From contig NZ_RAPE01000001.1 of the NCBI RefSeq assembly GCF_003651245.1, positions 558,001-622,000 of the forward strand: 64,000 nucleotides of DNA, given 5' to 3'. This DNA comes from Roseovarius spongiae (GTDB lineage Bacteria; Pseudomonadota; Alphaproteobacteria; Rhodobacterales; Rhodobacteraceae). Below the pieces are notes generated by a model. That model was not told the origin of the DNA and did not search any database. It was given only the letters and a program-made list of their open reading frames with translations. Positions 1-64,000 of the stretch are shown here, in pieces. Each line of letters starts with the position of its first letter. The first letter of the stretch is position 1. Made by a program: the position numbers and the translations under genes.

Positions 1-409
1 TGAACCGCTCGGGCCGGTCGGTGCGGCTCGCCAGCCGGGTGATGGAGATCGACGACGTGTTGGAGGTCAGGATCGTCTCGGGCTTGAGCGCGGGCATCAG
101 GTCCTCGAAGATCGCCTGCTTCACCGTCTCGCGCTCGGTCGCGGCCTCGATGATCAGGTCGGTGCGTCCGAGATCGGTGAGCGTGAGCGTGGTGCCGATC
201 CGCGCCAGCGCGTCGTCCATGTCGGCCTGGGCGATCTTGTCGCGGCTGACCTGGCGCTCCATGTTGCGCCGCATCACCTCCATCGCGTCGTCGAGCGCCT
301 GCTGGCTGACATCGGTCAACAGCACCTCATAACCCGCCAGCGCCATCACATGCGCAATCCCGTTGCCCATCTGGCCCGCGCCCACGACGCCGATCGCCTC
401 AATATTCAT
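1..409 (-). CDS. 3-hydroxybutyryl-CoA dehydrogenase, N-terminal part (cut by window edge)
   Basis: The reading frame starts at an ATG at 409 and runs off the left edge without a stop, so only about 136 residues are visible. The start MNIEAIGVVGAGQMGNGIAH holds the NAD-binding GxGxxG loop of the 3-hydroxyacyl-CoA dehydrogenase family, followed by the N-terminal Rossmann features (EAATERETVK, then SNTSS near residue 120). The family oxidises 3-hydroxybutyryl-CoA to acetoacetyl-CoA in fatty-acid or polyhydroxybutyrate metabolism. The nearby etfA and etfB genes, which take electrons from acyl-CoA dehydrogenases, fit this role. The catalytic C-terminal domain lies outside the window, so chain-length preference cannot be judged. 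Confidence 0.85.
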   Translation of the reverse strand, partial: MNIEAIGVVGAGQMGNGIAHVMALAGYEVLLTDVSQQALDDAMEVMRRNMERQVSRDKIAQADMDDALARIGTTLTLTDLGRTDLIIEAATERETVKQAIFEDLMPALKPETILTSNTSSISITRLASRTDRPERF

Positions 410-567
410 TTCCGCGCCTCGCATGTTTCTTCCGCGCTGACTTTAGGCGTCCGCCACGGGGCGCCGCAAGGGGCGGGGACCCCTAAACATCGCATCGAAT
501 GCGCCCTTTAGCCATTTCTCAACGCCTCCGTGTGATTCTCGGTTCCGGGTGAATAACGGTGGGTATA

Positions 568-1404
568 ATGGCTTATGAAAAACTGGGGACTCTTTCCCTC
601 GATTACATGCCGTGCCGCTACGGCGCGTCGAAACTTCTCTTTCGCGGGCCGCGCGCGCGACTGGACGGACGCTACGCCGCCTTTCTTGGCGGAACCGAGA
701 CATACGGTAAATTCATTGCAGAGCCGTTTCCGGCGCTGATCGCCGCGCGCACCGGGGCGGAGTGCGTGAACCTCGGCTGGACCAACGCGGGCGTCGACGT
801 GTTCCTGCACGACCCCGAAGTGATGCGGATCGCCGCGCGCGCGCAGATGGCCGTGATCCAGGCGCTGCCCGCGCAGAACATGGCGAACCGTTTCTACAGC
901 GTGCATCCGCGCCGCAACGACCGCTTCATCGCGCCGTCCACGAAACTGCGCGACATTTTCCCCGAGGTTGATTTCACCGAATTCCATTTCACGCGGCACA
1001 TGCTGCACCGATTGCGCGCGGTCTGCGAAGAGCGCTTCGCGCTCGTCCAAGGGGAGTTGCAGACCGCTTGGGTGGCGCGGATGAGGCTGCTGATCCACAG
1101 GATCGACGCGCCCGTGGTGGTGCTCTGGATGTCCGCGCATGATCCCGGCGCGGTGGCGGACGGGCCCTACCTGTCGCAGGATCCGGCCTTCGTCACGCGC
1201 CCGATGCTCGACGCGCTCCGCCCTTCGGTGAGGGCCATCGTGGAGGCGACGGCGAGCGCCGCGGCGCAGGAACAGGGCACGCAAGGCATGATCTTTTCCG
1301 AGTTCGAGGCCACCGCCGCCGCCGAAACCCTCGGCCCGGCGGCCCACCGGGAGGCGGCGGCGGCGCTTGCTCCGCTTGTCTCGCGGTTGATGGACGCGGA
1401 CTGA
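568..1404 (+). CDS. DUF6473 family protein
   Basis: A 278-residue protein beginning [19 protein letters not shown]. The opening ([18 protein letters not shown], then [11 protein letters not shown] around residue 45) matches my memory of the DUF6473 family, common in Rhodobacterales and of unknown function. An in-frame GTG lies 9 bases upstream at 559; I prefer the ATG at 568 because relatives start with MAYE and a GGTGGG stretch sits just ahead. No membrane segment or signal peptide is seen. It is transcribed away from the hbd gene and towards etfA, with a shared hairpin terminator between. Some resemblance to sulfotransferase or SGNH-like folds is possible but unproven. Confidence 0.75.
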
Positions 1405-1411
1405 AAACGAA

Positions 1412-1442
1412 GAAGGCCCGCCGGTTGGGGCGGGCCTTCGCG
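1412..1442. terminator. Hairpin terminator between convergent genes
   Basis: GAAGGCCCGCC (1412-1422) pairs with GGCGGGCCTTC (1429-1439) in an 11-bp stem. It lies 8 bases after the stop of the DUF6473 gene and also downstream of etfA on the other strand, so it can serve both directions. There is no clear T-run on either side. A smaller GC palindrome of the GGTGGG type follows at about 1454-1473. Confidence 0.7.
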
Positions 1443-1480
1443 TAACGCGTCGCAGGGCGGGGTTTCGCCCCACCACGCGC

Positions 1481-2407
1481 TCAGAGCTTCTCGGTCAGTT
1501 CCGGCACGGCGTCGAACAGGTCGGCGACGAGGCCGTAATCGGCCACCTGGAAGATCGGCGCCTCCTCGTCCTTGTTGATGGCGACGATGATCTTCGAATC
1601 CTTCATCCCCGCGAGGTGCTGGATCGCCCCCGAGATGCCGACCGCGACATAGAGATCGGGAGCCACGACCTTGCCGGTCTGCCCGACCTGCCAGTCGTTC
1701 GGCGCATAGCCCGAATCGACCGCCGCGCGCGAGGCGCCGACGGCGGCGCCGAGCTTGTCGGCGAGCTTCTCGATCAGCGCGAAATCCTCCTCGGAACCGA
1801 CGCCGCGACCGCCCGAGACGACCACGCCGGCCGAGGTGAGCTCGGGGCGGTCGCTTTCGGCGACCTTGTCCTCGACCCATTCGGACAGGCCGGGGTCGGC
1901 GGGCACGTCCACCGTCTCGACCGAGGCCGCGCCGCCGGTCCCGGCGGCGTCGAAGGTCGAGGTGCGGAAGGTGACGACCTTCTTGGCGTCCGAGGATTTG
2001 ATCGTCTGGATCGCGTTGCCGGCATAGATCGGGCGTTCGAACGTGTCGGCATCGACCACGCCCGAGGCGTCCGAGATCACCATCACGTCCAGCAGCGCCG
2101 CGACGCGGGGCATGACGTTTTTCGCGTCCGTGGTGGCGGGGGCGACGATGTGGTCGTAATCACCCGCGAGGCTGACGATCAGCTCGGCGGTCGATTCGGC
2201 CATGCGGTGCCCCAATGACGCATCCTCGGCCACCAGGACCTTGGCGACGCCGTCAATCTTGGCGGCCTCTTCGCCTGCCGCGGCGGCGGACCCGCCCGCA
2301 CAGAGCACGGTCACGTCCCCCAGTTTCGACGCGGCGGCGACCGTCTTGGCCGTGGCGTCCATTGCCAATTCACCATCGGTGACTTCTGCGAGAAGAAGAA
2401 CAGCCAT
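1481..2407 (-). CDS. etfA: Electron transfer flavoprotein subunit alpha
   Basis: A 308-residue protein starting [18 protein letters not shown]. The C-terminal third (about 190-308) carries the FAD-binding region of the family ([12 protein letters not shown], then [16 protein letters not shown] and [19 protein letters not shown]). With EtfB it carries electrons from acyl-CoA, sarcosine and dimethylglycine dehydrogenases to ETF-ubiquinone oxidoreductase. The ATG at 2407 overlaps the TGA of etfB by one base (TGATG), which indicates coupled translation; a TTG one codon upstream is not needed. Length and motifs are normal. Confidence 0.97.
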
Positions 2408-3171
2408 CAAACAGCCCCCGCTTCCTTGAGTTTCTCAACAAGCTCGTCGACCGAGCCCACGATGATCCCGGCGGCGCGCGCCTCGGGTTCGGCCGTTCCG
2501 GTGATTTCCAGCCGCGGCGTCACGTCGACGCCGTAATCCTCCGCCGTTTTTTCTTCCAGCGGCTTCTTCTTGGCCTTCATGATGTTCGGAAGCGACGCGT
2601 AGCGCGGCTCGTTCAGGCGCAGGTCGACGGTGACGATGGCGGGCATCTTGACCTTGATGGTCTGCAATCCGCCATCGACCTCGCGGGTGACCAGCGCGTG
2701 ATCGCCTTCGATGTCGAGGCTGCTGGCGAAGGTGCCCTGGCTCCAGCCCAGCAGCGCGGCGAGCATCTGGCCGGTCGCGTTCATGTCGTTGTCGATCGCC
2801 TGTTTCCCGGCGAGCACGATACCCGGCTTCTCCTCGTCGACGACCGCCTTGAGGATCTTGGCCACGGCCAACGGTTCGATGTCGGTATGCACGTCGTCGG
2901 CGGCGACGACGAGAATCGCGCGGTCCGCGCCCATCGCCAGCGCCGTGCGCAGCGTTTCCTGGCTCTGCTTGACGCCGATTGAGACCGCGATCACCTCGTC
3001 GGCCTTGCCGGCCTCCTTGAGGCGAATCGCCTCTTCGACGGCGATTTCGTCGAACGGGTTCATCGACATCTTCACGTTGGCGAGATCGACGCCGCTGCCG
3101 TCCGCCTTGACGCGGACTTTCACGTTGTAGTCGATCACGCGTTTGACAGGCACGAGCACCTTCATTGGCAT
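2407..3171 (-). CDS. etfB: Electron transfer flavoprotein subunit beta
   Basis: A 254-residue protein beginning [20 protein letters not shown], typical for EtfB, which binds AMP and docks partner dehydrogenases. The ETF-beta signature region (residues about 150-190, [27 protein letters not shown]) is present. Two starts are possible: ATG at 3171, four bases after a GGGAGA Shine-Dalgarno, or ATG at 3165 (MKVLV), which many relatives use. It is the first gene of the etfBA pair. The 158-base gap upstream, to the adenosyltransferase gene, shows no obvious element. Confidence 0.96.
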
Positions 3172-3329
3172 GGTCTCCCTCAGATTGACGGGGCGCCGGG
3201 TGGCCCCCCTTTTCCCAGCTCTCCCGCGGGGTCATATCGCGTCATGCGGGCGGAAAACAGAGGAAAATCGTCATATGAATCGCTCAGGATGTCGCGTTTT
3301 CAGAAAATCACCACGCCGCCTGCGGAAAG

Positions 3330-3902
3330 TCAGCGATTCGCGCCTGGAATCCACAGAATGTCCGAGCGGCCATCGTCATTTGCGATGCGCGCGGCGACGA
3401 AGAACCAATCGCTCAGCCGGTTGAGATACTTGAGCGCGGCGGCGTTCACGTCCTCTTCGGTGGCGAGTTCGACCGCCAACCGCTCGGCCCGGCGCGACAC
3501 GGTGCGACACAGGTGCAGGTGCGCGGCGAGCGCGGAGCCGCCCGGCAGGATGAAGCTGCGCAGCGGCGCAAGTGTTTCGTTCATCGCGTCGATTTCGGCC
3601 TCGAGCCGATCCACCTGCGCGTCCGCCATGCGCAGTGGCGCGTATTCGGCCTCGGCGTCTCTGGCCATGTCCGGGCGGCAGAGATCGGCGCCCAGGTCGA
3701 ACAGATCGTTCTGGATGCGCGCCAGCGCGTCGCCCACGTCACCCTGCGCGTGCAGCCGGGCAAGACCGACGGTCGCGTTGGTCTCATCCACGCTGCCATA
3801 GGCGTCGACGCGCAGGGAATGCTTGGCGACGCGCTCTCCGTTGCCGAGCGCGGTGTCGCCTCCATCGCCCGAGCGCGTGTAGATCTTGTTCAGGACAACC
3901 AT
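3330..3902 (-). CDS. Cob(I)yrinic acid a,c-diamide (corrinoid) adenosyltransferase, PduO type
   Basis: A 190-residue protein with the PduO-type motif near the N-terminus (KIYTRSGDGGDTALGNGERV, residues 5-24) and the family helix with RRAERLAVELA and LNRLSDWFFVAAR near the C-terminus. The enzyme transfers the adenosyl group of ATP to cob(I)alamin, giving coenzyme B12 for enzymes such as methylmalonyl-CoA mutase. It starts directly after the stop of the upstream HIG1 gene (no gap), so the two are probably one transcript, and it precedes etfBA. Length matches the family. Confidence 0.92.
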   Translation of the reverse strand: MVVLNKIYTRSGDGGDTALGNGERVAKHSLRVDAYGSVDETNATVGLARLHAQGDVGDALARIQNDLFDLGADLCRPDMARDAEAEYAPLRMADAQVDRLEAEIDAMNETLAPLRSFILPGGSALAAHLHLCRTVSRRAERLAVELATEEDVNAAALKYLNRLSDWFFVAARIANDDGRSDILWIPGANR

Positions 3903-4112
3903 TCAGCCCCCCATCTGACTGCGGATATAGACGAACGCCACGATCAGCACGACCGCGATGAACTGCGCGATGATTCGCCAGCGCATGTATTTGTTGGCGC
4001 GTTTCCCGGACTCTGCGCCGCCCTTGCCGAAGGTGCTGATGCCGAGGCCGAGGATCACCGCGACCGTGAGGCAGGCGGCGGCGGCGATGAGGAAAAGCGG
4101 ATCGTTCAGCAT
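3903..4112 (-). CDS. HIG1-type twin transmembrane small protein
   Basis: A 69-residue membrane protein with two hydrophobic helices (about 5-25 and 46-64) separated by a short basic loop containing GKRANKYMRWRIIAQ, the pattern of the HIG1/hypoxia-induced small protein family. Alphaproteobacterial members are commonly found next to the PduO adenosyltransferase and etfBA, as here. A role in respiratory complex assembly is suggested by eukaryotic HIG1 homologues, but bacterial function is not settled. The stop abuts the start of the downstream gene. Confidence 0.82.
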   Translation of the reverse strand: MLNDPLFLIAAAACLTVAVILGLGISTFGKGGAESGKRANKYMRWRIIAQFIAVVLIVAFVYIRSQMGG

Positions 4113-4190
4113 TGGCGCCCCCGGTTGACTCTGTCCCTGCCCATTTAAAGCGCATGGCGGCGAAAGCGAACCGCAAATATCATGCGCTCC

Positions 4191-5020
4191 TCAGGCGCGC
4201 GCCAGCACCCAGTCGAGCGCGCGGGTCGGCAGGACGCGCTTGAGCGCGCCCATGACATGGGTGGGCGTGGTGACGTGGTAACGGGCGCGGGGGCGGGGCG
4301 ATTCGATGGCGTGGATCAGCTTGCGGGTGACCGCCGACGGCGGCAGCTCGAACCGGTCGGGACCGTTCGCGCGGTAGAGGCGCCGTTGCAACCTGGCGCG
4401 GTAATCCTCGGCGCGGGCGGAGTTCTCCCAGTCGATCCAGCGTTCGAAATGCGGGATGGAGTTGCGTCGTATTTGCGACGTGACCGGCCCAGGCTGGATC
4501 AGCGACACGTGGATGCCGCTGCCGCGCAGCTCGATCCGCATGGTGTCGCTCAGCCCCTCGAGCGCGAATTTCGTCGCATTATAGGCGCCGCGCCAAGGCA
4601 GGGTGATGAAGCCGAGGATGGAGGAGCATTGCACGACCGCCCATGGCCCTGCGCGCGCATCACCGGGATCACCTGCCGCGTCAGCGCGTGCCAGCCGAAC
4701 ACGTTGGCCTGAAAGATCGCGCGCAGGGCTTCCGCGGGAACATCCTCGACCAGCCCGGGGCAGGCATAGGCGCCGTTGTTGAAGAGCGCGTCGAGCCGCC
4801 CGCCCGTGGCCTCCAGCACCTCGGCCAGGCCGGTTTCAAGCGTGGTCTCGTCTTCGTAGTCGATCAGCGGGCTGTCGAACCCTTCGGCGCGCAGGCGGTC
4901 GCAATCTACCCGCTTGCGGCAGGCGGCGAACACGCGCCAGCCTCGCGCGCGCAGCCCGTGCGCGGCGTCATGGCCGATGCCAGAGGAACAGCCGGTGATA
5001 AGTATGGATTTCCCGTTCAT
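4191..5020 (-). pseudogene. SDR family oxidoreductase, interrupted by a -1 frameshift
   Basis: Two overlapping frames together give one short-chain dehydrogenase/reductase of about 276 residues. The N-terminal frame (from ATG 5020) has the cofactor loop TGCSSGIGHDAA and the structural NNGAY motif, then runs into nonsense after RAQGHGR. The second frame resumes with CSSILGF and the catalytic YNATK and continues normally to the stop at 4191. One missing G in the GGGCGG stretch (plus-strand 4637-4642) explains the break; restoring it gives the usual GRVVQCSS sequence. Either the gene is dead or the base is a sequencing error. Nothing suggests programmed frameshifting, since there is no slippery heptamer. 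Confidence 0.85.
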
Positions 5021-5059
5021 CCGCCCGCTATGCCGTGCGCCGGCGCGCAGCGCAACGGT

Positions 5060-5821
5060 TTAGTAGGCCGCCGCCGTGACCAGCCAATCGGCCATCCAGC
5101 CAACCTGCCCGGTGCCGACGACCCGCAGGCGCAGCCAGCCGCTTTCGTCGCGGTCGAGCACCTCGACCTGCGTGCCTTCGGACAGTTGCGTGACGCGGGC
5201 GAAATCGGTGCCGGGGCCGCCGCGCATGTTGACGAGGTCGCCGCTCACGATGCGCAGATCGGCGCCTCCTTCAGCCTGCGTTTCGGTGGCGTCGGGCCGT
5301 GGAGTTTCCAGCGCGGCGTTGAACAGCGCGTCGGCGTCGTCGGCGCGGGAGCCGCCCTGGTTCGCGACATCCGCATTTCGGATCAGCGACGTGGCCGAGA
5401 AATTGCCGGCGCCCGACATGCCCATCTGGTGCAGCTCCTCGGGCGTGAAGGCCGCGCGCGCGACCGTCCCTTCTCCCGATTCGCCCGGAGTGACAGAGGC
5501 CAGCACCGCCTCCACGCGGCTGGCGTCCCGCACCGCCACCGCGCGGACGTAGCGCTCGCGCTTGCGCGTCTCGCGCTCCTGGCGGACGGCCTCGAGCGCG
5601 GCGCGTTTCTCACGCTTCAGGTTCGGCACGAGATCGGGGTCAACTGTGGCGACGCGGGTAGGCTCCTCCCTCCACTTGACCGGCTTGGGCGGTGCGAACA
5701 GGGGTTTATCCCGCATCGCGACCTGCAACGATCCCTCGCGCGGGGCGTAGTCGGCCCCGCCGCTCAGTTCATAGAAGGCCAGCGCCAGGAAGGCGAAGGT
5801 CACGAGTATTAGGCGCCACAT
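5060..5821 (-). CDS. SH3 domain-containing protein, membrane anchored or exported
   Basis: A 253-residue protein. Residues 1-20 form a hydrophobic N-terminal segment (MWRLILVTFAFLALAFYEL) that could be a signal anchor. A charged, probably helical region follows (about 65-110, rich in K, R and E). The last 65 residues form a bacterial SH3 domain (VSGDLVNMRGGPGTDFARV, then GWLRLRV and GWMADWLV). Such SH3b proteins often sit in the periplasm and contact peptidoglycan. The gene is divergent from parC with 137 bases between the starts. Exact function is unknown. Confidence 0.75.
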   Translation of the reverse strand: MWRLILVTFAFLALAFYELSGGADYAPREGSLQVAMRDKPLFAPPKPVKWREEPTRVATVDPDLVPNLKREKRAALEAVRQERETRKRERYVRAVAVRDASRVEAVLASVTPGESGEGTVARAAFTPEELHQMGMSGAGNFSATSLIRNADVANQGGSRADDADALFNAALETPRPDATETQAEGGADLRIVSGDLVNMRGGPGTDFARVTQLSEGTQVEVLDRDESGWLRLRVVGTGQVGWMADWLVTAAAY

Positions 5822-5958
5822 GCGTATCCCCCCAAAGGATCGATCAGAAATTCGGCAGCACTGTCAGGATACACGATTCGAGGACGCAACACGGGAAAAA
5901 CGACATAACCCTTCCGCCCGTGCTTTACCCGCATGCCCGCCGATTGTATCAGCACCCC

Positions 5959-8277
5959 ATGAACGATCTTGTCGACGATCCCGGAATGCCCGCTGACGGC
6001 GACCCGTCCGAAGTGGCCGAGCCGCTGCGCCGCGCCATCGGCGAGCGGTATCTGACATATGCGCTCAGCACGATCATGCACCGGGCGCTGCCGGATGCGC
6101 GGGACGGGCTGAAGCCCGTGCACCGCCGCATCCTCTATGCAATGCGCGAGCTGCGGCTAAGTTCCACGGGCGGCTTCCGAAAGTCGGCCAAGATCTCGGG
6201 CGACGTGATGGGCAACTACCACCCGCACGGGGACGCCGCGATCTATGACGCGATGGCGCGGCTGGCGCAGGATTTCGCCGTGCGCTACCCGCTGGTGGAC
6301 GGGCAGGGGAATTTCGGCAACATCGACGGCGACAATCCCGCGGCCAGCCGCTACACCGAGGCGCGCATGACCGCGGTGGCCGAGGCGCTGCTCGACGGAC
6401 TGGCCGAGAACGCGGTCGACTTCCGCGACAACTATGACGGCACGCTGCGCGAACCCGTGGTGCTTCCGGCGTCCTTCCCGAACCTGCTTGCCAATGGCTC
6501 AAGCGGGATCGCGGTGGGCATGGCGACCAACATCCCGCCGCACAACATCACGGAACTGGTGGACGCCTGCCTGCACGTCATCGACACGCCAGAATGCCGC
6601 GACGATACGCTGCTTAATTACGTCAAGGGACCGGATTTTCCCACCGGCGGCGTCATCGTGGAGCCGCCCGAGAACATCGCCACCGCCTACCGCACCGGGC
6701 GCGGCAGCTTCCGCCTGCGCGCGCGATGGGAGATCGAGGAACTGGGCCGCGGCCAGTGGCAGATCGTGGTCACGGAAATCCCCTACCAGGTGCAGAAATC
6801 CAAGCTGATCGAGAAGATCGCCGAACTTATTCAGGCCCGCAAGATCCCGATCCTCGCCGATGTGCGCGACGAAAGCGCCGACGATATCCGCCTGATCCTC
6901 GAGCCGCGCTCGAAGAACGTGGATGCCGACCTGCTCATGGGCATGATGTTCCGCAACTCGGATCTCGAGGTCCGGTTCTCGCTCAACATGAACGTGCTGA
7001 TCGACGGGGTGACGCCGAAGGTCTGCTCGCTCAAGGAGGTGCTGCGCGCCTTCCTCGACTTCCGCCAGGAGGTGCTGGTGCGCCGCTCCGTGCATCGGAT
7101 GGAGAAGATCGACCACCGGCTCGAGGTGCTCGAAGGGCTGATCGTCGCGTTCCTCAACCTCGACCGGGTGATCGACATCATCCGCTACGACGATGAACCC
7201 AAGGCGGCGCTGATGCGCGAGGATTGGGGCCGGGACTTCACCCGCGCCATGTCCGAGGCCGACTATGTTTCGCCCCCGCCCGGCGGCGAGGACGGGCTGA
7301 GCGACGTGCAGGCCGAGGCGATCCTCAACATGCGCCTGCGCAGCCTGCGCCGGCTCGAGGAGATCGAGCTGTTGAAGGAGCAGGGCGCGCTGATGGAGGA
7401 ACGCGCCGGACTCGAGGACCTGCTTGAGACGCCCGCGCTCCAGTGGAAGGCCGTCGCCGACCAGCTGCGCGAGGTGAAAAAGACCTTCGGCAAGGAATAT
7501 GAGCACGGCGCGCGCCGCACTGGGTTCGCCACGGCCGACGCGGTCGAGGAGGTGCCGATCGAGGCGATGATCGAGCGCGAGCCGATCACCGTGGTCTGCT
7601 CGAAGATGGGCTGGATCCGCGCGATGAACGGCCATATCGACCTTGACCGTGAGTTGAAGTTCAAGGACGGCGACGGCCCGCGCTTCATGTTCCACGCCGA
7701 GACCACGGACCGCCTGCTGGTCTTCGCCGAGAACGGGCGCTTTTACACGCTGCCCGCCGCAAACCTGCCCGGCGGGCGCGGCATGGGCGAGCCGCTGCGC
7801 CTGATGGTCGATATCCCGAACGAGGCCGGGATCGTCGATCTCTTCATCCATGTTCCGGGCCGCAAGCTGCTGGTCGCGTCCAGCGCGGGCGACGGCTTCG
7901 TGATCCCCGAGGATGACGCGATCGCCCAGACACGGACCGGCCGGCAGGTGCTTAACCTGCGCGGCGATACCCGCGCGAAGGTCTGTCGCCCGGTGACGGG
8001 CGACCACGTGGCCGTTGTGGGCGAAAACCGCAAGGTGTTGATCTTCCCTTTGTCCGAACTGCCCGAAATGGGCAGAGGCAAGGGCGTGAGATTGCAAAAG
8101 TACAAGGATGGCGGCCTGAGCGACGCGACGACCTTCGCCATCGCCAACGGGCTGAGTTGGCGCGACCCGGCGGGTCGCACCCGGACCGAGACCGCCCTTG
8201 CCGAATGGCAGGGCAAGCGCGCCGGCGCGGGCCGCATGGCGCCGCGCGGCTTCCCTCGCGACAACCGCTTTACCTGA
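5959..8277 (+). CDS. parC: DNA topoisomerase IV subunit A
   Basis: A 772-residue type IIA topoisomerase A subunit that decatenates daughter chromosomes with ParE. The N-terminal breakage-reunion domain shows [33 protein letters not shown] and the catalytic tyrosine Tyr132 in [10 protein letters not shown]. The QRAVG-like loop, coiled arms and a C-terminal beta-pinwheel follow in the usual order. I chose the ATG at 5959 (MNDLVDDPG) because homologues begin the same way; no good Shine-Dalgarno precedes it and the frame stays open upstream. ParC rather than GyrA is favoured by the [10 protein letters not shown] region and the short C-terminal domain. Its position directly before the ribosomal cluster is unusual. 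Confidence 0.94.
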
Positions 8278-8369
8278 ACCTGCATCCGCGAACTGCCGTC
8301 ACCGGGGCGCGCAAGTAAAGTGGCGCCTTGGCGTACTCTTGCGCCCCTTTCACGATTGCACACGATACG

Positions 8370-8443
8370 CGACCCCTGAAGGACTCGAACCCTCAACCTG
8401 TCGATTAGAAGTCGACTGCTCTATCCAGTTGAGCTAAGGGGCC
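8370..8443 (-). tRNA. tRNA-Arg (anticodon TCT)
   Basis: Read on the minus strand from 8443, the acceptor GGCCCCT pairs with AGGGGTC (one G-T pair). The anticodon stem GTCGA/TCGAC closes the loop CTTCTAA with anticodon TCT, and the T arm contains GGTTCGAGTCC. The 74 bases include a G discriminator; CCA is not encoded (CGT follows), so it must be added after transcription. It lies between parC and the first ribosomal-protein gene, opposite in direction to both. Confidence 0.95.
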
Positions 8444-8518
8444 TGGCGCGTTCGGTGACGTTTAAACACTCGCCTATTGGGGGGCAAGTCATGAAACCGT
8501 CTGCCCGCCGACAGGTGC

Positions 8519-8547
8519 TTGACCCTTCCGGCGGTCTCAACTACACG
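8519..8547 (+). promoter_or_regulatory. Candidate sigma-70 promoter for the rplB operon
   Basis: TTGACC (8519-8524) and TACACG (8542-8547) are separated by exactly 17 bases. The position, 160 bases ahead of rplB, suits the leader of this operon, which here lacks its normal upstream genes. The -10 is weak, so the call rests mostly on the -35 and spacing. An intrinsic-terminator-like hairpin follows almost at once. Confidence 0.4.
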
Positions 8548-8560
8548 GACCCATCGACGC

Positions 8561-8592
8561 GGCCCCGGATTCGTCCGGGGCTTCGTTTTCGT
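8561..8592 (+). terminator. Terminator-like hairpin in the rplB leader
   Basis: GCCCCGGA (8562-8569) pairs with TCCGGGGC (8574-8581) around a TTCG tetraloop and is followed by the T-rich TTCGTTTTCGTTC. This is a good Rho-independent terminator on the plus strand. No convincing plus-strand gene lies between parC (ends 8277) and this point, so it may end parC read-through, or act as an attenuator at the 5' end of the ribosomal operon transcript. Confidence 0.65.
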
Positions 8593-8637
8593 TCGCAAGA
8601 GCGGGATAGCCGGGCGCCTGAGGGGGCCCATGACCAT

Positions 8638-8656
8638 GGTGGGTCCGAAGCCCACC
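8638..8656. repeat. GGTGGG/CCCACC palindromic element, copy 1 of the ribosomal cluster
   Basis: GGTGGG (8638-8643) and CCCACC (8651-8656) flank a 7-base centre, about 50 bases ahead of rplB. Near-identical elements lie at 15747, 16672, 17195 and, inverted, 17222, all in gaps of the ribosomal-protein cluster. Confidence 0.6.
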
Positions 8657-8707
8657 CTACATAGCGGGGCCGTCAGGTTTCGCACTGCTAAACGGAAGAC
8701 AGAAAGC

Positions 8708-9550
8708 ATGGCACTCAAGTCGTATAAGCCGACGACGCCGGGCCAGCGCGGGCTGGTGCTGATCGACCGTTCGGAGCTGTACAAGGGACGCCCCGTCAAG
8801 GCCCTCACCGAGGGTTTGACCAAGTCGGGCGGCCGGAACAACACCGGACGCATCACATCGCGCCGTCGCGGCGGCGGGGCGAAACGCCTCTACCGGATCG
8901 TCGATTTCAAACGCAACAGGTTCGACGTGCCCGCCACGGTCGAGCGCATCGAATACGATCCCAACCGGACCGCGTTCATCGCGCTGATCCGCTATCGGGA
9001 CGGTGAGCAATCCTACATCCTCGCGCCCCAGCGGCTCGCCATCGGGGACGAGATCGTCGCCGGCGCGAAAGTCGACATCAAGCCGGGCAACTGCATGCCC
9101 TTCTCCGGGATGCCGATCGGCACGATCGTCCACAACATCGAACTGAAGCCCGGCAAGGGCGGCCAGATCGCCCGCGCGGCGGGCGCCTACGCGCAATTCG
9201 TCGGCCGTGACGGCGGCTATGCGCAGATCCGGCTCTCCTCGGGCGAACTGCGCCTCGTGCGTCAGGAATGCAAGGCGACGGTCGGCGCGGTCTCCAACCC
9301 CGACAACAGCAACCAGAACTTCGGCAAGGCCGGCCGGATGCGCCACCTGGGCAAGCGCCCGAGCGTGCGCGGCGTGGTGATGAACCCGATCGACCACCCG
9401 CATGGCGGCGGCGAAGGGCGCACCAGCGGCGGCCGTCACCCGGTCACGCCCTGGGGCAAGCCCACCAAGGGCGCGCGCACCCGCAACACGAACAAGGCGT
9501 CGCAGAAGCTCATCATCCGCTCGCGTCACGCCAAGAAGAAGGGCCGTTAA
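8708..9550 (+). CDS. rplB: 50S ribosomal protein L2
   Basis: A 280-residue L2 ([15 protein letters not shown]), which binds 23S rRNA at the peptidyl transferase centre and bridges the subunits. The conserved C-terminal [17 protein letters not shown] segment with its essential histidine is intact, as is the [16 protein letters not shown] region. It is the first ribosomal gene in the cluster here; rpsJ, rplC, rplD and rplW, normally upstream, are absent from the window. rpsS follows after 3 bases. Confidence 0.98.
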
Positions 9551-9553
9551 CAC

Positions 9554-9832
9554 ATGGCACGTTCCGTCTGGAAAGGCCCCTTCGTCGATGCTTACGTCCT
9601 GAAAAAGGCAGAAGCGTCGCGCGAATCGGGGCGCAACGAAGTCATCAAGATATGGTCGCGCCGCTCGACGATCCTGCCGCAGTTCGTGGGTCTCACGTTC
9701 GGCGTCTACAACGGCAAGAAGCATATCCCTGTCAACGTCAGCGAAGACATGATCGGTCAGAAGTTCGGTGAGTATTCGCCGACCCGGACCTATTACGGTC
9801 ATGCCGCCGACAAGAAAGCGAAGCGGAAGTAA
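9554..9832 (+). CDS. rpsS: 30S ribosomal protein S19
   Basis: A 92-residue S19 ([20 protein letters not shown]). The family segments [13 protein letters not shown] and [19 protein letters not shown] are intact. It binds the head of the 30S subunit with S13 and contacts tRNA. Three bases separate it from rplB and three from rplV, in the standard S10-operon order. Confidence 0.98.
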
Positions 9833-9835
9833 GTC

Positions 9836-10216
9836 ATGGGCAAGGAAAAGAACCCCCGCCGCGTGGCCGACAACGAAGCAATGGCGAAACTGCGCATGCT
9901 TCGCACCAGCCCGCAAAAACTCAACCTGCTGGCGCAGCTCATCCGCGGCAAGAAGGTCGAGACCGCGCTGAACGATCTCGCCTTCTCCAAGAAGCGGATC
10001 TCGGAGGACGTGCGCAAGTGCCTGCAATCGGCCATCGCCAACGCCGAGAACAATCACAACCTCGACGTTGACGAACTCGTCGTCGCCGAGGCCTGGGTCG
10101 GCAAGAACCTCGTGATGAAGCGCGGTCGTCCGCGTGCGCGCGGCCGGTTCGGCGCGCTGCGCAAGCCGTTCTCGGAAATCACGATCAAGGTCCGCCAAGT
10201 CGAGGAGCAAGCCTGA
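9836..10216 (+). CDS. rplV: 50S ribosomal protein L22
   Basis: A 126-residue L22 with the beta-hairpin region that lines the peptide exit tunnel ([20 protein letters not shown] near the C-terminus) and the conserved [20 protein letters not shown] start. Its TGA shares one base with the ATG of rpsC (TGATG), giving coupled translation. Confidence 0.98.
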
Positions 10217-10923
10217 TGGGTAACAAAGTCAATCCGATCGGCATGCGCCTTCAGGTCAACCGCACCTGGGACAGCCGTTGGTACGCAGATACGAAGGATT
10301 ACGGCAACCTGCTGCTCGAGGACGTCGCCATGCGCGAGTTCATCAAGTCCGAGTGCAAGCAGGCCGGCGTCAGCCGCGTCGTGATCGAGCGCCCGCACAA
10401 GAAATGCCGCGTGACGGTCCATACCGCGCGTCCCGGCGTGATCATCGGCAAGAAGGGCGCCGATATCGAGGAACTGCGCAAGAAGCTCGCCAACATGACC
10501 GACAGCGAGCTGCACTTGAACGTGGTCGAGGTCCGCAAGCCCGAGCTCGACGCCGCGCTCGTGGGCGAGAGCATCGCCCAGCAGCTCGAACGCCGGGTCA
10601 GCTTCCGTCGCGCGATGAAGCGGGCGGTGCAGAACGCCATGCGCATGGGCGCGCTCGGCATCCGGGTCAACGTCGCGGGCCGCCTCGGCGGCGCCGAGAT
10701 CGCCCGGACCGAGTGGTATCGCGAGGGTCGCGTGCCGCTGCACACCCTGCGCGCGGATATCGATTACGCGCATGTCGAGGCCGAAACCGCCTACGGGATC
10801 ATCGGCATCAAGACCTGGATCTTCAAGGGCGAGATCATGGAGCATGATCCCTCCGCCCGCGACCGCAAGGCCCAGGAACTTCAGGACGGTCCGGCGCCTC
10901 GCGGCGCTGGTGGCCGCCGCTAG
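10216..10923 (+). CDS. rpsC: 30S ribosomal protein S3
   Basis: A 235-residue S3 ([20 protein letters not shown]). It contains the type 2 KH domain with the GxxG loop in [15 protein letters not shown] and the C-terminal domain with [20 protein letters not shown]. It forms part of the mRNA entry site of the small subunit. The start overlaps rplV by one base. The tail ends in a short Gly/Arg-rich stretch typical of alphaproteobacteria. Confidence 0.98.
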
Positions 10924-10935
10924 GGAGGACAGAAC

Positions 10936-11349
10936 ATGCTGCAACCGAAGCGCACCAAATTCCGCAAGCAGTTCAAGGGCCGCATCAAGGGCGAGGCCAA
11001 GGGCGGTTCCGACCTGAACTTCGGCCATTACGGCCTGAAGGCGGTCGAGCCCGAGCGCGTGACCGCGCGCCAGATCGAGGCCGCCCGCCGCGCCATGACG
11101 CGTCACATGAAACGTCAGGGCCGGGTGTGGATCCGGATCTTCCCCGACGTGCCCGTGACGTCCAAGCCGGTCGAAGTGCGGATGGGCAAGGGCAAGGGCT
11201 CGGTCGATTTCTGGGCCTGCAAGGTCAAGCCGGGCCGCGTGATGTTCGAGATCGACGGCGTCTCCGAGGACGTGGCGCACGAGGCCCTGCGCCTCGCGGC
11301 GATGAAACTGCCGATCAAGACCCGCGTGGTCGAACGCGAGGACTGGTAA
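10936..11349 (+). CDS. rplP: 50S ribosomal protein L16
   Basis: A 137-residue L16 ([19 protein letters not shown]). It shows the [17 protein letters not shown] and [15 protein letters not shown] segments, including the Arg in the RxPxG-type region hydroxylated in some bacteria. A terminator follows and the next gene lies on the opposite strand, so this is the last gene of the first ribosomal transcription unit here. Confidence 0.98.
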
Positions 11350-11431
11350 CGTCATTCGCCTCAGGCAAATGGCGGGTGCGGGTAAGTGATTGACGCAGTC
11401 AATTGCGGCCGCACTCCGGTAGAGGTTCTGG

Positions 11432-11468
11432 AACCCCCGCCCGAGAAATCGGCGGGGGTTTCGCATTT
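11432..11468 (+). terminator. Rho-independent terminator after rplP
   Basis: AACCCCCGCC (11432-11441) pairs with GGCGGGGGTT (11451-11460) around a 9-base loop, followed by TTCGCATTT. It lies between rplP and the convergent oxygenase gene and would end the rplB-rplP transcript. The opposite strand has AA-rich flanks, so it may also stop the oxygenase message. Confidence 0.75.
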
Positions 11469-11517
11469 GGCCCTACGCCCTTGATCTGCCCAACCCGGGA
11501 TCCAGTGCGCGATCCGG

Positions 11518-12138
11518 CTATCCCCAGCCGTAGTTGAACGACACCGACACGCGGTCGTCCTCGCTCATGTTCATCGGCACCTCGTGGCGCAGCCACGATT
11601 CCCAGAGCAGGACGTCGCCGACCTCGGGCGTCACATAGATGAACTGGCGCAACCCCTCGGGGGCGTCCTTCAGGCGTGCGGGCGCGGCCATCATGCGGGC
11701 CGAGCGGGGGTCTTCGAGCTTCAGCGCCGACGCGCCCTGGGGCATGGCCACGTATGTCGTCCCCGAGATCACGGAATGGGGGTGGATGTGCGAGGCGTGC
11801 ATGCCGCCTTCGGGCAGGATGTTGATCCAGATGTCCTGCAACGCGAGCGGCTTGTCCTCGAGATCGAAGGCGAGGTCGCGCGCGAATGCGGCGACATGCG
11901 CGTCAAGCGCGCGCACCACCTCGGTGAAGATCGGGAAACGCCACGGCAGATCGGTGAGCGAAGCATAGGAGGTGTAGCCGGGATAGCCGTTCTCCTCGCA
12001 CCAGTCCTGGCCGGCCTCGTCGTCCTCGGCGATCGAGAGGCAGGACGCGGCGAGTTCGTCCGCGTCGATGCGCCCCCCGCCATCGGCAAGCGGCGCGCGG
12101 TAGAGACGGGTGACGAAAAGCGATCTGATATCTGCCAT
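11518..12138 (-). CDS. Putative 2-oxoglutarate/Fe(II)-type oxygenase, TIGR02466 family
   Basis: A 206-residue protein (MADIRSLFVTRLYRAPLADG) matching the TIGR02466 family of predicted non-heme iron oxygenases. Likely metal ligands and cosubstrate residues are visible: MHASHIHPHS (His117 and His119), a second RHEVPMN histidine (His185) and Arg196 in DRVSVSFNYG. The fold should be a double-stranded beta-helix. It is inserted antisense between rplP and rpmC, which are normally adjacent. Since some such oxygenases hydroxylate ribosomal proteins (RoxA acts on L16), a ribosomal substrate is an attractive guess, but no direct evidence is seen. Confidence 0.8.
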   Translation of the reverse strand: MADIRSLFVTRLYRAPLADGGGRIDADELAASCLSIAEDDEAGQDWCEENGYPGYTSYASLTDLPWRFPIFTEVVRALDAHVAAFARDLAFDLEDKPLALQDIWINILPEGGMHASHIHPHSVISGTTYVAMPQGASALKLEDPRSARMMAAPARLKDAPEGLRQFIYVTPEVGDVLLWESWLRHEVPMNMSEDDRVSVSFNYGWG

Positions 12139-12208
12139 GCCCCGCGTGATAGCGCAACCCGGCGGGCAAGGCGAGCGCGAAACCGCCCGTCTTTCTTGCT
12201 CTGGGGGG

Positions 12209-12237
12209 TTGCGTTGCCGGGGCAGGGGCGCTATTGC
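12209..12237 (+). promoter_or_regulatory. Candidate promoter for the rpmC-rpmD unit
   Basis: TTGCGT (12209-12214) and TATTGC (12232-12237) are spaced 17 bases apart, 100 bases upstream of rpmC. A separate promoter is needed here because a terminator and an antisense gene cut this segment off from rplP. Confidence 0.4.
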
Positions 12238-12336
12238 GCACGCTCATCATCCACTCCACTGGAATCAGGGTGACCCGATGCGATTCGCTGATGCGCGCAA
12301 GAGGGGCCTTCCGGTGATGTTGAAAGGACCCGGGCA

Positions 12337-12543
12337 ATGGATGCCAACGAACTGCGTGACAAGACGCCGGACCAGCTCCGCGAGGAACTGGTCAATCTGA
12401 AGAAAGAGCAATTCAACCTGCGCTTCCAGGCGGCCACCGGCCAGCTGGAGAACCCCGCGCGGATGCGCATCGCGCGCCGCAACGCGGCCCGCGTGCTGAC
12501 CGTCCTCAACGAAAAGGCCGCCGCAGCGGCGTCTGCCGAATAA
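12337..12543 (+). CDS. rpmC: 50S ribosomal protein L29
   Basis: A 68-residue L29 made of two helices ([18 protein letters not shown], then [20 protein letters not shown]), located at the peptide exit tunnel where SRP docks. The alanine-rich tail is typical of alphaproteobacteria. It opens the second ribosomal unit and is followed after 12 bases by rpsQ. Confidence 0.97.
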
Positions 12544-12555
12544 GGAGCCGACAGA

Positions 12556-12786
12556 ATGCCCAGACGTATCCTCACCGGCACCGTGACCAGCGACGCCAAC
12601 GCCCAGACCATTTCCGTCTCCGTGGAGCGCCGCTTCAAGCACCCGGTGCTGCAAAAGACGATCCGCAAATCCAAGAAATACCGCGCCCACGACGAGAACA
12701 ACACCTACAAGGTGGGCGACAAGGTGCGCATCATCGAATGCGCGCCGCGGTCCAAGACGAAACGCTGGGAGGTGCTGGAGGCCTAA
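12556..12786 (+). CDS. rpsQ: 30S ribosomal protein S17
   Basis: A 76-residue S17 ([20 protein letters not shown]) with the OB-fold signature [20 protein letters not shown]. It binds 16S rRNA early in assembly. A GGAG Shine-Dalgarno precedes it, and it lies in normal order between rpmC and rplN. Confidence 0.98.
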
Positions 12787-12865
12787 CCGCCCCCGGACAG
12801 CCTCAGATTAATCGAAACCCCGGGGCAAGGGCCGCATCGCCCCCCGGAAGGTCGGGAGAAACCAA

Positions 12866-13234
12866 ATGATCCAGATGCAGACAAACCTGGATGTTGCTGA
12901 CAACAGTGGCGCGCGCCGCGTTCAGTGCATCAAGGTTCTGGGCGGGTCCCATCGTCGGTATGCGAGTGTCGGTGACATCATCGTCGTATCGGTGAAGGAG
13001 GCCATCCCCCGCGGCCGCGTGAAGAAGGGCGACGTGCGCAAGGCCGTCGTCGTGCGCACCGCCAAGGAAATCCGTCGCGAGGACGGCACCGCCATCCGCT
13101 TCGATTCCAACGCCGCCGTGATCCTGAACAATGCGGGCGAACCGATCGGCACGCGGATCTTCGGCCCCGTGGTGCGCGAACTGCGCGCCAAGAACTTCAT
13201 GAAAATCATCTCGCTCGCCCCGGAGGTGCTGTGA
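12866..13234 (+). CDS. rplN: 50S ribosomal protein L14
   Basis: A 122-residue L14 ([20 protein letters not shown]), full length, with the signature [20 protein letters not shown]. It lies at the subunit interface beside L19. The 79-base gap after rpsQ is the longest within this sub-unit but shows no clear promoter. The stop is one base before the start of rplX. Confidence 0.98.
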
Positions 13235-13235
13235 C

Positions 13236-13547
13236 ATGGCTGCGAAACTGAAAACCGGCGACAAGGTCGTCGTGCTCGCGGGCAAGGACAAGGGCAAGGA
13301 AGGCACGATTTCCTCGGTCGATCCCAAGGCCGGCAAGGCCGTAGTCGACGGAATCAACATGGCCATCCGCGCCACCCGCCAGAGCCAGACCAGCCAGGGC
13401 GGCCGCATCCCCAAGGCGATGCCGATCCAGCTCAGCAACCTGGCGCTGCTCGACAAGAACGGCAAACCCACCCGCGTCGGCTTCAAGATCGAGGACGGCA
13501 AGAAGGTGCGCGTGGCCAAGACCACGGGGGACGTGATCGATGCTTGA
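13236..13547 (+). CDS. rplX: 50S ribosomal protein L24
   Basis: A 103-residue L24 beginning [20 protein letters not shown], the KOW motif that binds 23S rRNA and nucleates 50S assembly. The C-terminal half is normal. The last 8 bases overlap the start of rplE, which suggests coupled translation. Confidence 0.98.
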
Positions 13548-14103
13548 TAACGCAACCTACACTCCGCGCCTGCGGACGCTCTTCCGCGACGAGATCAAGG
13601 CCAAGCTGAAGGAAGAGTTCGGCTACAAGAACGACATGCAGATCCCGCGGCTCGACAAGATCGTGCTGAACATCGGCTGCGGCGCGGAGGCCGTGAAGGA
13701 CTCCAAGAAGGCCAAGTCGGCGCAGGAGGACCTGACCACGATCGCCGGCCAGCATGCTGTCGTCACCACCGCCAAGAACTCGATCGCCGGGTTCCGGGTG
13801 CGTGAGGACATGCCGATGGGCGCAAAGGTGACGCTGCGCGGCGACCGGATGTACGATTTTCTCGATCGGCTGATCACCGTGGCGATGCCGCGCATCCGCG
13901 ACTTCCGCGGGGTGTCGGGCAAATCCTTCGACGGCCGGGGCAACTACGCTTTCGGCATCAAGGAGCACATCATCTTCCCCGAGATCAATTTCGACAAGAT
14001 CGATGAAATGTGGGGCATGGATATCATCATCGCCACCACGGCGAAAACCGACGCTGAAGCCAAGGCGCTGTTGAAGCATTTCAACATGCCCTTCACCAGC
14101 TGA
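13540..14103 (+). CDS. rplE: 50S ribosomal protein L5
   Basis: A 187-residue L5 ([20 protein letters not shown]), which binds 5S rRNA and contacts S13. Conserved [15 protein letters not shown] and [20 protein letters not shown] segments are present. The start ATG lies inside the end of rplX. Confidence 0.98.
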
Positions 14104-14118
14104 GCGGGAGAGAGAATT

Positions 14119-14424
14119 ATGGCTAAGAAAGCAATGATCGAACGCGAGAAGAAGCGTCAGAAGATGGTCGAGAAATACGCAGCCAAACGCGCCGCGCTCA
14201 AGGAGATCATCAACGACGAGAGCAAGCCGATGGAAGAGCGCTTTCGCGCGACCCTGAAGCTCGCCGATCTGCCGCGCAACAGTTCCGCCACCCGGCTGCA
14301 CAACCGCTGCCAGCTCACCGGCCGTCCGCATGCGTATTACCGCAAGCTCAAGGTCAGCCGGATCGCGCTGCGCGAGCTTGGCTCGAACGGCCAGGCCCCC
14401 GGCCTCGTGAAATCAAGCTGGTAA
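14119..14424 (+). CDS. rpsN: 30S ribosomal protein S14 (zinc-free form)
   Basis: A 101-residue S14 ([20 protein letters not shown]), the long form lacking the CxxC zinc pair: only one Cys is present, in [17 protein letters not shown]. It binds the head of the 30S subunit. It has a GAGAGAG ribosome binding site and normal position between rplE and rpsH. Confidence 0.98.
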
Positions 14425-14436
14425 GGGAGATTTGAT

Positions 14437-14829
14437 ATGAATGATCCTATCGGCGATCTGCTGGCCCGCATCCGCAACAGCCAGATGCGCGGCAAGTCCA
14501 CGGTGACGACCCCGGCCTCCAAGATGCGCGCGCGCGTTCTCGACGTGCTCTTGGCCGAGGGCTACATCCGCGGCTACGAGGAAACCACCGGCCCCGACGG
14601 CCACCCGGCCCTCGAGATCGGGCTCAAGTATTTCGACGGCGCCCCCGTCATTCGCGAGATGAAGCGGGTCTCCAAACCCGGTCGCCGCGTCTACCTGGGC
14701 GTCGATGACATTCCCGCGGTCCGTCAGGGCCTGGGCGTGTCGATTGTCTCGACCTCCCGCGGGGTGATGTCGGACGCGAACGCGCGCAGCCAGAACGTCG
14801 GCGGCGAAGTGCTCTGCACCGTATTCTGA
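14437..14829 (+). CDS. rpsH: 30S ribosomal protein S8
   Basis: A 130-residue S8 ([20 protein letters not shown]) ending in the family signature [20 protein letters not shown]. It is a primary 16S rRNA binder and, in E. coli, the translational repressor of the spc operon; whether it regulates here, where the operon is split, cannot be told. Confidence 0.98.
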
Positions 14830-14842
14830 GGGAGGCCCAGCA

Positions 14843-15376
14843 ATGTCTCGTATCGGCAAACAGCCCGTGGCCCTGCCCGATGGCGTCACCGCAACGCTCA
14901 GCGGCCAGACCATCGAGGTGAAAGGCCCCAAGGCGACCAAGTCCTTCACCGCGACGGACGACGTGACCCTGTCCATCGAGGATGGTCAGATCACCGTCAC
15001 CCCGCGCGGCAAGTCCAAGCGCGCGCGCCAGCAGTGGGGCATGACCCGGACCGTGGTGGCGAACCTCGTCCACGGCGCGAGGGACGTGTTCCGCAAGGAA
15101 CTGGAGATCCGCGGCGTCGGCTACCGCGCCCAGATGCAGGGCAACGTCCTGAAGCTGAACCTCGGCTTCAGTCACGATGTCGAATTCCAGGTTCCCGAGG
15201 GCGTGACCGTCACCGCGCCCAAGCCCACCGAACTGGTGGTCGAGGGCACGGACAAGCAGCTCGTCGGGCAGGTCGCATCGGATATCCGCGACTGGCGCCG
15301 CCCCGAGCCCTACAAGGGCAAGGGCATCCGCTACAAGGACGAGTATATCTTCCAGAAGGAAGGCAAGAAGAAGTAA
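14843..15376 (+). CDS. rplF: 50S ribosomal protein L6
   Basis: A 177-residue L6 ([20 protein letters not shown]) with two repeated domains and the C-terminal signature [20 protein letters not shown]. It lies near the factor-binding stalk base of the 50S subunit. Gap to rplR is 12 bases. Confidence 0.98.
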
Positions 15377-15388
15377 GGACGCGAGAAG

Positions 15389-15748
15389 ATGGCAAACAGC
15401 AAGCGAAAACTGTTCCAGAAACGCCGCATGCGCGTTCGGAGCAAGCTGCGCAAGGTCAACGAGGGGCGCGCGCGCCTCAGCGTTCACCGCAGCAACAAGA
15501 ACATCAGCGTTCAGCTGATCGACGACGTGCAGGGCGTGACCCTGGCCTCGGCCTCCACGCTCGAGAAGGATCTCGGTGTGGTCGGCAAGAACAACGTCGA
15601 AGCGGCGGCCAAGGTCGGCGCCGCCATCGCCGAGCGTGCGCAGAAGGCGGGCGTCAGCGAGGCGTATTTCGACCGCGGCGGCTTCCTCTTTCACGGGCGG
15701 GTCAAGGCGGTTGCCGACGCTGCGCGCGAGGCCGGGCTGAAGATCTAG
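15389..15748 (+). CDS. rplR: 50S ribosomal protein L18
   Basis: A 119-residue L18 ([20 protein letters not shown]), a 5S rRNA-binding protein, with [20 protein letters not shown] at the C-terminus. Its TAG stop lies inside a GGTGGG/CCCACC palindrome, and a 136-base gap then separates it from rpsE. Confidence 0.98.
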
Positions 15749-15767
15749 GTGGGGTTTCTACCCACCT
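15747..15767. repeat. GGTGGG/CCCACC palindrome at the rplR stop codon
   Basis: AGGTGGG (15747-15753) and CCCACCT (15761-15767) form a 7-bp stem that begins within the rplR stop codon. It belongs to the dispersed element also found at 8638, 16672, 17195 and 17222. Confidence 0.6.
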
Positions 15768-15884
15768 TCTGGTGAAGGCGGCGCCGGGCCGTTGTCCGGC
15801 CCGCCTCGATGATCCGGGGGCGCGTCACGCTCACTTGGATTGAAATCTAAAGGGCCGCATGCCCGCATCAATGAAGGAAGTCAC

Positions 15885-16472
15885 ATGGCACGAGACGACA
15901 AACGTGGGGGAGGCCGCCGCAACCAGCGCGACGAGACCCCCGAATTCGCAGATCGCCTGGTCGCGATCAACCGCGTCAGCAAGACCGTGAAGGGCGGCAA
16001 GCGTTTCGGCTTTGCGGCGCTCGTGGTCGTCGGCGATCAGAAGGGCCGTGTCGGTTTCGGCAAGGGCAAGGCCAAGGAAGTTCCCGAGGCCATCCGCAAG
16101 GCGACCGAAGCGGCCAAGCGCGGCATGATCCGCGTGCCGCTGCGCGAGGGCCGCACCCTGCATCACGACATGGAAGGCCGCCACGGCGCCGGCAAGATCG
16201 TGATGCGCACGGCCCCCCAGGGGACCGGCATCATCGCCGGCGGCCCGATGCGCGCCGTGTTCGAGATGCTGGGCGTTCAGGATGTCGTCGCCAAGTCGAA
16301 CGGCACCCAGAACCCCTACAACATGATCCGCGCCACGATGGACGGCCTCAGCAAGGAAAGCAGCCCCCGCATGGTCGCGCAGCGCCGCGGCAAGAAGGTG
16401 GCGGACATCCTCGCGAAGGAAGACGCGCCGAAGATCAGCGGCGAACAGGCGCCCGCGGTCCAGGAGGGATAA
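15885..16472 (+). CDS. rpsE: 30S ribosomal protein S5
   Basis: A 195-residue S5 starting [20 protein letters not shown]. The double-stranded RNA-binding domain contains [20 protein letters not shown], and the second domain has [20 protein letters not shown]. Starts further upstream in the same frame exist (from 15840), but ATG 15885 follows a GAAGGAAG site and matches relatives. The tail (about 170-195) is slightly longer than in E. coli, as usual in alphaproteobacteria. Confidence 0.97.
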
Positions 16473-16475
16473 ACC

Positions 16476-16664
16476 ATGGCCAAGACTATCGTCGTCAAGC
16501 AGGTGGGCTCGCCCATCCGCCGCCCCGCCAGCCAGCGCGCAACGCTGGTCGGCCTGGGCCTCAACAAGATGCACCGCACCCGTGAGTTGGAGGACACCCC
16601 CAGCGTCCGCGGCATGATCAACAAGATCCCGCACATGGTGAAGATCATCGAAGAAAAAGGGTGA
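16476..16664 (+). CDS. rpmD: 50S ribosomal protein L30
   Basis: A 62-residue L30 ([20 protein letters not shown]) with the signature [20 protein letters not shown]. It starts 3 bases after rpsE. Instead of rplO directly following, a palindromic repeat, a strong terminator and a foreign gene come next, so rpmD closes this transcription unit. Confidence 0.97.
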
Positions 16665-16671
16665 TGCATTC

Positions 16672-16690
16672 GGTGGGGTAGAACCCCACC
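16672..16690. repeat. GGTGGG/CCCACC palindrome after rpmD
   Basis: GGTGGGGTAGAACCCCACC is a near-perfect palindrome 7 bases after the rpmD stop and just before the terminator. Another copy of the dispersed element. Confidence 0.6.
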
Positions 16691-16705
16691 TACGCATTCA
16701 TCATG

Positions 16706-16736
16706 CGCCCCGGTCGGTGACGACCGGGGCGTTTTT
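16706..16736 (+). terminator. Strong Rho-independent terminator after rpmD
   Basis: CGCCCCGGTCG (16706-16716) and CGACCGGGGCG (16721-16731) form a perfect 11-bp stem with a GTGA tetraloop, followed by TTTTT. It ends the rpmC-rpmD transcript and shows that ectC is not simply read as part of it. Confidence 0.9.
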
Positions 16737-16759
16737 CGTTCCGGAGCGCTATCGGCACA

Positions 16760-16788
16760 TTTCCATGACGCCGGTCGCGGGCTAGGCT
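16760..16788 (+). promoter_or_regulatory. Candidate promoter of the ectC-like gene
   Basis: TTTCCA (16760-16765) and TAGGCT (16783-16788) are separated by 17 bases, 25 bases ahead of the ectC start. The match is weak, but a promoter is expected here because the terminator lies just upstream. Confidence 0.3.
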
Positions 16789-16813
16789 GCGCCAAAAGCG
16801 AAGGAGAGCCGCG

Positions 16814-17194
16814 ATGATCGTCAAGACCCTCGATGAGACCCTGAATACCCCGGATCACGTCACCGGTGACGCGTTCGAGAGCCGGCGCATCCTGCTGGCG
16901 CGTGACGGGCTCGGGTATTCCTTTCACGATACGCTCGTGAAGGCGGGCAGCACACAGAACCTTGAATACAAGAACCACATCGAGGCGAATTACTGCATCG
17001 AAGGGACGGGGGAGGTCGAGGAGGTCGCCACGGGCCGCACGTGGCCCCTGCGCCCTGGTACGATGTATGTGCTTGACCGGAATGACGCGCATATCGTGCG
17101 CGCCGAGACCGACCTGCGTTTGGTCTGTATCTTCACGCCCGCGCTGTCGGGCGGCGAAACGCATGACGCGGACGGCAGCTACGAAACGGCGTAG
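16814..17194 (+). CDS. ectC: Ectoine synthase-like cupin protein (solitary EctC)
   Basis: A 126-residue cupin that aligns end to end with ectoine synthase Ect[33 protein letters not shown] and [20 protein letters not shown]. The iron ligands known from EctC structures, Glu57, Tyr85 and His93, are present at the same numbers, as are Arg25, Thr40, Cys105, Glu115 and His117. Trp21, in the substrate pocket, is Phe21 here. EctC converts N-gamma-acetyl-diaminobutyrate to the osmoprotectant ectoine, but no ectA, ectB or ectD is nearby. It sits alone between rpmD and rplO with its own terminator-flanked unit. It may be an orphan EctC using an imported or different substrate. Confidence 0.83.
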
Positions 17195-17243
17195 GGTGGG
17201 TTTTCAACCCACCGCGAGTCTGGCGGGATGGGAAACCCACCCC
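17195..17243. repeat. Two GGTGGG-type palindromes after ectC
   Basis: GGTGGGTTTTCAACCCACC (17195-17213) starts right after the ectC TAG stop. A second, inverted and less perfect copy (core GGGATGGGAAACCCACCCC) follows at about 17225-17243. Together they could fold into nested hairpins and serve as the ectC terminator. Confidence 0.6.
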
Positions 17244-17261
17244 GCGGGAATAAATCCGCTC

Positions 17262-17290
17262 TTGATCCTGCGCGGGGTGAGGGCTATACG
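17262..17290 (+). promoter_or_regulatory. Promoter of the rplO-secY-adk unit
   Basis: TTGATC (17262-17267) and TATACG (17285-17290) with a 17-base spacer, 95 bases upstream of rplO. It is one of the better sigma-70 matches in the window and makes sense because the spc operon is broken upstream by ectC. Confidence 0.55.
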
Positions 17291-17384
17291 CCCCCGGTGG
17301 CGCGATGCGTCACGATCACCAGAAGCAAGCCGCGTTCGGCCGCTCCCGTCGCTGGGGGCCGCATCCGGCATAAGGAGAAGCGAC

Positions 17385-17858
17385 ATGAAATTGCATGAAC
17401 TGCGCGACAACGACGGCGCAACCAAGCGCAAGAAGCGCATCGGCCGCGGCCCCGGCTCGGGCATGGGCAAGACCGGCGGCCGCGGGATCAAGGGTCAGAA
17501 ATCCCGCTCGGGCGTGGCCATCAAGGGGTTCGAGGGCGGACAGATGCCGCTCTACCAACGCCTGCCCAAGCGCGGCTTCAACAAGCCCAACCGCAAGCAG
17601 TTCGCCGTGGTGAACCTGGGCCTGATCCAGAAGTTCATCGACGCCAAGAAGCTCGACGCGAACGCGGCGATCACCGAGGACGCCCTGCTCGAAGCCGGCA
17701 TCGTGCGCCGCAAGCTCGACGGCGTGCGCGTTCTCGCCAAGGGCGACATCGCCGCGAAGGTGACGCTGGAAGTGACCGGAGCCTCCAAATCCGCGGTCGA
17801 GGCGGTCGAGAAGGCTGGCGGCACGCTGACGATCACGGCTGCGCAAGCGGCCGAATAA
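17385..17858 (+). CDS. rplO: 50S ribosomal protein L15
   Basis: A 157-residue L15 starting [20 protein letters not shown]. The glycine-rich [20 protein letters not shown] region that threads into 23S rRNA and the C-terminal [20 protein letters not shown] segment are present. The start at ATG 17385 follows AAGGAGAAGCGAC. The frame is open far upstream, over ectC, but that part is not coding in this frame. Confidence 0.97.
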
Positions 17859-17867
17859 GAGGTTGTG

Positions 17868-17947
17868 AGCGGCCACCGGGCCGCTTACATAACCCCTAGT
17901 TTTTCAAACACGCCGCCGGCTCGCTGAAAAACCGCGGCCCGGCGGCG
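17868..17947 (+). promoter_or_regulatory. Two hairpins in the rplO-secY gap
   Basis: AGCGGCC (17868-17874) pairs with GGCCGCT (17879-17885), and CGCCGCCGG (17911-17919) pairs with CCGGCGGCG (17939-17947). The second lies 22 bases ahead of the secY ATG. Neither is followed by a T-run, so mRNA processing, stabilisation or attenuation of secY is more likely than full termination. Confidence 0.4.
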
Positions 17948-17969
17948 TTGTCATAGAAAAGAGAGCCGC

Positions 17970-19333
<1,364 letters not shown>

Positions 19334-19337
<4 letters not shown>

Positions 19338-19981
19338 ACATCATACTTCTCGGACCGCCGGGCGCGGGCAAGGGCACGCAGGCGCAGATCCTCGTCGCGG
19401 AACGCGGCATGATCCAGCTTTCCACCGGCGACATGCTACGCGAGGCCAAGGACAGCGGCACCGAGATGGGCCGCCGCGTGGCCGAGGTGATGGCGCGCGG
19501 CGACCTGGTGACGGACGAGATCGTGATCGGCCTCATCCGCGAGAAGCTCGAGGGCGACAAGGGCGGCGGGTTCATCTTCGACGGCTTCCCGCGGACCCTG
19601 CCGCAGGCGGATGCGTTGGGCGAATTGCTGGCCGAGTGTGGCGAGCAGCTCGACGCGGTGATCGAGATGCAGGTCGACGACGACGCGCTTGTCAGCCGCA
19701 TCACCGCGCGCGCGACCTGTGCGGGCTGCGGCGCGGTCTATAACGACGTGACCCGGCCCATCCCCGCCGACGGCGTCTGCATCAGCTGCGGCGAGGCGCA
19801 CGAGTTCAAGCGCCGCGCCGACGACAACGAGGAATCGCTGCGCAACCGTTTGATGGAATACTACAAGAAGACCTCGCCGCTGATCGGCTACTACTACGCC
19901 AAGGACATGCTGAAATCGGTGAACGGCCTTGGCGAGATCGACGAGGTTAAGGCGGCGATCGCGGGCGTGCTTGACCGGTGA
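19334..19981 (+). CDS. adk: Adenylate kinase with a four-cysteine lid
   Basis: A 215-residue enzyme for ATP + AMP to 2 ADP. The P-loop [10 protein letters not shown] (7-16) and [10 protein letters not shown] (82-91) are present. The long lid contains four cysteines, Cys129, Cys132, Cys149 and Cys152, as two CxxC pairs, the metal-binding lid seen in Gram-positive bacteria and in Paracoccus denitrificans but absent from E. coli. The gene is coupled to secY by an ATGA overlap, and a 249-base gap with a promoter candidate separates it from rpsM. Confidence 0.97.
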
Positions 19982-20049
19982 GGCGGGCCGGGGACCGGAC
20001 AATCCGGGCCTGACCGAAAGCAACGCTTCGCCAGTCGCGCAGGCAGGGG

Positions 20050-20078
20050 TTGACGCCCCTGTCAAATGCTCCTAACCA
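20050..20078 (+). promoter_or_regulatory. Candidate promoter of the alpha operon (rpsM-rplQ)
   Basis: TTGACG (20050-20055) and TAACCA (20073-20078) with a 17-base spacer, 150 bases upstream of rpsM. The -35 is strong and the -10 is partial. The rest of the 249-base gap after adk shows no gene. Confidence 0.45.
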
Positions 20079-20230
20079 GCAGCATCTTGCGACAGAGATG
20101 ATTCCCCGCCCATCAGTCGCGCGGCGAATCGACCACCTGATACATCTGCGGCCCGGCGCGCTCCGCCTCGGGCCAGAGTTGTGAAAAAAGGGTCTGGCAT
20201 TACGGACCCGCAACGAAAGGAACGAGACAC

Positions 20231-20599
20231 TTGGCACGTATCGCCGGCGTAAACATCCCGACGCATAAACGCGTCCCGATCGCCCTGACCTACATCACCG
20301 GAATCGGTCACACCACCGCGCAGACCATCTGCGATGCGACCGGGATCGATCCCACCCGCCGCGTCAACGAACTCAGCGACGCCGAACTCCTGTCGGTGCG
20401 CGAGTATATCGACGCCAACCTGACCGTCGAGGGCGATCTGCGCCGCGAGGTGCAGATGAACGTCAAGCGCCTGATGGACCTCGGCTGCTACCGCGGCCTG
20501 CGTCACCGCCGCAACCTCCCCGTGCGCGGCCAGCGCACGCACACCAACGCTCGCACCCGCAAAGGCCCCGCGAAGGCCATTGCCGGCAAGAAGAAGTAA
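20231..20599 (+). CDS. rpsM: 30S ribosomal protein S13 (TTG start)
   Basis: A 122-residue S13 ([20 protein letters not shown]) that contacts tRNA in the P site and L5 across the bridge. The signature [20 protein letters not shown] is intact. The start codon is TTG at 20231, preceded by AAAGGAACGAGACAC; no ATG or GTG gives the conserved N-terminus. First gene of the alpha operon here. Confidence 0.97.
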
Positions 20600-20614
20600 G
20601 GGAGGGCAGCAGAC

Positions 20615-21004
20615 ATGGCACGCGATACCCGCCGCACCAAGCGCAAGGTTTCCAAGAACATCGCCACCGGCGTTGCGCATGTGAACTCTTCGTTCAACAA
20701 CACCAAGATCCTGATCTCCGACGTCCAAGGCAACGCGATCGCGTGGTCCTCCGCCGGCACGATGGGCTTCAAGGGCAGCCGCAAGTCGACCCCCTACGCC
20801 GCGCAGATGGCCGCAGAGGACGCGGGACGCAAGGCGCAGGAGCACGGCATGCGCACCCTTGAGGTCGAAGTGCAGGGCCCCGGGTCCGGCCGCGAGAGCG
20901 CGCTGCGCGCGCTGGCCGCTGTCGGGTTCAACATCACCTCGATCCGCGATGTGACGCCGATGGCCCATAACGGATGCCGTCCGCCGAAGCGCCGTCGGGT
21001 CTGA
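20615..21004 (+). CDS. rpsK: 30S ribosomal protein S11
   Basis: A 129-residue S11 ([20 protein letters not shown]) of the platform near the E-site codon. The family segment [19 protein letters not shown] and the C-terminal [18 protein letters not shown] are intact. Downstream, before rpoA, GGGGCCG (21023-21029) and CGGCCCC (21041-21047) can form a hairpin followed by an ATTCC...TTTT stretch, which may lower read-through. Confidence 0.98.
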
Positions 21005-21117
21005 TCCTTGATTTTACAGGTTGGGGCCGGGCGCTTTGCACGGCCCCATTCCGTCATTTTGAAACCTCGGGCGCTCAGGCCTTCGGACATGAGGACTGAG
21101 CAGGAATGGAGGGACGC

Positions 21118-22134
21118 ATGATCCACAAGAACTGGGCAGAACTGATCAAACCGACGCAGCTTGACGTCAAGCCGGGCAACGACCCGGCGCGCCAGGCCAC
21201 CGTCGTCGCCGAACCGCTCGAGCGCGGCTTCGGCCTCACGCTCGGCAACGCGCTGCGCCGCGTGCTGCTGTCGTCGCTCCAGGGCGGCGCAATCACCAGC
21301 GTGCAGATCGACAACGTGCTGCACGAATTCTCGAGCGTGGCGGGCGTGCGCGAGGACGTCACCGACATGGTGCTGAACCTCAAGGGCGTCGCGATCCGCA
21401 TGGATGTCGAAGGGCCCAAGCGCCTGTCGGTCTCGGCCAAGGGGCCGGGCGTCGTCACCGCCGGCGACATTTCCGAAAGCGCGGGCATCGAGATCCTGAA
21501 CCGCGATCACGTGATCTGCCATCTCGACGACGGCGCCGATCTCTTCATGGAACTCACCGTCAACACCGGCAAGGGCTATGTCGCCGCCGACAAGAACAAG
21601 CCCGAGGACGCGCCGATCGGCATGATCCCGGTCGATGCGATCTATTCGCCGATCCGCCGGGTGAGCTATGACGTGCAGCCCACCCGCGAGGGGCAGGTGC
21701 TCGACTATGACAAGCTGACCATGAAGGTCGAGACCGATGGCTCAATCACCCCGGACGACGCCGTGGCCTTCGCCGCGCGCATCCTTCAGGACCAGCTCAG
21801 CATCTTCGTCAACTTCGACGAACCCGAGGCGGCCGGCCGCCAGGACGAGGACGACGGGCTTGAGTTCAACCCGCTGCTGCTCAAGAAGGTGGACGAACTG
21901 GAGCTTTCCGTGCGCTCGGCCAACTGCCTGAAGAACGACAACATCGTCTATATCGGCGACCTCATCCAGAAGACCGAGGCCGAGATGCTGCGCACGCCGA
22001 ACTTCGGCCGCAAGTCCCTGAACGAGATCAAGGAAGTGCTGTCCGGCATGGGGCTGCACCTTGGCATGGATGTCGAGGACTGGCCGCCCGACAATATCGA
22101 GGACTTGGCCAAGAAGTTCGAGGACCAGTTCTGA
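21118..22134 (+). CDS. rpoA: RNA polymerase subunit alpha
   Basis: A 338-residue alpha subunit ([20 protein letters not shown]). The N-terminal dimerisation domain has [21 protein letters not shown], and the C-terminal DNA-binding domain contains [20 protein letters not shown] and [12 protein letters not shown]. The ATG at 21118, five bases after GGAGGG, is preferred over one 12 bases upstream, and gives the standard family length. Confidence 0.98.
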
Positions 22135-22139
22135 ATCCC

Positions 22140-22165
22140 GGCCTCTGGGCGATCGCCCAGAGGCC
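22140..22165. repeat. 26-bp perfect palindrome between rpoA and rplQ
   Basis: The sequence 22140-22165 (arm GGCCTCTGGGCGA and its exact complement) is a perfect palindrome centred on GATC and includes GCGATCGC. It starts 6 bases after the rpoA stop. A second hairpin follows (CCGC/GCGG, about 22167-22189). As RNA it would be a stable stem-loop between rpoA and rplQ and could set their relative expression. Confidence 0.6.
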
Positions 22166-22270
22166 ACGCGTTCTCCGCGATGCGGAAAACGCTTGGGCAA
22201 TCCCGCCCCAAGGAGAGGGTGAGACACGCATCTCGCCCCTGACAAAGCATAAAGCGATAGGAGTAATCAA

Positions 22271-22690
22271 ATGCGTCACGCCAGAGGATACCGCCGCCTG
22301 AACCGCACCCACGAGCACCGCAAGGCGCTCTGGGCGAACATGGCCGGCTCGCTCATTGAACATGAGCAGATCAAGACCACGCTGCCCAAAGCCAAGGAAC
22401 TGCGCCGGGTCATCGAGAAGATGATCACGCTGGCCAAGCGCGGCGACATCCACGCCCGCCGTCAGGCCGCCAGCCAGCTCAAGCAGGAGCAATACGTCGC
22501 CAAGCTGTTCGACGTGCTGGGGCCGCGCTACAAGGACCGCCAGGGCGGTTATGTGCGCGTTCTGAAGGCCGGCTTCCGCTATGGCGACATGGCGCCGATG
22601 GCGATTATCGAATTCGTCGACCGCGATGTTGACGCCAAGGGCAAGGCCGACCGCGAACGCGTCGAGGCCGAAGAGGCCGCCGAGGACTGA
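22271..22690 (+). CDS. rplQ: 50S ribosomal protein L17
   Basis: A 139-residue L17 ([20 protein letters not shown]) near the peptide exit tunnel. The family segments [20 protein letters not shown] and [20 protein letters not shown] are present, with an acidic alphaproteobacterial tail. It is the last gene of the ribosomal cluster and is followed by a terminator. Confidence 0.98.
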
Positions 22691-22716
22691 TCCCGCGCTG
22701 ATACGATGAACAGAAT

Positions 22717-22747
22717 AATGCCGCCAGATCGCTCCGGCGGCATTTTT
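22717..22747 (+). terminator. Rho-independent terminator of the alpha operon
   Basis: AATGCCGCC (22717-22725) pairs with GGCGGCATT (22736-22744), with a T-run from 22743. It ends the rpsM-rpsK-rpoA-rplQ transcript and stands before the convergent host-attachment gene. Confidence 0.9.
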
Positions 22748-22764
22748 CGTAGGGTGATGGACGC

Positions 22765-23220
22765 TCAGGCGGCGTCCATTTCCTTTTTCACGATCTTCTC
22801 GATGTCTTCGACCGGGTGATTGGTCAGCGTCTTCGGGATATCCATCACCAGCTTGTCGAGCACTTCCTTGTGCATCTCGTCGCGCAGCACGCCGAGAACA
22901 TCGGGTGACGCGACGATCACGAGTCGCTCGAACCCGCCGGAATGCACCTCCTTGTAGAGCTTGTCCGAAAGGTCCTTGGCGAACCGTTCCTTGGCAAGCT
23001 CATGCCAATCGGTGTCCTCCATCGCGGAGCGTTGCTGAACGCCGGTATCCTGCATCCGCCCCGGCCGGTTTGCCGATTGCTCGCGGTCCGACGGGTTGTC
23101 CTGTTCGTCCTCGTCCGTGACCTCGAGGTTCGGATTGGCGTGGTCCGTCAGGTTGCGCAGGAATAGCGCCTTCTCGCTGTCGGCGACGACAACCAGCGTG
23201 TCATTCTTCAAACGCGCCAT
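22765..23220 (-). CDS. Host attachment family protein
   Basis: A 151-residue soluble protein (MARLKNDTLVVVADSEKALF) of the Host_attach family, named after an Agrobacterium plant-attachment locus. It has the N-terminal VVVADSEKALFLRN strand-loop, a hydrophilic variable middle (about 35-70) and the conserved GGFERLVIVASPDVLGVLRD and LTNHPVEDIEK segments. The fold resembles the eRF1/Pelota-like domain of baeRF proteins, so an RNA- or ribosome-related role is also possible. It follows the hydrophilic 78-residue gene by three bases, so both form one minus-strand unit. Confidence 0.8.
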   Translation of the reverse strand: MARLKNDTLVVVADSEKALFLRNLTDHANPNLEVTDEDEQDNPSDREQSANRPGRMQDTGVQQRSAMEDTDWHELAKERFAKDLSDKLYKEVHSGGFERLVIVASPDVLGVLRDEMHKEVLDKLVMDIPKTLTNHPVEDIEKIVKKEMDAA

Positions 23221-23223
23221 GTT

Positions 23224-23460
23224 TCAGTCCTCCTTGCCGGTTCCGTGATGACCACCCAGGTTGCCCTCGCCCTCTTCGTCCGACTTGTGGACGCGCGTGG
23301 TGCCCGGGCGATCCTGTCGGGCCCGTTTGAGACTGTCGCGCGTGCCGACCTTGCGTTCGAGTTCGCCGTCGGCGCGGCCCTGCTGGTCGGGCGTGACGGT
23401 GTCGTCGACGTAATCTTCGGTCTCCTTCTTGCCGTCTTTGGATCTGTGACGCTCTGCCAT
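23224..23460 (-). CDS. Small hydrophilic protein, unknown function
   Basis: A 78-residue, very hydrophilic protein starting MAERHRSKDGKKETEDYVDD, rich in Lys, Arg, Glu, Asp and Gly, with no hydrophobic core and therefore probably disordered. The ATG at 23460 has a good AAGGAAGG site upstream; the frame stays open further, but that part has arginine-rich noise. It is co-directional and 3 bases from the host-attachment gene, and divergent from the Deg protease. I recognise no family; it could be a stress-related small protein. Confidence 0.6.
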   Translation of the reverse strand: MAERHRSKDGKKETEDYVDDTVTPDQQGRADGELERKVGTRDSLKRARQDRPGTTRVHKSDEEGEGNLGGHHGTGKED

Positions 23461-23580
23461 GTCGCACCTTCCTTTCTTTGGTGTTTCAACCGCCTGAGGG
23501 GCCGTTCGGTTCCGCGCGCGCCCGCGGGCGTTGCATTCGGCGCGCAGGCCGCGCATATCCGACGGAAAGAGGAGGCGCCG

Positions 23581-24963
23581 ATGCTGCGATACCTGATCAT
23601 CCTTCTGCTCGCCGTAGCCAGCGCCGCGCCCGCCGAGACCCGCGTTCCCGACAGCCGGGCCGAGGTGCAGCTAAGCTTTGTTCCCGTGGTCAAACGCGCG
23701 ACCCCGGCGGTCGTGAACATCTACGCAAGGCGCGTCGTGAAGCAGGCGGCAAGCCCGTTCGCCAACGATCCATTCTTCGGAGAGCTCTTCCGCAATTTCG
23801 GGACCGCGCGGCCGCGGGTGGAAAATTCGCTCGGCTCGGGGGTGATCGTCGGGACCGACGGCATCGTCGTGTCAAACTATCACGTGGTCGGGCAGGCGAC
23901 CGATATCCGCGTGGTGCTCAACGATCGACGCGAATTCGCCGCGCGCGTCCTGATGGGTGACGAGGAAAGCGACCTCGCGATCCTCAAGCTTGAGGATGTC
24001 GAGGGTGAGCTGCCCGCGCTGCCTTTGCGCGACAGCGAAGATGTCGAGGTGGGTGAACTGGTCCTGGCCATCGGCAATCCGTTCGGCGTGGGCCAGACGG
24101 TCAGCAGCGGCATCGTGTCGGGGCTGGCGCGTTCGGGCCTCGCCACCGGAAACCTGCGTGGTTACTTCATCCAGACCGACGCGCCGATCAACCCCGGCAA
24201 TTCCGGCGGCGCCCTTGTGGATATCGAGGGGCGGCTGATTGGCATCAACACCGCGATCCTCAGCCGCTCGGGCGGGTCGAACGGGATCGGCTTCGCCATT
24301 CCCTCGGCGCTGGTGCGGCAGTTCGTGGCGCAGGCCGAGGCCGGCGCCACCGCATTTGAGCGCCCCTGGGCTGGCGTCACTGGCCAGCCGGTAAGCGCCG
24401 ACATGGCCGAGGGGCTCGGGCTGTCGCGGCCGGGCGGGATCATCCTCTCAGACATCCATCCCCAAAGTCCGCTGGGCGCCGCCGGGCTCACGCCCGGCGA
24501 CGTGATCCTGGCCGTCGACGGGGCCGAGGTGAACACGCCCGCCGAGATGATCTATCGCATGTCGGTGGCCGGGCTCGGCGCCGAGGTGCAGATCAGCGCC
24601 CGCCAGCGCGGCGAGGACACGATCCGCGCGGTGACGCTGAGCGCGGCGCCCGAAACTCCGTCTCGGGACACCCGCGAAACCGGCGCGCGCGCCGCCATTC
24701 CGGGCATGACGCTCAGCAACGTGAACCCGGCGGTGATGGCGGACTACAACCTGCCGCTCAGCGCCGCGGGCGTGCTGATCGAGCGGCCGGGCCCGGTCGG
24801 CCTGCGCGCCGGGCTGCGCCAGCGCGACCTGCTCTTGTCGGTCAACGGCGTCGCGGTGGCGGACACCGCGCAGGCTGAACGCGCGCTGACTGACGCGCGG
24901 CGGCGGCTGACGCTCGAGATACAGCGAGGCAAGCGGCGCATGACGCTGCGGTTCCGGCTCTGA
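23581..24963 (+). CDS. Deg/HtrA-type periplasmic serine protease
   Basis: A 460-residue secreted protease. Residues 1-18 are a signal peptide ending near AAPA. The trypsin-like domain holds the triad His101 (SNYHVVG), Asp131 (ESDLAIL) and Ser208 (NPGNSGGAL). Two PDZ domains follow (about 265-350 and 370-460), the second less conserved. It degrades or refolds misfolded envelope proteins. Start ATG 23581 was chosen because it begins the signal peptide; the frame is open upstream. The TGA overlaps the ATG of rarA by one base. Which Deg paralogue it is (DegP, DegQ or DegS) cannot be fixed. Confidence 0.93.
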   Translation: MLRYLIILLLAVASAAPAETRVPDSRAEVQLSFVPVVKRATPAVVNIYARRVVKQAASPFANDPFFGELFRNFGTARPRVENSLGSGVIVGTDGIVVSNYHVVGQATDIRVVLNDRREFAARVLMGDEESDLAILKLEDVEGELPALPLRDSEDVEVGELVLAIGNPFGVGQTVSSGIVSGLARSGLATGNLRGYFIQTDAPINPGNSGGALVDIEGRLIGINTAILSRSGGSNGIGFAIPSALVRQFVAQAEAGATAFERPWAGVTGQPVSADMAEGLGLSRPGGIILSDIHPQSPLGAAGLTPGDVILAVDGAEVNTPAEMIYRMSVAGLGAEVQISARQRGEDTIRAVTLSAAPETPSRDTRETGARAAIPGMTLSNVNPAVMADYNLPLSAAGVLIERPGPVGLRAGLRQRDLLLSVNGVAVADTAQAERALTDARRRLTLEIQRGKRRMTLRFRL

Positions 24964-26273
24964 TGGCGGATCTGTTCGACACCCCCGGCGATCCCGCGCC
25001 GAAATCCGCCGCGCCGCGCCCGCTCGCCGATCGGTTGCGCCCGCGCGCGCTCTCCGAAGTGATCGGCCAGGACCAGGTGTTGGGACCGGACGCGCCGCTT
25101 GGCGTGATGCTGGCCTCGGGCAGTCTCGGGTCGCTCATCTTCTGGGGGCCGCCGGGGGTGGGCAAGACGACGATCGCGCGGCTTCTCGCGGATGAAACGG
25201 ACCTGCATTTCATTCAGATCAGCGCGATCTTCTCGGGCGTGCCGGAACTGAAAAAGGTGTTCGAGGCCGCGCGCCACCGCGCCGCGAACGGGCAGGGGAC
25301 GCTGCTTTTCGTCGATGAAATCCACCGTTTCAACAAGGCGCAGCAGGACGGGTTCCTGCCGCACATGGAGGACGGAACGATCCTGCTGGTCGGCGCCACG
25401 ACCGAGAACCCGAGCTTTGAGCTCAACGCGGCCCTGCTGAGCCGCGCGCAGGTGCTCGTGCTCAAGCGGCTGGACCTGGCCGACCTCGAACGCCTCGTGC
25501 AGCGTGCCGAGAAGGAACTGGGCCGCGCGCTGCCCTTGGACGGCGCGGCGCGCGAGGCGCTGCTGGAGATGGCCGATGGCGACGGGCGCGCGGTTCTCAA
25601 CCTGATCGAACAGGTCGCGGCGTGGAAGGTGGAGGGCAAGCTCGACTCGCAGGCGCTGGCGACGCGGCTGATGCGGCGGGCCGCGAAATACGACAAGTCT
25701 GGCGACGAGCATTTCAACCTCATCTCGGCGCTGCACAAGTCGGTGCGCGGGTCCGACCCCGACGCGGCGCTATACTGGTTGGCGCGGATGCTGACGGGGG
25801 GCGAGGATCCGCGCTACCTTGCCCGTCGGATCACGCGGATGGCGGTCGAGGATATCGGTCTTGCGGACACGCATTCACATCGCGTCTGCCTCGATGCGTG
25901 GGAAACCTATGAGCGGCTGGGCTCCCCCGAGGGCGAACTGGCGCTGGCGCAGGCGGTGATCTACCTCGCGCTCGCGCCGAAATCGAACGCGGGCTACGCC
26001 GGCTTCAAGGCGGCCATGCGCGCGGCGAAGAAGACCGGCTCCGAGCCGCCGCCCAAGCATATCCTGAACGCGCCGACCCGCCTGATGAAGGACGAAGGCT
26101 ATGGCGCGGGCTATGCCTATGACCACGATGCCGAGGACGGGTTTTCGGGGCAGGATTACTTCCCCGAGGGCATGAAGCGCCCGGTGCTCTACCAGCCGGT
26201 CGAGCGCGGCTTTGAACGCGAGCTGAAAAAGCGCCTCGATTACTTCGCAAAGCTGCGACTCCAGCGGGGGTGA
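24963..26273 (+). CDS. rarA: Replication-associated recombination protein RarA (MgsA)
   Basis: A 436-residue AAA+ ATPase with Walker A GPPGVGKTT (62-70), Walker B LLFVDEIHRF (about 115) and sensor 1 VGATTENPSFELNAALLSRA, then a C-terminal oligomerisation domain with YLARRITRMAVEDIGLAD and FPEGM. It acts at stalled replication forks. Coupled to the upstream protease by TGATG. Length and order are normal for the family. Confidence 0.95.
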   Translation: MADLFDTPGDPAPKSAAPRPLADRLRPRALSEVIGQDQVLGPDAPLGVMLASGSLGSLIFWGPPGVGKTTIARLLADETDLHFIQISAIFSGVPELKKVFEAARHRAANGQGTLLFVDEIHRFNKAQQDGFLPHMEDGTILLVGATTENPSFELNAALLSRAQVLVLKRLDLADLERLVQRAEKELGRALPLDGAAREALLEMADGDGRAVLNLIEQVAAWKVEGKLDSQALATRLMRRAAKYDKSGDEHFNLISALHKSVRGSDPDAALYWLARMLTGGEDPRYLARRITRMAVEDIGLADTHSHRVCLDAWETYERLGSPEGELALAQAVIYLALAPKSNAGYAGFKAAMRAAKKTGSEPPPKHILNAPTRLMKDEGYGAGYAYDHDAEDGFSGQDYFPEGMKRPVLYQPVERGFERELKKRLDYFAKLRLQRG

Positions 26274-26334
26274 CCGCGCGGGACACCCCACCGCATGCGC
26301 CCTGATCGGCGCCGATTCAGTGGTGCGGTGAGAA

Positions 26335-26383
26335 TTGAACGCAGTTCAAACGTCTTATCCTGCTGAAGTTAAAAGAATATAAT
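26335..26383 (+). promoter_or_regulatory. Operator-like palindrome and TATAAT box ahead of the peptide importer
   Basis: TTGAACGCAGTTCAA (26335-26349) is a perfect inverted repeat with a GCA centre. Downstream, TATAAT (26378-26383) lies 17 bases from TTATCC (26355-26360). This AT-rich spot in a 287-base gap is the only good promoter candidate for the importer operon, and the palindrome may bind a regulator. The rest of the gap shows no gene. Confidence 0.4.
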
Positions 26384-26560
26384 AATTTTCGGCCACAGGG
26401 TTGGAAGCCGGGCGGCATCGTGCTTTGATTGCGCCATGTCGTATCCGGCAGCCCCGCCCGGCAAGGCCCCAAGCCGCCTTGCCCAGTCACTCATGTGAAT
26501 GAGGCGCCGGACGACTGTGACTTCCGGGAAAATATAACCATCAACCAACAGGGGAAAATC

Positions 26561-28171
26561 ATGTCCAACAAGAAGAATCAGATCCTGCTCGATCGCTTGG
26601 CCGACGCCGCGCGGACGGGGCGCATTTCACGCCGATCCTTCATGCATTACTCGGCCGCCGCCGGGGTGAGCGCCACCGCCGCCACCGGGCTGTGGACGAC
26701 GGCCGCGAAGGCGGAGCCGAAGAAGGGCGGCACGTTCCGCTTCGGCATCCATGACGGCAACTCTTCGGACAACCATGATCCCGGCACCTATGTCAGCCGC
26801 CAGCAAATCTACCTCGCGCACCAGTATCGCTCCTATCTGACGATGATCAATCCCGATGGCTCGCTCGGCAACGACCTGGCGACCGGTTGGGAGCCGAACG
26901 ACGACGCCTCGGTCTGGACGTTCGAAATCAACCCCGACGCATCGTTTCACAGCGGCAAACCGGTGACGGCCACGGACGTGCGCGATTCTCTCAACCATCA
27001 CCGCGGCGAGGAGTCGACATCGGCGGCGAAGGCGCTGCTGACCTCGGTGACGGACATCCGCGCCGACGGCGACCACACCGTCGTGATCGAGCTTGACGGC
27101 GGCAACGCCGATATCCCGTGGCTGATGACGGACTACCATTTCGCCATCTGCCCCAGCGACGGCGACGGCGGGATCGACTGGAAGTCCGGCGACGGTTCCG
27201 GCCCCTACAAGATCGACGACGCCGAGTGGGGCGTGCAGTTCAAGCTGACGCGCCATGAGGGCTGGCACCTTGAGGGCGCCTATTTCGACAAGCTGGTGAT
27301 GCTGGTGCTGAACGACCCCAACGCGCGCCAGACCGCGCTGGTCACGGGCGACGTCGACGCGATCTCGCTGGTGGATCTCAAGACCAAGTCGCTGCTTGAG
27401 CGCAGCCCGCAGATCCAGATCCTCTCGGTCCCGTCTGCGGCGGCGATCACCATGCCGATGTTCTGCGACACGGCGCCCTTCGATGACGTGAACGTGCGCA
27501 ACGCGATGAAGCTCTGCATGGACCGCGACGAGGTGATCGAGAAGATCGCCTTCGGCGAGGCGACCAAGGGCAACGATTTCCACCATTCGCCCGCCATGCC
27601 CTACTGGCCTGAGGGGATCGAGCAGCGCGAATACGATCCCGACAAGGCCAAGTCGCTGCTCAAGAAGGCGGGCGCCGAAAATATCGAGGTCAACATCCAC
27701 ACCGCCGACTCGGTGTTCTCGGGCGCCGTGGACATGTGCGTGCTTTATTCCGAACAGGCCAGCAAGGCGGGCATCAAGGTGAATGTCGTGCGCGAACCGA
27801 ATGACGGATACTATTCCGAGGTGTGGCTGAAAAAGCCGTTCACCGCCGTCAGCTGGGGCGCGCGCCCGACGCCGGACGTGATGTACAGCCTCGCCTACAG
27901 CGCCGACGCCGCTTGGAATGAGTCGCGCTGGCAGAACGCGGAGTTCAACGAGTTGCTGGTCAAGGCCAAGGCCGAGCTCGACGATGAGCTGCGCGCCGAG
28001 ATGTATCGCGAGATGGCGCTGCTGGCCCGCAATGATGGCGGCACGATCATTCCGTTCTTCAACAACTTTGTCTACGCGGTGCGCGACAATGTCGGCGTCG
28101 GCGAAGACCTCGCCCCGAGCTGGGAGCTTGACGGCGCCCGCGGCCCGAGCCGTTGGTGGTTCACCAGCTGA
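26561..28171 (+). CDS. Peptide-type ABC transporter substrate-binding protein, copy 1 (Tat-exported)
   Basis: A 536-residue family 5 binding protein. The N-terminus has RISRRSFMHY with twin arginines (Arg24-Arg25), a hydrophobic stretch and AKA before EPKKGGTFR, so it is a Tat signal peptide. The mature part shows the family landmarks DVDAISL, DKAKSLLKKAG and PNDGYYSEVWLKKP. Such proteins bind peptides, opines or related solutes and deliver them to the permeases at 30402-32433. ATG 26561 is used with an AGGGGAAA site. It is highly similar to the next gene, so one is a duplicate. Substrate is unknown. Confidence 0.92.
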   Translation: MSNKKNQILLDRLADAARTGRISRRSFMHYSAAAGVSATAATGLWTTAAKAEPKKGGTFRFGIHDGNSSDNHDPGTYVSRQQIYLAHQYRSYLTMINPDGSLGNDLATGWEPNDDASVWTFEINPDASFHSGKPVTATDVRDSLNHHRGEESTSAAKALLTSVTDIRADGDHTVVIELDGGNADIPWLMTDYHFAICPSDGDGGIDWKSGDGSGPYKIDDAEWGVQFKLTRHEGWHLEGAYFDKLVMLVLNDPNARQTALVTGDVDAISLVDLKTKSLLERSPQIQILSVPSAAAITMPMFCDTAPFDDVNVRNAMKLCMDRDEVIEKIAFGEATKGNDFHHSPAMPYWPEGIEQREYDPDKAKSLLKKAGAENIEVNIHTADSVFSGAVDMCVLYSEQASKAGIKVNVVREPNDGYYSEVWLKKPFTAVSWGARPTPDVMYSLAYSADAAWNESRWQNAEFNELLVKAKAELDDELRAEMYREMALLARNDGGTIIPFFNNFVYAVRDNVGVGEDLAPSWELDGARGPSRWWFTS

Positions 28172-28179
28172 GGCAGTGC

Positions 28180-28240
28180 GCCGGCGATCCGCAGCGCCGG
28201 CAAAGATCACAGCGCGCGCAACGTCGATACGTTGCGCGCG
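28180..28240 (+). promoter_or_regulatory. Two stem-loops after the first binding-protein gene
   Basis: GCCGGCG/CGCCGGC (28180-28201) is followed by an 11-bp perfect stem CGCGCGCAACG/CGTTGCGCGCG (28213-28223 with 28230-28240) around TCGATA. Neither has a T-run. In binding-protein operons such hairpins usually protect the upstream mRNA from 3' exonucleases. The remaining 350 bases to the next gene show no convincing gene. Confidence 0.55.
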
Positions 28241-28597
28241 TCCGGGGGTGCGCTGACGGTCCCGGCCTGGGAAAGTGTCGCAGCGGATGGACATGACGCG
28301 ACCTTCAGCGCGTCGGCGACGCTGACCTGTCGGGACAGGTGACGAATTTTGCCTTTTCCGCACCGGCCCGGCACCAGGACGAAATCGCCGCACGCGCCTG
28401 TTTCACACGGGCGGCGTTGGCGTTTCACGTCGGAATCAGGGGAAGGAAAACAAAAAGGTGGATGCTTGCGGGATTTCGTGTTTTGTTTCCAGAATGTCGG
28501 TTTCGTTACAACGATCGGCTCCGTGGATGCCGAAGATACCCCCGACGCCGATGCAAAATGCGCCGGGCTTCCGTAACGATGAAAGCAGGGAGATAAA

Positions 28598-30208
28598 ATG
28601 AAACATCCAAAAAATCAGGAAATGATCGACAGGCTGGCGGACGCCGCCCGCACAGGGCGCATCTCGCGCCGGTCGTTCATGCGTCACTCACTGGCTGCGG
28701 GCATGACCGTTTCGGCGGCGACCGGCCTCTGGACCGCCAAGGCCCAGGCCGAACCCAAGCGCGGCGGGACGTTCCGCCTTGCGCAGCATGACGGCAACTC
28801 CGGCGACAGCCACGATCCCGGCCTCTATGAGTCCAACGCCGAAATCCTGCTCGCGCATACGTTCCGCGCCTTCCTGACGCAGATCATGCCGGACGGCACG
28901 TTGGCGGGCGACGTGGCGACCGAATGGTCGGCGTCGGAGGACGCGTCGGAATGGACGTTCAAGCTCAACCCCAAGGCGACCTTCCACTCGGGCGGCAAGG
29001 TGACCGCCGAGGATGTCGTCGCGTCGATGAACTTCCATCGCGGGGACGACAGCACCTCGACCGCGAAGGCGCTGATGACGGGGGTGAAGGATATCATCGC
29101 CGAGGACGAGCAGACCGTCACGTTCAAGATGGAGTCGGGCAACGCCGACCTGCCGTGGCTGATGACGGACTACCACCTCGTCATCCTGCCCCGCAACGAG
29201 GATGGTACGGCGAATTGGCAGTCGGGCGATGGCTGCGGCCCCTACAGGCTCGACACGTGGGAGCCGGGGCGGCTCGCCTCCCTGACCCGTCACGAGGACT
29301 GGCACGGGGAGGGCGCGTATTTCGACGCGGTCGAGGTGATTTTCATCAACGATCCCAACGCGCGCCAGACCGCGCTCGTGACCGGCGACGCGGACGCGAC
29401 CAGTTGGCTCGAGAACAAGACGATGGCGTTGCTGGAGCGTCATCCGGACGTCGACGTGATCAACGTGCCCTCGGCGCAGACGGTCACCATGCCGATGTTC
29501 TGCGATCACGAACCGTTCACCGACGTCGACGTGCGCAACGCGCTGAAGCTGTCGATCAAGCGCGAGGAAATGGTTGACACCATCCTCTTCGGCGCCGGCA
29601 GCGTCGCCAATGATTTCCACCATTCGCCGGCGATGCCCTACTACCCCGACGATATCGAGCAACGCACCTACGACCCCGACAAGGCCAAGTCGCTCCTGAA
29701 GAAGGCCGGCAAGGAAAACCTCTCGGTGACGCTGCACAGCGCCGATTCCATCGCGACCGGCGCGGTAGACGTGGCCATCCTCTATGCCGAGCACGCCAAG
29801 GCCGCCGGCATCGACATCAAGGTCCAGCGCGAACCGAACGATGGGTACTGGTCGGACGTATGGCTCAAGAAGCCGTGGTGCATGGTCGCCTGGGGGGCCC
29901 GCCCGACGCCGGACGTGATGTACAGCCTCGCGTACAAGTCCGATGCGGCCTGGAACGAGTCGCATTGGCAGAACGAGGAATTCAACAAGCTGCTGGCTCA
30001 GGCGAAGTCTGAGCTTGACGACTCGCTGCGCGCCGAGATGTATCGCGACATGGCGATCCTCGCCAAGGACGATGGCGGCACGGTTATCCCGTACTGGATG
30101 AACTTCGTCTACGGCAAGCGCAAGAATGTCGGTACGACCGGCGAATACACCAACGCCTGGCAGCTCGACGGTTACCGCGCATGCAGCCGCTGGTGGTTCG
30201 AAAGCTGA
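28598..30208 (+). CDS. Peptide-type ABC transporter substrate-binding protein, copy 2 (Tat-exported)
   Basis: A second 536-residue family 5 binding protein, collinear with copy 1 over its whole length, including RLADAARTGRISRRSFM (Arg24-Arg25 twin arginine) and the ending CSRWWFES against PSRWWFTS. Differences cluster in the ligand-binding lobes, for example YESNAEILLAHTFRAFL against YVSRQQIYLAHQYRSYL. Two binding proteins feeding one permease pair would widen the substrate range. It is followed by a strong stem-loop and then the permease genes. Confidence 0.92.
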   Translation: MKHPKNQEMIDRLADAARTGRISRRSFMRHSLAAGMTVSAATGLWTAKAQAEPKRGGTFRLAQHDGNSGDSHDPGLYESNAEILLAHTFRAFLTQIMPDGTLAGDVATEWSASEDASEWTFKLNPKATFHSGGKVTAEDVVASMNFHRGDDSTSTAKALMTGVKDIIAEDEQTVTFKMESGNADLPWLMTDYHLVILPRNEDGTANWQSGDGCGPYRLDTWEPGRLASLTRHEDWHGEGAYFDAVEVIFINDPNARQTALVTGDADATSWLENKTMALLERHPDVDVINVPSAQTVTMPMFCDHEPFTDVDVRNALKLSIKREEMVDTILFGAGSVANDFHHSPAMPYYPDDIEQRTYDPDKAKSLLKKAGKENLSVTLHSADSIATGAVDVAILYAEHAKAAGIDIKVQREPNDGYWSDVWLKKPWCMVAWGARPTPDVMYSLAYKSDAAWNESHWQNEEFNKLLAQAKSELDDSLRAEMYRDMAILAKDDGGTVIPYWMNFVYGKRKNVGTTGEYTNAWQLDGYRACSRWWFES

Positions 30209-30216
30209 ACGAAACG

Positions 30217-30244
30217 GACCCGGCGCAGATTACTGCGCCGGGTC
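30217..30244 (+). promoter_or_regulatory. Strong stem-loop after the second binding-protein gene
   Basis: GACCCGGCGCAG (30217-30228) and CTGCGCCGGGTC (30233-30244) form a perfect 12-bp stem with an ATTA loop, 8 bases after the stop. AAAACC, not T-rich sequence, follows, so it is likely an mRNA-protecting element that keeps binding protein levels above those of the permeases. Confidence 0.6.
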
Positions 30245-30401
30245 AAAACCTTTCCGGCAGGCGCAACGATGCCCGCTGGAACCACAAGCCGCGCCAGGTT
30301 CACAGAGACCCGATTTAGGGGCGCGGCATAAAAATCTGTTAGGCTGACCGCGTCACCCCGCCCGGGGCAGGCCGGCGCAGCACCAACAGCAGGAGGGACA
30401 A

Positions 30402-31358
30402 ATGGGAGACATACTGGGCCTCGTTGCAAAACGACTCGGTCTCGGATTGGTGATCCTCTTCATCATTTCGATCATCATCTTCTTCATGGTCGAGCTTCTA
30501 CCCGGCGATATCGCCGAGGCGGTTCTCGGACAGGGGGCGACGGAAGAAAACCTCAAGGCGCTGCGCGAGCAGATGGGCCTGAACGATCCGGCGATCATTC
30601 GCTACCTCGGCTGGCTGAAGGGCGCGGTCGTCTTCGATTTCGGAAGGTCGATCGTCACGCAGGAGCCGGTCATCAGCGTGATCGGCGAGCGGTTCGTCAA
30701 CACCCTCTTCCTCGCCACCTACGCCGCGGTGATCGCGGTGCCGATCGCCATCACCCTCGGGGTGATCGTCGCGCTTCTGCGCAACACGATCTTCGACCGG
30801 GTGGTGAACGTGCTGACGCTGACCTCGATCTCCAGCCCCGAATTCTTCCTCGGCTATATCCTGATCCTCTATTTTTCGGTCAAATGGAGCATGTTCCCCG
30901 CGATCGCGAGCCTCAGCGACGGGATGAGCTTCTGGGAACTGCTCGAACGGACCTTCCTGCCCGCGCTGACCCTGGTGCTCGTGGTCGTGGCGCACATGAT
31001 GCGCATGACCCGCGCGGCGATCATCAACCTGCTGGCGTCGCCCTATATCGAAATGGCGCGCCTCAAGGGCACGCCGCCCTGGAAGGTGATCGTGAAACAC
31101 GCGCTCCCGAACGCCTGGGCGCCGATCATCAACGTGGTGGCGCTGAACCTCGCCTATCTGATCACCGGCGTTGTGCTGGTCGAGGTGGTGTTCGTCTATC
31201 CCGGCATCGGGCAGGCGCTGGTCGACGCGGTGTCCAAGCGCGACTTCCCTGTCGTGCAGGCCTGCTGTCTGATCTTCGCCGCGACCTTCATCCTGCTGAA
31301 CCTTGCGGCGGATGTGGGCGCGATCCTGACCAACCCGCGCCTGCGGCATCCGAAGTAA
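30402..31358 (+). CDS. ABC transporter permease, DppB type
   Basis: A 318-residue inner-membrane permease with about six helices. The EAA-like cytoplasmic loop contains ARLKGTPPWKVIVKHALPNA, and the N-terminus GLVAKRLGLGLVILFIISII is typical of DppB/OppB. It pairs with the following permease to form the translocation path. Preceded by an AGGAGGGA site; 13 bases separate it from the next gene. Confidence 0.93.
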   Translation: MGDILGLVAKRLGLGLVILFIISIIIFFMVELLPGDIAEAVLGQGATEENLKALREQMGLNDPAIIRYLGWLKGAVVFDFGRSIVTQEPVISVIGERFVNTLFLATYAAVIAVPIAITLGVIVALLRNTIFDRVVNVLTLTSISSPEFFLGYILILYFSVKWSMFPAIASLSDGMSFWELLERTFLPALTLVLVVVAHMMRMTRAAIINLLASPYIEMARLKGTPPWKVIVKHALPNAWAPIINVVALNLAYLITGVVLVEVVFVYPGIGQALVDAVSKRDFPVVQACCLIFAATFILLNLAADVGAILTNPRLRHPK

Positions 31359-31371
31359 GGGAGGACCGGAC

Positions 31372-32433
31372 ATGACCATATTCGTAATCGGCTACTACGC
31401 CCTGCTTCTGGCGGCATCCTGCGCGGCGGCGTATTTCAACAAGCGGGCCGCGTTCATGCTGCTGTTCTCGCTGACGCTGGTGTCCTTCGTCGTCGGCATC
31501 ATCGGCGGGGCCGGGGCGCTCTACGCGATCGCCGTCGCCGCCGGGATCCTCGCGATGATGGCGATGGTAAGCTACGCGTTCCGCGAATTCCTGATCCTGC
31601 TTGCGGGCAAGGAAACCGCCAAGGAGCTGCGCACCGCGCCGCTGACGGCGGCCTTCGGGATGTTCATCATCTTCACCTACGTGATCGCGGGCATCTTCGC
31701 GCCCTGGATCGCGCCGCACGGCGAGGCCGAGGTCATCTCCTCGGCCTTCGCGCCGGCGGATGCGAACATGCTGCTGGGCGCGGACCAGCTGGGCCGCGAC
31801 ATGTTCAGCCGGCTGGTCTACGGCACGCGCAACTCCGTGGGCCTGTCGCTCACCGCGACGATCGGGGCGTTCGTCCTCGGCGCCGGGGCGGGGCTTCTGG
31901 CCGCGACCAAGGGCGGCTGGTTCGACCAGCTCATGGGGCGGCTCGCGGACGTGATCATGTCGATCCCGTCGCTGATCTTCGCGCTGCTGATGCTGTCGAT
32001 CTTCGGCCCCTCGATGCCGGTCATCATCGTCGCGGTGGCCATCATCTACGCGCCGCGCGTCTTCCGCCTCACCAGGGCGGTGGCGGGCAACGTCGTGGTG
32101 ATGGACTACATCGAGGCGGCCAAGCTGCGCGGCGAAGGGACCGGATACCTCATCCGGCGGGAAATCTTGCCCAACTCGACCGCGCCGCTGATCGCGGAGT
32201 TCGGGCTCGAGTTCTGCTTCGTCTTCCTGCTGGTGGCGGGGCTGTCGTTCCTCGGCCTCGGTATCCAGCCGCCGACGGCGGACTGGGGGTCGATGGTGCG
32301 CGAGAACGCGACGCTGATTTCGTTCGGTGAGATCACGCCCCTGATTCCGGCGGCGGCCATCGCGCTGCTGACCGTCGCGGTCAACTTCGTGGTGGACTGG
32401 ATGCTTCACCGTTCCTCCGGCCTGAAGGAGTAA
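31372..32433 (+). CDS. ABC transporter permease, DppC type
   Basis: A 353-residue permease. The DppC/OppC core begins around residue 90 (LRTAPLTAAFGMFIIFTYVI), with LLGADQLGRDMFSRLVYGTR and the EAA loop AAKLRGEGTGYLIRREILPN. It is longer than usual: about 75 extra N-terminal residues form two or three more hydrophobic helices (MTIFVIGYYALLLAASCAAA onwards). The extension is shared with some roseobacter transporters as far as I recall. The ATP-binding gene starts 6 bases later. Confidence 0.92.
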   Translation: MTIFVIGYYALLLAASCAAAYFNKRAAFMLLFSLTLVSFVVGIIGGAGALYAIAVAAGILAMMAMVSYAFREFLILLAGKETAKELRTAPLTAAFGMFIIFTYVIAGIFAPWIAPHGEAEVISSAFAPADANMLLGADQLGRDMFSRLVYGTRNSVGLSLTATIGAFVLGAGAGLLAATKGGWFDQLMGRLADVIMSIPSLIFALLMLSIFGPSMPVIIVAVAIIYAPRVFRLTRAVAGNVVVMDYIEAAKLRGEGTGYLIRREILPNSTAPLIAEFGLEFCFVFLLVAGLSFLGLGIQPPTADWGSMVRENATLISFGEITPLIPAAAIALLTVAVNFVVDWMLHRSSGLKE

Positions 32434-32439
32434 TCAACA

Positions 32440-34122
32440 ATGTCCCCCAAGAAAGAAGTCCTGCTCAAGATCCGGAACCTGAAAATCCAGGGATATTCGG
32501 ACGAAACCTGGGTCGACATCATCAAGGGTGTCGACCTCACCCTCCACCGGGGCGAGGTGATGGGCCTGATCGGCGAATCCGGCGCCGGCAAATCCACCAT
32601 CGGCGCCGCCGCGATGGGCTACGCCCGCGACGGCACGCGCATCACCGAGGACAGCTCAATCGAGTTCGACGGGATCGAGCTGACCACCTCGACCGAATCC
32701 GAGCGCCGCGCGCTGCGCGGATCGCGCATCGCCTACGTGGCGCAATCGGCGGCGGCGTCCTTCAACCCGGCGCACAAGATCATCGATCAGCACACCGAGG
32801 CGCCGCTGCACTACCGGCTGCGCAAGCGGACCGAGGCGCAGGAAGACGCGATGGACCTCTACGAGCGTCTGCGCCTGCCCAATCCGCATGAGATCGGGTT
32901 CCGCTACCCGCACCAGGTCTCGGGCGGGCAGTTGCAGCGGGCGATGACGGCGATGGCGATGTCCTGCCGGCCGGACCTCATCATCTTCGACGAACCGACG
33001 ACCGCGCTTGACGTGACGACCCAGATCGAGGTTCTGGCGGCGATCCGCGACATCGTCGATCAGTTCAATACCGCCGCGCTCTACATCACGCACGACCTTG
33101 CCGTGGTGGCGCAGATGGCCGACACGATCAAGGTGCTGCTCAAGGGTAACGAGGTCGAAGAGGCCCCGACCGAGGAGATGCTGAGTAACCCCAAGGAGGA
33201 TTACACGAAATCCCTATGGGCGGTGCGCAGCTTCGAGAGCCCGCAGCGCACCCGCGAGGGGCGCGAATGCCTGATCTCGGTCAAGAACGTGGACGCGGCC
33301 TATGCGTCCGGCCCCAAGATTCTCGATGACGTGAGTTTCGATATCTACGAGGGCATGACCGTCGCGGTGGTGGGCGAATCCGGGTCCGGCAAATCGACCA
33401 CGGCACGGGTCATCACCGGCCTGTTGCCGCCCCAGAAGGGCGAGGTGTTGTTCAAGGGCGAACCCTTCCCGCCGGATTACCGCAACCGCAACAAGGAACA
33501 GCTGCGCCAGTGCCAGATGATCTACCAGATGGCCGATACCGCGCTCAATCCCAAGGTGCGGATATCCGAGATCATCGGGCGTCCGGCGCAGTTCTATTCC
33601 GGCCTCAAGGGGACCGCGCTCAAGGCGCGGGTGGACGAACTGCTCGACCTGATCGAGCTGGAGCCTTCGAAATACTACAACCGCTTTCCGCCGGAGTTGT
33701 CCGGCGGGCAGAAGCAGCGCATCGGGATCGCCCGCGCGCTGGCGGCCGAACCCAGCTTCATCGTCTGCGACGAGGTGACCTCGGCGCTCGACCAGTTGGT
33801 CGCCGAGGGCATCCTGCGCCTTCTCGACCGGCTCCAGAACGAGCTGAACCTGGCGTATATGTTCATCACCCATGACCTTGCGACGGTGCGTTCCATCGCG
33901 GACGAGGTGATCGTCATGCAGCACGGCAAGGTGGTCGAGCAGGGGCCCAAGGACCAGATGTTCAAACCCCCGCACCACCCCTATACCGACCTGCTGCTGA
34001 GTTCGGTTCCCGAGATGGACCCGAACTGGCTGACCACGCTGCTCGAAGAGCGGGGCGTGGACAATATCGGCGATGCGGCCGCGGCCAATATCGATCCCGA
34101 CGACGCCAAGATCGCCCCCTGA
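32440..34122 (+). CDS. ABC transporter ATP-binding protein, fused double cassette
   Basis: A 560-residue protein with two complete nucleotide-binding domains, equivalent to DppD and DppF fused. Domain 1: Walker A GESGAGKST (45-53), signature VSGGQLQRA, Walker B LIIFDEPTTALD. Domain 2: Walker A GESGSGKST (about 312-320), signature LSGGQKQR, and a Walker B variant FIVCDEVTSALDQ, with Val where Pro is common. Each domain keeps the H-loop (THDLA). It powers the importer encoded just upstream and ends the operon. Confidence 0.94.
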   Translation: MSPKKEVLLKIRNLKIQGYSDETWVDIIKGVDLTLHRGEVMGLIGESGAGKSTIGAAAMGYARDGTRITEDSSIEFDGIELTTSTESERRALRGSRIAYVAQSAAASFNPAHKIIDQHTEAPLHYRLRKRTEAQEDAMDLYERLRLPNPHEIGFRYPHQVSGGQLQRAMTAMAMSCRPDLIIFDEPTTALDVTTQIEVLAAIRDIVDQFNTAALYITHDLAVVAQMADTIKVLLKGNEVEEAPTEEMLSNPKEDYTKSLWAVRSFESPQRTREGRECLISVKNVDAAYASGPKILDDVSFDIYEGMTVAVVGESGSGKSTTARVITGLLPPQKGEVLFKGEPFPPDYRNRNKEQLRQCQMIYQMADTALNPKVRISEIIGRPAQFYSGLKGTALKARVDELLDLIELEPSKYYNRFPPELSGGQKQRIGIARALAAEPSFIVCDEVTSALDQLVAEGILRLLDRLQNELNLAYMFITHDLATVRSIADEVIVMQHGKVVEQGPKDQMFKPPHHPYTDLLLSSVPEMDPNWLTTLLEERGVDNIGDAAAANIDPDDAKIAP

Positions 34123-34147
34123 CCGGGACGGGATGGCGGAAAAAAAA

Positions 34148-34185
34148 GACGGCGGAGAGGGTATCCTCTCAGCCGTCGTTTCTTT
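34148..34185 (+). terminator. Terminator of the peptide importer operon
   Basis: GACGGC and GCCGTC, with an inner AGAGG/CCTCT stem, form a long hairpin at 34148-34177, followed by GTTTCTTTC. The A-run ahead of it (34141-34147) makes it usable in the opposite direction too, for the small genes on the minus strand. Confidence 0.85.
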
Positions 34186-34204
34186 CAAATTATTGGCCTG
34201 CTTT

Positions 34205-34324
34205 CTATATGATGGCGAGCGCCGAAAATATCATCGTGCCGACAATGACCGCATAGACGATCAATACGGCGGGAAAGGTGGCGCTGTGCGCGCGCAGTTC
34301 GCGGTTCAGTTGTTCACGCGTCAT
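34205..34324 (-). CDS. Small single-helix membrane protein, 39 residues (paralogue B)
   Basis: A 39-residue protein, reading MTREQLNRELRAHSATFPAV and then a hydrophobic helix to the end (residues 17-39). It is 25/39 identical by my count to the product of the neighbouring gene at 34463-34585, in the same direction. Conservation is strongest in the start MTR..LNRE and HSATFPAVL. A TGGAG site lies about 8 bases ahead of the ATG. Two copies in tandem support real coding despite the size. Function is unknown; I know no family. Confidence 0.7.
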   Translation of the reverse strand: MTREQLNRELRAHSATFPAVLIVYAVIVGTMIFSALAII

Positions 34325-34462
34325 GGCCGGACTCCATTGCAGGAGGGAAGGGGCGGACCCCGACCGGAGGTGGTAGAGAGTGGCGAATGCGGTTTGCCGT
34401 CCGTCAATCGCCAGGTTTGCTGGGTGGTTGGGTTGACGTCGCGACCGGGTCGCGATATCGGA

Positions 34463-34585
34463 TCAGGCCGTGATCGCCATCGCGGACAGAACCAGCGTCC
34501 CGATCAGTGCGCCGTAAACGGTGAGCACAGCCGGGAAGGTGGCACTATGCATGCGAAATTCGCGATTCAGTTCATCCCGTGTCAT
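34463..34585 (-). CDS. Small single-helix membrane protein, 40 residues (paralogue A)
   Basis: A 40-residue protein starting MTRDELNREFRMHSATFPAV with one C-terminal hydrophobic helix (about 17-38). The ATG at 34585 has a perfect AAGGAGG site 5 bases upstream. The frame is open further upstream but without a ribosome binding site. It is the first of two tandem paralogues, with 138 bases between them. The helix plus basic, amphipathic N-terminus suggests a membrane-associated regulator or a subunit of a larger complex. Confidence 0.75.
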   Translation of the reverse strand: MTRDELNREFRMHSATFPAVLTVYGALIGTLVLSAMAITA

Positions 34586-34836
34586 AGGTGCCTCCTTGGT
34601 TCGTGTTCGCAGTCCATGGCGCATCACGCGCCTACACCGCAGATAACCAGTTTGGTTTGATTTGCAAGCATCAAATAGGGAAAATGCCTGCGAAATTCGC
34701 AATGCTGCTGGTCGATGGGCGCATGCCCGGCGAGAGGGTGTGTAACTGACTGAAACTACGGTCTAAATTCAAATGAACAAGGTGTTGTAGAATAGCCTCG
34801 GTCCGGCGGTGTCACCGGGGCTCCAAGGGTCCGCCA

Positions 34837-34861
34837 GGGCCGTCCGTTTACCGGGCGGCCC
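34837..34861 (-). terminator. Hairpin after carB
   Basis: GGGCCGTCCG (34837-34846) and CGGGCGGCCC (34852-34861) form a 10-bp stem with one mismatch, 4 bases beyond the carB stop on the minus strand. No T-run follows, so the terminator call is moderate. Confidence 0.5.
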
Positions 34862-34864
34862 GTT

Positions 34865-38194
<3,330 letters not shown>

Positions 38195-38343
38195 GTCGGA
38201 TCCTCGGGTTCTTGCGGGCGGCAAATTGCTGGCGGTTATATCCCTGACGCGCCCCGGCGCAAGGGGGCGCGGCGCGGATTTCCCCCTGTTGTCCCTGGCG
38301 CGCAGCGATTAGGGATGCCGTCAACCAGCCAGGGGGCGCGGAC

Positions 38344-39474
38344 GTGCAGATTCGTTTCGATCATGGACCGGGCGGCGGCGCGCAGCTCTTCAAAGCGTCG
38401 CGGCGCCGGATCCGGGCCGAACGCCCGGAGGAGGTTCCCGCCGCGCTCGCCGCGCTCGACGCCGCGCGCGCAGACGGGCTGTGGATCGCCGGCTACGCCT
38501 CATACGAGCTGGGCTATGCGCTCGAGGCGCGCCTTGCGCCGCTCATGCCCGCCGCGCGGCGCGTCCCGCTGATGAGCTTCGCCGCCTACGACGCGCCGCG
38601 CGCAGCCGAACCGCTCGTCGCCGGCGCCGGCGCGCTGGGCGAGGCGGTCCCGCTCTGGGACGCCGCGCGTTATGGGCAGGCCTTCGATGCGGTCCACGCG
38701 CTGATCGGGGCGGGGGATATCTACCAGGCGAACCTCACCTTCCCGCTGGAGATGGAGGCGCGCGGCGACGCCGGCGCGCTCTACGCCGCGCTGGCCGCGA
38801 TTCAGCCGGTGCGCCACGGCGCCCTGATCGAGGAGGACCGGCGCGTGATCCTGTCGCGCTCGCCAGAACTGTTCTTCCGCACAGACGCAGAGGGCGGTAT
38901 CGAAACCCGACCGATGAAGGGCACCCAGCCGCGCAGCGCCGACGCGGCCGAGGACGCGCGGCGGCGCTATTTCCTGCAATCGGATGAAAAGAACCGCGCC
39001 GAGAACCTGATGATCGTGGATCTCCTGCGCAACGACATCAGCCGGATCTGCGTGCCCGGATCGGTGCAGGTCCCCGAGTTGTTCACCATCGAGAGCTACG
39101 AAACCGTGCACCAGATGACCTCGCTGGTGACGGGGCGGATGCAGCCCGGCGCCGGCCTCGCCGCGATTCTCTGCGCGCTCTTTCCCTGCGGCTCGATCAC
39201 CGGCGCGCCCAAGCTGCGCGCGATGGAGATCCTGCGCGCGCTCGAGCCGCGTCCGCGCGACATCTATTGCGGCGCGATCGGCTGGGCCGCGCCGGACGGG
39301 CGGGCCGAGTTCTCGGTCGCGATCCGCACGCTGCTGCTGGAAGGCGAGCGCGCCACGCTAAACGTGGGCGGCGGCATCGTTCATGACAGCACCGCAACGG
39401 CCGAATACGAGGAGGCGCTGTGGAAAGCGCGGTTCATCCGGCCCCTCATCGGGGAGGATAAGGGGCGGAGCTGA
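38344..39474 (+). CDS. pabB: Aminodeoxychorismate synthase component I
   Basis: A 376-residue chorismate-utilising enzyme for p-aminobenzoate and so folate synthesis. The GTG at 38344 starts MQIRFDHGPGGG. Family residues include GDIYQANLTF (about 120), MKGTQPRS, ENLMIVDLLRNDISR and the GSITGAPKLRAMEI loop. It is a short PabB with the N-terminal subdomain reduced, as often in roseobacters. The partner glutaminase (pabA) and lyase (pabC) are not next to it; the following gene is on the other strand. Confidence 0.9.
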   Translation: MQIRFDHGPGGGAQLFKASRRRIRAERPEEVPAALAALDAARADGLWIAGYASYELGYALEARLAPLMPAARRVPLMSFAAYDAPRAAEPLVAGAGALGEAVPLWDAARYGQAFDAVHALIGAGDIYQANLTFPLEMEARGDAGALYAALAAIQPVRHGALIEEDRRVILSRSPELFFRTDAEGGIETRPMKGTQPRSADAAEDARRRYFLQSDEKNRAENLMIVDLLRNDISRICVPGSVQVPELFTIESYETVHQMTSLVTGRMQPGAGLAAILCALFPCGSITGAPKLRAMEILRALEPRPRDIYCGAIGWAAPDGRAEFSVAIRTLLLEGERATLNVGGGIVHDSTATAEYEEALWKARFIRPLIGEDKGRS

Positions 39475-39530
39475 AATCCCGCCACCAGGCTCTTCTTGTT
39501 ACCCGAAATCTCCCTGCCAGAGGCAACAGA

Positions 39531-40769
39531 CTATTCCGCCGCCTGCCGCTCCATGCCGCGGTCGGGTGGGTAGAGGTAGTCGCGCGTCAGCGGCACGGCG
39601 TCCTTGGTCGGCGACAGTTGCACCTGGAACACCACCTGCCGGTTCAGCCGGAAGGTCAGTTCGCAGGCGATCAGGTAATAGCGCCACATCCGGCAGAACT
39701 TCTCGTCATAGAGGTCGCGCGCCTTGTCGATATTCGCCACGAAGCGGTCGTGCCAGTGCTTCAGCGTCTCCGCGTAATGCAGGCGCAGCACCTCCACGTC
39801 GGTGGTGTAGAGATCGGTATCCTCGATCACCCGCACCATCTCCGAAAGGGCGGGGACATAGCCGCCCGGGAAGATGTATTTCGCGATCCAGGGGCTCGTC
39901 GTTCCCGGCGGGCGCGCGCGCCCAATGCAATGGACGAGCGCGACCCCCTGCGGATCGAGCAGTTCCTCGATCTTGTTGAAATAGGTGTGGTAATGGGGCA
40001 CGCCGACATGCTCGAACATGCCGATGGACACGATCCGGTCGAAGCGGCCCTCGACCTCGCGGTAGTCGATCAGCTCGAACTTCGCCCGGTCCTGCAATCC
40101 CGCCTCGGCCGCGCGCCTGTTGGCGATGGCGTGCTGCTCGGACGACAGCGTGACGCCCAGCACCTCGGCGCCGTAGTCCCGCGCGAGCGTGAGGCCCATG
40201 CCGCCCCAGCCGCAGCCGATGTCGAGCACGCGCATCCCCGGCTCGACCAGCAGCTTGGCCGCGATGTGGTGCTTCTTGGCCTCCTGGGCCTCATCCAGCG
40301 TCATGGCGGGATCGCTGAAATAGGCGCAGGAATACTGCCGGTCCGCGTCGAGGAACAGATCGTAGAGCTCACCCGAAAGGTCGTAGTGATGCGCCACGTT
40401 GGTGCGCGCGCGCGAGGCGGGGTTGAACTGCGTCACCCAGCGCCCGACCCGGCGCAACGCCTCGATCTGGCGGTGCCAGGGCGCGTCGCCGCCCGGCGCG
40501 TCCGCGACGTTGCCGATGGCGAGCGTCAGCAGCCCGTAGAGATCGTCATTCTCGATGGTGAGCCGCCCGTCCACATAGCCCTCGCCGACGGCCATGTCCG
40601 GCGACATCACGATCTTGCGGGGCAGGGCGGGGTCATGCAGGGTGACGGCGACATCGGCCCCGTCGGTGGATCCGGAATAGACGCGCTCGGTCCCGTCCGG
40701 GTAGATGAGACGCAGCCTTCCCTTGTGCACCAGGTGCGTCAGGAACCCGTGAAGCAAGTGGGCCCACAT
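39531..40769 (-). CDS. Cyclopropane-fatty-acyl-phospholipid synthase-like methyltransferase
   Basis: A 412-residue class I methyltransferase. After an N-terminal SCP2-like region comes NVAHHYDLSGELYDLFLDAD, the SAM motif VLDIGCGWGGMG (about 187-198), the SIGMFEHVG loop (about 247-255) and CELTFRLNRQVVFQVQLSP at the C-terminus. It matches the CFA synthase family, which adds a methylene from SAM to unsaturated phospholipid acyl chains. Related enzymes methylate other lipids, so the exact product is open. Monocistronic, facing pabB. Confidence 0.9.
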   Translation of the reverse strand: MWAHLLHGFLTHLVHKGRLRLIYPDGTERVYSGSTDGADVAVTLHDPALPRKIVMSPDMAVGEGYVDGRLTIENDDLYGLLTLAIGNVADAPGGDAPWHRQIEALRRVGRWVTQFNPASRARTNVAHHYDLSGELYDLFLDADRQYSCAYFSDPAMTLDEAQEAKKHHIAAKLLVEPGMRVLDIGCGWGGMGLTLARDYGAEVLGVTLSSEQHAIANRRAAEAGLQDRAKFELIDYREVEGRFDRIVSIGMFEHVGVPHYHTYFNKIEELLDPQGVALVHCIGRARPPGTTSPWIAKYIFPGGYVPALSEMVRVIEDTDLYTTDVEVLRLHYAETLKHWHDRFVANIDKARDLYDEKFCRMWRYYLIACELTFRLNRQVVFQVQLSPTKDAVPLTRDYLYPPDRGMERQAAE

Positions 40770-41009
40770 GGCTCAGCCCTCCGTCTTGTGCGCCGCAGCG
40801 CGGTTGTTTTCCTTCCGGCAATGCGTTGTCCGCATTCTTTCTGCGGGAATAAGCCGAGTGTCGCCCAAATATCCTCGCCTGTAAACGTTTGAGATAACGC
40901 GCGGGTTCCGTTGAGCGGCGGCGGACCTCTTGACTTTGCGCGTTGGGCGCGGTGTATCGGCGCGAACCCACGCCAGCGCCCGCGCCCGCCGGGCCCCGAG
41001 AGGACCACC

Positions 41010-42788
41010 ATGCACCCATTCCGCAGCCACACCTGCGCCGAGCTGACCAAATCCGACGTGGGCGAAACCGTCCGCCTGAGCGGCTGGGTGCATCGCATCC
41101 GCGATCACGGCGGCGTCCTGTTCGTCGACCTGCGCGATCACTATGGCATGACGCAGGTGCTCTGCGACCCCGACAGCCCGGTTTTCGCCGAGGTCGAAAA
41201 GCTCCGCTCAGAGTGGTGCGTGCGCATCGACGGCACGGTGAAGGCCCGCGACGAAAGCCTCGTAAACCCCAAGCTGCCCACCGGCGAGATCGAGGTCTAT
41301 ATCCGCGACGTCGAGGTGCTGGGCGCCGCGAAGGAGCTGCCGCTTATCGTCTTCGGCGACCAGGAATACCCCGAGGAAACCCGCCTGCGCTACCGCTACC
41401 TCGACCTGCGCCGCGACGCGATGCAGGCCAATATGGCGCTGCGTTCGGACGTGGTGCGCGGGCTTCGCCAGCGGATGTGGGACCAGGGTTTCCGCGAGTA
41501 CCAGACGCCGATCATCACCGCCAGCAGCCCCGAGGGCGCGCGCGACTTCCTCGTGCCCTCGCGGCTTCATCCGGGCAAGTTCTACGCGCTGCCCCAGGCG
41601 CCCCAACTTTTCAAGCAGCTCATCATGGTCTCGGGCTTCGATCGCTATTTCCAGATCGCGCCCTGTTTCCGCGACGAGGATCCGCGCGCCGACCGCAGCC
41701 CGACGGATTTCTACCAGCTCGACATGGAGATGAGCTTTGTCACCCAGCAGGACGTGTTCGACACGATCCAGCCGGTGATCCAGGGCGTGTTCGAGGAATT
41801 CGGCGGCGGGCGCAAGGTCGACGCGGTCTGGCCGCAGATCAGCTTTGCCGACGCCGCGCTCTGGTATGGCACAGACAAACCCGACCTGCGCAACCCGATC
41901 AAGATGCAGGACGCGTCCCGACATTTCCGTGGCTCGGGGTTTGCGATCTTCGCGAAACTGCTCGAGCAGGAGGGCACGGAAATCCGCGCCATTCCCGCGC
42001 CCGGCGGCGGGTCGCGCAAGTTCTGCGACCGCATGAACGCCTTCGCCCAGAAGGAAGGTCTGCCGGGGATGGGCTATATCTTCTGGCGCGACCAGGGCGA
42101 GGGGATGGAGGCCGCCGGACCGCTGGCCAAGAATATCGGCCCCGAACGGACCGAGGCCATCCGCCAGCAGCTTGGGCTGGGGCAGGGCGACGCGGCCTTC
42201 TTCCTTGGCGGCAAGCCGGCCGATTTCGAGCGCGTGGCCGGGGCCGCGCGCAACGAGATCGGGCGCGAGCTCGGCCTCATCGACGAGGACCGCTTCGCCT
42301 TCGCCTGGATCGTCGATTTCCCGATGTACGAGGCGGACGACGAAACCGGCGCGATCGACTTCAGCCACAACCCCTTCTCGATGCCCCAGGGCGGGATCGA
42401 AGCGCTGGAGGGCGATCCGCTCGACGTGCGGGGCTACCAGTACGACCTTGCCTGCAACGGCTATGAACTGGTCTCGGGCGCGATCCGCAATCACAAGCTC
42501 GACGTGATGATCAAGGCATTCGAACTCGCCGGGTATGACGAGGCCGAGGTGCGCAAGCGTTTCGGCGGGCTGGTCAACGCCTTCCAGTACGGCGCGCCCC
42601 CCCACGGCGGGTGCGCGGCGGGGATCGACCGGATCGTGATGCTGCTCGCGGACGAGGCCAACATCCGCGAGGTCATCATGTTCCCGATGAACCAGCGCGC
42701 CGAGGACCTGATGATGGACGCGCCGAGCGCGCCGACCAGCGATCAGCTCATGGAGCTCGGCCTGCGCGTGCTGCCGCGCGAGGACTGA
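41010..42788 (+). CDS. aspS: Aspartate--tRNA(Asp/Asn) ligase
   Basis: A 592-residue class IIb synthetase ([20 protein letters not shown]). The N-terminal OB-fold has [20 protein letters not shown], the catalytic core has motif 2 ([19 protein letters not shown]) and motif 3 ([11 protein letters not shown]), with the bacterial GAD insert between. In alphaproteobacteria lacking AsnRS this enzyme is often non-discriminating and also charges tRNA-Asn; no AsnRS can be checked here. The 240-base gap upstream, between it and the methyltransferase, shows no gene. Confidence 0.97.
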
Positions 42789-43087
42789 GGGCGGCGAAAG
42801 CCGACGAACGGCCCGTTCTCCACATCCTAAATGCGACATTCCGTCCTCCGGCCGCGTGAGCGGCCGGGCGGCGGGCGCTTGCGTTTGCAATCCGCCGCGC
42901 GCATGGTAATAAGTAAAGCGAATACTCATTCAGTGGCGAGTCTGCCGATGCGTCCCCACACCCTATGCCGATCGCGGCTTTCGGCTGCCCTTGCGAACCC
43001 GGTGCGCCGGCGGATCCGCAACCGCATCGCGCCCGAGCGTTTCGCCGCGCCCTTGCCCCCTTGCCAGACGTTGAAGGAGCTTGACGC

Positions 43088-44719
43088 ATGATCGCGGCGG
43101 GAGCACTCGGCATGACGGAACGCAAGGTCGCGTTCGCCCTGTCCTTCGCGCTCGCCGTTCTCGGGCTGGTGATGGCCGCCGCAGCCGGGCAGGGCGTGAT
43201 GGCGGTACATGGCGCGATGGCGATGCTGCTCGGGATCTTCCTGATCTTCCGCACCGGCGGGGCGCTCTATGACGACGGGCCCGCGGATGAACGGTTTGAG
43301 CGCTACTATGACGCGCCCACGCGCTTCGGCATCGCCATGACGCTGGTCTGGGCGATCGTCGCGATGGCGGTCGGCGTCTGGGTGGCGGCGCTGCTCTACT
43401 GGCCCGAGGGCACGCCGGCGGTGCCCTGGACGAGCTTCGGGCGGCTGCGCCCGGTCCACACCACCGGGATCATTTTCGGCTTTGGCGGCAACGCCCTGAT
43501 CGCCACGTCCTTCCACGTGCTGCAACGCACCGCGCGGGCGCGCCTGGCGGAGCATGTGAGCCCGTGGTTCGTGCTGATCGGCTACAACCTCTTCTGCCTC
43601 TGGGCGGTGAGCGGCTACGTGCTGGGCAGCACCCAGTCCAAGGAATACGCCGAGGCGGAATGGTACGCCGACCTGTGGCTGGTAATCGTCTGGGTGGTCT
43701 ATTTCGTGCTCTACATGCGTACGCTCGCCCGCCGGCACGAACCGCATATCTACGTCGCCAACTGGTACTACCTGGCCTTCATCCTGGTGGTGGCGATGCT
43801 GCACATCGTCAACAACATCGCCCTGCCGGTGGGCTGGGGCGTGGCCGAAAGTTTCCCGGTCTGGGCGGGGGTGCAGGACGCCATGGTGCAATGGTGGTAC
43901 GGGCACAACGCGGTGGCCTTCTTCCTGACCGCGGGATTCCTGGCGATGCTCTACTATTTCCTTCCGGTGCGCTCGGGCCGGCCGATCTGGTCCTATCGCC
44001 TTTCCATCGTGAGCTTTTGGGGAATCGTCTTCTTCTACGTCTGGGTGGGCTCGCACCATCTGCACTACACGGCGCTGCCGTACTGGGCGCAGACGCTGGG
44101 CATGACATTTTCGGTGATGCTCCTGGTGCCTTCCTGGGCCGCGGCGGGCAACGCGATCGCCACGCTGAACGGCGCCTGGCACAAGGTGCGCGACGACGCG
44201 ACGCTGCGCTTCATGTTCGTGGCGGCCGTGTTCTACGGCCTTTCGACCTTCGAGGGGTCGTTCCTCGCGATCCGGCCCGTCAACTCGCTATCGCACTATA
44301 CCGACTGGACGGTGGGTCACGTCCATTCCGGCACGCTGGGCTGGGTGGCGATGATCGTCTTCGGTGCGATCTACACGGTGGTGCCGCAACTGTCGGGGCG
44401 TGACGCCATGGTCTCGCTCCGCGCGATCGAGTGGCACTTCTGGCTCGCAGTGGGGGGGACGCTGGTCTACACCGTTTCGATGTGGAACGCGGGTATCGTT
44501 CAGGGGCTGATGTGGCGCGCCTATGACGAAAACGGCGCGCTGTCCTACAGCTTCATCGAATCGGTTCAGGCGATGGCCCCCTATTACCTGGCCCGCACCG
44601 TCGGCGGGGGCATGTTCCTGATGGGCGCAGTGATCTGCGCATGGAACTGCCGGGCGACGATGCGCGCGGCCCGGGGTGAGGCCCCCGACCGCCCGATCGT
44701 CGCGCAGCCCGCGGAGTGA
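43088..44719 (+). CDS. ccoN: cbb3-type cytochrome c oxidase subunit I
   Basis: A 543-residue catalytic subunit with about 12 to 14 membrane helices. Ligand histidines are present: heme b in RPVHTTGIIF, CuB in WWYGHNAVAFF and VGSHHLHY, heme b3 and b in VGHVHSG. It reduces O2 at high affinity. A later ATG at 43112 (MTERK) is also possible. The 299-base gap after aspS shows no gene and I see no TTGAT-N4-ATCAA FNR box, so oxygen control is not evident. ccoO follows after 4 bases. Confidence 0.95.
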   Translation: MIAAGALGMTERKVAFALSFALAVLGLVMAAAAGQGVMAVHGAMAMLLGIFLIFRTGGALYDDGPADERFERYYDAPTRFGIAMTLVWAIVAMAVGVWVAALLYWPEGTPAVPWTSFGRLRPVHTTGIIFGFGGNALIATSFHVLQRTARARLAEHVSPWFVLIGYNLFCLWAVSGYVLGSTQSKEYAEAEWYADLWLVIVWVVYFVLYMRTLARRHEPHIYVANWYYLAFILVVAMLHIVNNIALPVGWGVAESFPVWAGVQDAMVQWWYGHNAVAFFLTAGFLAMLYYFLPVRSGRPIWSYRLSIVSFWGIVFFYVWVGSHHLHYTALPYWAQTLGMTFSVMLLVPSWAAAGNAIATLNGAWHKVRDDATLRFMFVAAVFYGLSTFEGSFLAIRPVNSLSHYTDWTVGHVHSGTLGWVAMIVFGAIYTVVPQLSGRDAMVSLRAIEWHFWLAVGGTLVYTVSMWNAGIVQGLMWRAYDENGALSYSFIESVQAMAPYYLARTVGGGMFLMGAVICAWNCRATMRAARGEAPDRPIVAQPAE

Positions 44720-44723
44720 GCCG

Positions 44724-45455
44724 ATGCTGAAACTGCACTACAACCTTGAAAAACTGTCGATGGGGCTGGTCGTCGCGATCATCGTGGCCGCCTCGATCGG
44801 CGGCATCGTCGAGATCGCGCCGCTCTTCACCATCGACGAGACCGTCGAGATTCCCGACGACCTGCGCCCGCACACTCCGCTGGAACTGGCCGGACGCGAA
44901 ATCTACATGCGCGAGGGCTGCTACGCTTGCCACAGCCAGATGGTGCGCAGCCTGGCGGATGAGCTGGACCGCTACGGCCCCTATTCGCTCGCCTCCGAGA
45001 GCGCCTATGACCACCCGATGCTCTGGGGGTCCAAGCGCACCGGCCCCGACCTCGCGCGACTGGGCGAGAAGTATTCCGACGCCTGGCACGTGCAGCACCT
45101 CATCGATCCGCGCAGCGTGGTCCCGGCCTCGATCATGCCGGCCTATCCCTGGCTCATGCGGCGGCTCGATACCGGATTGCTGCGCGACTCGATGGCGACG
45201 CTCGCGCGCCTTGGCGTGCCCTATGGCGATGACGCGGTCGCGGCGGCGCAGGCCGACGCGCTGGCCCAGGCCCGACCGGATAGCGACGGTGTCGACGGCG
45301 TGTTCGAACGCTACGGCGAAGACGTCGCGGTGCGCGCCTTCGACGGCGACCCCGCGGTGCTCACCGAGATGGACGCGGTTGTGGCCTATCTGCAATCGCT
45401 GGGCAGGCTCACCGATGCGCCCTATGGCATCCTGGCCGGGGAGGACGGCGAATGA
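44724..45455 (+). CDS. ccoO: cbb3-type cytochrome c oxidase subunit II, mono-heme
   Basis: A 243-residue protein with one N-terminal membrane anchor (about 12-32) and a single heme c site CYACH (residues 66-70), followed by LWGSKRTGPDLARLGEKYSD and the axial-ligand region around IMPAYPWL. ATG 44724 begins MLKLHYNLEK as in homologues. It passes electrons from CcoP to CcoN. Its TGA overlaps the ccoQ start (ATGA). Confidence 0.95.
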   Translation: MLKLHYNLEKLSMGLVVAIIVAASIGGIVEIAPLFTIDETVEIPDDLRPHTPLELAGREIYMREGCYACHSQMVRSLADELDRYGPYSLASESAYDHPMLWGSKRTGPDLARLGEKYSDAWHVQHLIDPRSVVPASIMPAYPWLMRRLDTGLLRDSMATLARLGVPYGDDAVAAAQADALAQARPDSDGVDGVFERYGEDVAVRAFDGDPAVLTEMDAVVAYLQSLGRLTDAPYGILAGEDGE

Positions 45456-45625
45456 CCCACGACACCCTCGTTTACCTGTCCAAGACGGTGGGGCTGATCT
45501 GGCTCATGGGCTTCTTCGTCATCGTGGTGATACGCGCCTACAGCCCCGCGCGCCGCGACGCGCATGAGGCCGCCGCGCGCTCTATCCTGCCCGCGGATCA
45601 GCGCGACGGGGAACGCCATGACTGA
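45452..45625 (+). CDS. ccoQ: cbb3-type cytochrome oxidase subunit CcoQ/FixQ
   Basis: A 57-residue protein (MTHDTLVYLSKTVGLIWLMG) with one membrane helix (about 10-28) followed by AYSPARRDAHEAAARSILPA, the typical CcoQ tail that stabilises the oxidase. It overlaps ccoO by 4 bases and ccoP by 8. Confidence 0.85.
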   Translation: MTHDTLVYLSKTVGLIWLMGFFVIVVIRAYSPARRDAHEAAARSILPADQRDGERHD

Positions 45626-46541
45626 TCCCAACGTCACGACCGACCCGCGGGACCTGGCCGACGCCGATGCCGAGACCGGCGAGCTCGAGGTGGATCCGGT
45701 CAGCGGTTACGAGCTCACCGGCCACGAATGGGCGGGCATCACCGAACTCAACACAGCCTTTCCGAACATCGTGGTCTGGGCGCTGATCATCACCCATGCC
45801 TATGCGGTGATCGCATGGATCCTTCTGCCCGCCTGGCCGCTGGGCGACGATTACACGCGGGGGCTTCTGGGGCTCGACCAGGGCGAGATGGCGATCGAAC
45901 GCTACGAGGCGCTCAGCGCGGACCGCAGCCGCTGGCTCGCCAGTTTCGAGACAGGCGATTTCGACGCGATCCAAAAGGACGCGGCGTTGATGATTCCGGG
46001 CATGGCGGCGGCGCACCGGCTGTTCCAGGACAATTGCGCCGCCTGTCACGGCCCCGATGGCGGCGGCGGCCCCGGCTTTCCGGCGCTGAACGGCGACACC
46101 TGGCTCTGGGGCGGCCACCCCGAAACCGTCGCGGAGACGGTGCGTGTCGGCATCAACGCGGCGAATGACGACACGCGCTTCGGCCAGATGCCGGCCTTCG
46201 ACTGGCTCGAAAGGGACGAGCGCGACGCACTGGCCGACTATGTCGTGGCGCTGCATGACGGCGCGGAGGATGCGCAAGGCGCGGGCGCGCAGCTCTTCGC
46301 CGAGAATTGCAGTTCGTGCCACGGCGACCGCGGCGAGGGCGGGCTGATGAACGGCGCGCCGTCGCTGCGCGACAAGTCGGTGATCTACGGCCAGGACCGC
46401 GCCACCGTGCTTCGCACGCTGCGCCACGGGCGCCAGGGCGTGATGCCCGCCTGGTCGGACCGCCTGTCGGAGGCCGAGATCAACCTGCTGGCCCTTTATG
46501 TGGCGACGCTGGGCGAACGCGAGGCGGAGCAGGCGCAATGA
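45618..46541 (+). CDS. ccoP: cbb3-type cytochrome c oxidase subunit III, di-heme
   Basis: A 307-residue subunit (MTDPNVTTDPRDLADADAET) with the N-terminal GHEWAGITELN motif, one membrane helix (about 50-72) and two c-type heme sites, CAACH (140-144) and CSSCH (231-235). It receives electrons from soluble cytochromes. It overlaps ccoQ at its start and, by ATGA, the next small gene at its end. Confidence 0.95.
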   Translation: MTDPNVTTDPRDLADADAETGELEVDPVSGYELTGHEWAGITELNTAFPNIVVWALIITHAYAVIAWILLPAWPLGDDYTRGLLGLDQGEMAIERYEALSADRSRWLASFETGDFDAIQKDAALMIPGMAAAHRLFQDNCAACHGPDGGGGPGFPALNGDTWLWGGHPETVAETVRVGINAANDDTRFGQMPAFDWLERDERDALADYVVALHDGAEDAQGAGAQLFAENCSSCHGDRGEGGLMNGAPSLRDKSVIYGQDRATVLRTLRHGRQGVMPAWSDRLSEAEINLLALYVATLGEREAEQAQ

Positions 46542-46696
46542 CATGGGTCACGCAACGCAGACTGGCGATCATCGGCGCGCTTCTGGGCGTGGGGGTGTTC
46601 ATCGCCGCCAACGCGCACCTGGTCACGGTCGCCGTGCAATCGCAGCCCGATTGCACCTTGTCCGAGCACGCCGCCGCGGCCAAGCCCGCCTGCTGA
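46538..46696 (+). CDS. Small membrane protein after ccoP, 52 residues
   Basis: A 52-residue protein with one helix (about 9-30, LAIIGALLGVGVFIAANAHL) and a C-terminal tail with two cysteines (QPDCTLSEHAAAAKPAC). It starts by an ATGA overlap with ccoP, so it is part of the operon. I recall similar small genes at this place in roseobacter cco operons, but with no assigned role; a subunit or copper-related assembly factor would fit. Confidence 0.72.
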   Translation: MTWVTQRRLAIIGALLGVGVFIAANAHLVTVAVQSQPDCTLSEHAAAAKPAC

Positions 46697-46708
46697 GAAA
46701 GGCCCGAT

Positions 46709-47500
46709 ATGCTTGAACCCCTTCCAACGCCGCGCCCCCCGGCCAAGCCAGAGTCGCCCTATGCGCGATCCCTGCCCGCGAGCGCCGCCTTCGCCTGGCT
46801 GTCGGGCGGATGGCGCGATTTCCGGACCCATCCGATACAGAGCCTCGCCTACGGGGTTTTCCTGGTCCTGCTGTCCTACGCGATCCTCTGGACGCTCTAC
46901 AGGCTCGGCCTGCTTTACCTCGCGCTTCCGATGGTCTCGGGCTTTCTCATCGTCGGGCCGTTCTTCGCCGTCGGCCTCTACGAGAAGAGCCGCGCGCTCG
47001 AACAGGGCGAGAGGATCACGCTCGCGCGGATGCTGGTCGTGCCCGGCGTCCCGCTCGGGCAACTGGCCTTCGCGGGGTTTATGCTGGGCATGCTGGTGCT
47101 GTTCTGGATTCGCACCGCCGACCTGCTTTATGCGCTGTTCTTCGGCCTGACGCCCTTTCCGGGGGCCGGGGAGGCGCTGGCCAACGTGCTGACCACGCTG
47201 CGCGGCTGGACGCTGATCCTCGTCGGGGGGGCGCTGGGCGGGCTGTTCGCGGCCTTCGCCTTCGCGCTCAGCTTGTTTTCCATCCCGATGATCGTGGCGG
47301 AGCGGCGCGACGCGCTGACCGCGCTTGGCGTCAGCTTCCTGATGACGGTCAAGAACCTGCCGGTGGCGCTGACATGGGGGGCGATCGTGGCCTGCGGCCT
47401 TGCGCTCAGCGTGGCGACCGGCCTCGTCGGGCTGGCGGTGATCTTCCCGCTGCTCGGCCACGGAACGTGGCGCGCCTATCGCGCGATCCGCCGGGGATGA
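46709..47500 (+). CDS. DUF2189 domain-containing membrane protein
   Basis: A 263-residue inner-membrane protein with about six helices. GGWRDFRTHPIQSLAYGVFL near residue 34, IVGPFFAVGLYEKSRALEQG near 76 and a final LLGHGTWRAYRAIR match DUF2189, of unknown function and often found beside cytochrome oxidase genes. It lies between the small ccoP-linked gene and ccoS, in the place where ccoG, ccoH or ccoI are common. Confidence 0.85.
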   Translation: MLEPLPTPRPPAKPESPYARSLPASAAFAWLSGGWRDFRTHPIQSLAYGVFLVLLSYAILWTLYRLGLLYLALPMVSGFLIVGPFFAVGLYEKSRALEQGERITLARMLVVPGVPLGQLAFAGFMLGMLVLFWIRTADLLYALFFGLTPFPGAGEALANVLTTLRGWTLILVGGALGGLFAAFAFALSLFSIPMIVAERRDALTALGVSFLMTVKNLPVALTWGAIVACGLALSVATGLVGLAVIFPLLGHGTWRAYRAIRRG

Positions 47501-47503
47501 CGC

Positions 47504-47716
47504 GTGAGCCTCGCGCTGCTCATCCCGCTGTCGATCGGCATGGGGCTGATCGGACTTGGCGCATTCATCTGGGCGGTGCGCCACGACCAGTTCGACGACC
47601 CGCAGGGCAACGCCGAACGCATCCTCATGCCCGAGTTTCCCACCCAATCGCAAGGAGCGAACGATGACGACATGGCTTCCCACACTCAAGACGAAGACGC
47701 CCGAAGAGGGCTATGA
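47504..47716 (+). CDS. ccoS: cbb3-type cytochrome oxidase assembly protein CcoS
   Basis: A 70-residue protein (GTG start) with one helix and the CcoS pattern LSIGMGLIGLGAFIWAVRHD followed by QFDDPQGNAERIL. CcoS is needed to insert heme b and CuB. The C-terminal part (about 42-70) is a hydrophilic extension lying over the start of the next gene in another frame. ccoI, usually the neighbour, is absent. Confidence 0.85.
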   Translation: MSLALLIPLSIGMGLIGLGAFIWAVRHDQFDDPQGNAERILMPEFPTQSQGANDDDMASHTQDEDARRGL

Positions 47717-47894
47717 CCTCGCCGTCAAGATGGCGCGGGTCGCGGTCAAGCTGACCCAGCCCGACGCGGAGGTGCGCGACCGCCTGCGCCCGAAATACGC
47801 GGAGGACTCCGCGGCCCTGATCGCGTCAAGCCAGGTCGTCGCCACCCATTTCGCAACCGTCGCCGCGGCCAACGGATACTGGGCCGACGCATAA
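47664..47894 (+). CDS. Hypothetical protein overlapping ccoS
   Basis: A 76-residue, mostly helical, soluble protein starting MTTWLPTLKTKTPEEGYDLA. The start has an excellent AAGGAGC site (47653-47659). It overlaps ccoS by 53 bases in a different frame. I recognise no family. It is likely real because of the ribosome binding site and balanced composition, but a short CcoS with an independent downstream gene is the usual arrangement, so the CcoS tail may be the odd part. Confidence 0.55.
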   Translation: MTTWLPTLKTKTPEEGYDLAVKMARVAVKLTQPDAEVRDRLRPKYAEDSAALIASSQVVATHFATVAAANGYWADA

Positions 47895-48569
47895 GGTCGA
47901 CGCCGCGGCGAACGGGCCGCGCGCGGATTTCCGTTCTCCTGCCCGCCGCCGGGCTGGATCCTGCGCCGGTATCGCGAATTCTGGCGCTGATCACGCCCTT
48001 CGCGCTGGTGCGCGGCCGGTTTCCGGGATGCGAGCTCCTGCGCGTCGCATTCCTCGGGCGCGCCAATGGCGGCCAAACGCGGCGACGAAGTGCGGCTGAC
48101 ATGGAAGAACGCGGGCAGCCACCTCTTCTTGTGAGGCGGCTTTGCCGCGCGCTTGCGCGCATCCCCGGACGGCAAACGACGACGGCCTCGTGCCCTCTAA
48201 TCCAGCCCCCGAGTAGCGGCGCCCGGAACGGAACCCGGTGAGCGGAGTCATTCAGCCTCGAAAGCTGCGTCCAGCCGTTTCCGAGCGCCTGCACATATCC
48301 TGCATCATGTGCCGGAAAGCCGGTCGGACGTGCCGGACGCGCTTGCTGTGGGCATCGCCTCCCCGGCCACCACGATCAACGCCGCCTTGTCCTGCGAAGA
48401 CTTGGCCGTAGGCCTGACCGAAACCGCCTTGATTGCCGTGCCGCTCTACACCGTCACCGCGTCGGATCGTGCCCGCACCTTAGAAGTCTGCCGCAGCACC
48501 TACGCCGCAGTCGCCTGACGAATACCAACTCCGCAAGAGTGCCCAACTGGCCGCGTCTTGATGCGCGGT
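47895..48569. other. Degenerate tract without a recognisable gene
   Basis: This 675-base stretch has only short frames. One piece on the plus strand (48309-48518, GTG start, about 69 codons, with VGLTETALIAVPLYTVTASD) looks partly protein-like but matches nothing I know. Composition shifts here from the GC-rich cco operon to the AT-rich island. It most likely holds decayed genes at an insertion site. No transposase, integrase or clear direct repeat was seen. Confidence 0.45.
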
Positions 48570-49130
48570 CTATTTTTTGACGCTACCGTTTTTATTGGTA
48601 AATCGAAGCGGTATGGCGTATTCAGCGTCGAAAACCTCATGCGCTCGTTTCAATACCATTGCGACTGTAAGAAGAAAATGAAGATACAAAAAAATCAACG
48701 TTGCGGCCTCAAATTTCGTGGGTATCGGCGCTGCAACGAAGACAACGATAACAGTCACGCCCACGCAAGACAGTAAAATTAAGTAGGAAACATTCGCGTT
48801 AACTTCACGCAACAGCCTGCGCGTCTCCTCAGCGTCGCGCTGCTCGTCTTCATTCAAAATGGCGTCGTTGGTAGTCTTTCGGTCGGCTCGAAAGACGCCG
48901 TACATTGCAACTTGAACGCTAAATAGTAGCGCAGAAAAAATAGCGAATACGGAAATCGAAGCAGAATACACCTCTGATGAAAACGCTACGCAATAGTAAT
49001 AGCTTGCTACAGCCGCCGCAGCAGGAACGCCATAAAATACCACAATGTCAGTGCGGCTCGTTCTCGTCTCCCCAAAATTCCGGAGAGTTGCCCAATGGGC
49101 TTGGAAGATTGAGCGCACACTAATTTTCAT
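48570..49130 (-). CDS. Four-helix membrane protein of the tRNA-Glu island
   Basis: A 186-residue protein with four hydrophobic helices (about 30-50, 58-82, 115-138 and 143-163) and a charged, helical cytoplasmic loop between the second and third (DRKTTNDAILNEDEQRDAEE). The start shares one base with the stop of the upstream gene (TAATG), so translation is coupled. Two 60-base lines counted inside give 50% and 40% G+C, far below the surroundings. It resembles in layout the membrane partners of two-gene defence modules, but I can place it in no named family. Confidence 0.7.
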   Translation of the reverse strand: MKISVRSIFQAHWATLRNFGETRTSRTDIVVFYGVPAAAAVASYYYCVAFSSEVYSASISVFAIFSALLFSVQVAMYGVFRADRKTTNDAILNEDEQRDAEETRRLLREVNANVSYLILLSCVGVTVIVVFVAAPIPTKFEAATLIFLYLHFLLTVAMVLKRAHEVFDAEYAIPLRFTNKNGSVKK

Positions 49131-50035
49131 TATCTCATTCCATATTGCTCGCGGAAGCTACCAATTACTTGTGTAGTTACCTCTGAAATAGACGCAAGTG
49201 TGGGATGTTGATCTTCCCCGAGCGCAACTTCATCAGTTACGTCTATCACGCCTGCATTATTGGAGGGTCCGACGATCCCGACCTTCATGTAAGCATTCCC
49301 AATGGCAACCATAGCGCTTGCTTCGTCAAACTCGATTCCATCAAACACGAAAGCTGCGCCACCTCGCGCCTGCCTGATTTGTGGCGCTACGTCCGAAAAG
49401 ATGCCGAACCTTCCATTTCTCCGCACACCAAAAGAGAGCTCTACGTTTAATTCTTCGGGTGGTAAGTTGCGGAGAATTTCGGCTCGATCTTTAGGGACAC
49501 GTTTCTTTGATAAGATCAGCTTTTTAACCGGCGCGTTCCGGTAAACTTCGTCGTTGACCGGCATCACTTTGTTGGCCGTCAATCTAAGATGGTCGAAGCG
49601 TTGATTGAATTCGCCTGTAAGTTCGCCAAGAACTTGGCTGACACACGAACGATCACGAAATGATTGGAATGCAGCGAAGCCAAAATTCCCTCGATCCGGC
49701 ACCCAGACTTGATAATAGAGCGGTATTTCCTCAACGTCTGCGGCGGCTCTATCGTAGAGGACGTTGTTGTCGTTCGGATCTACAATGGTCGAACTATAGC
49801 CAAATGTTCCATACCGAACCAGTCCGTGCCTTGCGCGACCTTGGTCTGGTTGCGGTTCCAGACGCCAACTACGTTCGATATTATTGTTCTGATGCGTCGT
49901 CCGCTTACCGGCAACGAACTGCGGCACGAATTGGTACAATTCAGACCCGATACCGGCATCCGCCAACGGAATTCTCTGGTAATTGTCAGTCCTGCTTAAA
50001 ACTAGCTGATAGACGTAGAGTCCAATCTTTCCCAT
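49130..50035 (-). CDS. Unknown soluble protein of the tRNA-Glu island
   Basis: A 301-residue protein starting MGKIGLYVYQLVLSRTDNYQ at ATG 50035, six bases after GAGGTG; a GTG two codons earlier is also possible. The N-terminal half holds HGLVRYGTFGYSSTIVDPND and a conserved-looking VEEIPLYYQVWVPDRGNFGF; the C-terminal half alternates strands and charged helices. There is no signal peptide, membrane helix, nuclease or ATPase motif I can recognise. It is the first gene of the coupled pair, with its own promoter. The layout (soluble plus membrane partner, tRNA site, foreign composition) suggests a defence or stress module by inference only. Confidence 0.65.
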   Translation of the reverse strand: MGKIGLYVYQLVLSRTDNYQRIPLADAGIGSELYQFVPQFVAGKRTTHQNNNIERSWRLEPQPDQGRARHGLVRYGTFGYSSTIVDPNDNNVLYDRAAADVEEIPLYYQVWVPDRGNFGFAAFQSFRDRSCVSQVLGELTGEFNQRFDHLRLTANKVMPVNDEVYRNAPVKKLILSKKRVPKDRAEILRNLPPEELNVELSFGVRRNGRFGIFSDVAPQIRQARGGAAFVFDGIEFDEASAMVAIGNAYMKVGIVGPSNNAGVIDVTDEVALGEDQHPTLASISEVTTQVIGSFREQYGMR

Positions 50036-50055
50036 TATCACCTCAAACCTTGCGT

Positions 50056-50109
50056 GGTTGAATTTGCACGCTTTAGTTCAACCGTAGCTGTGGAGTAGGC
50101 GACAGGCAA
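50056..50109 (-). promoter_or_regulatory. Promoter with overlapping inverted repeat for the island pair
   Basis: Read on the minus strand, TTGCCT (50109-50104) and TACGGT (50086-50081) are spaced 17 bases apart. GGTTGAA (50056-50062) and TTCAACC (50077-50083) form a 7-bp inverted repeat with a 14-base spacer that overlaps the -10 and covers the start of transcription. A repressor bound there would block the pair. Confidence 0.45.
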
Positions 50110-50185
50110 TGGCACTCTACGCGCACCAAGGTCGGAAGCATCGCAAGGGTTTTGTCCGTGTGGTCTGCCGACGCGCAATTCTCGA

Positions 50186-50199
50186 TCACGAATTCGTGA
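50186..50199. promoter_or_regulatory. 14-bp perfect palindrome upstream of the island pair
   Basis: TCACGAATTCGTGA is a perfect palindrome about 80 bases upstream of the candidate promoter. It looks like a binding site for a dimeric regulator. The target is unknown. Confidence 0.35.
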
Positions 50200-50279
50200 A
50201 CTTTCGGCAGGGCTTCGTGGGCAGTTTGCTGCCCATCAAATCCTTAGACAATGCTTAGGCAGAGCGAGGCGGCCTATAA

Positions 50280-50313
50280 TTTACCGAGTGAAATCATTAT
50301 CTTACACGGTAAA
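50280..50313. repeat. Inverted repeat abutting the 3' end of tRNA-Glu
   Basis: TTTACCG (50280-50286) and CGGTAAA (50307-50313) frame an AT-rich 20-base centre, immediately next to the tRNA CCA end. It may be a tRNA terminator or processing structure, or a trace of an integration site. No second copy was found at the other island end. Confidence 0.4.
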
Positions 50314-50314
50314 G

Positions 50315-50389
50315 TGGCAGCCCGTAGGGGAATCGAACCCCTCTTTCCAGGTTGAAAACCTGGCGTCCTAACCGATAGACGAACGGGCC
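50315..50389 (-). tRNA. tRNA-Glu (anticodon TTC)
   Basis: Minus strand from 50389: acceptor GGCCCGT/ACGGGCT, anticodon stem CCAGG/CCTGG around TTTTCAA with anticodon TTC, T arm GGGGTTCGATTCCCC, and an encoded GCCA 3' end. 75 bases. Its 3' end faces the AT-rich island, the usual side for elements that integrate at tRNA genes. Confidence 0.96.
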
Positions 50390-50510
50390 AGCGCTGATGT
50401 GGCTGCTTCCTAGGCAATGCCGGCTGACTCTGCAAGAGGAAAGTTGCGCAGTTTACGCGGGTTTCGGATTTTGCGCGGCGCGACGGCGACAGGCGCGGGC
50501 CCGTCGTGCT

Positions 50511-52256
50511 TCACGTCGCCGGTGCGGCGTCCTCGAGGCGTAGCTGCGCGCATTCGCGACCCTGCCAGCGGTTGATTTCCAGTCGCCCGGCCAAGTGGAA
50601 CCGCGCGCCGCCGTGCTGCTCGAGCGCGGGGCCGAGCGGGCCGTCATAGGCGCCAAAGCAGATCGCGTCCAGTCGCGGCCCGTCGCCGTCGGTGAAACGC
50701 AGCTTCAGGTGCCGCTCGCCCACGCGCCTGGCGAAATCGATCCGCATCGCGGCAAAGGCGTGGCGCGGCGCGACGGCGGCGGCGCCGAAGGGGCCGGCCT
50801 CCTCGAGCCGGGTGATCAGGTCGGGCGTCGCCGCGCCCGGCATCAGCAGCCCGTCCAGCACCATGTCCGCCGCGCCCATGCGCTCCGCCCCCTGCCGGGC
50901 GAGCAACGCGCCCAGCCGCGCCATCGCTTCGTCCAGCTGATCGCGCGCGACGGTGAGCCCCGCCGCCATCCGGTGCCCGCCGCCCTTGATCAGCAGCCCC
51001 TCCGCGGCGAGCCGCTGGATCGCCGCGCCAAGGTCCACGCCGCTGACCGATCGCCCCGATCCCTTGCCGATTTCGCCGTCCAGACCGATGACGACGGCGG
51101 GACGGTTCGCCGCCTCCTTGAGCCGGCTGGCGACGATGCCCACGACGCCGGGATGCCAGCCCTCGCCGGCGGCCCAGGCCAGCGGCGCGTCCAGCCCGCG
51201 CGCCTCGGCCTGCGCCATTGCAGCCGCCTGCACGCCGGCCTCGATCTCGCGCCGCTCGGTGTTGAGCTGGTCGAGCCGCTCGGCCATCGCGCGCGCCTCG
51301 GCGATGTCGGTACTGGCCAGCAGCCGCGCCCCGAGGTCGGCGCGCCCGACGCGCCCGCCCGCGTTGATGCGCGGCCCGAGCACGTAGCCCAGGTGATAGG
51401 CCGTTGGCGCCGAATCGAGCCGCGCGGCGTCCGCCAGCGCCACGAGGCCGGGGCGCGCGCGCCGCGCCATGATCTTCAGCCCCTGGCGCACGAAGGCGCG
51501 GTTGACGCCCGTGAGCGGCGCCACGTCCGCCACCGTCGCCAGCGCCACGAGGTCGAGCATCGCGATCAGGTCCGGACCCTGCCGCCCCGCGTCGCGCAAC
51601 TGCCGCCCGGCCTCCACGAGGCACAGGAAGACCACCGCCGCCGCGCAGAGATGGGCGCACTCGCCGCTTTCGTCCTGCCGGTTGGGGTTCACCACCGCCA
51701 GCGCGTCCGGCAGGGTCTCGCCGCCCAGATGGTGATCGAGGATCACCACATCGGCCCCCTTGGCCGCCGCCACCGGGCCGTGGCTCAGCGTGCCGCAATC
51801 GACGCAGACGATCAGGTCATGCGCGCCAGCCAGTTCCGCCATCGCGGCGTCATTGGGCCCGTAGCCCTCGTCGATGCGGTCGGGCACGTAGAGCGTCGCG
51901 CCCCGGCCCATCTGGCGCAGCCAGTCCAGCAGCAGCGCGGCCGAGGCGCCGCCGTCCACGTCGTAATCGGCGAAGATCGCGATCCGCTCCCCCGCCGCGA
52001 CGGCCGCGAGCAGCCGCGCGGCGGCGCGCTCCATGTCCTTGAGGCTACGCGGATCGGGCAGCAGGGCGCGCAGTCGCGGCGCGAGGAAAGCGTCGACCCC
52101 CGCGGCGTCCACCCCGCGCCGCGCGAGCACCTGGCACAGCGCGGCCGGCAGCCCGCACTGCTGCGCCAGCGCCTCGGCGTGGCGATCGTGCTCGGCCGTG
52201 GGGCCGACCCAGCGGCGACCGGACAGCGATCGCTCAACGTCGAGGAATGCCGGCAC
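50511..52256 (-). CDS. recJ: Single-stranded-DNA-specific exonuclease RecJ
   Basis: A 581-residue 5'-3' exonuclease of the RecF recombination and mismatch repair pathways. DHH motifs are present: DYDVDGGASA (97-106), VDCGT (152-156), LDHH (173-176), and the DHHA1 motif GGGHRMAAG near residue 420. An OB domain forms the C-terminus. GTG 52256 follows AAGGGGGCGCC and is preferred over a TTG 15 bases upstream. It is the last gene of a hom-glpX-recJ cluster. Confidence 0.95.
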   Translation of the reverse strand: MPAFLDVERSLSGRRWVGPTAEHDRHAEALAQQCGLPAALCQVLARRGVDAAGVDAFLAPRLRALLPDPRSLKDMERAAARLLAAVAAGERIAIFADYDVDGGASAALLLDWLRQMGRGATLYVPDRIDEGYGPNDAAMAELAGAHDLIVCVDCGTLSHGPVAAAKGADVVILDHHLGGETLPDALAVVNPNRQDESGECAHLCAAAVVFLCLVEAGRQLRDAGRQGPDLIAMLDLVALATVADVAPLTGVNRAFVRQGLKIMARRARPGLVALADAARLDSAPTAYHLGYVLGPRINAGGRVGRADLGARLLASTDIAEARAMAERLDQLNTERREIEAGVQAAAMAQAEARGLDAPLAWAAGEGWHPGVVGIVASRLKEAANRPAVVIGLDGEIGKGSGRSVSGVDLGAAIQRLAAEGLLIKGGGHRMAAGLTVARDQLDEAMARLGALLARQGAERMGAADMVLDGLLMPGAATPDLITRLEEAGPFGAAAVAPRHAFAAMRIDFARRVGERHLKLRFTDGDGPRLDAICFGAYDGPLGPALEQHGGARFHLAGRLEINRWQGRECAQLRLEDAAPAT

Positions 52257-52307
52257 GGCGCCCCCTTTCAATGTTCCTCAAATACTCCCGCCGGAGGCGA
52301 TCCTGCG

Positions 52308-53273
52308 TCAGCGGACAGGATTGCGGTAGAGCATCCGGCGCACCGATCCGGTCTTGGAGCGCATCAGCACGGTTTCCGTCTCGACATGACCGGGCCGCCG
52401 CTTGATCCCCCGGGCGAGCGATCCGTCGGTCACGCCCGTCGCGGCGAAGATCACGTCGCGCGTCACCATCTCGTCGCGTGAATAGACCCGGTCGAGATCG
52501 TCGATCCCGGCCTTGGCCGCGCGCCCGCGCTCGTCGTCGTTGCGGAACAGGAGCCGCCCCCAGATCTGCCCGCCCATGCATTTGAGCGCGGAGGCAGCCA
52601 GCACCCCCTCGGGCGCGCCGCCCGAGCCCATGTAGATGTCGATGCCGGTCAGTCGCGCCTCGGCGCAATGGATGACGCCCGCCACGTCCCCGTCGGGGAT
52701 GAGATAGACCGCCGCGCCGGTTTCGCGCAATTCCGCGATGGTCTCCTCGTGGCGCGGGCGTTCAAGCACGCAGGCGGTGATTTCCGAGGGCCTGCAGCCC
52801 TTGGCGGCGGCCAGCGCCTCGACCCGCTCGCGCGGCGTCATGTCAAGGCTCACCACGTCCTTCGGATAGCCCGGCCCGATGGCGAGCTTGTCCATGTAGA
52901 CGTCCGGCGCGTGCAGCAGGCTGCCGCGCGGCGCCATCGCGATCACGGTGAGCGCGTTGGGCATCGCTTTGGCCGTCAGCGTCGTCCCCTCGAGCGGGTC
53001 GAGCGCGATGTCGACGCCGGGGCCGTCGCCGCTGCCCACCTCCTCGCCGATATAAAGCATCGGCGCCTCGTCGCGCTCGCCCTCGCCGATCACCACGACG
53101 CCCTTGATATTGAGCTTGTTCAATTGCTCGCGCATGGCGTTCACCGCCGCCTGGTCGGCGGCCTTCTCGTCGCCGCGCCCGATCAGGTCGGCGCAGGCGA
53201 GAGCGGCGGCCTCGGACACCCGCGCAAGGCCCAGCGAAAGCATACGGTCGTTGAAATCGGTTTCTGCAGACAT
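52308..53273 (-). CDS. glpX: Class II fructose-1,6-bisphosphatase
   Basis: A 321-residue metal-dependent, lithium-sensitive phosphatase of gluconeogenesis (MSAETDFNDRMLSLGLARVS). Motifs GEGERDEAPML and DPLEGTTLTAKAMPN carry the metal and substrate residues; GSGGAPEGVLAASALKCMGG follows. ATG 53273 is chosen; the frame is open 66 bases further upstream. It lies between hom and recJ with small gaps, so it is likely cotranscribed. Confidence 0.95.
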   Translation of the reverse strand: MSAETDFNDRMLSLGLARVSEAAALACADLIGRGDEKAADQAAVNAMREQLNKLNIKGVVVIGEGERDEAPMLYIGEEVGSGDGPGVDIALDPLEGTTLTAKAMPNALTVIAMAPRGSLLHAPDVYMDKLAIGPGYPKDVVSLDMTPRERVEALAAAKGCRPSEITACVLERPRHEETIAELRETGAAVYLIPDGDVAGVIHCAEARLTGIDIYMGSGGAPEGVLAASALKCMGGQIWGRLLFRNDDERGRAAKAGIDDLDRVYSRDEMVTRDVIFAATGVTDGSLARGIKRRPGHVETETVLMRSKTGSVRRMLYRNPVR

Positions 53274-53346
53274 GGGCGGTTCGTCCTTCGGCGTTCGTGG
53301 TGCGGTTTCAGCTTTACCGGGGGGCCAGCGGGCGCACAAGGGCGGC

Positions 53347-54633
53347 TCAGACGCGCTCGATCCTGAGCGCGACCGGCTCGGCGGCCATCACGTCGAGCGA
53401 CGCCATCGCCTTGAGCGCCGCGTCGAGCGCGCTGCGCGTGACCTTGTGCGTCACGATGAGCACCGGGGCCGAGATATCCTCGTGGCCATACTGGCGCATC
53501 CGGTCGATGCTGACGCCCGCTTCGCCCAGCACGGCGGCCACCTTGGCCAGCGCGCCCGGCTTGTCCTCAAGCCCGAGTCGCAGGTAGTAGGGCGCCGGCG
53601 TCACGGCGCGGGCAGGGGTGGCGCGCTCCAGCCCGGCGGCGGGCTGGCCGAAGACCGGGATGCGCACCCCGCGCGCGATATCCATCACGTCGCCCATTAC
53701 CGCGCTCGCGGTCGGGCCCATGCCGGCGCCGGGGCCGCGCAGCACGATCTGCTCGACCTGGTCGCCTTCGAGCACGCACATGTTGGTGCCCCCCTCGAGC
53801 TGCCCCAGCGGGCTGTCGGCGGGCACGAGGCAGGGCGACATGCGCTGTTCCAGCCCGCGACCGGTCATCTGGCTCACGCCGAGAAGCTTGATGCGGAAAC
53901 CCATGTCCGCGGCCTGGCGGATATCGTCGATCGTGACCTTCTCGATGCCTTCCAGTTCGACCGCGTCGAAATCGACCTGGACGCCAAAGGCGATCGCGGC
54001 CAGCAGGGCCAGTTTATGTCCCGCGTCGATGCCGCCCACGTCAAGGGTCGGGTCCGCCTCGAGAAAGCCGAGCTGATTGGCCTCCTCGAACACCTCCGCA
54101 TAGGGAAGCCCCGCCGACTGCATCCGTGTCAGGATGTAGTTGCAGGTGCCGTTCATCACGCCCATGACGCGGGTGACGTCGTTGCCCGCCAGGCCCTCGG
54201 TCAGCGCCTTGACGACCGGGATGCCGCCCGCGACGGCGGCCTCGAAACGGATCACGCGGCCCGCGTCCTCGGCGGCGAGCGCGAGCGCGTGACCGTGATG
54301 CGCCAGCAGCGCCTTGTTGGCGGTAACCACGTCCTTGCCGGCGGCGATGGCGGCCTCGGTCGCGTCCTTGGCCGCGCCCTCGTGCCCGCCCATCAGTTCG
54401 ACGAAGACATCCACGTCGTCGCGCCGCGCCAGGGCGACGGGGTCATCTTCCCAGGCGTAATCCGACAGCGACACGCCGCGATCCTTGTCGCGGCTGCGCG
54501 CCGAGACGGCGACGATCTGCACCGGGCGGCCGGCGCGCGCGGCCAGCAGGTTGGCCTTCTGGCGCACGATGCGCACGACACCCGTGCCGACCGTGCCCAG
54601 TCCGGCAATACCAAGGCGCAAGGGATCGGTCAT
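53347..54633 (-). CDS. hom: Homoserine dehydrogenase
   Basis: A 428-residue NAD(P)-dependent enzyme making homoserine for threonine and methionine. The Rossmann motif GLGTVGTGV (11-19), catalytic LMGGHEGAAKDATEAAIAAGKDV region, [16 protein letters not shown] and VMGVMNGTCNYIL are present. The C-terminal ACT domain (about 350-428, YYLRLGLEDKPGALAKVAAV) is the site for threonine feedback. First gene of hom-glpX-recJ, an order common in alphaproteobacteria. Confidence 0.96.
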   Translation of the reverse strand: MTDPLRLGIAGLGTVGTGVVRIVRQKANLLAARAGRPVQIVAVSARSRDKDRGVSLSDYAWEDDPVALARRDDVDVFVELMGGHEGAAKDATEAAIAAGKDVVTANKALLAHHGHALALAAEDAGRVIRFEAAVAGGIPVVKALTEGLAGNDVTRVMGVMNGTCNYILTRMQSAGLPYAEVFEEANQLGFLEADPTLDVGGIDAGHKLALLAAIAFGVQVDFDAVELEGIEKVTIDDIRQAADMGFRIKLLGVSQMTGRGLEQRMSPCLVPADSPLGQLEGGTNMCVLEGDQVEQIVLRGPGAGMGPTASAVMGDVMDIARGVRIPVFGQPAAGLERATPARAVTPAPYYLRLGLEDKPGALAKVAAVLGEAGVSIDRMRQYGHEDISAPVLIVTHKVTRSALDAALKAMASLDVMAAEPVALRIERV

Positions 54634-54730
54634 GGGCGGCTCTCCGGTGTCAGGTGATGTGCGCCCGCGATGTAGCCTGATCGCGCGCCCCTTGCAACGC
54701 GGGTTTTGGAGGCCGTGCGCGGCGGTCGTT

Positions 54731-55015
54731 TCAGGAGTCGACGCCGGCCTTCATGCGCCGCCGCGCCGGCGCGTCGATCACCGTGCCGCGCAGCCGCGCC
54801 GCCCGCGCCCTGAGCCGCGCGATGCGCGCCTCGATCCGCGCGCCGGTCTCGGGGGTGAGGCGTCCGGTCGTCGCGCGCATGTCCAGCGTGCCGAGCGGGA
54901 CGAGATCGGGATAGGGCGCGCGGCGCACCTCCTCGCTCACCGTCCCGTCAAGCTGCGGAAACTGCGTGCAGGCGCTGAGCATCAGCGCGAGAAAGAGGAC
55001 GGGCGCGGCGCGCAT
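54731..55015 (-). CDS. Small lipoprotein, unknown function
   Basis: A 94-residue protein with a lipoprotein signal peptide: MRAAPVLFLALMLSAC, with the lipobox LSAC and Cys16 as lipidation site. The rest is arginine-rich and helical (ARIEARIARLRARAARLR). Similar short lipoproteins occur beside hom in roseobacters, as far as I recall. Divergent from the TetR gene. Confidence 0.7.
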   Translation of the reverse strand: MRAAPVLFLALMLSACTQFPQLDGTVSEEVRRAPYPDLVPLGTLDMRATTGRLTPETGARIEARIARLRARAARLRGTVIDAPARRRMKAGVDS

Positions 55016-55091
55016 ATCTGGCTATCCCGGATCGGAACCTTCGCCCATGTCTGCCATCAACCGCCCATGCAGGGCAAGCGGGGCATTGATT

Positions 55092-55105
55092 TGAACGGGC
55101 GTTCA
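55092..55105. promoter_or_regulatory. Operator-like palindrome of the TetR gene
   Basis: TGAACG-GG-CGTTCA is a perfect 6+6 inverted repeat 15 bases upstream of the tetR start. It overlaps a possible -35 TTGATT (55086-55091) and -10 region. TetR regulators usually repress themselves through such sites; the divergent lipoprotein may be affected too. Confidence 0.5.
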
Positions 55106-55119
55106 GTTAATTTGCGCGC

Positions 55120-55707
55120 ATGGCGCGAACCCAGGGATCTCATTCCGGCACGACCGGCCCGCGCGTGCGCGACGCGGCGCTGCGGCTTTTCGCGCGGCAC
55201 GGTTACGCCGCCGTATCGATGCGCCGGATCGCGCAGGAGGTGGGCGTTCAGGCGGGCGCGCTCTACAACTACACGCCGGACAAGCAGAGCCTGTTGTTCG
55301 ACCTGATGCGCGGCCACATGGAGGACCTGCTCGCCGCCTGGGCCGACCGGTCGCCCGAGTCCGATCCGATGGCCGCGCTCGAGGCGTTCACGCGGTTTCA
55401 CATCCGCTACCACTCGCAACGTCCCGACGCGGTTTTCGTGGCCTATATGGAGCTGCGCAACCTCGCCCCCGAGAATTTCGCGGTGATCGAGCGGTTGCGC
55501 CGCGAATACGAGGAGGAACTGGTCGCGATCCTGCGCCGCGGCGTCGCCGTCGGCGCGATGGAGGCGCCCGAGCCCAAGGTGGCCGCGATGGCGGTGATCG
55601 GGATGCTGACCGGGGTGAACACCTGGTTTCGCGCGGGCGGGCGGCTTGACCTTGACGATGTCGAATCGATCTACTGGGATCTCGTGCGCAAGGCGGTGGC
55701 CGGCTGA
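55120..55707 (+). CDS. TetR/AcrR family transcriptional regulator
   Basis: A 195-residue regulator. The N-terminal helix-turn-helix reads VRDAALRLFARHGYAAVSMR, then RIAQEVGVQAGALYNYTPDK, the usual TetR signature. The C-terminal helical domain (about 70-195) should bind an effector, perhaps an acyl-CoA as in fatty-acid TetR proteins. It probably represses itself through the upstream palindrome. Target genes are unknown; the next gene, an NAD-dependent dehydrogenase, is a candidate. Confidence 0.92.
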   Translation: MARTQGSHSGTTGPRVRDAALRLFARHGYAAVSMRRIAQEVGVQAGALYNYTPDKQSLLFDLMRGHMEDLLAAWADRSPESDPMAALEAFTRFHIRYHSQRPDAVFVAYMELRNLAPENFAVIERLRREYEEELVAILRRGVAVGAMEAPEPKVAAMAVIGMLTGVNTWFRAGGRLDLDDVESIYWDLVRKAVAG

Positions 55708-55813
55708 ACGCGCCCGCTCATCCGCCCAGATGGGCATATCCGCGTCGCAAACGAAGGCGACAGGTCGCTTGTGGACCGCCAACTTGCGCGGAACCGAAGC
55801 GAAGGGAAACGGC

Positions 55814-56758
55814 ATGAAAATCGGATTTATCGGGCTGGGCAACGTGGGCGGCAAGCTCGCCGGGAGCCTGTTGCGCAACGGGCTGGACCTCTATGTGCAT
55901 GACCTCGACGGCGCGTTGGTCGACGCCTTCAAGGCGCGCGGCGCGAAGGCGGGGCGCGGGCCCGCCGAGATGATGGCCGCCTGCGACGTCGTGGTGACCT
56001 GCCTGCCCAGCCCCGCGGCGAGCGCGGCGGTGCTGGACGAGATGCTGCCCCATATCGGTCCGGGCAAGACCTGGCTCGAGATGTCGACCACCGACGCGGA
56101 CGAGGTGAGACGCCTCGGCGCGGCGGTGATCGACGCGGGGGGCTCGGCGGTCGATTGTCCGGTCTCGGGCGGCTGCCACCGCGCGGATTCGGGCAATATC
56201 AGCATCTATGCCGGCTGCGACCGTCCCACCTTCGAGCGCATCCTGCCGCTGCTGACGGTGATGGGGCGCCGGGTGCTGCATACCGGCGACCTCGGCAGCG
56301 CCAGCATCCTCAAGGTGATGACCAACTATCTCGCGACGGCGAACCTTCTCACGCTCTGCGAGGCGCTCTGCGTGATGAAGGCCGCCGGCATGGACCTCGC
56401 CACGACATACGAGGCGATCGCGATCTCCTCGGGCAATTCCTTCGTGCACGAAACCGAAAGCCAGCTCATCCTGTCGGGCTCGCGCGACGTGAACTTCACG
56501 ATGGACCTCGTGCTGAAGGACGTGGGCCTCTTCCAGAGGCTGGCCGAAACGCATGGCGTGCCGCTGGAACTCTCGCCGCTGGTGATCGACATCATGCGCG
56601 ACGGGCAGCGCCGCCTTGGCGAGCGCGCGCAGTCCGACCGCATCATCGAGCGGCTGGAAAAGGCGACTGGCCTCGACATCCGCGCGCCGGGTTTCCCGTC
56701 CGAATTGATCGACGACGAACCCGAGGCGCCCGGCGCGGAGGTGCGGCTGCGCCGGTAG
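55814..56758 (+). CDS. NAD(P)-dependent oxidoreductase, 3-hydroxyisobutyrate dehydrogenase family
   Basis: A 314-residue beta-hydroxyacid dehydrogenase starting MKIGFIGLGNVGGKLAGSLL. It shows the Rossmann glycines GLGNVGG (7-13), the substrate motif DCPVSGGCHRADSGNISIYA and the catalytic lysine in ILKVMTNYLA. ATG 55814 follows GAAGGG. Family substrates include 3-hydroxyisobutyrate, tartronate semialdehyde and others, and the sequence does not fix which. Length is slightly above the usual 295. Confidence 0.88.
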   Translation: MKIGFIGLGNVGGKLAGSLLRNGLDLYVHDLDGALVDAFKARGAKAGRGPAEMMAACDVVVTCLPSPAASAAVLDEMLPHIGPGKTWLEMSTTDADEVRRLGAAVIDAGGSAVDCPVSGGCHRADSGNISIYAGCDRPTFERILPLLTVMGRRVLHTGDLGSASILKVMTNYLATANLLTLCEALCVMKAAGMDLATTYEAIAISSGNSFVHETESQLILSGSRDVNFTMDLVLKDVGLFQRLAETHGVPLELSPLVIDIMRDGQRRLGERAQSDRIIERLEKATGLDIRAPGFPSELIDDEPEAPGAEVRLRR

Positions 56759-56864
56759 TCAGACGTCGCGTTAGGGGTATTCTAACCAAGAGAAAGACCG
56801 GCCGCGCGATTGGCCTCGCATCAAGGCGCGCTTCGCGGTATGGCGCGGCGACGGGAGGCGGGAC

Positions 56865-57347
56865 ATGCAGGACGAGATATTGATGACGGTGCGCGCGTCA
56901 TGGCCACGGCGGTTCTTCGCGCTTGCGATCCTGGCGTCGCTGGGGGGGCTGCTGGTTTGCCTTGCGGTGCTGCGCCCGCCCGCCGAGTGGGGCTTGCAGG
57001 TCTTTCTCGGGGCGTTCGGCCTGCTGGTCCTCTGGGCGGCGGAGTTGCTGCGGCGCGCGACGAAGGAGGGGCTGGAACTGACCCAGGAGGCGCTGCGCAG
57101 CACGACGGGCGAGATCCTCGCACGGGTCGACGAGATCGAGGCGCTGGAGCGTGGCGTGCTCGCCTGGAAGCCGTCGAACGGGTTTCTGCTGCGCCTTTCG
57201 GCGGCCGGCCCGCGCCGCTGGGAGCCGGGCATGTGGTGGCGCCTGGGCCGCCGGATCGGTGTGGGCGGCGTGGTCAGCGCGCCCCGGACCAAGGCGATGG
57301 CCGAGATTCTGGCGGCGATGATCAAGGGCCGCGACGCCCCGTCGTGA
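56865..57347 (+). CDS. Membrane protein, unknown function
   Basis: A 160-residue protein with two N-terminal membrane helices (about 16-37 and 42-60) and a soluble C-terminal region with WKPSNGFLLRLSAAGPRRWE and WRLGRRIGVGGVVSAPRTKA, whose glycine and arginine pattern recalls short roseobacter-specific proteins. No known domain is recognised. It stands alone, followed by a hairpin terminator. Confidence 0.6.
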   Translation: MQDEILMTVRASWPRRFFALAILASLGGLLVCLAVLRPPAEWGLQVFLGAFGLLVLWAAELLRRATKEGLELTQEALRSTTGEILARVDEIEALERGVLAWKPSNGFLLRLSAAGPRRWEPGMWWRLGRRIGVGGVVSAPRTKAMAEILAAMIKGRDAPS

Positions 57348-57366
57348 CGCGGGCGCGATAAGGAAC

Positions 57367-57390
57367 GCCCCGGGCGATCAGGCCCGGGGC
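57367..57390. terminator. Hairpin terminator between convergent genes
   Basis: GCCCCGGG (57367-57374) and CCCGGGGC (57383-57390) form an 8-bp stem around GCGATCAG. It lies between the membrane-protein gene and the convergent Tad genes and can serve both. No T-run follows on the plus strand. Confidence 0.7.
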
Positions 57391-57421
57391 GCGGTCACTC
57401 GTTACGGGGGCGAACCTCGGG

Positions 57422-57985
57422 TCAGCTGTCGTCCCAGACGATCTGCGGCGCGAAGCGCGGGCTGGTCAGTACGCGGGTTTCGATCGCCGTGTTGCCGCCG
57501 ATGCCGACATCGAAAAGCGGCGGATAGATCGAGCGGCTTTCCATCACGATCACCTCTTCGCCGTCGCCCATGATCGGCAGCGACCCATGCGCGTCCTGCA
57601 TCTGCTGGGTGGTCAGCGGCTCCAGCGGGCCCTGGCCGCGAGTTTGCGACCAGACGACGGTGAATCTGTCCGCGTCGGCGTCGTACTTGATGACCGAGAC
57701 GCGGATCTCGTTTTCGCCGTTATCGTCGGCGATGGTGTCGAACACGGTCTTGGCGTTGTCGAGATAGGACGGAGAGACGCTCTGCATCTCGCGCGAGATC
57801 ATGTCGGCGATCGTGTAGGTCGCCTTGTCGCGCGCGGAATTGTAGCGGTGCAGTTCGAAGAACTCGAAGGAAGCCATGATCGCCCAGAAGAGCAGGGGGA
57901 GGCAGATCACCGCCTCGACCGTGACGGTGCCCGCTTCGTCGCTGCGGAACCGCTTCAGCCATTGCGTGAAGGGAAGCGTGAACAT
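57422..57985 (-). CDS. TadE/TadG-type pilus assembly protein, C-terminal gene of the trio
   Basis: A 187-residue protein starting MFTLPFTQWLKRF. The hydrophobic segment after FRSDEAGTVTVEAVICLPLL (about 17-45) is the TadE pseudopilin-like helix with a conserved Glu. The remainder is an exported domain. ATG 57985 lies one base beyond the stop of the upstream gene, with AGGAG ahead. With the two genes before it, it probably forms one operon for pilus or exported protein assembly. Confidence 0.82.
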   Translation of the reverse strand: MFTLPFTQWLKRFRSDEAGTVTVEAVICLPLLFWAIMASFEFFELHRYNSARDKATYTIADMISREMQSVSPSYLDNAKTVFDTIADDNGENEIRVSVIKYDADADRFTVVWSQTRGQGPLEPLTTQQMQDAHGSLPIMGDGEEVIVMESRSIYPPLFDVGIGGNTAIETRVLTSPRFAPQIVWDDS

Positions 57986-57986
57986 C

Positions 57987-58523
57987 TTACAAGGGCTCCT
58001 GTACAAAGGCGGACATCGACACGATGGCGACCTGACCGCTGCCGTCGCTCTTCAGCGTCCGGGCGAGGTGCCAGGTCGGGAACAGCGGGTCGTATTTCAG
58101 GCAGGCGCGCAGGAACATCAGCTGGTTCTGCTGCCCCGGCGTGAATTTCAGCACCGGTTCGCCCTCTTCCTCGCGGTCGGTGCACTGGACCTCGCCGCCC
58201 AGCGTGACGAAGTTGCGCAGGTCCGTCGGCACCATCTCGAGGCGCAGGTTTTCCGTGCAGTCCTTGACCACGATCGTCTCTTCGCAGATCCGGTCCTTGA
58301 TCGCGTCATGGGTCGGCGCCGTCCCGGTGCCGAGCCGGACATCGCGCACCGCCAGGTCGAGCCCGCGTTCCAGCATCACGTGCCGCAAGGTGATCATGCT
58401 CAGCTCGATCGACATGACCATCAAGGCCAGGAAGACCGGGAAGACGATGACGAACTCGACGGCGGAGCTGCCGGATTCGTCGCGGCGGAAGGCGCGCGCG
58501 CCCTTGCGGATCAGGCGTATCAT
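57987..58523 (-). CDS. TadE-like pilus assembly protein
   Basis: A 178-residue protein starting MIRLIRKGARAFRRDESGSS, with SSAVEFVIVFPVFLALMVMS forming the TadE helix (about 20-42) with its conserved Glu. Four cysteines in the exported part (EETIVVKDC, VQCTD and others) may form disulfides. Its ATG overlaps the TadG gene by four bases (ATGA). Confidence 0.85.
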   Translation of the reverse strand: MIRLIRKGARAFRRDESGSSAVEFVIVFPVFLALMVMSIELSMITLRHVMLERGLDLAVRDVRLGTGTAPTHDAIKDRICEETIVVKDCTENLRLEMVPTDLRNFVTLGGEVQCTDREEEGEPVLKFTPGQQNQLMFLRACLKYDPLFPTWHLARTLKSDGSGQVAIVSMSAFVQEPL

Positions 58524-60304
58524 TGGGTCAGCCTCAGGTTGACGACGTTCGAAGCGATGGAATTGAACGCATCGTTGATGTTGACGCCCTCGGCGCGGTA
58601 GTAGTGCGCGACGGACGAGGCGCAGTCCTTGAGTTCACCCTCGGCATGGCCGTTCTTGGGGATCTCGAAGCCGATGGTATAGACGATCACGTCCTTCTGC
58701 TTGATCGCGGTGCAGATCTTGTCCATGCGCTGGTCCTTCCACCAGCGGGACTCGTTGTTGCCGGTGTAGTCGTTCCAGGGGCCCCAGTTGCCGGTGATGT
58801 TGCCGTATTCACTGGGCGAAATCAGACCCCAGGCCATTTCCCAGCTCAGGCGCTCGGTCGCAATGTAGCCTTCCATGGTCTCGGGCAGGTCGTCGAAATC
58901 GTCCTCGTCCATCCAGCTGTTATGCTTGAGATCGCGATAGCGGTCGTCGTTCTTGTCGTGCAGGTAGTGGGCGGACTTGGTCTCGCCGGTGGCTTCATAG
59001 ACGCAAGCCCACTTCTTGTTGCTGCACTTGCTCTCGTTGTAGCTGATCTTGCTCTTCTTCTTCTTCTTGTAGGCGTACTGGAATTCCATTTCCTGATAGG
59101 TCACCTTGTAGAGGTCGGAATTCGGCCCGCGATAGCTGCTGTTGCGGCCAAAGTAGTAGCTGGTCGTGTTTTCGCCGTCGCCCATCATCACGATGACCTT
59201 GAGTGTCTCGGCTTCGTTGTATTGGGCGGGAACCGCGCCGACCAGGTCGCTGACCAGCTTGTTGCCATCCTCATCCGTCTTGCCGTTGAGGGCCGTCTTG
59301 ACCGGCTGGAACGCCGGGTCGAGCAGGCCGGCGCCCCATTTCATGCCCAGGTGCCCCGAGGTGTTGCCCCGGCCCTGGAACGAATCGATCTTGTTGTGCA
59401 GCGCGGTCTCGCTGATCGAGAACGGCAGGATGTCGGCGTAATCGTTGGTATAGCAGGATTCGCCGTTCACGTTGTCGAACGAGCCGTAGCGCGACGTATA
59501 GATCTGCTGGGTGCGCGGGGTCTCGGGGTCGATGCCCGTCTCGTCATAGTCGCCGTCATCCTGGAAGAAGCGGATGCAGCTGGAATAGTCATGCCGCACG
59601 TCGACGTTCAGCTCGTCGAAAATCTCCATTCCCGGCGTGACGTTCCAGCTGAACGGCACGACCGAGATCACCGCATCGCCCGGGTCGGCGCTGTTGAGGA
59701 TCTTGGTGACGAATTCCTTGGCCGAGGATTTCAGGTTCCTCAGCTTGTTGTTGCTGTTCATCGAACCGGAAACGTCGAGCACCATCGCCACCTCGAGCTT
59801 GGGCACGCGCCGCTCCGCGGTCGAGACGCCGCTGGCCTTGAGCGTCTTCACCCCGCTCAGATGCATCAGGTAGGTGTCGAGCTGCATCTCGGCGCTGGCC
59901 GTGACCTTGCTCGAATTGACGGTGCTGACGATGTCGGAATCTTCGCCCTCGGTATTGATCTCGTTCAGGTAGTCGGACATGCCCGCCTTGGCGAAGTAGT
60001 CCTCGACGATCGCCTTGGCCTTGGCCTTGCCGTCGATCGCGTAGGGTTCGCCCGCGGCGGCCAGAACGGCGGCGTCGAGCGTGTTCTGGATATGCGCCCG
60101 CTCCATTTCCTGGCGCGACACGTCGATGGCGATCCCGCCGGCGACGAGCATCAGCAGCAGGATGAAGAAGGAATACGCGACCACCGCGCCGTCTTCGTCG
60201 TGGACGAATTTCCGCAGCGGGGACGGAATGAAATGGGCGGAATTCGTGACATCCGCCGATGCGCGTGCATCACGCGAGAGCAGTACGGGAATCGTGCGTT
60301 TCAC
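58520..60304 (-). CDS. TadG-like protein with von Willebrand factor A domain
   Basis: A 594-residue protein with an N-terminal TadG membrane segment (about 37-60, VVAYSFFILLLMLVAGGIAI) and a VWA domain with MIDAS motif DVSGSMN (177-183) and MMGDGENTT in the later part. A lysine-rich insert (YKKKKKSK, near residue 410) with nearby cysteines interrupts the domain and may be a loop. VWA proteins bind other proteins through a metal ion, so adhesion or pilus assembly is expected. The motor genes tadA, tadB and tadC are not in the window. Confidence 0.85.
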   Translation of the reverse strand: MKRTIPVLLSRDARASADVTNSAHFIPSPLRKFVHDEDGAVVAYSFFILLLMLVAGGIAIDVSRQEMERAHIQNTLDAAVLAAAGEPYAIDGKAKAKAIVEDYFAKAGMSDYLNEINTEGEDSDIVSTVNSSKVTASAEMQLDTYLMHLSGVKTLKASGVSTAERRVPKLEVAMVLDVSGSMNSNNKLRNLKSSAKEFVTKILNSADPGDAVISVVPFSWNVTPGMEIFDELNVDVRHDYSSCIRFFQDDGDYDETGIDPETPRTQQIYTSRYGSFDNVNGESCYTNDYADILPFSISETALHNKIDSFQGRGNTSGHLGMKWGAGLLDPAFQPVKTALNGKTDEDGNKLVSDLVGAVPAQYNEAETLKVIVMMGDGENTTSYYFGRNSSYRGPNSDLYKVTYQEMEFQYAYKKKKKSKISYNESKCSNKKWACVYEATGETKSAHYLHDKNDDRYRDLKHNSWMDEDDFDDLPETMEGYIATERLSWEMAWGLISPSEYGNITGNWGPWNDYTGNNESRWWKDQRMDKICTAIKQKDVIVYTIGFEIPKNGHAEGELKDCASSVAHYYRAEGVNINDAFNSIASNVVNLRLTQ

Positions 60305-60428
60305 TTTGATACCTCACAGACCGGAGCCGGGTGTGACTCAAATTTCCTTGCGTCATTCTTCGTTGATCAGTGTGGCGAAAATAGGGCCGATAAGAATGAA
60401 AAATTGACGCAAATCAGCTAGTTGGGAT

Positions 60429-60455
60429 ACAGTTCCAGGGTTTTCCGGGAACTGT
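60429..60455. promoter_or_regulatory. Inverted repeat in the tadG-gdh gap
   Basis: ACAGTTCC (60429-60436) and GGAACTGT (60448-60455) form a perfect 8-bp inverted repeat with an 11-base spacer, in the 307-base gap between the divergent tadG and gdh genes. It could be an operator for either, or a stem-loop. No strong promoter pair is visible here: TTGACG at about 60533 lacks a matching -10. No other gene is seen in the gap. Confidence 0.4.
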
Positions 60456-60611
60456 TCGCGCGCCGGAAACAACGCCGCCGCGCTTCCCGCGCCGGCGCCG
60501 GCGGGCGGGGCGAACCGTCAAGCTGGACAATTGACGCAGGGGGCGTAACCTTGGCCGGGTGGAATGCACCGATGTCCGGGGACAGACGGACGGAATTCAT
60601 GGAGGGATGAC

Positions 60612-62048
60612 ATGACCGCAGCCAACTTCAAGGAACCCAGTTTCCGCGAGAGCGTCGATCTGATGTTCAACCGCGCGGTTGCGCTCATGGACCTCGCGCC
60701 GGGGCTAGAGGAAAAGATCCGCGTCTGCAACGCCACCTACACGGTGCGCTTCGGCGTGCGCCTGCGCGGGCAGATCCATACGTTTACCGGCTACCGCAGC
60801 GTGCATTCCGAACATATGGAGCCCGTGAAGGGCGGCATCCGCTACGCGCTCGCCGTCAACCAGGACGAGGTCGAGGCGCTGGCGGCGCTGATGACCTACA
60901 AATGCGCCCTGGTCGAGGCGCCCTTCGGCGGCTCCAAGGGCGGCCTGTGCATCAACCCGCGCGATTGGGACGAGGACGAGCTCGAGCGCATCACCCGCCG
61001 CTTCGCCTTCGAGCTGATCAAGCGCGACCTGATCCACCCCAGCCAGAACGTCCCGGCGCCCGACATGGGCACCGGCGAACGCGAGATGGCCTGGATCGCG
61101 GACCAGTACAAGCGCATGAACACCACCGACATCAACAGCCGCGCCTGCGTCACCGGCAAGCCGGTCAACGCCGGCGGCATCCAGGGCCGGACCGAGGCCA
61201 CGGGCCGCGGCGTGCAGTATTCGCTTCAGGAATTCTTCCGCCACCCCGAGGATATCAAGACCGCCGGCCTGAAGGGCGCGCTGGACGGCAAGCGGGTGAT
61301 CGTGCAGGGCCTCGGCAACGTGGGCTATCACGCGGCCAAGTTCCTCAGAGAAGAGGACGGCTGCCTGATCACCGGCATCATCGAGCACGACGGCGCGCTG
61401 ACCAGCGACAAGGGGCTCGACGTGGAGGCCGTGAAGAACTGGATCATCCAGCACGGCGGCGTGAAGGGCTATCCCGACGGAACCTATGTCGAGAATGGCG
61501 CGGCCGTGCTCGAGGCCGACTGCGACATCCTGATCCCCGCCGCGATGGAAGGGGTGATCAACCTCGGCAACGCCGCCAATATCAAGGCGCCGCTCATCAT
61601 CGAGGCCGCGAACGGCCCGACCACGGCGGGCGCTGATGAAATCCTGCGCGAAAAGGGCTGCGTCATCATTCCCGACATGTTCGCGAACGCCGGTGGCGTG
61701 ACCGTGTCCTATTTTGAATGGGTCAAGAACCTCAGCCATATCCGGTTTGGCCGGATGGGGCGACGCCAGGAAGAGGCGCGCCACAAGCTGGTGGTGGACG
61801 AACTCGAGCGGCTCAGCGCCGACAAGGAACTCGGCTGGACGATCAGCCCCGACTTCAAGCAGCGCTACCTGCGCGGCGCGGGCGAACTTGAGCTGGTGCG
61901 CTCTGGCCTCGACGACACCATGCGCGCGGCGTACCAGTCCATGCGCGAGGTCTGGCACACCCGCGATGACGTAAGCGACCTGCGCACCGCGGCCTATCTC
62001 GTCTCCATCGGCAAGGTCGCGGCAAGCTACCGCGCGCTGGGCCTCTGA
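60612..62048 (+). CDS. Glu/Leu/Phe/Val family dehydrogenase, probable glutamate dehydrogenase
   Basis: A 478-residue enzyme (MTAANFKEPSFRESVDLMFN). The substrate domain has KGGIRYA (73-79) and the catalytic lysine in GGSKGGLC (about Lys109), the Rossmann domain VIVQGLGNVGYHAAKF. It interconverts glutamate and 2-oxoglutarate with NAD(P). ATG 60612 follows GGAGGGATGAC. Length fits the longer bacterial GDH. Cofactor choice is not decided by the sequence. Confidence 0.9.
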   Translation: MTAANFKEPSFRESVDLMFNRAVALMDLAPGLEEKIRVCNATYTVRFGVRLRGQIHTFTGYRSVHSEHMEPVKGGIRYALAVNQDEVEALAALMTYKCALVEAPFGGSKGGLCINPRDWDEDELERITRRFAFELIKRDLIHPSQNVPAPDMGTGEREMAWIADQYKRMNTTDINSRACVTGKPVNAGGIQGRTEATGRGVQYSLQEFFRHPEDIKTAGLKGALDGKRVIVQGLGNVGYHAAKFLREEDGCLITGIIEHDGALTSDKGLDVEAVKNWIIQHGGVKGYPDGTYVENGAAVLEADCDILIPAAMEGVINLGNAANIKAPLIIEAANGPTTAGADEILREKGCVIIPDMFANAGGVTVSYFEWVKNLSHIRFGRMGRRQEEARHKLVVDELERLSADKELGWTISPDFKQRYLRGAGELELVRSGLDDTMRAAYQSMREVWHTRDDVSDLRTAAYLVSIGKVAASYRALGL

Positions 62049-62176
62049 TCCCGCGGCGCTGACGCCGCCGGGCGCCTCTCACCCTCCTCGGCCATGCGCG
62101 CGGATCATGCGCTTGGGCCATTGCCTTTTCGCGCGCGGCGCTGTTACGTCTCCGCGCGAATCTAGGGAGACATGCG

Positions 62177-63430
62177 ATGCGCTTTTCCGGCTGGCGCGTT
62201 CTGCGCGAGGGGCTGACCGGCAACAGGGGCTGGCGTCCGCATTGGCGCGACGCCGCGCCCAAATCCGAATATGACGTGGTCATAATCGGCGGCGGCGGGC
62301 ATGGCCTCGCCACCGCCTATTACCTGGCCAAGAACCACGGGATCGCCAATGTCGCCGTGCTTGAAAAGGGCTATCTCGGCGGCGGCAATGTCGGGCGCAA
62401 CACCACCATCGTGCGCGCCAACTACATGATGCCCGGCAACTCGGAATTCTACAGCCACTCGCTGCGGCTGTGGGAAGGGCTCGAGGCCGATCTGAACTAC
62501 AACGTCATGCATTCGCAACGCGGTCAGATCGTGCTGTTTCATTCCGACGGTCAGCGCGACGCGGGCGCGCGCCGCGGCAACGCAATGATAAACCAGGGTG
62601 ACGACGCCGAACTGCTGAGCCGGGCGGACCTGCGCCGGATGGTCCCCTATCTGGACTACGACAACGCGCGCTTTCCGATCTATGGCGGGCTGCTGCAACG
62701 CCGCGCCGGCACCGCGCGCCACGACGCGGTCGCCTGGGGCTACGCGCGCGGGGCGAGCGAACGCGGCGTCGACATCATCCAGAACTGCGAGGTGACCGGC
62801 ATCGACACCAAAGGCGGCGCCGTGACCGGCGTGCAGACCACGCGCGGCGCCATCCGGGCGCGCAAGGTGGCGATCATCGTCGCCGGTCGCTCCTCCCAGG
62901 TGGCGGCGATGGCGGGGATGCGCCTGCCGATCGAGAGCCACATCCTCCAGGCCTTCGTGACCGAGGGGCTGAAACCCTGCATCGACCATGTCATCAGCTT
63001 CGGCATGGGGCATTTCTACATCAGCCAGTCTGACAAGGGCGGGCTGGTTTTTGGCGGCGATCTGGACATGTACGCCTCCTACGCGGCGCGCGGCAACCTG
63101 CCGATGGTCGAACACGTGATGGAGGCGGGGATGACGCTGATGCCGATGATCGGCAAGGCGCGCGTGCTGCGCAGCTGGGGCGGGATCATGGACATGACGC
63201 CCGACGGCTCGCCCATCATCGACCGCACCCATATCGAGGGGCTCTACCTCGATGCGGGCTGGTGCTATGGCGGGTTCAAGGCGGTGCCGGGGTCGGGCTT
63301 CTCGATGGCGCATCTGGTGGCGACCGACCGCCATCACCCGCCGGCGGCGCGCTACCGGCTCGACCGGTTCCGCACCGGGCGCGGGCTGATGGACGAAGAA
63401 GGCACCGGCAGTCAACACAATCTGCATTGA
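62177..63430 (+). CDS. soxB: Sarcosine oxidase subunit beta
   Basis: A 417-residue flavoprotein of heterotetrameric, tetrahydrofolate-dependent sarcosine oxidase, which demethylates sarcosine to glycine. The FAD-binding loop VVIIGGGGHGLATAYYLAK (34-52), NVGRNTTIVRANYM (71-84) and the His182 region GTARHDAVAWGYA, the likely covalent FMN site, are present. C-terminal GLYLDAGWCYGGFKAVPGSG is typical. It starts a soxBDA order with soxD 59 bases later. In marine roseobacters it serves glycine betaine and choline breakdown. Confidence 0.95.
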   Translation: MRFSGWRVLREGLTGNRGWRPHWRDAAPKSEYDVVIIGGGGHGLATAYYLAKNHGIANVAVLEKGYLGGGNVGRNTTIVRANYMMPGNSEFYSHSLRLWEGLEADLNYNVMHSQRGQIVLFHSDGQRDAGARRGNAMINQGDDAELLSRADLRRMVPYLDYDNARFPIYGGLLQRRAGTARHDAVAWGYARGASERGVDIIQNCEVTGIDTKGGAVTGVQTTRGAIRARKVAIIVAGRSSQVAAMAGMRLPIESHILQAFVTEGLKPCIDHVISFGMGHFYISQSDKGGLVFGGDLDMYASYAARGNLPMVEHVMEAGMTLMPMIGKARVLRSWGGIMDMTPDGSPIIDRTHIEGLYLDAGWCYGGFKAVPGSGFSMAHLVATDRHHPPAARYRLDRFRTGRGLMDEEGTGSQHNLH

Positions 63431-63489
63431 GGCGCATGACGTGAGGGCGGAAGTTTGAGTATTTTCGGAACATTGAAAGCGGGGCTTGC

Positions 63490-63762
63490 ATGAGGATCAC
63501 CTGTCCGATCTGCGGGCCGCGCGACCGGCGCGAGTTCTACTACCAGGGCGCGGCCGTGGCGATCGAGCGGCCCGCGCCGGACGCGGGCGCGGAGGTCTGG
63601 GACGACTACCTGCACAACCGCGACAACCCGGCGGGGGAAACCCGCGACCTCTGGTATCACGAAAGCGGCTGCGCGGCCTGGATCGTGGTCACGCGCGACA
63701 CCAACACGCACGAGGTCATGGGCGCGGAACTCGCAGACGACGCAAAGGCGGAGCGGCCATGA
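63490..63762 (+). CDS. soxD: Sarcosine oxidase subunit delta
   Basis: A 90-residue subunit with the zinc-binding residues of the family: CPICG (Cys5 and Cys8) and YHESGC (about residues 56-61). It is required for the complex. The stop overlaps the soxA start (ATGA). Confidence 0.93.
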   Translation: MRITCPICGPRDRREFYYQGAAVAIERPAPDAGAEVWDDYLHNRDNPAGETRDLWYHESGCAAWIVVTRDTNTHEVMGAELADDAKAERP

Positions 63763-64000
63763 GGATCGCCGGCAAGGGCCTGATCGACCGCGCGCGCCCG
63801 GTGGGCTTCCGCTTTGACGGGCATCGCTACGAGGGGTTCGCGGGCGACACGCTGGCCTCCGCCCTTCTGGCCAACGGCATCCGCGTCATGGGCCGGTCGT
63901 TCAAGTATCACCGCCCCCGCGGCGTGCTGAGCGCGGGTTCCGAGGAGCCGAACGCGCTGGTGACCACCGGCCTTGGCCCCGCGCAGGAACCCAACGTGCG
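63759..64000 (+). CDS. soxA: Sarcosine oxidase subunit alpha, N-terminal part (cut by window edge)
   Basis: The first 80 residues of SoxA (MRIAGKGLIDRARPVGFRFD), with the 2Fe-2S-like N-terminal domain segment FAGDTLASALLANGIRVMGR and SFKYHRPRGVLSAGSEEPNA. The protein runs to about 1000 residues in relatives and carries NAD and tetrahydrofolate sites; these lie past the window. Confidence 0.9.
   Translation, partial: MRIAGKGLIDRARPVGFRFDGHRYEGFAGDTLASALLANGIRVMGRSFKYHRPRGVLSAGSEEPNALVTTGLGPAQEPNV

Follow-up and report, generated by a model that had tools for sequence, protein, structure and literature searches.

Organization of the locus

Two unbroken open reading frames lie next to a tRNA-Glu gene on the minus strand of the window, by which we mean the whole analysed stretch of 64,000 nucleotides from Roseovarius spongiae. 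The upstream gene (49130–50035, ATG at 50035) encodes a soluble RexA-like protein of 301 residues, recognized by its open frame and a family profile match and proposed here to be an infection sensor; the hydropathy scan counted 0 segments in it. The downstream gene (48570–49130) encodes a RexB-like membrane protein of 186 residues, a putative membrane-damaging effector according to its open frame, AlphaFold model, hydropathy and charge, and its pairing. The two genes meet in a TAATG junction (49128–49132, minus strand), in which one base is common to the stop codon of the soluble gene and the start codon of the membrane gene. Both frames, their lengths and the one-base overlap agree with a preliminary description of this DNA. 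That description placed the unit at 48570–50109: the left edge is correct, while the right edge is not, as the soluble gene starts at 50035 and the remainder is upstream DNA. A shared promoter had also been claimed. A sigma-70 scan of 48300–50450 yielded 0 promoter sites (1.9 expected in shuffles), and co-transcription of the pair is suggested solely by the overlap of the genes.

The base composition of the pair differs strongly from both flanks, as had been noted from the letters. The G+C content is 49.3% in the soluble gene and 46.7% in the membrane gene, compared with 65.4% in the window, 75% in recJ and 68% in 47000–48400. The GC3 value of the pair is about 49% vs 87–91.5% in recJ, glpX and ccoN. 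When G+C was scanned in sliding segments of 1,740 bases (n = 1,246), 23 segments were at or below 55%, and all 23 start at about 47950–49050.

Two observations concern the neighboring genes. The cbb3 oxidase cluster (window 43088–47500) matches plasmid-borne copies in Defluviimonas and Thioclava, the Defluviimonas match covering 28% of a 16-kb query at 77% identity; judged from these matches, the cluster may be mobile among bacteria of this family. For recJ–glpX, the matches listed from the plasmid collection are Paracoccus replicons at 76–79%.

The probable insertion site at tRNA-Glu

The tRNA-Glu gene (anticodon TTC) was located by ARAGORN at 50315–50389 of the minus strand. It therefore shares the strand of the pair, which lies on its 3′ side as first described. 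All 40 of the 40 same-genus genomes were matched by a 1-kb probe comprising the tRNA and the recJ end. In seven of them, the two parts of the probe hit separate places, on different contigs in two cases, and G033 was matched by short weak pieces only. Comparison with same-genus loci marks the tRNA as an insertion hotspot: in each of the 16 loci compared, similarity to the window stops at 50272–50315, at or just beyond the 3′ end of the tRNA. No piece of the pair matched in the flanks of these loci, which extend from about 200 bases (L066) to several kb, and a protein search of 60 genomes found the soluble gene in one, the window's own.

The genes flanking the tRNA were read in 13 same-genus loci. 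An integrase gene lies at most 15 bases from the tRNA in L070 and L071, the match in L071 being just under the Pfam cut-off. L077 has a DUF6538 protein near the tRNA, a domain which we take to be an integrase N-terminal domain. A tail tape measure gene is found near the tRNA in L062 and a portal gene in L074 (E 8e-10, slightly below the Pfam cut-off). In the remaining 8 of the 13 flanks, no integrase adjoining the tRNA was recognized by eye.

The left side of the segment is seen in one genome, G013. It shares 87 bases with window 48434–48520 at 90% identity (L077:4330–4416, about 4.9 kb from its tRNA-Glu); apart from it and the window's own genome, none of the 60 matches 48200–48569 over more than 36 bases. 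In one frame, window 48434–48520 resembles the end of a coding sequence. Since G013 shares these bases on the left and the 16 relatives diverge at the tRNA on the right, an acquired segment of about 48521–50314 is suggested, with a right edge defined by 16 relatives and a left edge by G013 only. With up to three mismatches allowed, the tRNA 3′ end occurs only once in the window, and a search of 47800–50700 found neither an att repeat nor a further occurrence of the tRNA end. Beside the pair, neither prophage genes nor a repressor were recognized. The early proposal of acquisition at the tRNA gene is thus supported by where similarity ends and by the phage genes near the tRNA in several relatives.

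A rare family of paired genes

Protein and profile searches gathered 24 further loci. In 23 of the 25 loci examined, window included, a complete membrane partner is found directly downstream of the soluble gene. The other two are L094, where the partner is shortened to 132 residues, and L091, where the contig stops 130 bases past the soluble gene. Because both genes adjoin in 23 of 25 loci, their pairing exceeds chance. They form a coupled two-gene unit that moves as one. Among the first 15 aligned pairs, 12 overlap by 1–16 bases and three, all from Acinetobacter plasmids, are gapped by 11–67 bases. Identity to the soluble protein of the window falls as low as 16% among relatives with the partners still together, and the subfamily profiles match each other for both proteins (P <1e-22). 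The closest relative is found in Pseudophaeobacter (L002), with a soluble protein 75% identical to that of the window, and the soluble protein of an IMG/VR contig (L011) is 61% identical. Upstream of the Pseudophaeobacter pair, L002:6921–7628 encodes a 235-residue protein with a weak phrog_30910 match only (E 0.0018).

Two loci look decayed. At L003:9797–11255 the soluble protein has 286 residues vs 305 in L014, and at L094:2752–4071 the membrane frame has 132 residues vs 185 in the near copy L095. The alignment of 23 soluble sequences omits L094 for this near identity, and the alignment of 22 membrane sequences lacks L091 and L094, which have no full partner. L013 and a second Acinetobacter sp. 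ANC 7933 plasmid (H5) were also kept out of the alignments.

The family is rare. It was found in 2 of 385 genomes of the class by a single-protein search and in 7 of 398 genomes of the phylum by a profile search. For G471, the counts were 2 of 293 genomes in its order and 1 of 25 in its genus; all four counts include genomes already known as carriers.

Carriers and position within mobile elements

The carriers are diverse. The Pf inovirus PfAC16 (L012) and a second Pf-like record of P. aeruginosa (L013) both carry the pair, at L012:412–1883 and L013:2524–3995, where it is annotated merely as hypothetical proteins. L017 is a Mu-like element with a transposase, and the elements L005 (= L024), L088 and L092 combine a repressor with tail or tape-measure genes of P2 type. 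Prophage-like regions with an integrase harbor the pairs of L006 (= L025) and L008 (= L027), and P4-like elements with a Psu-like gene those of L090 and L091. L089 and L093–L096 are other IMG/VR contigs, and L003, L014 and L015 are Acinetobacter plasmids. No prophage was recognized among the ORFs listed at the chromosomal loci L004 (= L030), L007 (= L026), L009 (= L028) and L010 (= L029). Many neighbor-gene names were assigned by eye among the ORFs listed. Of the 25 loci, a mobile setting is given by construction for the 13 taken from virus collections and the 3 taken from a plasmid collection; of the nine loci from genome searches (window, L002, L004–L010), three (L005, L006, L008) lie in prophage-like regions. 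Beside a related pair in G684 (L029:9025–10701), a resolvase-like gene and a SIR2-type NAD-binding-like protein were recognized by eye, and together these may perhaps constitute a small defense island. A recurrent metabolic operon, which would point away from defense, was not seen in the neighborhoods read.

Several relatives lie close to phage repressors. The soluble gene of L027 follows, at a distance of 30 bases, a CI-like S24 repressor gene of the same orientation. The pairs of L017, L024 and L088 are also preceded by a repressor on their own strand, of the helix-turn-helix type and separated from them by small ORFs. The lambda-like arrangement itself is illustrated by Hafnia phage yong1, in which rexA and rexB follow cI. 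Carriage by a prophage near a repressor is thus seen in these four loci, and the pair of the window lies without one. This place is typical and not defining, because the Sbash and P. putida pairs are also described as set apart from the repressor (PMC6426596, PMC12894663).

The vicinity of repressors is relevant to one alternative, in which the pair is a maintenance or regulatory module of a prophage or plasmid (toxin–antitoxin-like, or a modulator of lysis and lysogeny) with only an incidental effect on other phages. Lambda RexA alone biases the lytic switch (Adams et al., PMC11077077), which agrees with such a role, as do the repressors adjoining several relatives. However, several relatives including the window pair have no adjoining repressor, and the tested homologues protect against other phages, so that we regard such a module as improbable.

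Within satellites and P2-like elements, the position can be compared with published hotspots. The pair of L090 is flanked by a Psu-like gene and the integrase; in L091, a Psu-like gene precedes the soluble gene. According to Rousset et al., psu–int in P4-like satellites is a hotspot for antiviral systems, and the P2-like hotspot is found between gpA and gpQ (PMC9122126). The L090 pair thus occupies the published psu–int hotspot. The pairs of L088 and L092 are outside the gpA–gpQ hotspot and have a tail gene and ORFs of the repressor or primase-like kind nearby.

Searches of family libraries

The window pair has no match at the cut-off in Pfam and none in NCBIfam. A Pfam hit to PIG-F (19.5 bits, cut-off 24.2, E 0.0012) was taken as a chance match of hydrophobic sequence. 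A housekeeping role, which would argue against defense, was rejected since neither library gave a credible family.

PADLOC-DB produced no model at E 1 for the window pair. The RexA and RexB models of Pfam and PADLOC were likewise unmatched at E 1, while lambda RexA and RexB themselves, used as a control, match their own models strongly. The soluble protein of the window matches phrog_15676 weakly (E 0.0024), and the membrane protein has no match to phrog_15250 at E 1. The relatives L012 and L008 match both, with E values down to 4e-18 for phrog_15676 (soluble) and 1e-19 for phrog_15250 (membrane), but PHROGs assign no function to these groups. Profile searches of PDB sequences gave rows at E 0.3 or worse only, and viral scans with single relatives from three groups gave nothing.

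Kiwa systems pair a small membrane protein with a soluble one of about 300 residues. The preliminary description had likened the pair to Kiwa (KwaA/KwaB) on account of this two-part plan, which is indeed the same. However, the window pair is unmatched at E 1 in PADLOC-DB, which includes Kiwa models, and three relatives and their partners matched no Kiwa model up to E 10 where lambda RexA and RexB matched theirs. As the soluble family matches RexA-type proteins, RexAB replaces Kiwa as the nearest known kind, and a Kiwa-like system appears very improbable.

The soluble protein and RexA

The main evidence for the nature of the pair comes from profile comparison of the soluble proteins. A profile of 15 soluble sequences aligned with the actinophage proteins CarolAnn gp44, Sbash gp30 and Sejanus gp46 with an hhalign score of 74.2 (P 8.4e-10, probability 96.5), and the 295 aligned columns cover practically the whole length. 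As controls for this score, 200 column shuffles reached at most 20.6 and the reversed profile 11.9, and 58 unrelated proteins from the loci scored at most 17.5. The subfamilies taken alone scored 40.4 (the window's), 38.4 and 56.3. With all 23 soluble sequences the score was 78.1 and 100 shuffles reached at most 21.1. At the level of sequence profiles, this shows the soluble protein to be homologous to the actinophage RexA proteins. The database record of Sejanus gp46 names it a RexA family abortive infection protein.

The sequence link of the soluble family to lambda RexA is not secure. Lambda RexA with three relatives scored 24.8, and 150 shuffles reach 26.7; against the 23 soluble sequences it scored 25.6, and 100 shuffles reached at most 23.8. 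By the same method, lambda RexA and the actinophage RexA proteins scored 14.6, which is no link. The profile method connects neither set securely to lambda RexA and therefore gives no ground to set the window family apart from recognized RexAB systems.

For the soluble protein of the window, AlphaFold gave a low-confidence model (pLDDT 56.6, pTM 0.53, four sequences used). A Foldseek search with it found nothing below E 0.7 in the PDB, and two unnamed phage proteins at E ≤0.001 in BFVD. In VIA-align, this low-confidence model ranked lambda RexA (8twq) first of 835 chains (Z 6.7, rmsd 4.2, 137 residues), with an unrelated amidase tied with RexA (Z 6.2), Iml3 third (6.0) and again at 5.4, and chains of CENP-N/L, the human counterparts of IML3/CHL4, at 4.1–4.7; the program warns that Z values of such size often arise where there is no true match. 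RexA has been related to RdgC, IML3 and CHL4 (Adams et al., PMC11077077). The first rank of RexA in this list of modeled folds may be read as weak agreement and not as proof.

The membrane protein

The AlphaFold model of the window membrane protein shows an N-terminal helix followed by four long helices (pLDDT 72.9). Hydropathy predicts four segments in 13 of 15 family members and three in the window protein and L009. The earlier assignment of a four-helix membrane protein hence stands in the model; the plain hydropathy scan finds three of the four in the window protein. Positive charge is found in the N-terminal, central and C-terminal loops of the family, and both ends and the central loop are for this reason predicted to lie inside. 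The same topology is predicted for Sbash gp31, in which the central-loop substitutions R70A and D73A abolish defense (PMC6426596). Seven residues are identical in all 22 aligned membrane sequences: L16, F32, P36, L68, N113, M158 and R162.

Kinship of these proteins with the actinophage partners is suggested by profile comparison. The membrane profile scored 25.4 against the actinophage partners (200 shuffles at most 19.9), and that of the 22 sequences 22.3 (100 shuffles at most 14.7). Two subfamilies account for the match when taken alone (24.1 and 24.2), and it is absent for the window's own (13.0), in a comparison which included four membrane decoys. Lambda RexB has no match to the membrane family by profile comparison, the 22 sequences included, and by the same method it does not match the actinophage partners either (10.0). 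In the PDB, the membrane model resembles helical bundles, with NINJ1 first (Z 11.3), which is below the tool's meaningful level for helical bundles. RexBpp of P. putida was sought among the relatives with a fingerprint of seven published residues, which fitted at most 3 of 7 and singled out none of them.

Comparison with known RexAB systems

CarolAnn gp44/gp43 (PMC6426606) and Sbash gp30/gp31 (PMC6426596) are tested defense pairs. They share with the window family a soluble protein homologous over its full length, a small four-helix membrane partner just downstream, and adjacent, overlapping genes. In contrast, they occur in other bacteria and carriers, the similarity of the membrane partners is only suggestive, and the soluble protein of the window is about 60 residues shorter (301 vs 370 and 372).

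RexABpp of P. putida (PP_5643/PP_5644) can be likened by description: its two genes, found in a prophage close to a repressor, encode a soluble DNA-binding protein and a membrane protein of four helices (PMC12894663). Defense needed both genes, RexApp bound DNA, and overproduction of RexApp arrested growth in a RexBpp-dependent manner and made a small fraction of the cells leaky. Two-hybrid tests showed no binding between RexApp and RexBpp (PMC12894663).

Lambda RexA/RexB resembles the family in gene order, in comparable sizes and, for some relatives, in the place behind the repressor. It differs in that the sequence similarity is not secure for RexA and nil for RexB, and that the family models are unmatched; identity with lambda RexA/RexB proper was consequently rejected.

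Proposed mechanism

Overall, the pair is quite probably a RexAB-type abortive-infection (phage-exclusion) system, a function deduced from its homologues. A defense role had been proposed from location and composition, and homology of the soluble family to tested phage-exclusion proteins now argues for it. The mechanism is modeled on the actinophage proteins and on lambda and P. putida RexAB. The soluble protein would dimerize, bind DNA and sense the infecting phage, through DNA–protein intermediates or a phage protein. The membrane protein would be silent until activated by the soluble protein, whereupon it would oligomerize and render the inner membrane leaky or depolarized. Cell growth would stop before the phage multiplies, and the infection would abort. 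The window pair would act in this way as a resident genomic cassette, since it lies at the tRNA-Glu hotspot with no recognized prophage genes beside it.

The roles could also be reversed. In mycobacteriophage Butters, gp30/gp31 have the same gene plan, and the published description, by which we liken them, has the soluble RexA-like protein as the antiviral component and the membrane protein as its restraint until infection (PMC12894663). Our sequences and gene order fit either assignment of roles. However, CarolAnn and Sbash, the nearest tested homologues compared by sequence, need both proteins and have the membrane protein as effector (PMC12894663), which makes the Butters-like arrangement unlikely for the window pair.

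Implications

RexAB was the first abortive-infection system tied to phage defense, and according to a 2026 paper only five RexAB-like systems have been described (PMC12894663). The pair of the window is assigned to this type because its soluble protein is homologous to actinophage RexA proteins. The open-access literature on RexAB, Pf phages, Alphaproteobacteria, satellites and Paracoccus, which leaves subscription papers mostly outside, does not report the family in the portions available. RexB is named once in the accessible part of PMC7549136, as a lambda protein. For PfAC16, the table of its published description gives TA and PfsE (PMC11878078), and the pair is a candidate defense module not listed for that phage in the accessible text.

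The 23 complete pairs, with their wide sequence range, provide conserved residues to test and a basis for detection models. The family adds hosts outside enterobacteria and actinobacteria. It is reasonably likely that RexAB-type exclusion is not limited to lambda and a handful of actinophages but represents a wide cargo family of Proteobacteria, unrecognized by the searched libraries. Plasmids, filamentous phages and elements of the P2-, P4- and Mu-like types would carry this family, which could also endure at a tRNA gene as a genomic cassette on its own.
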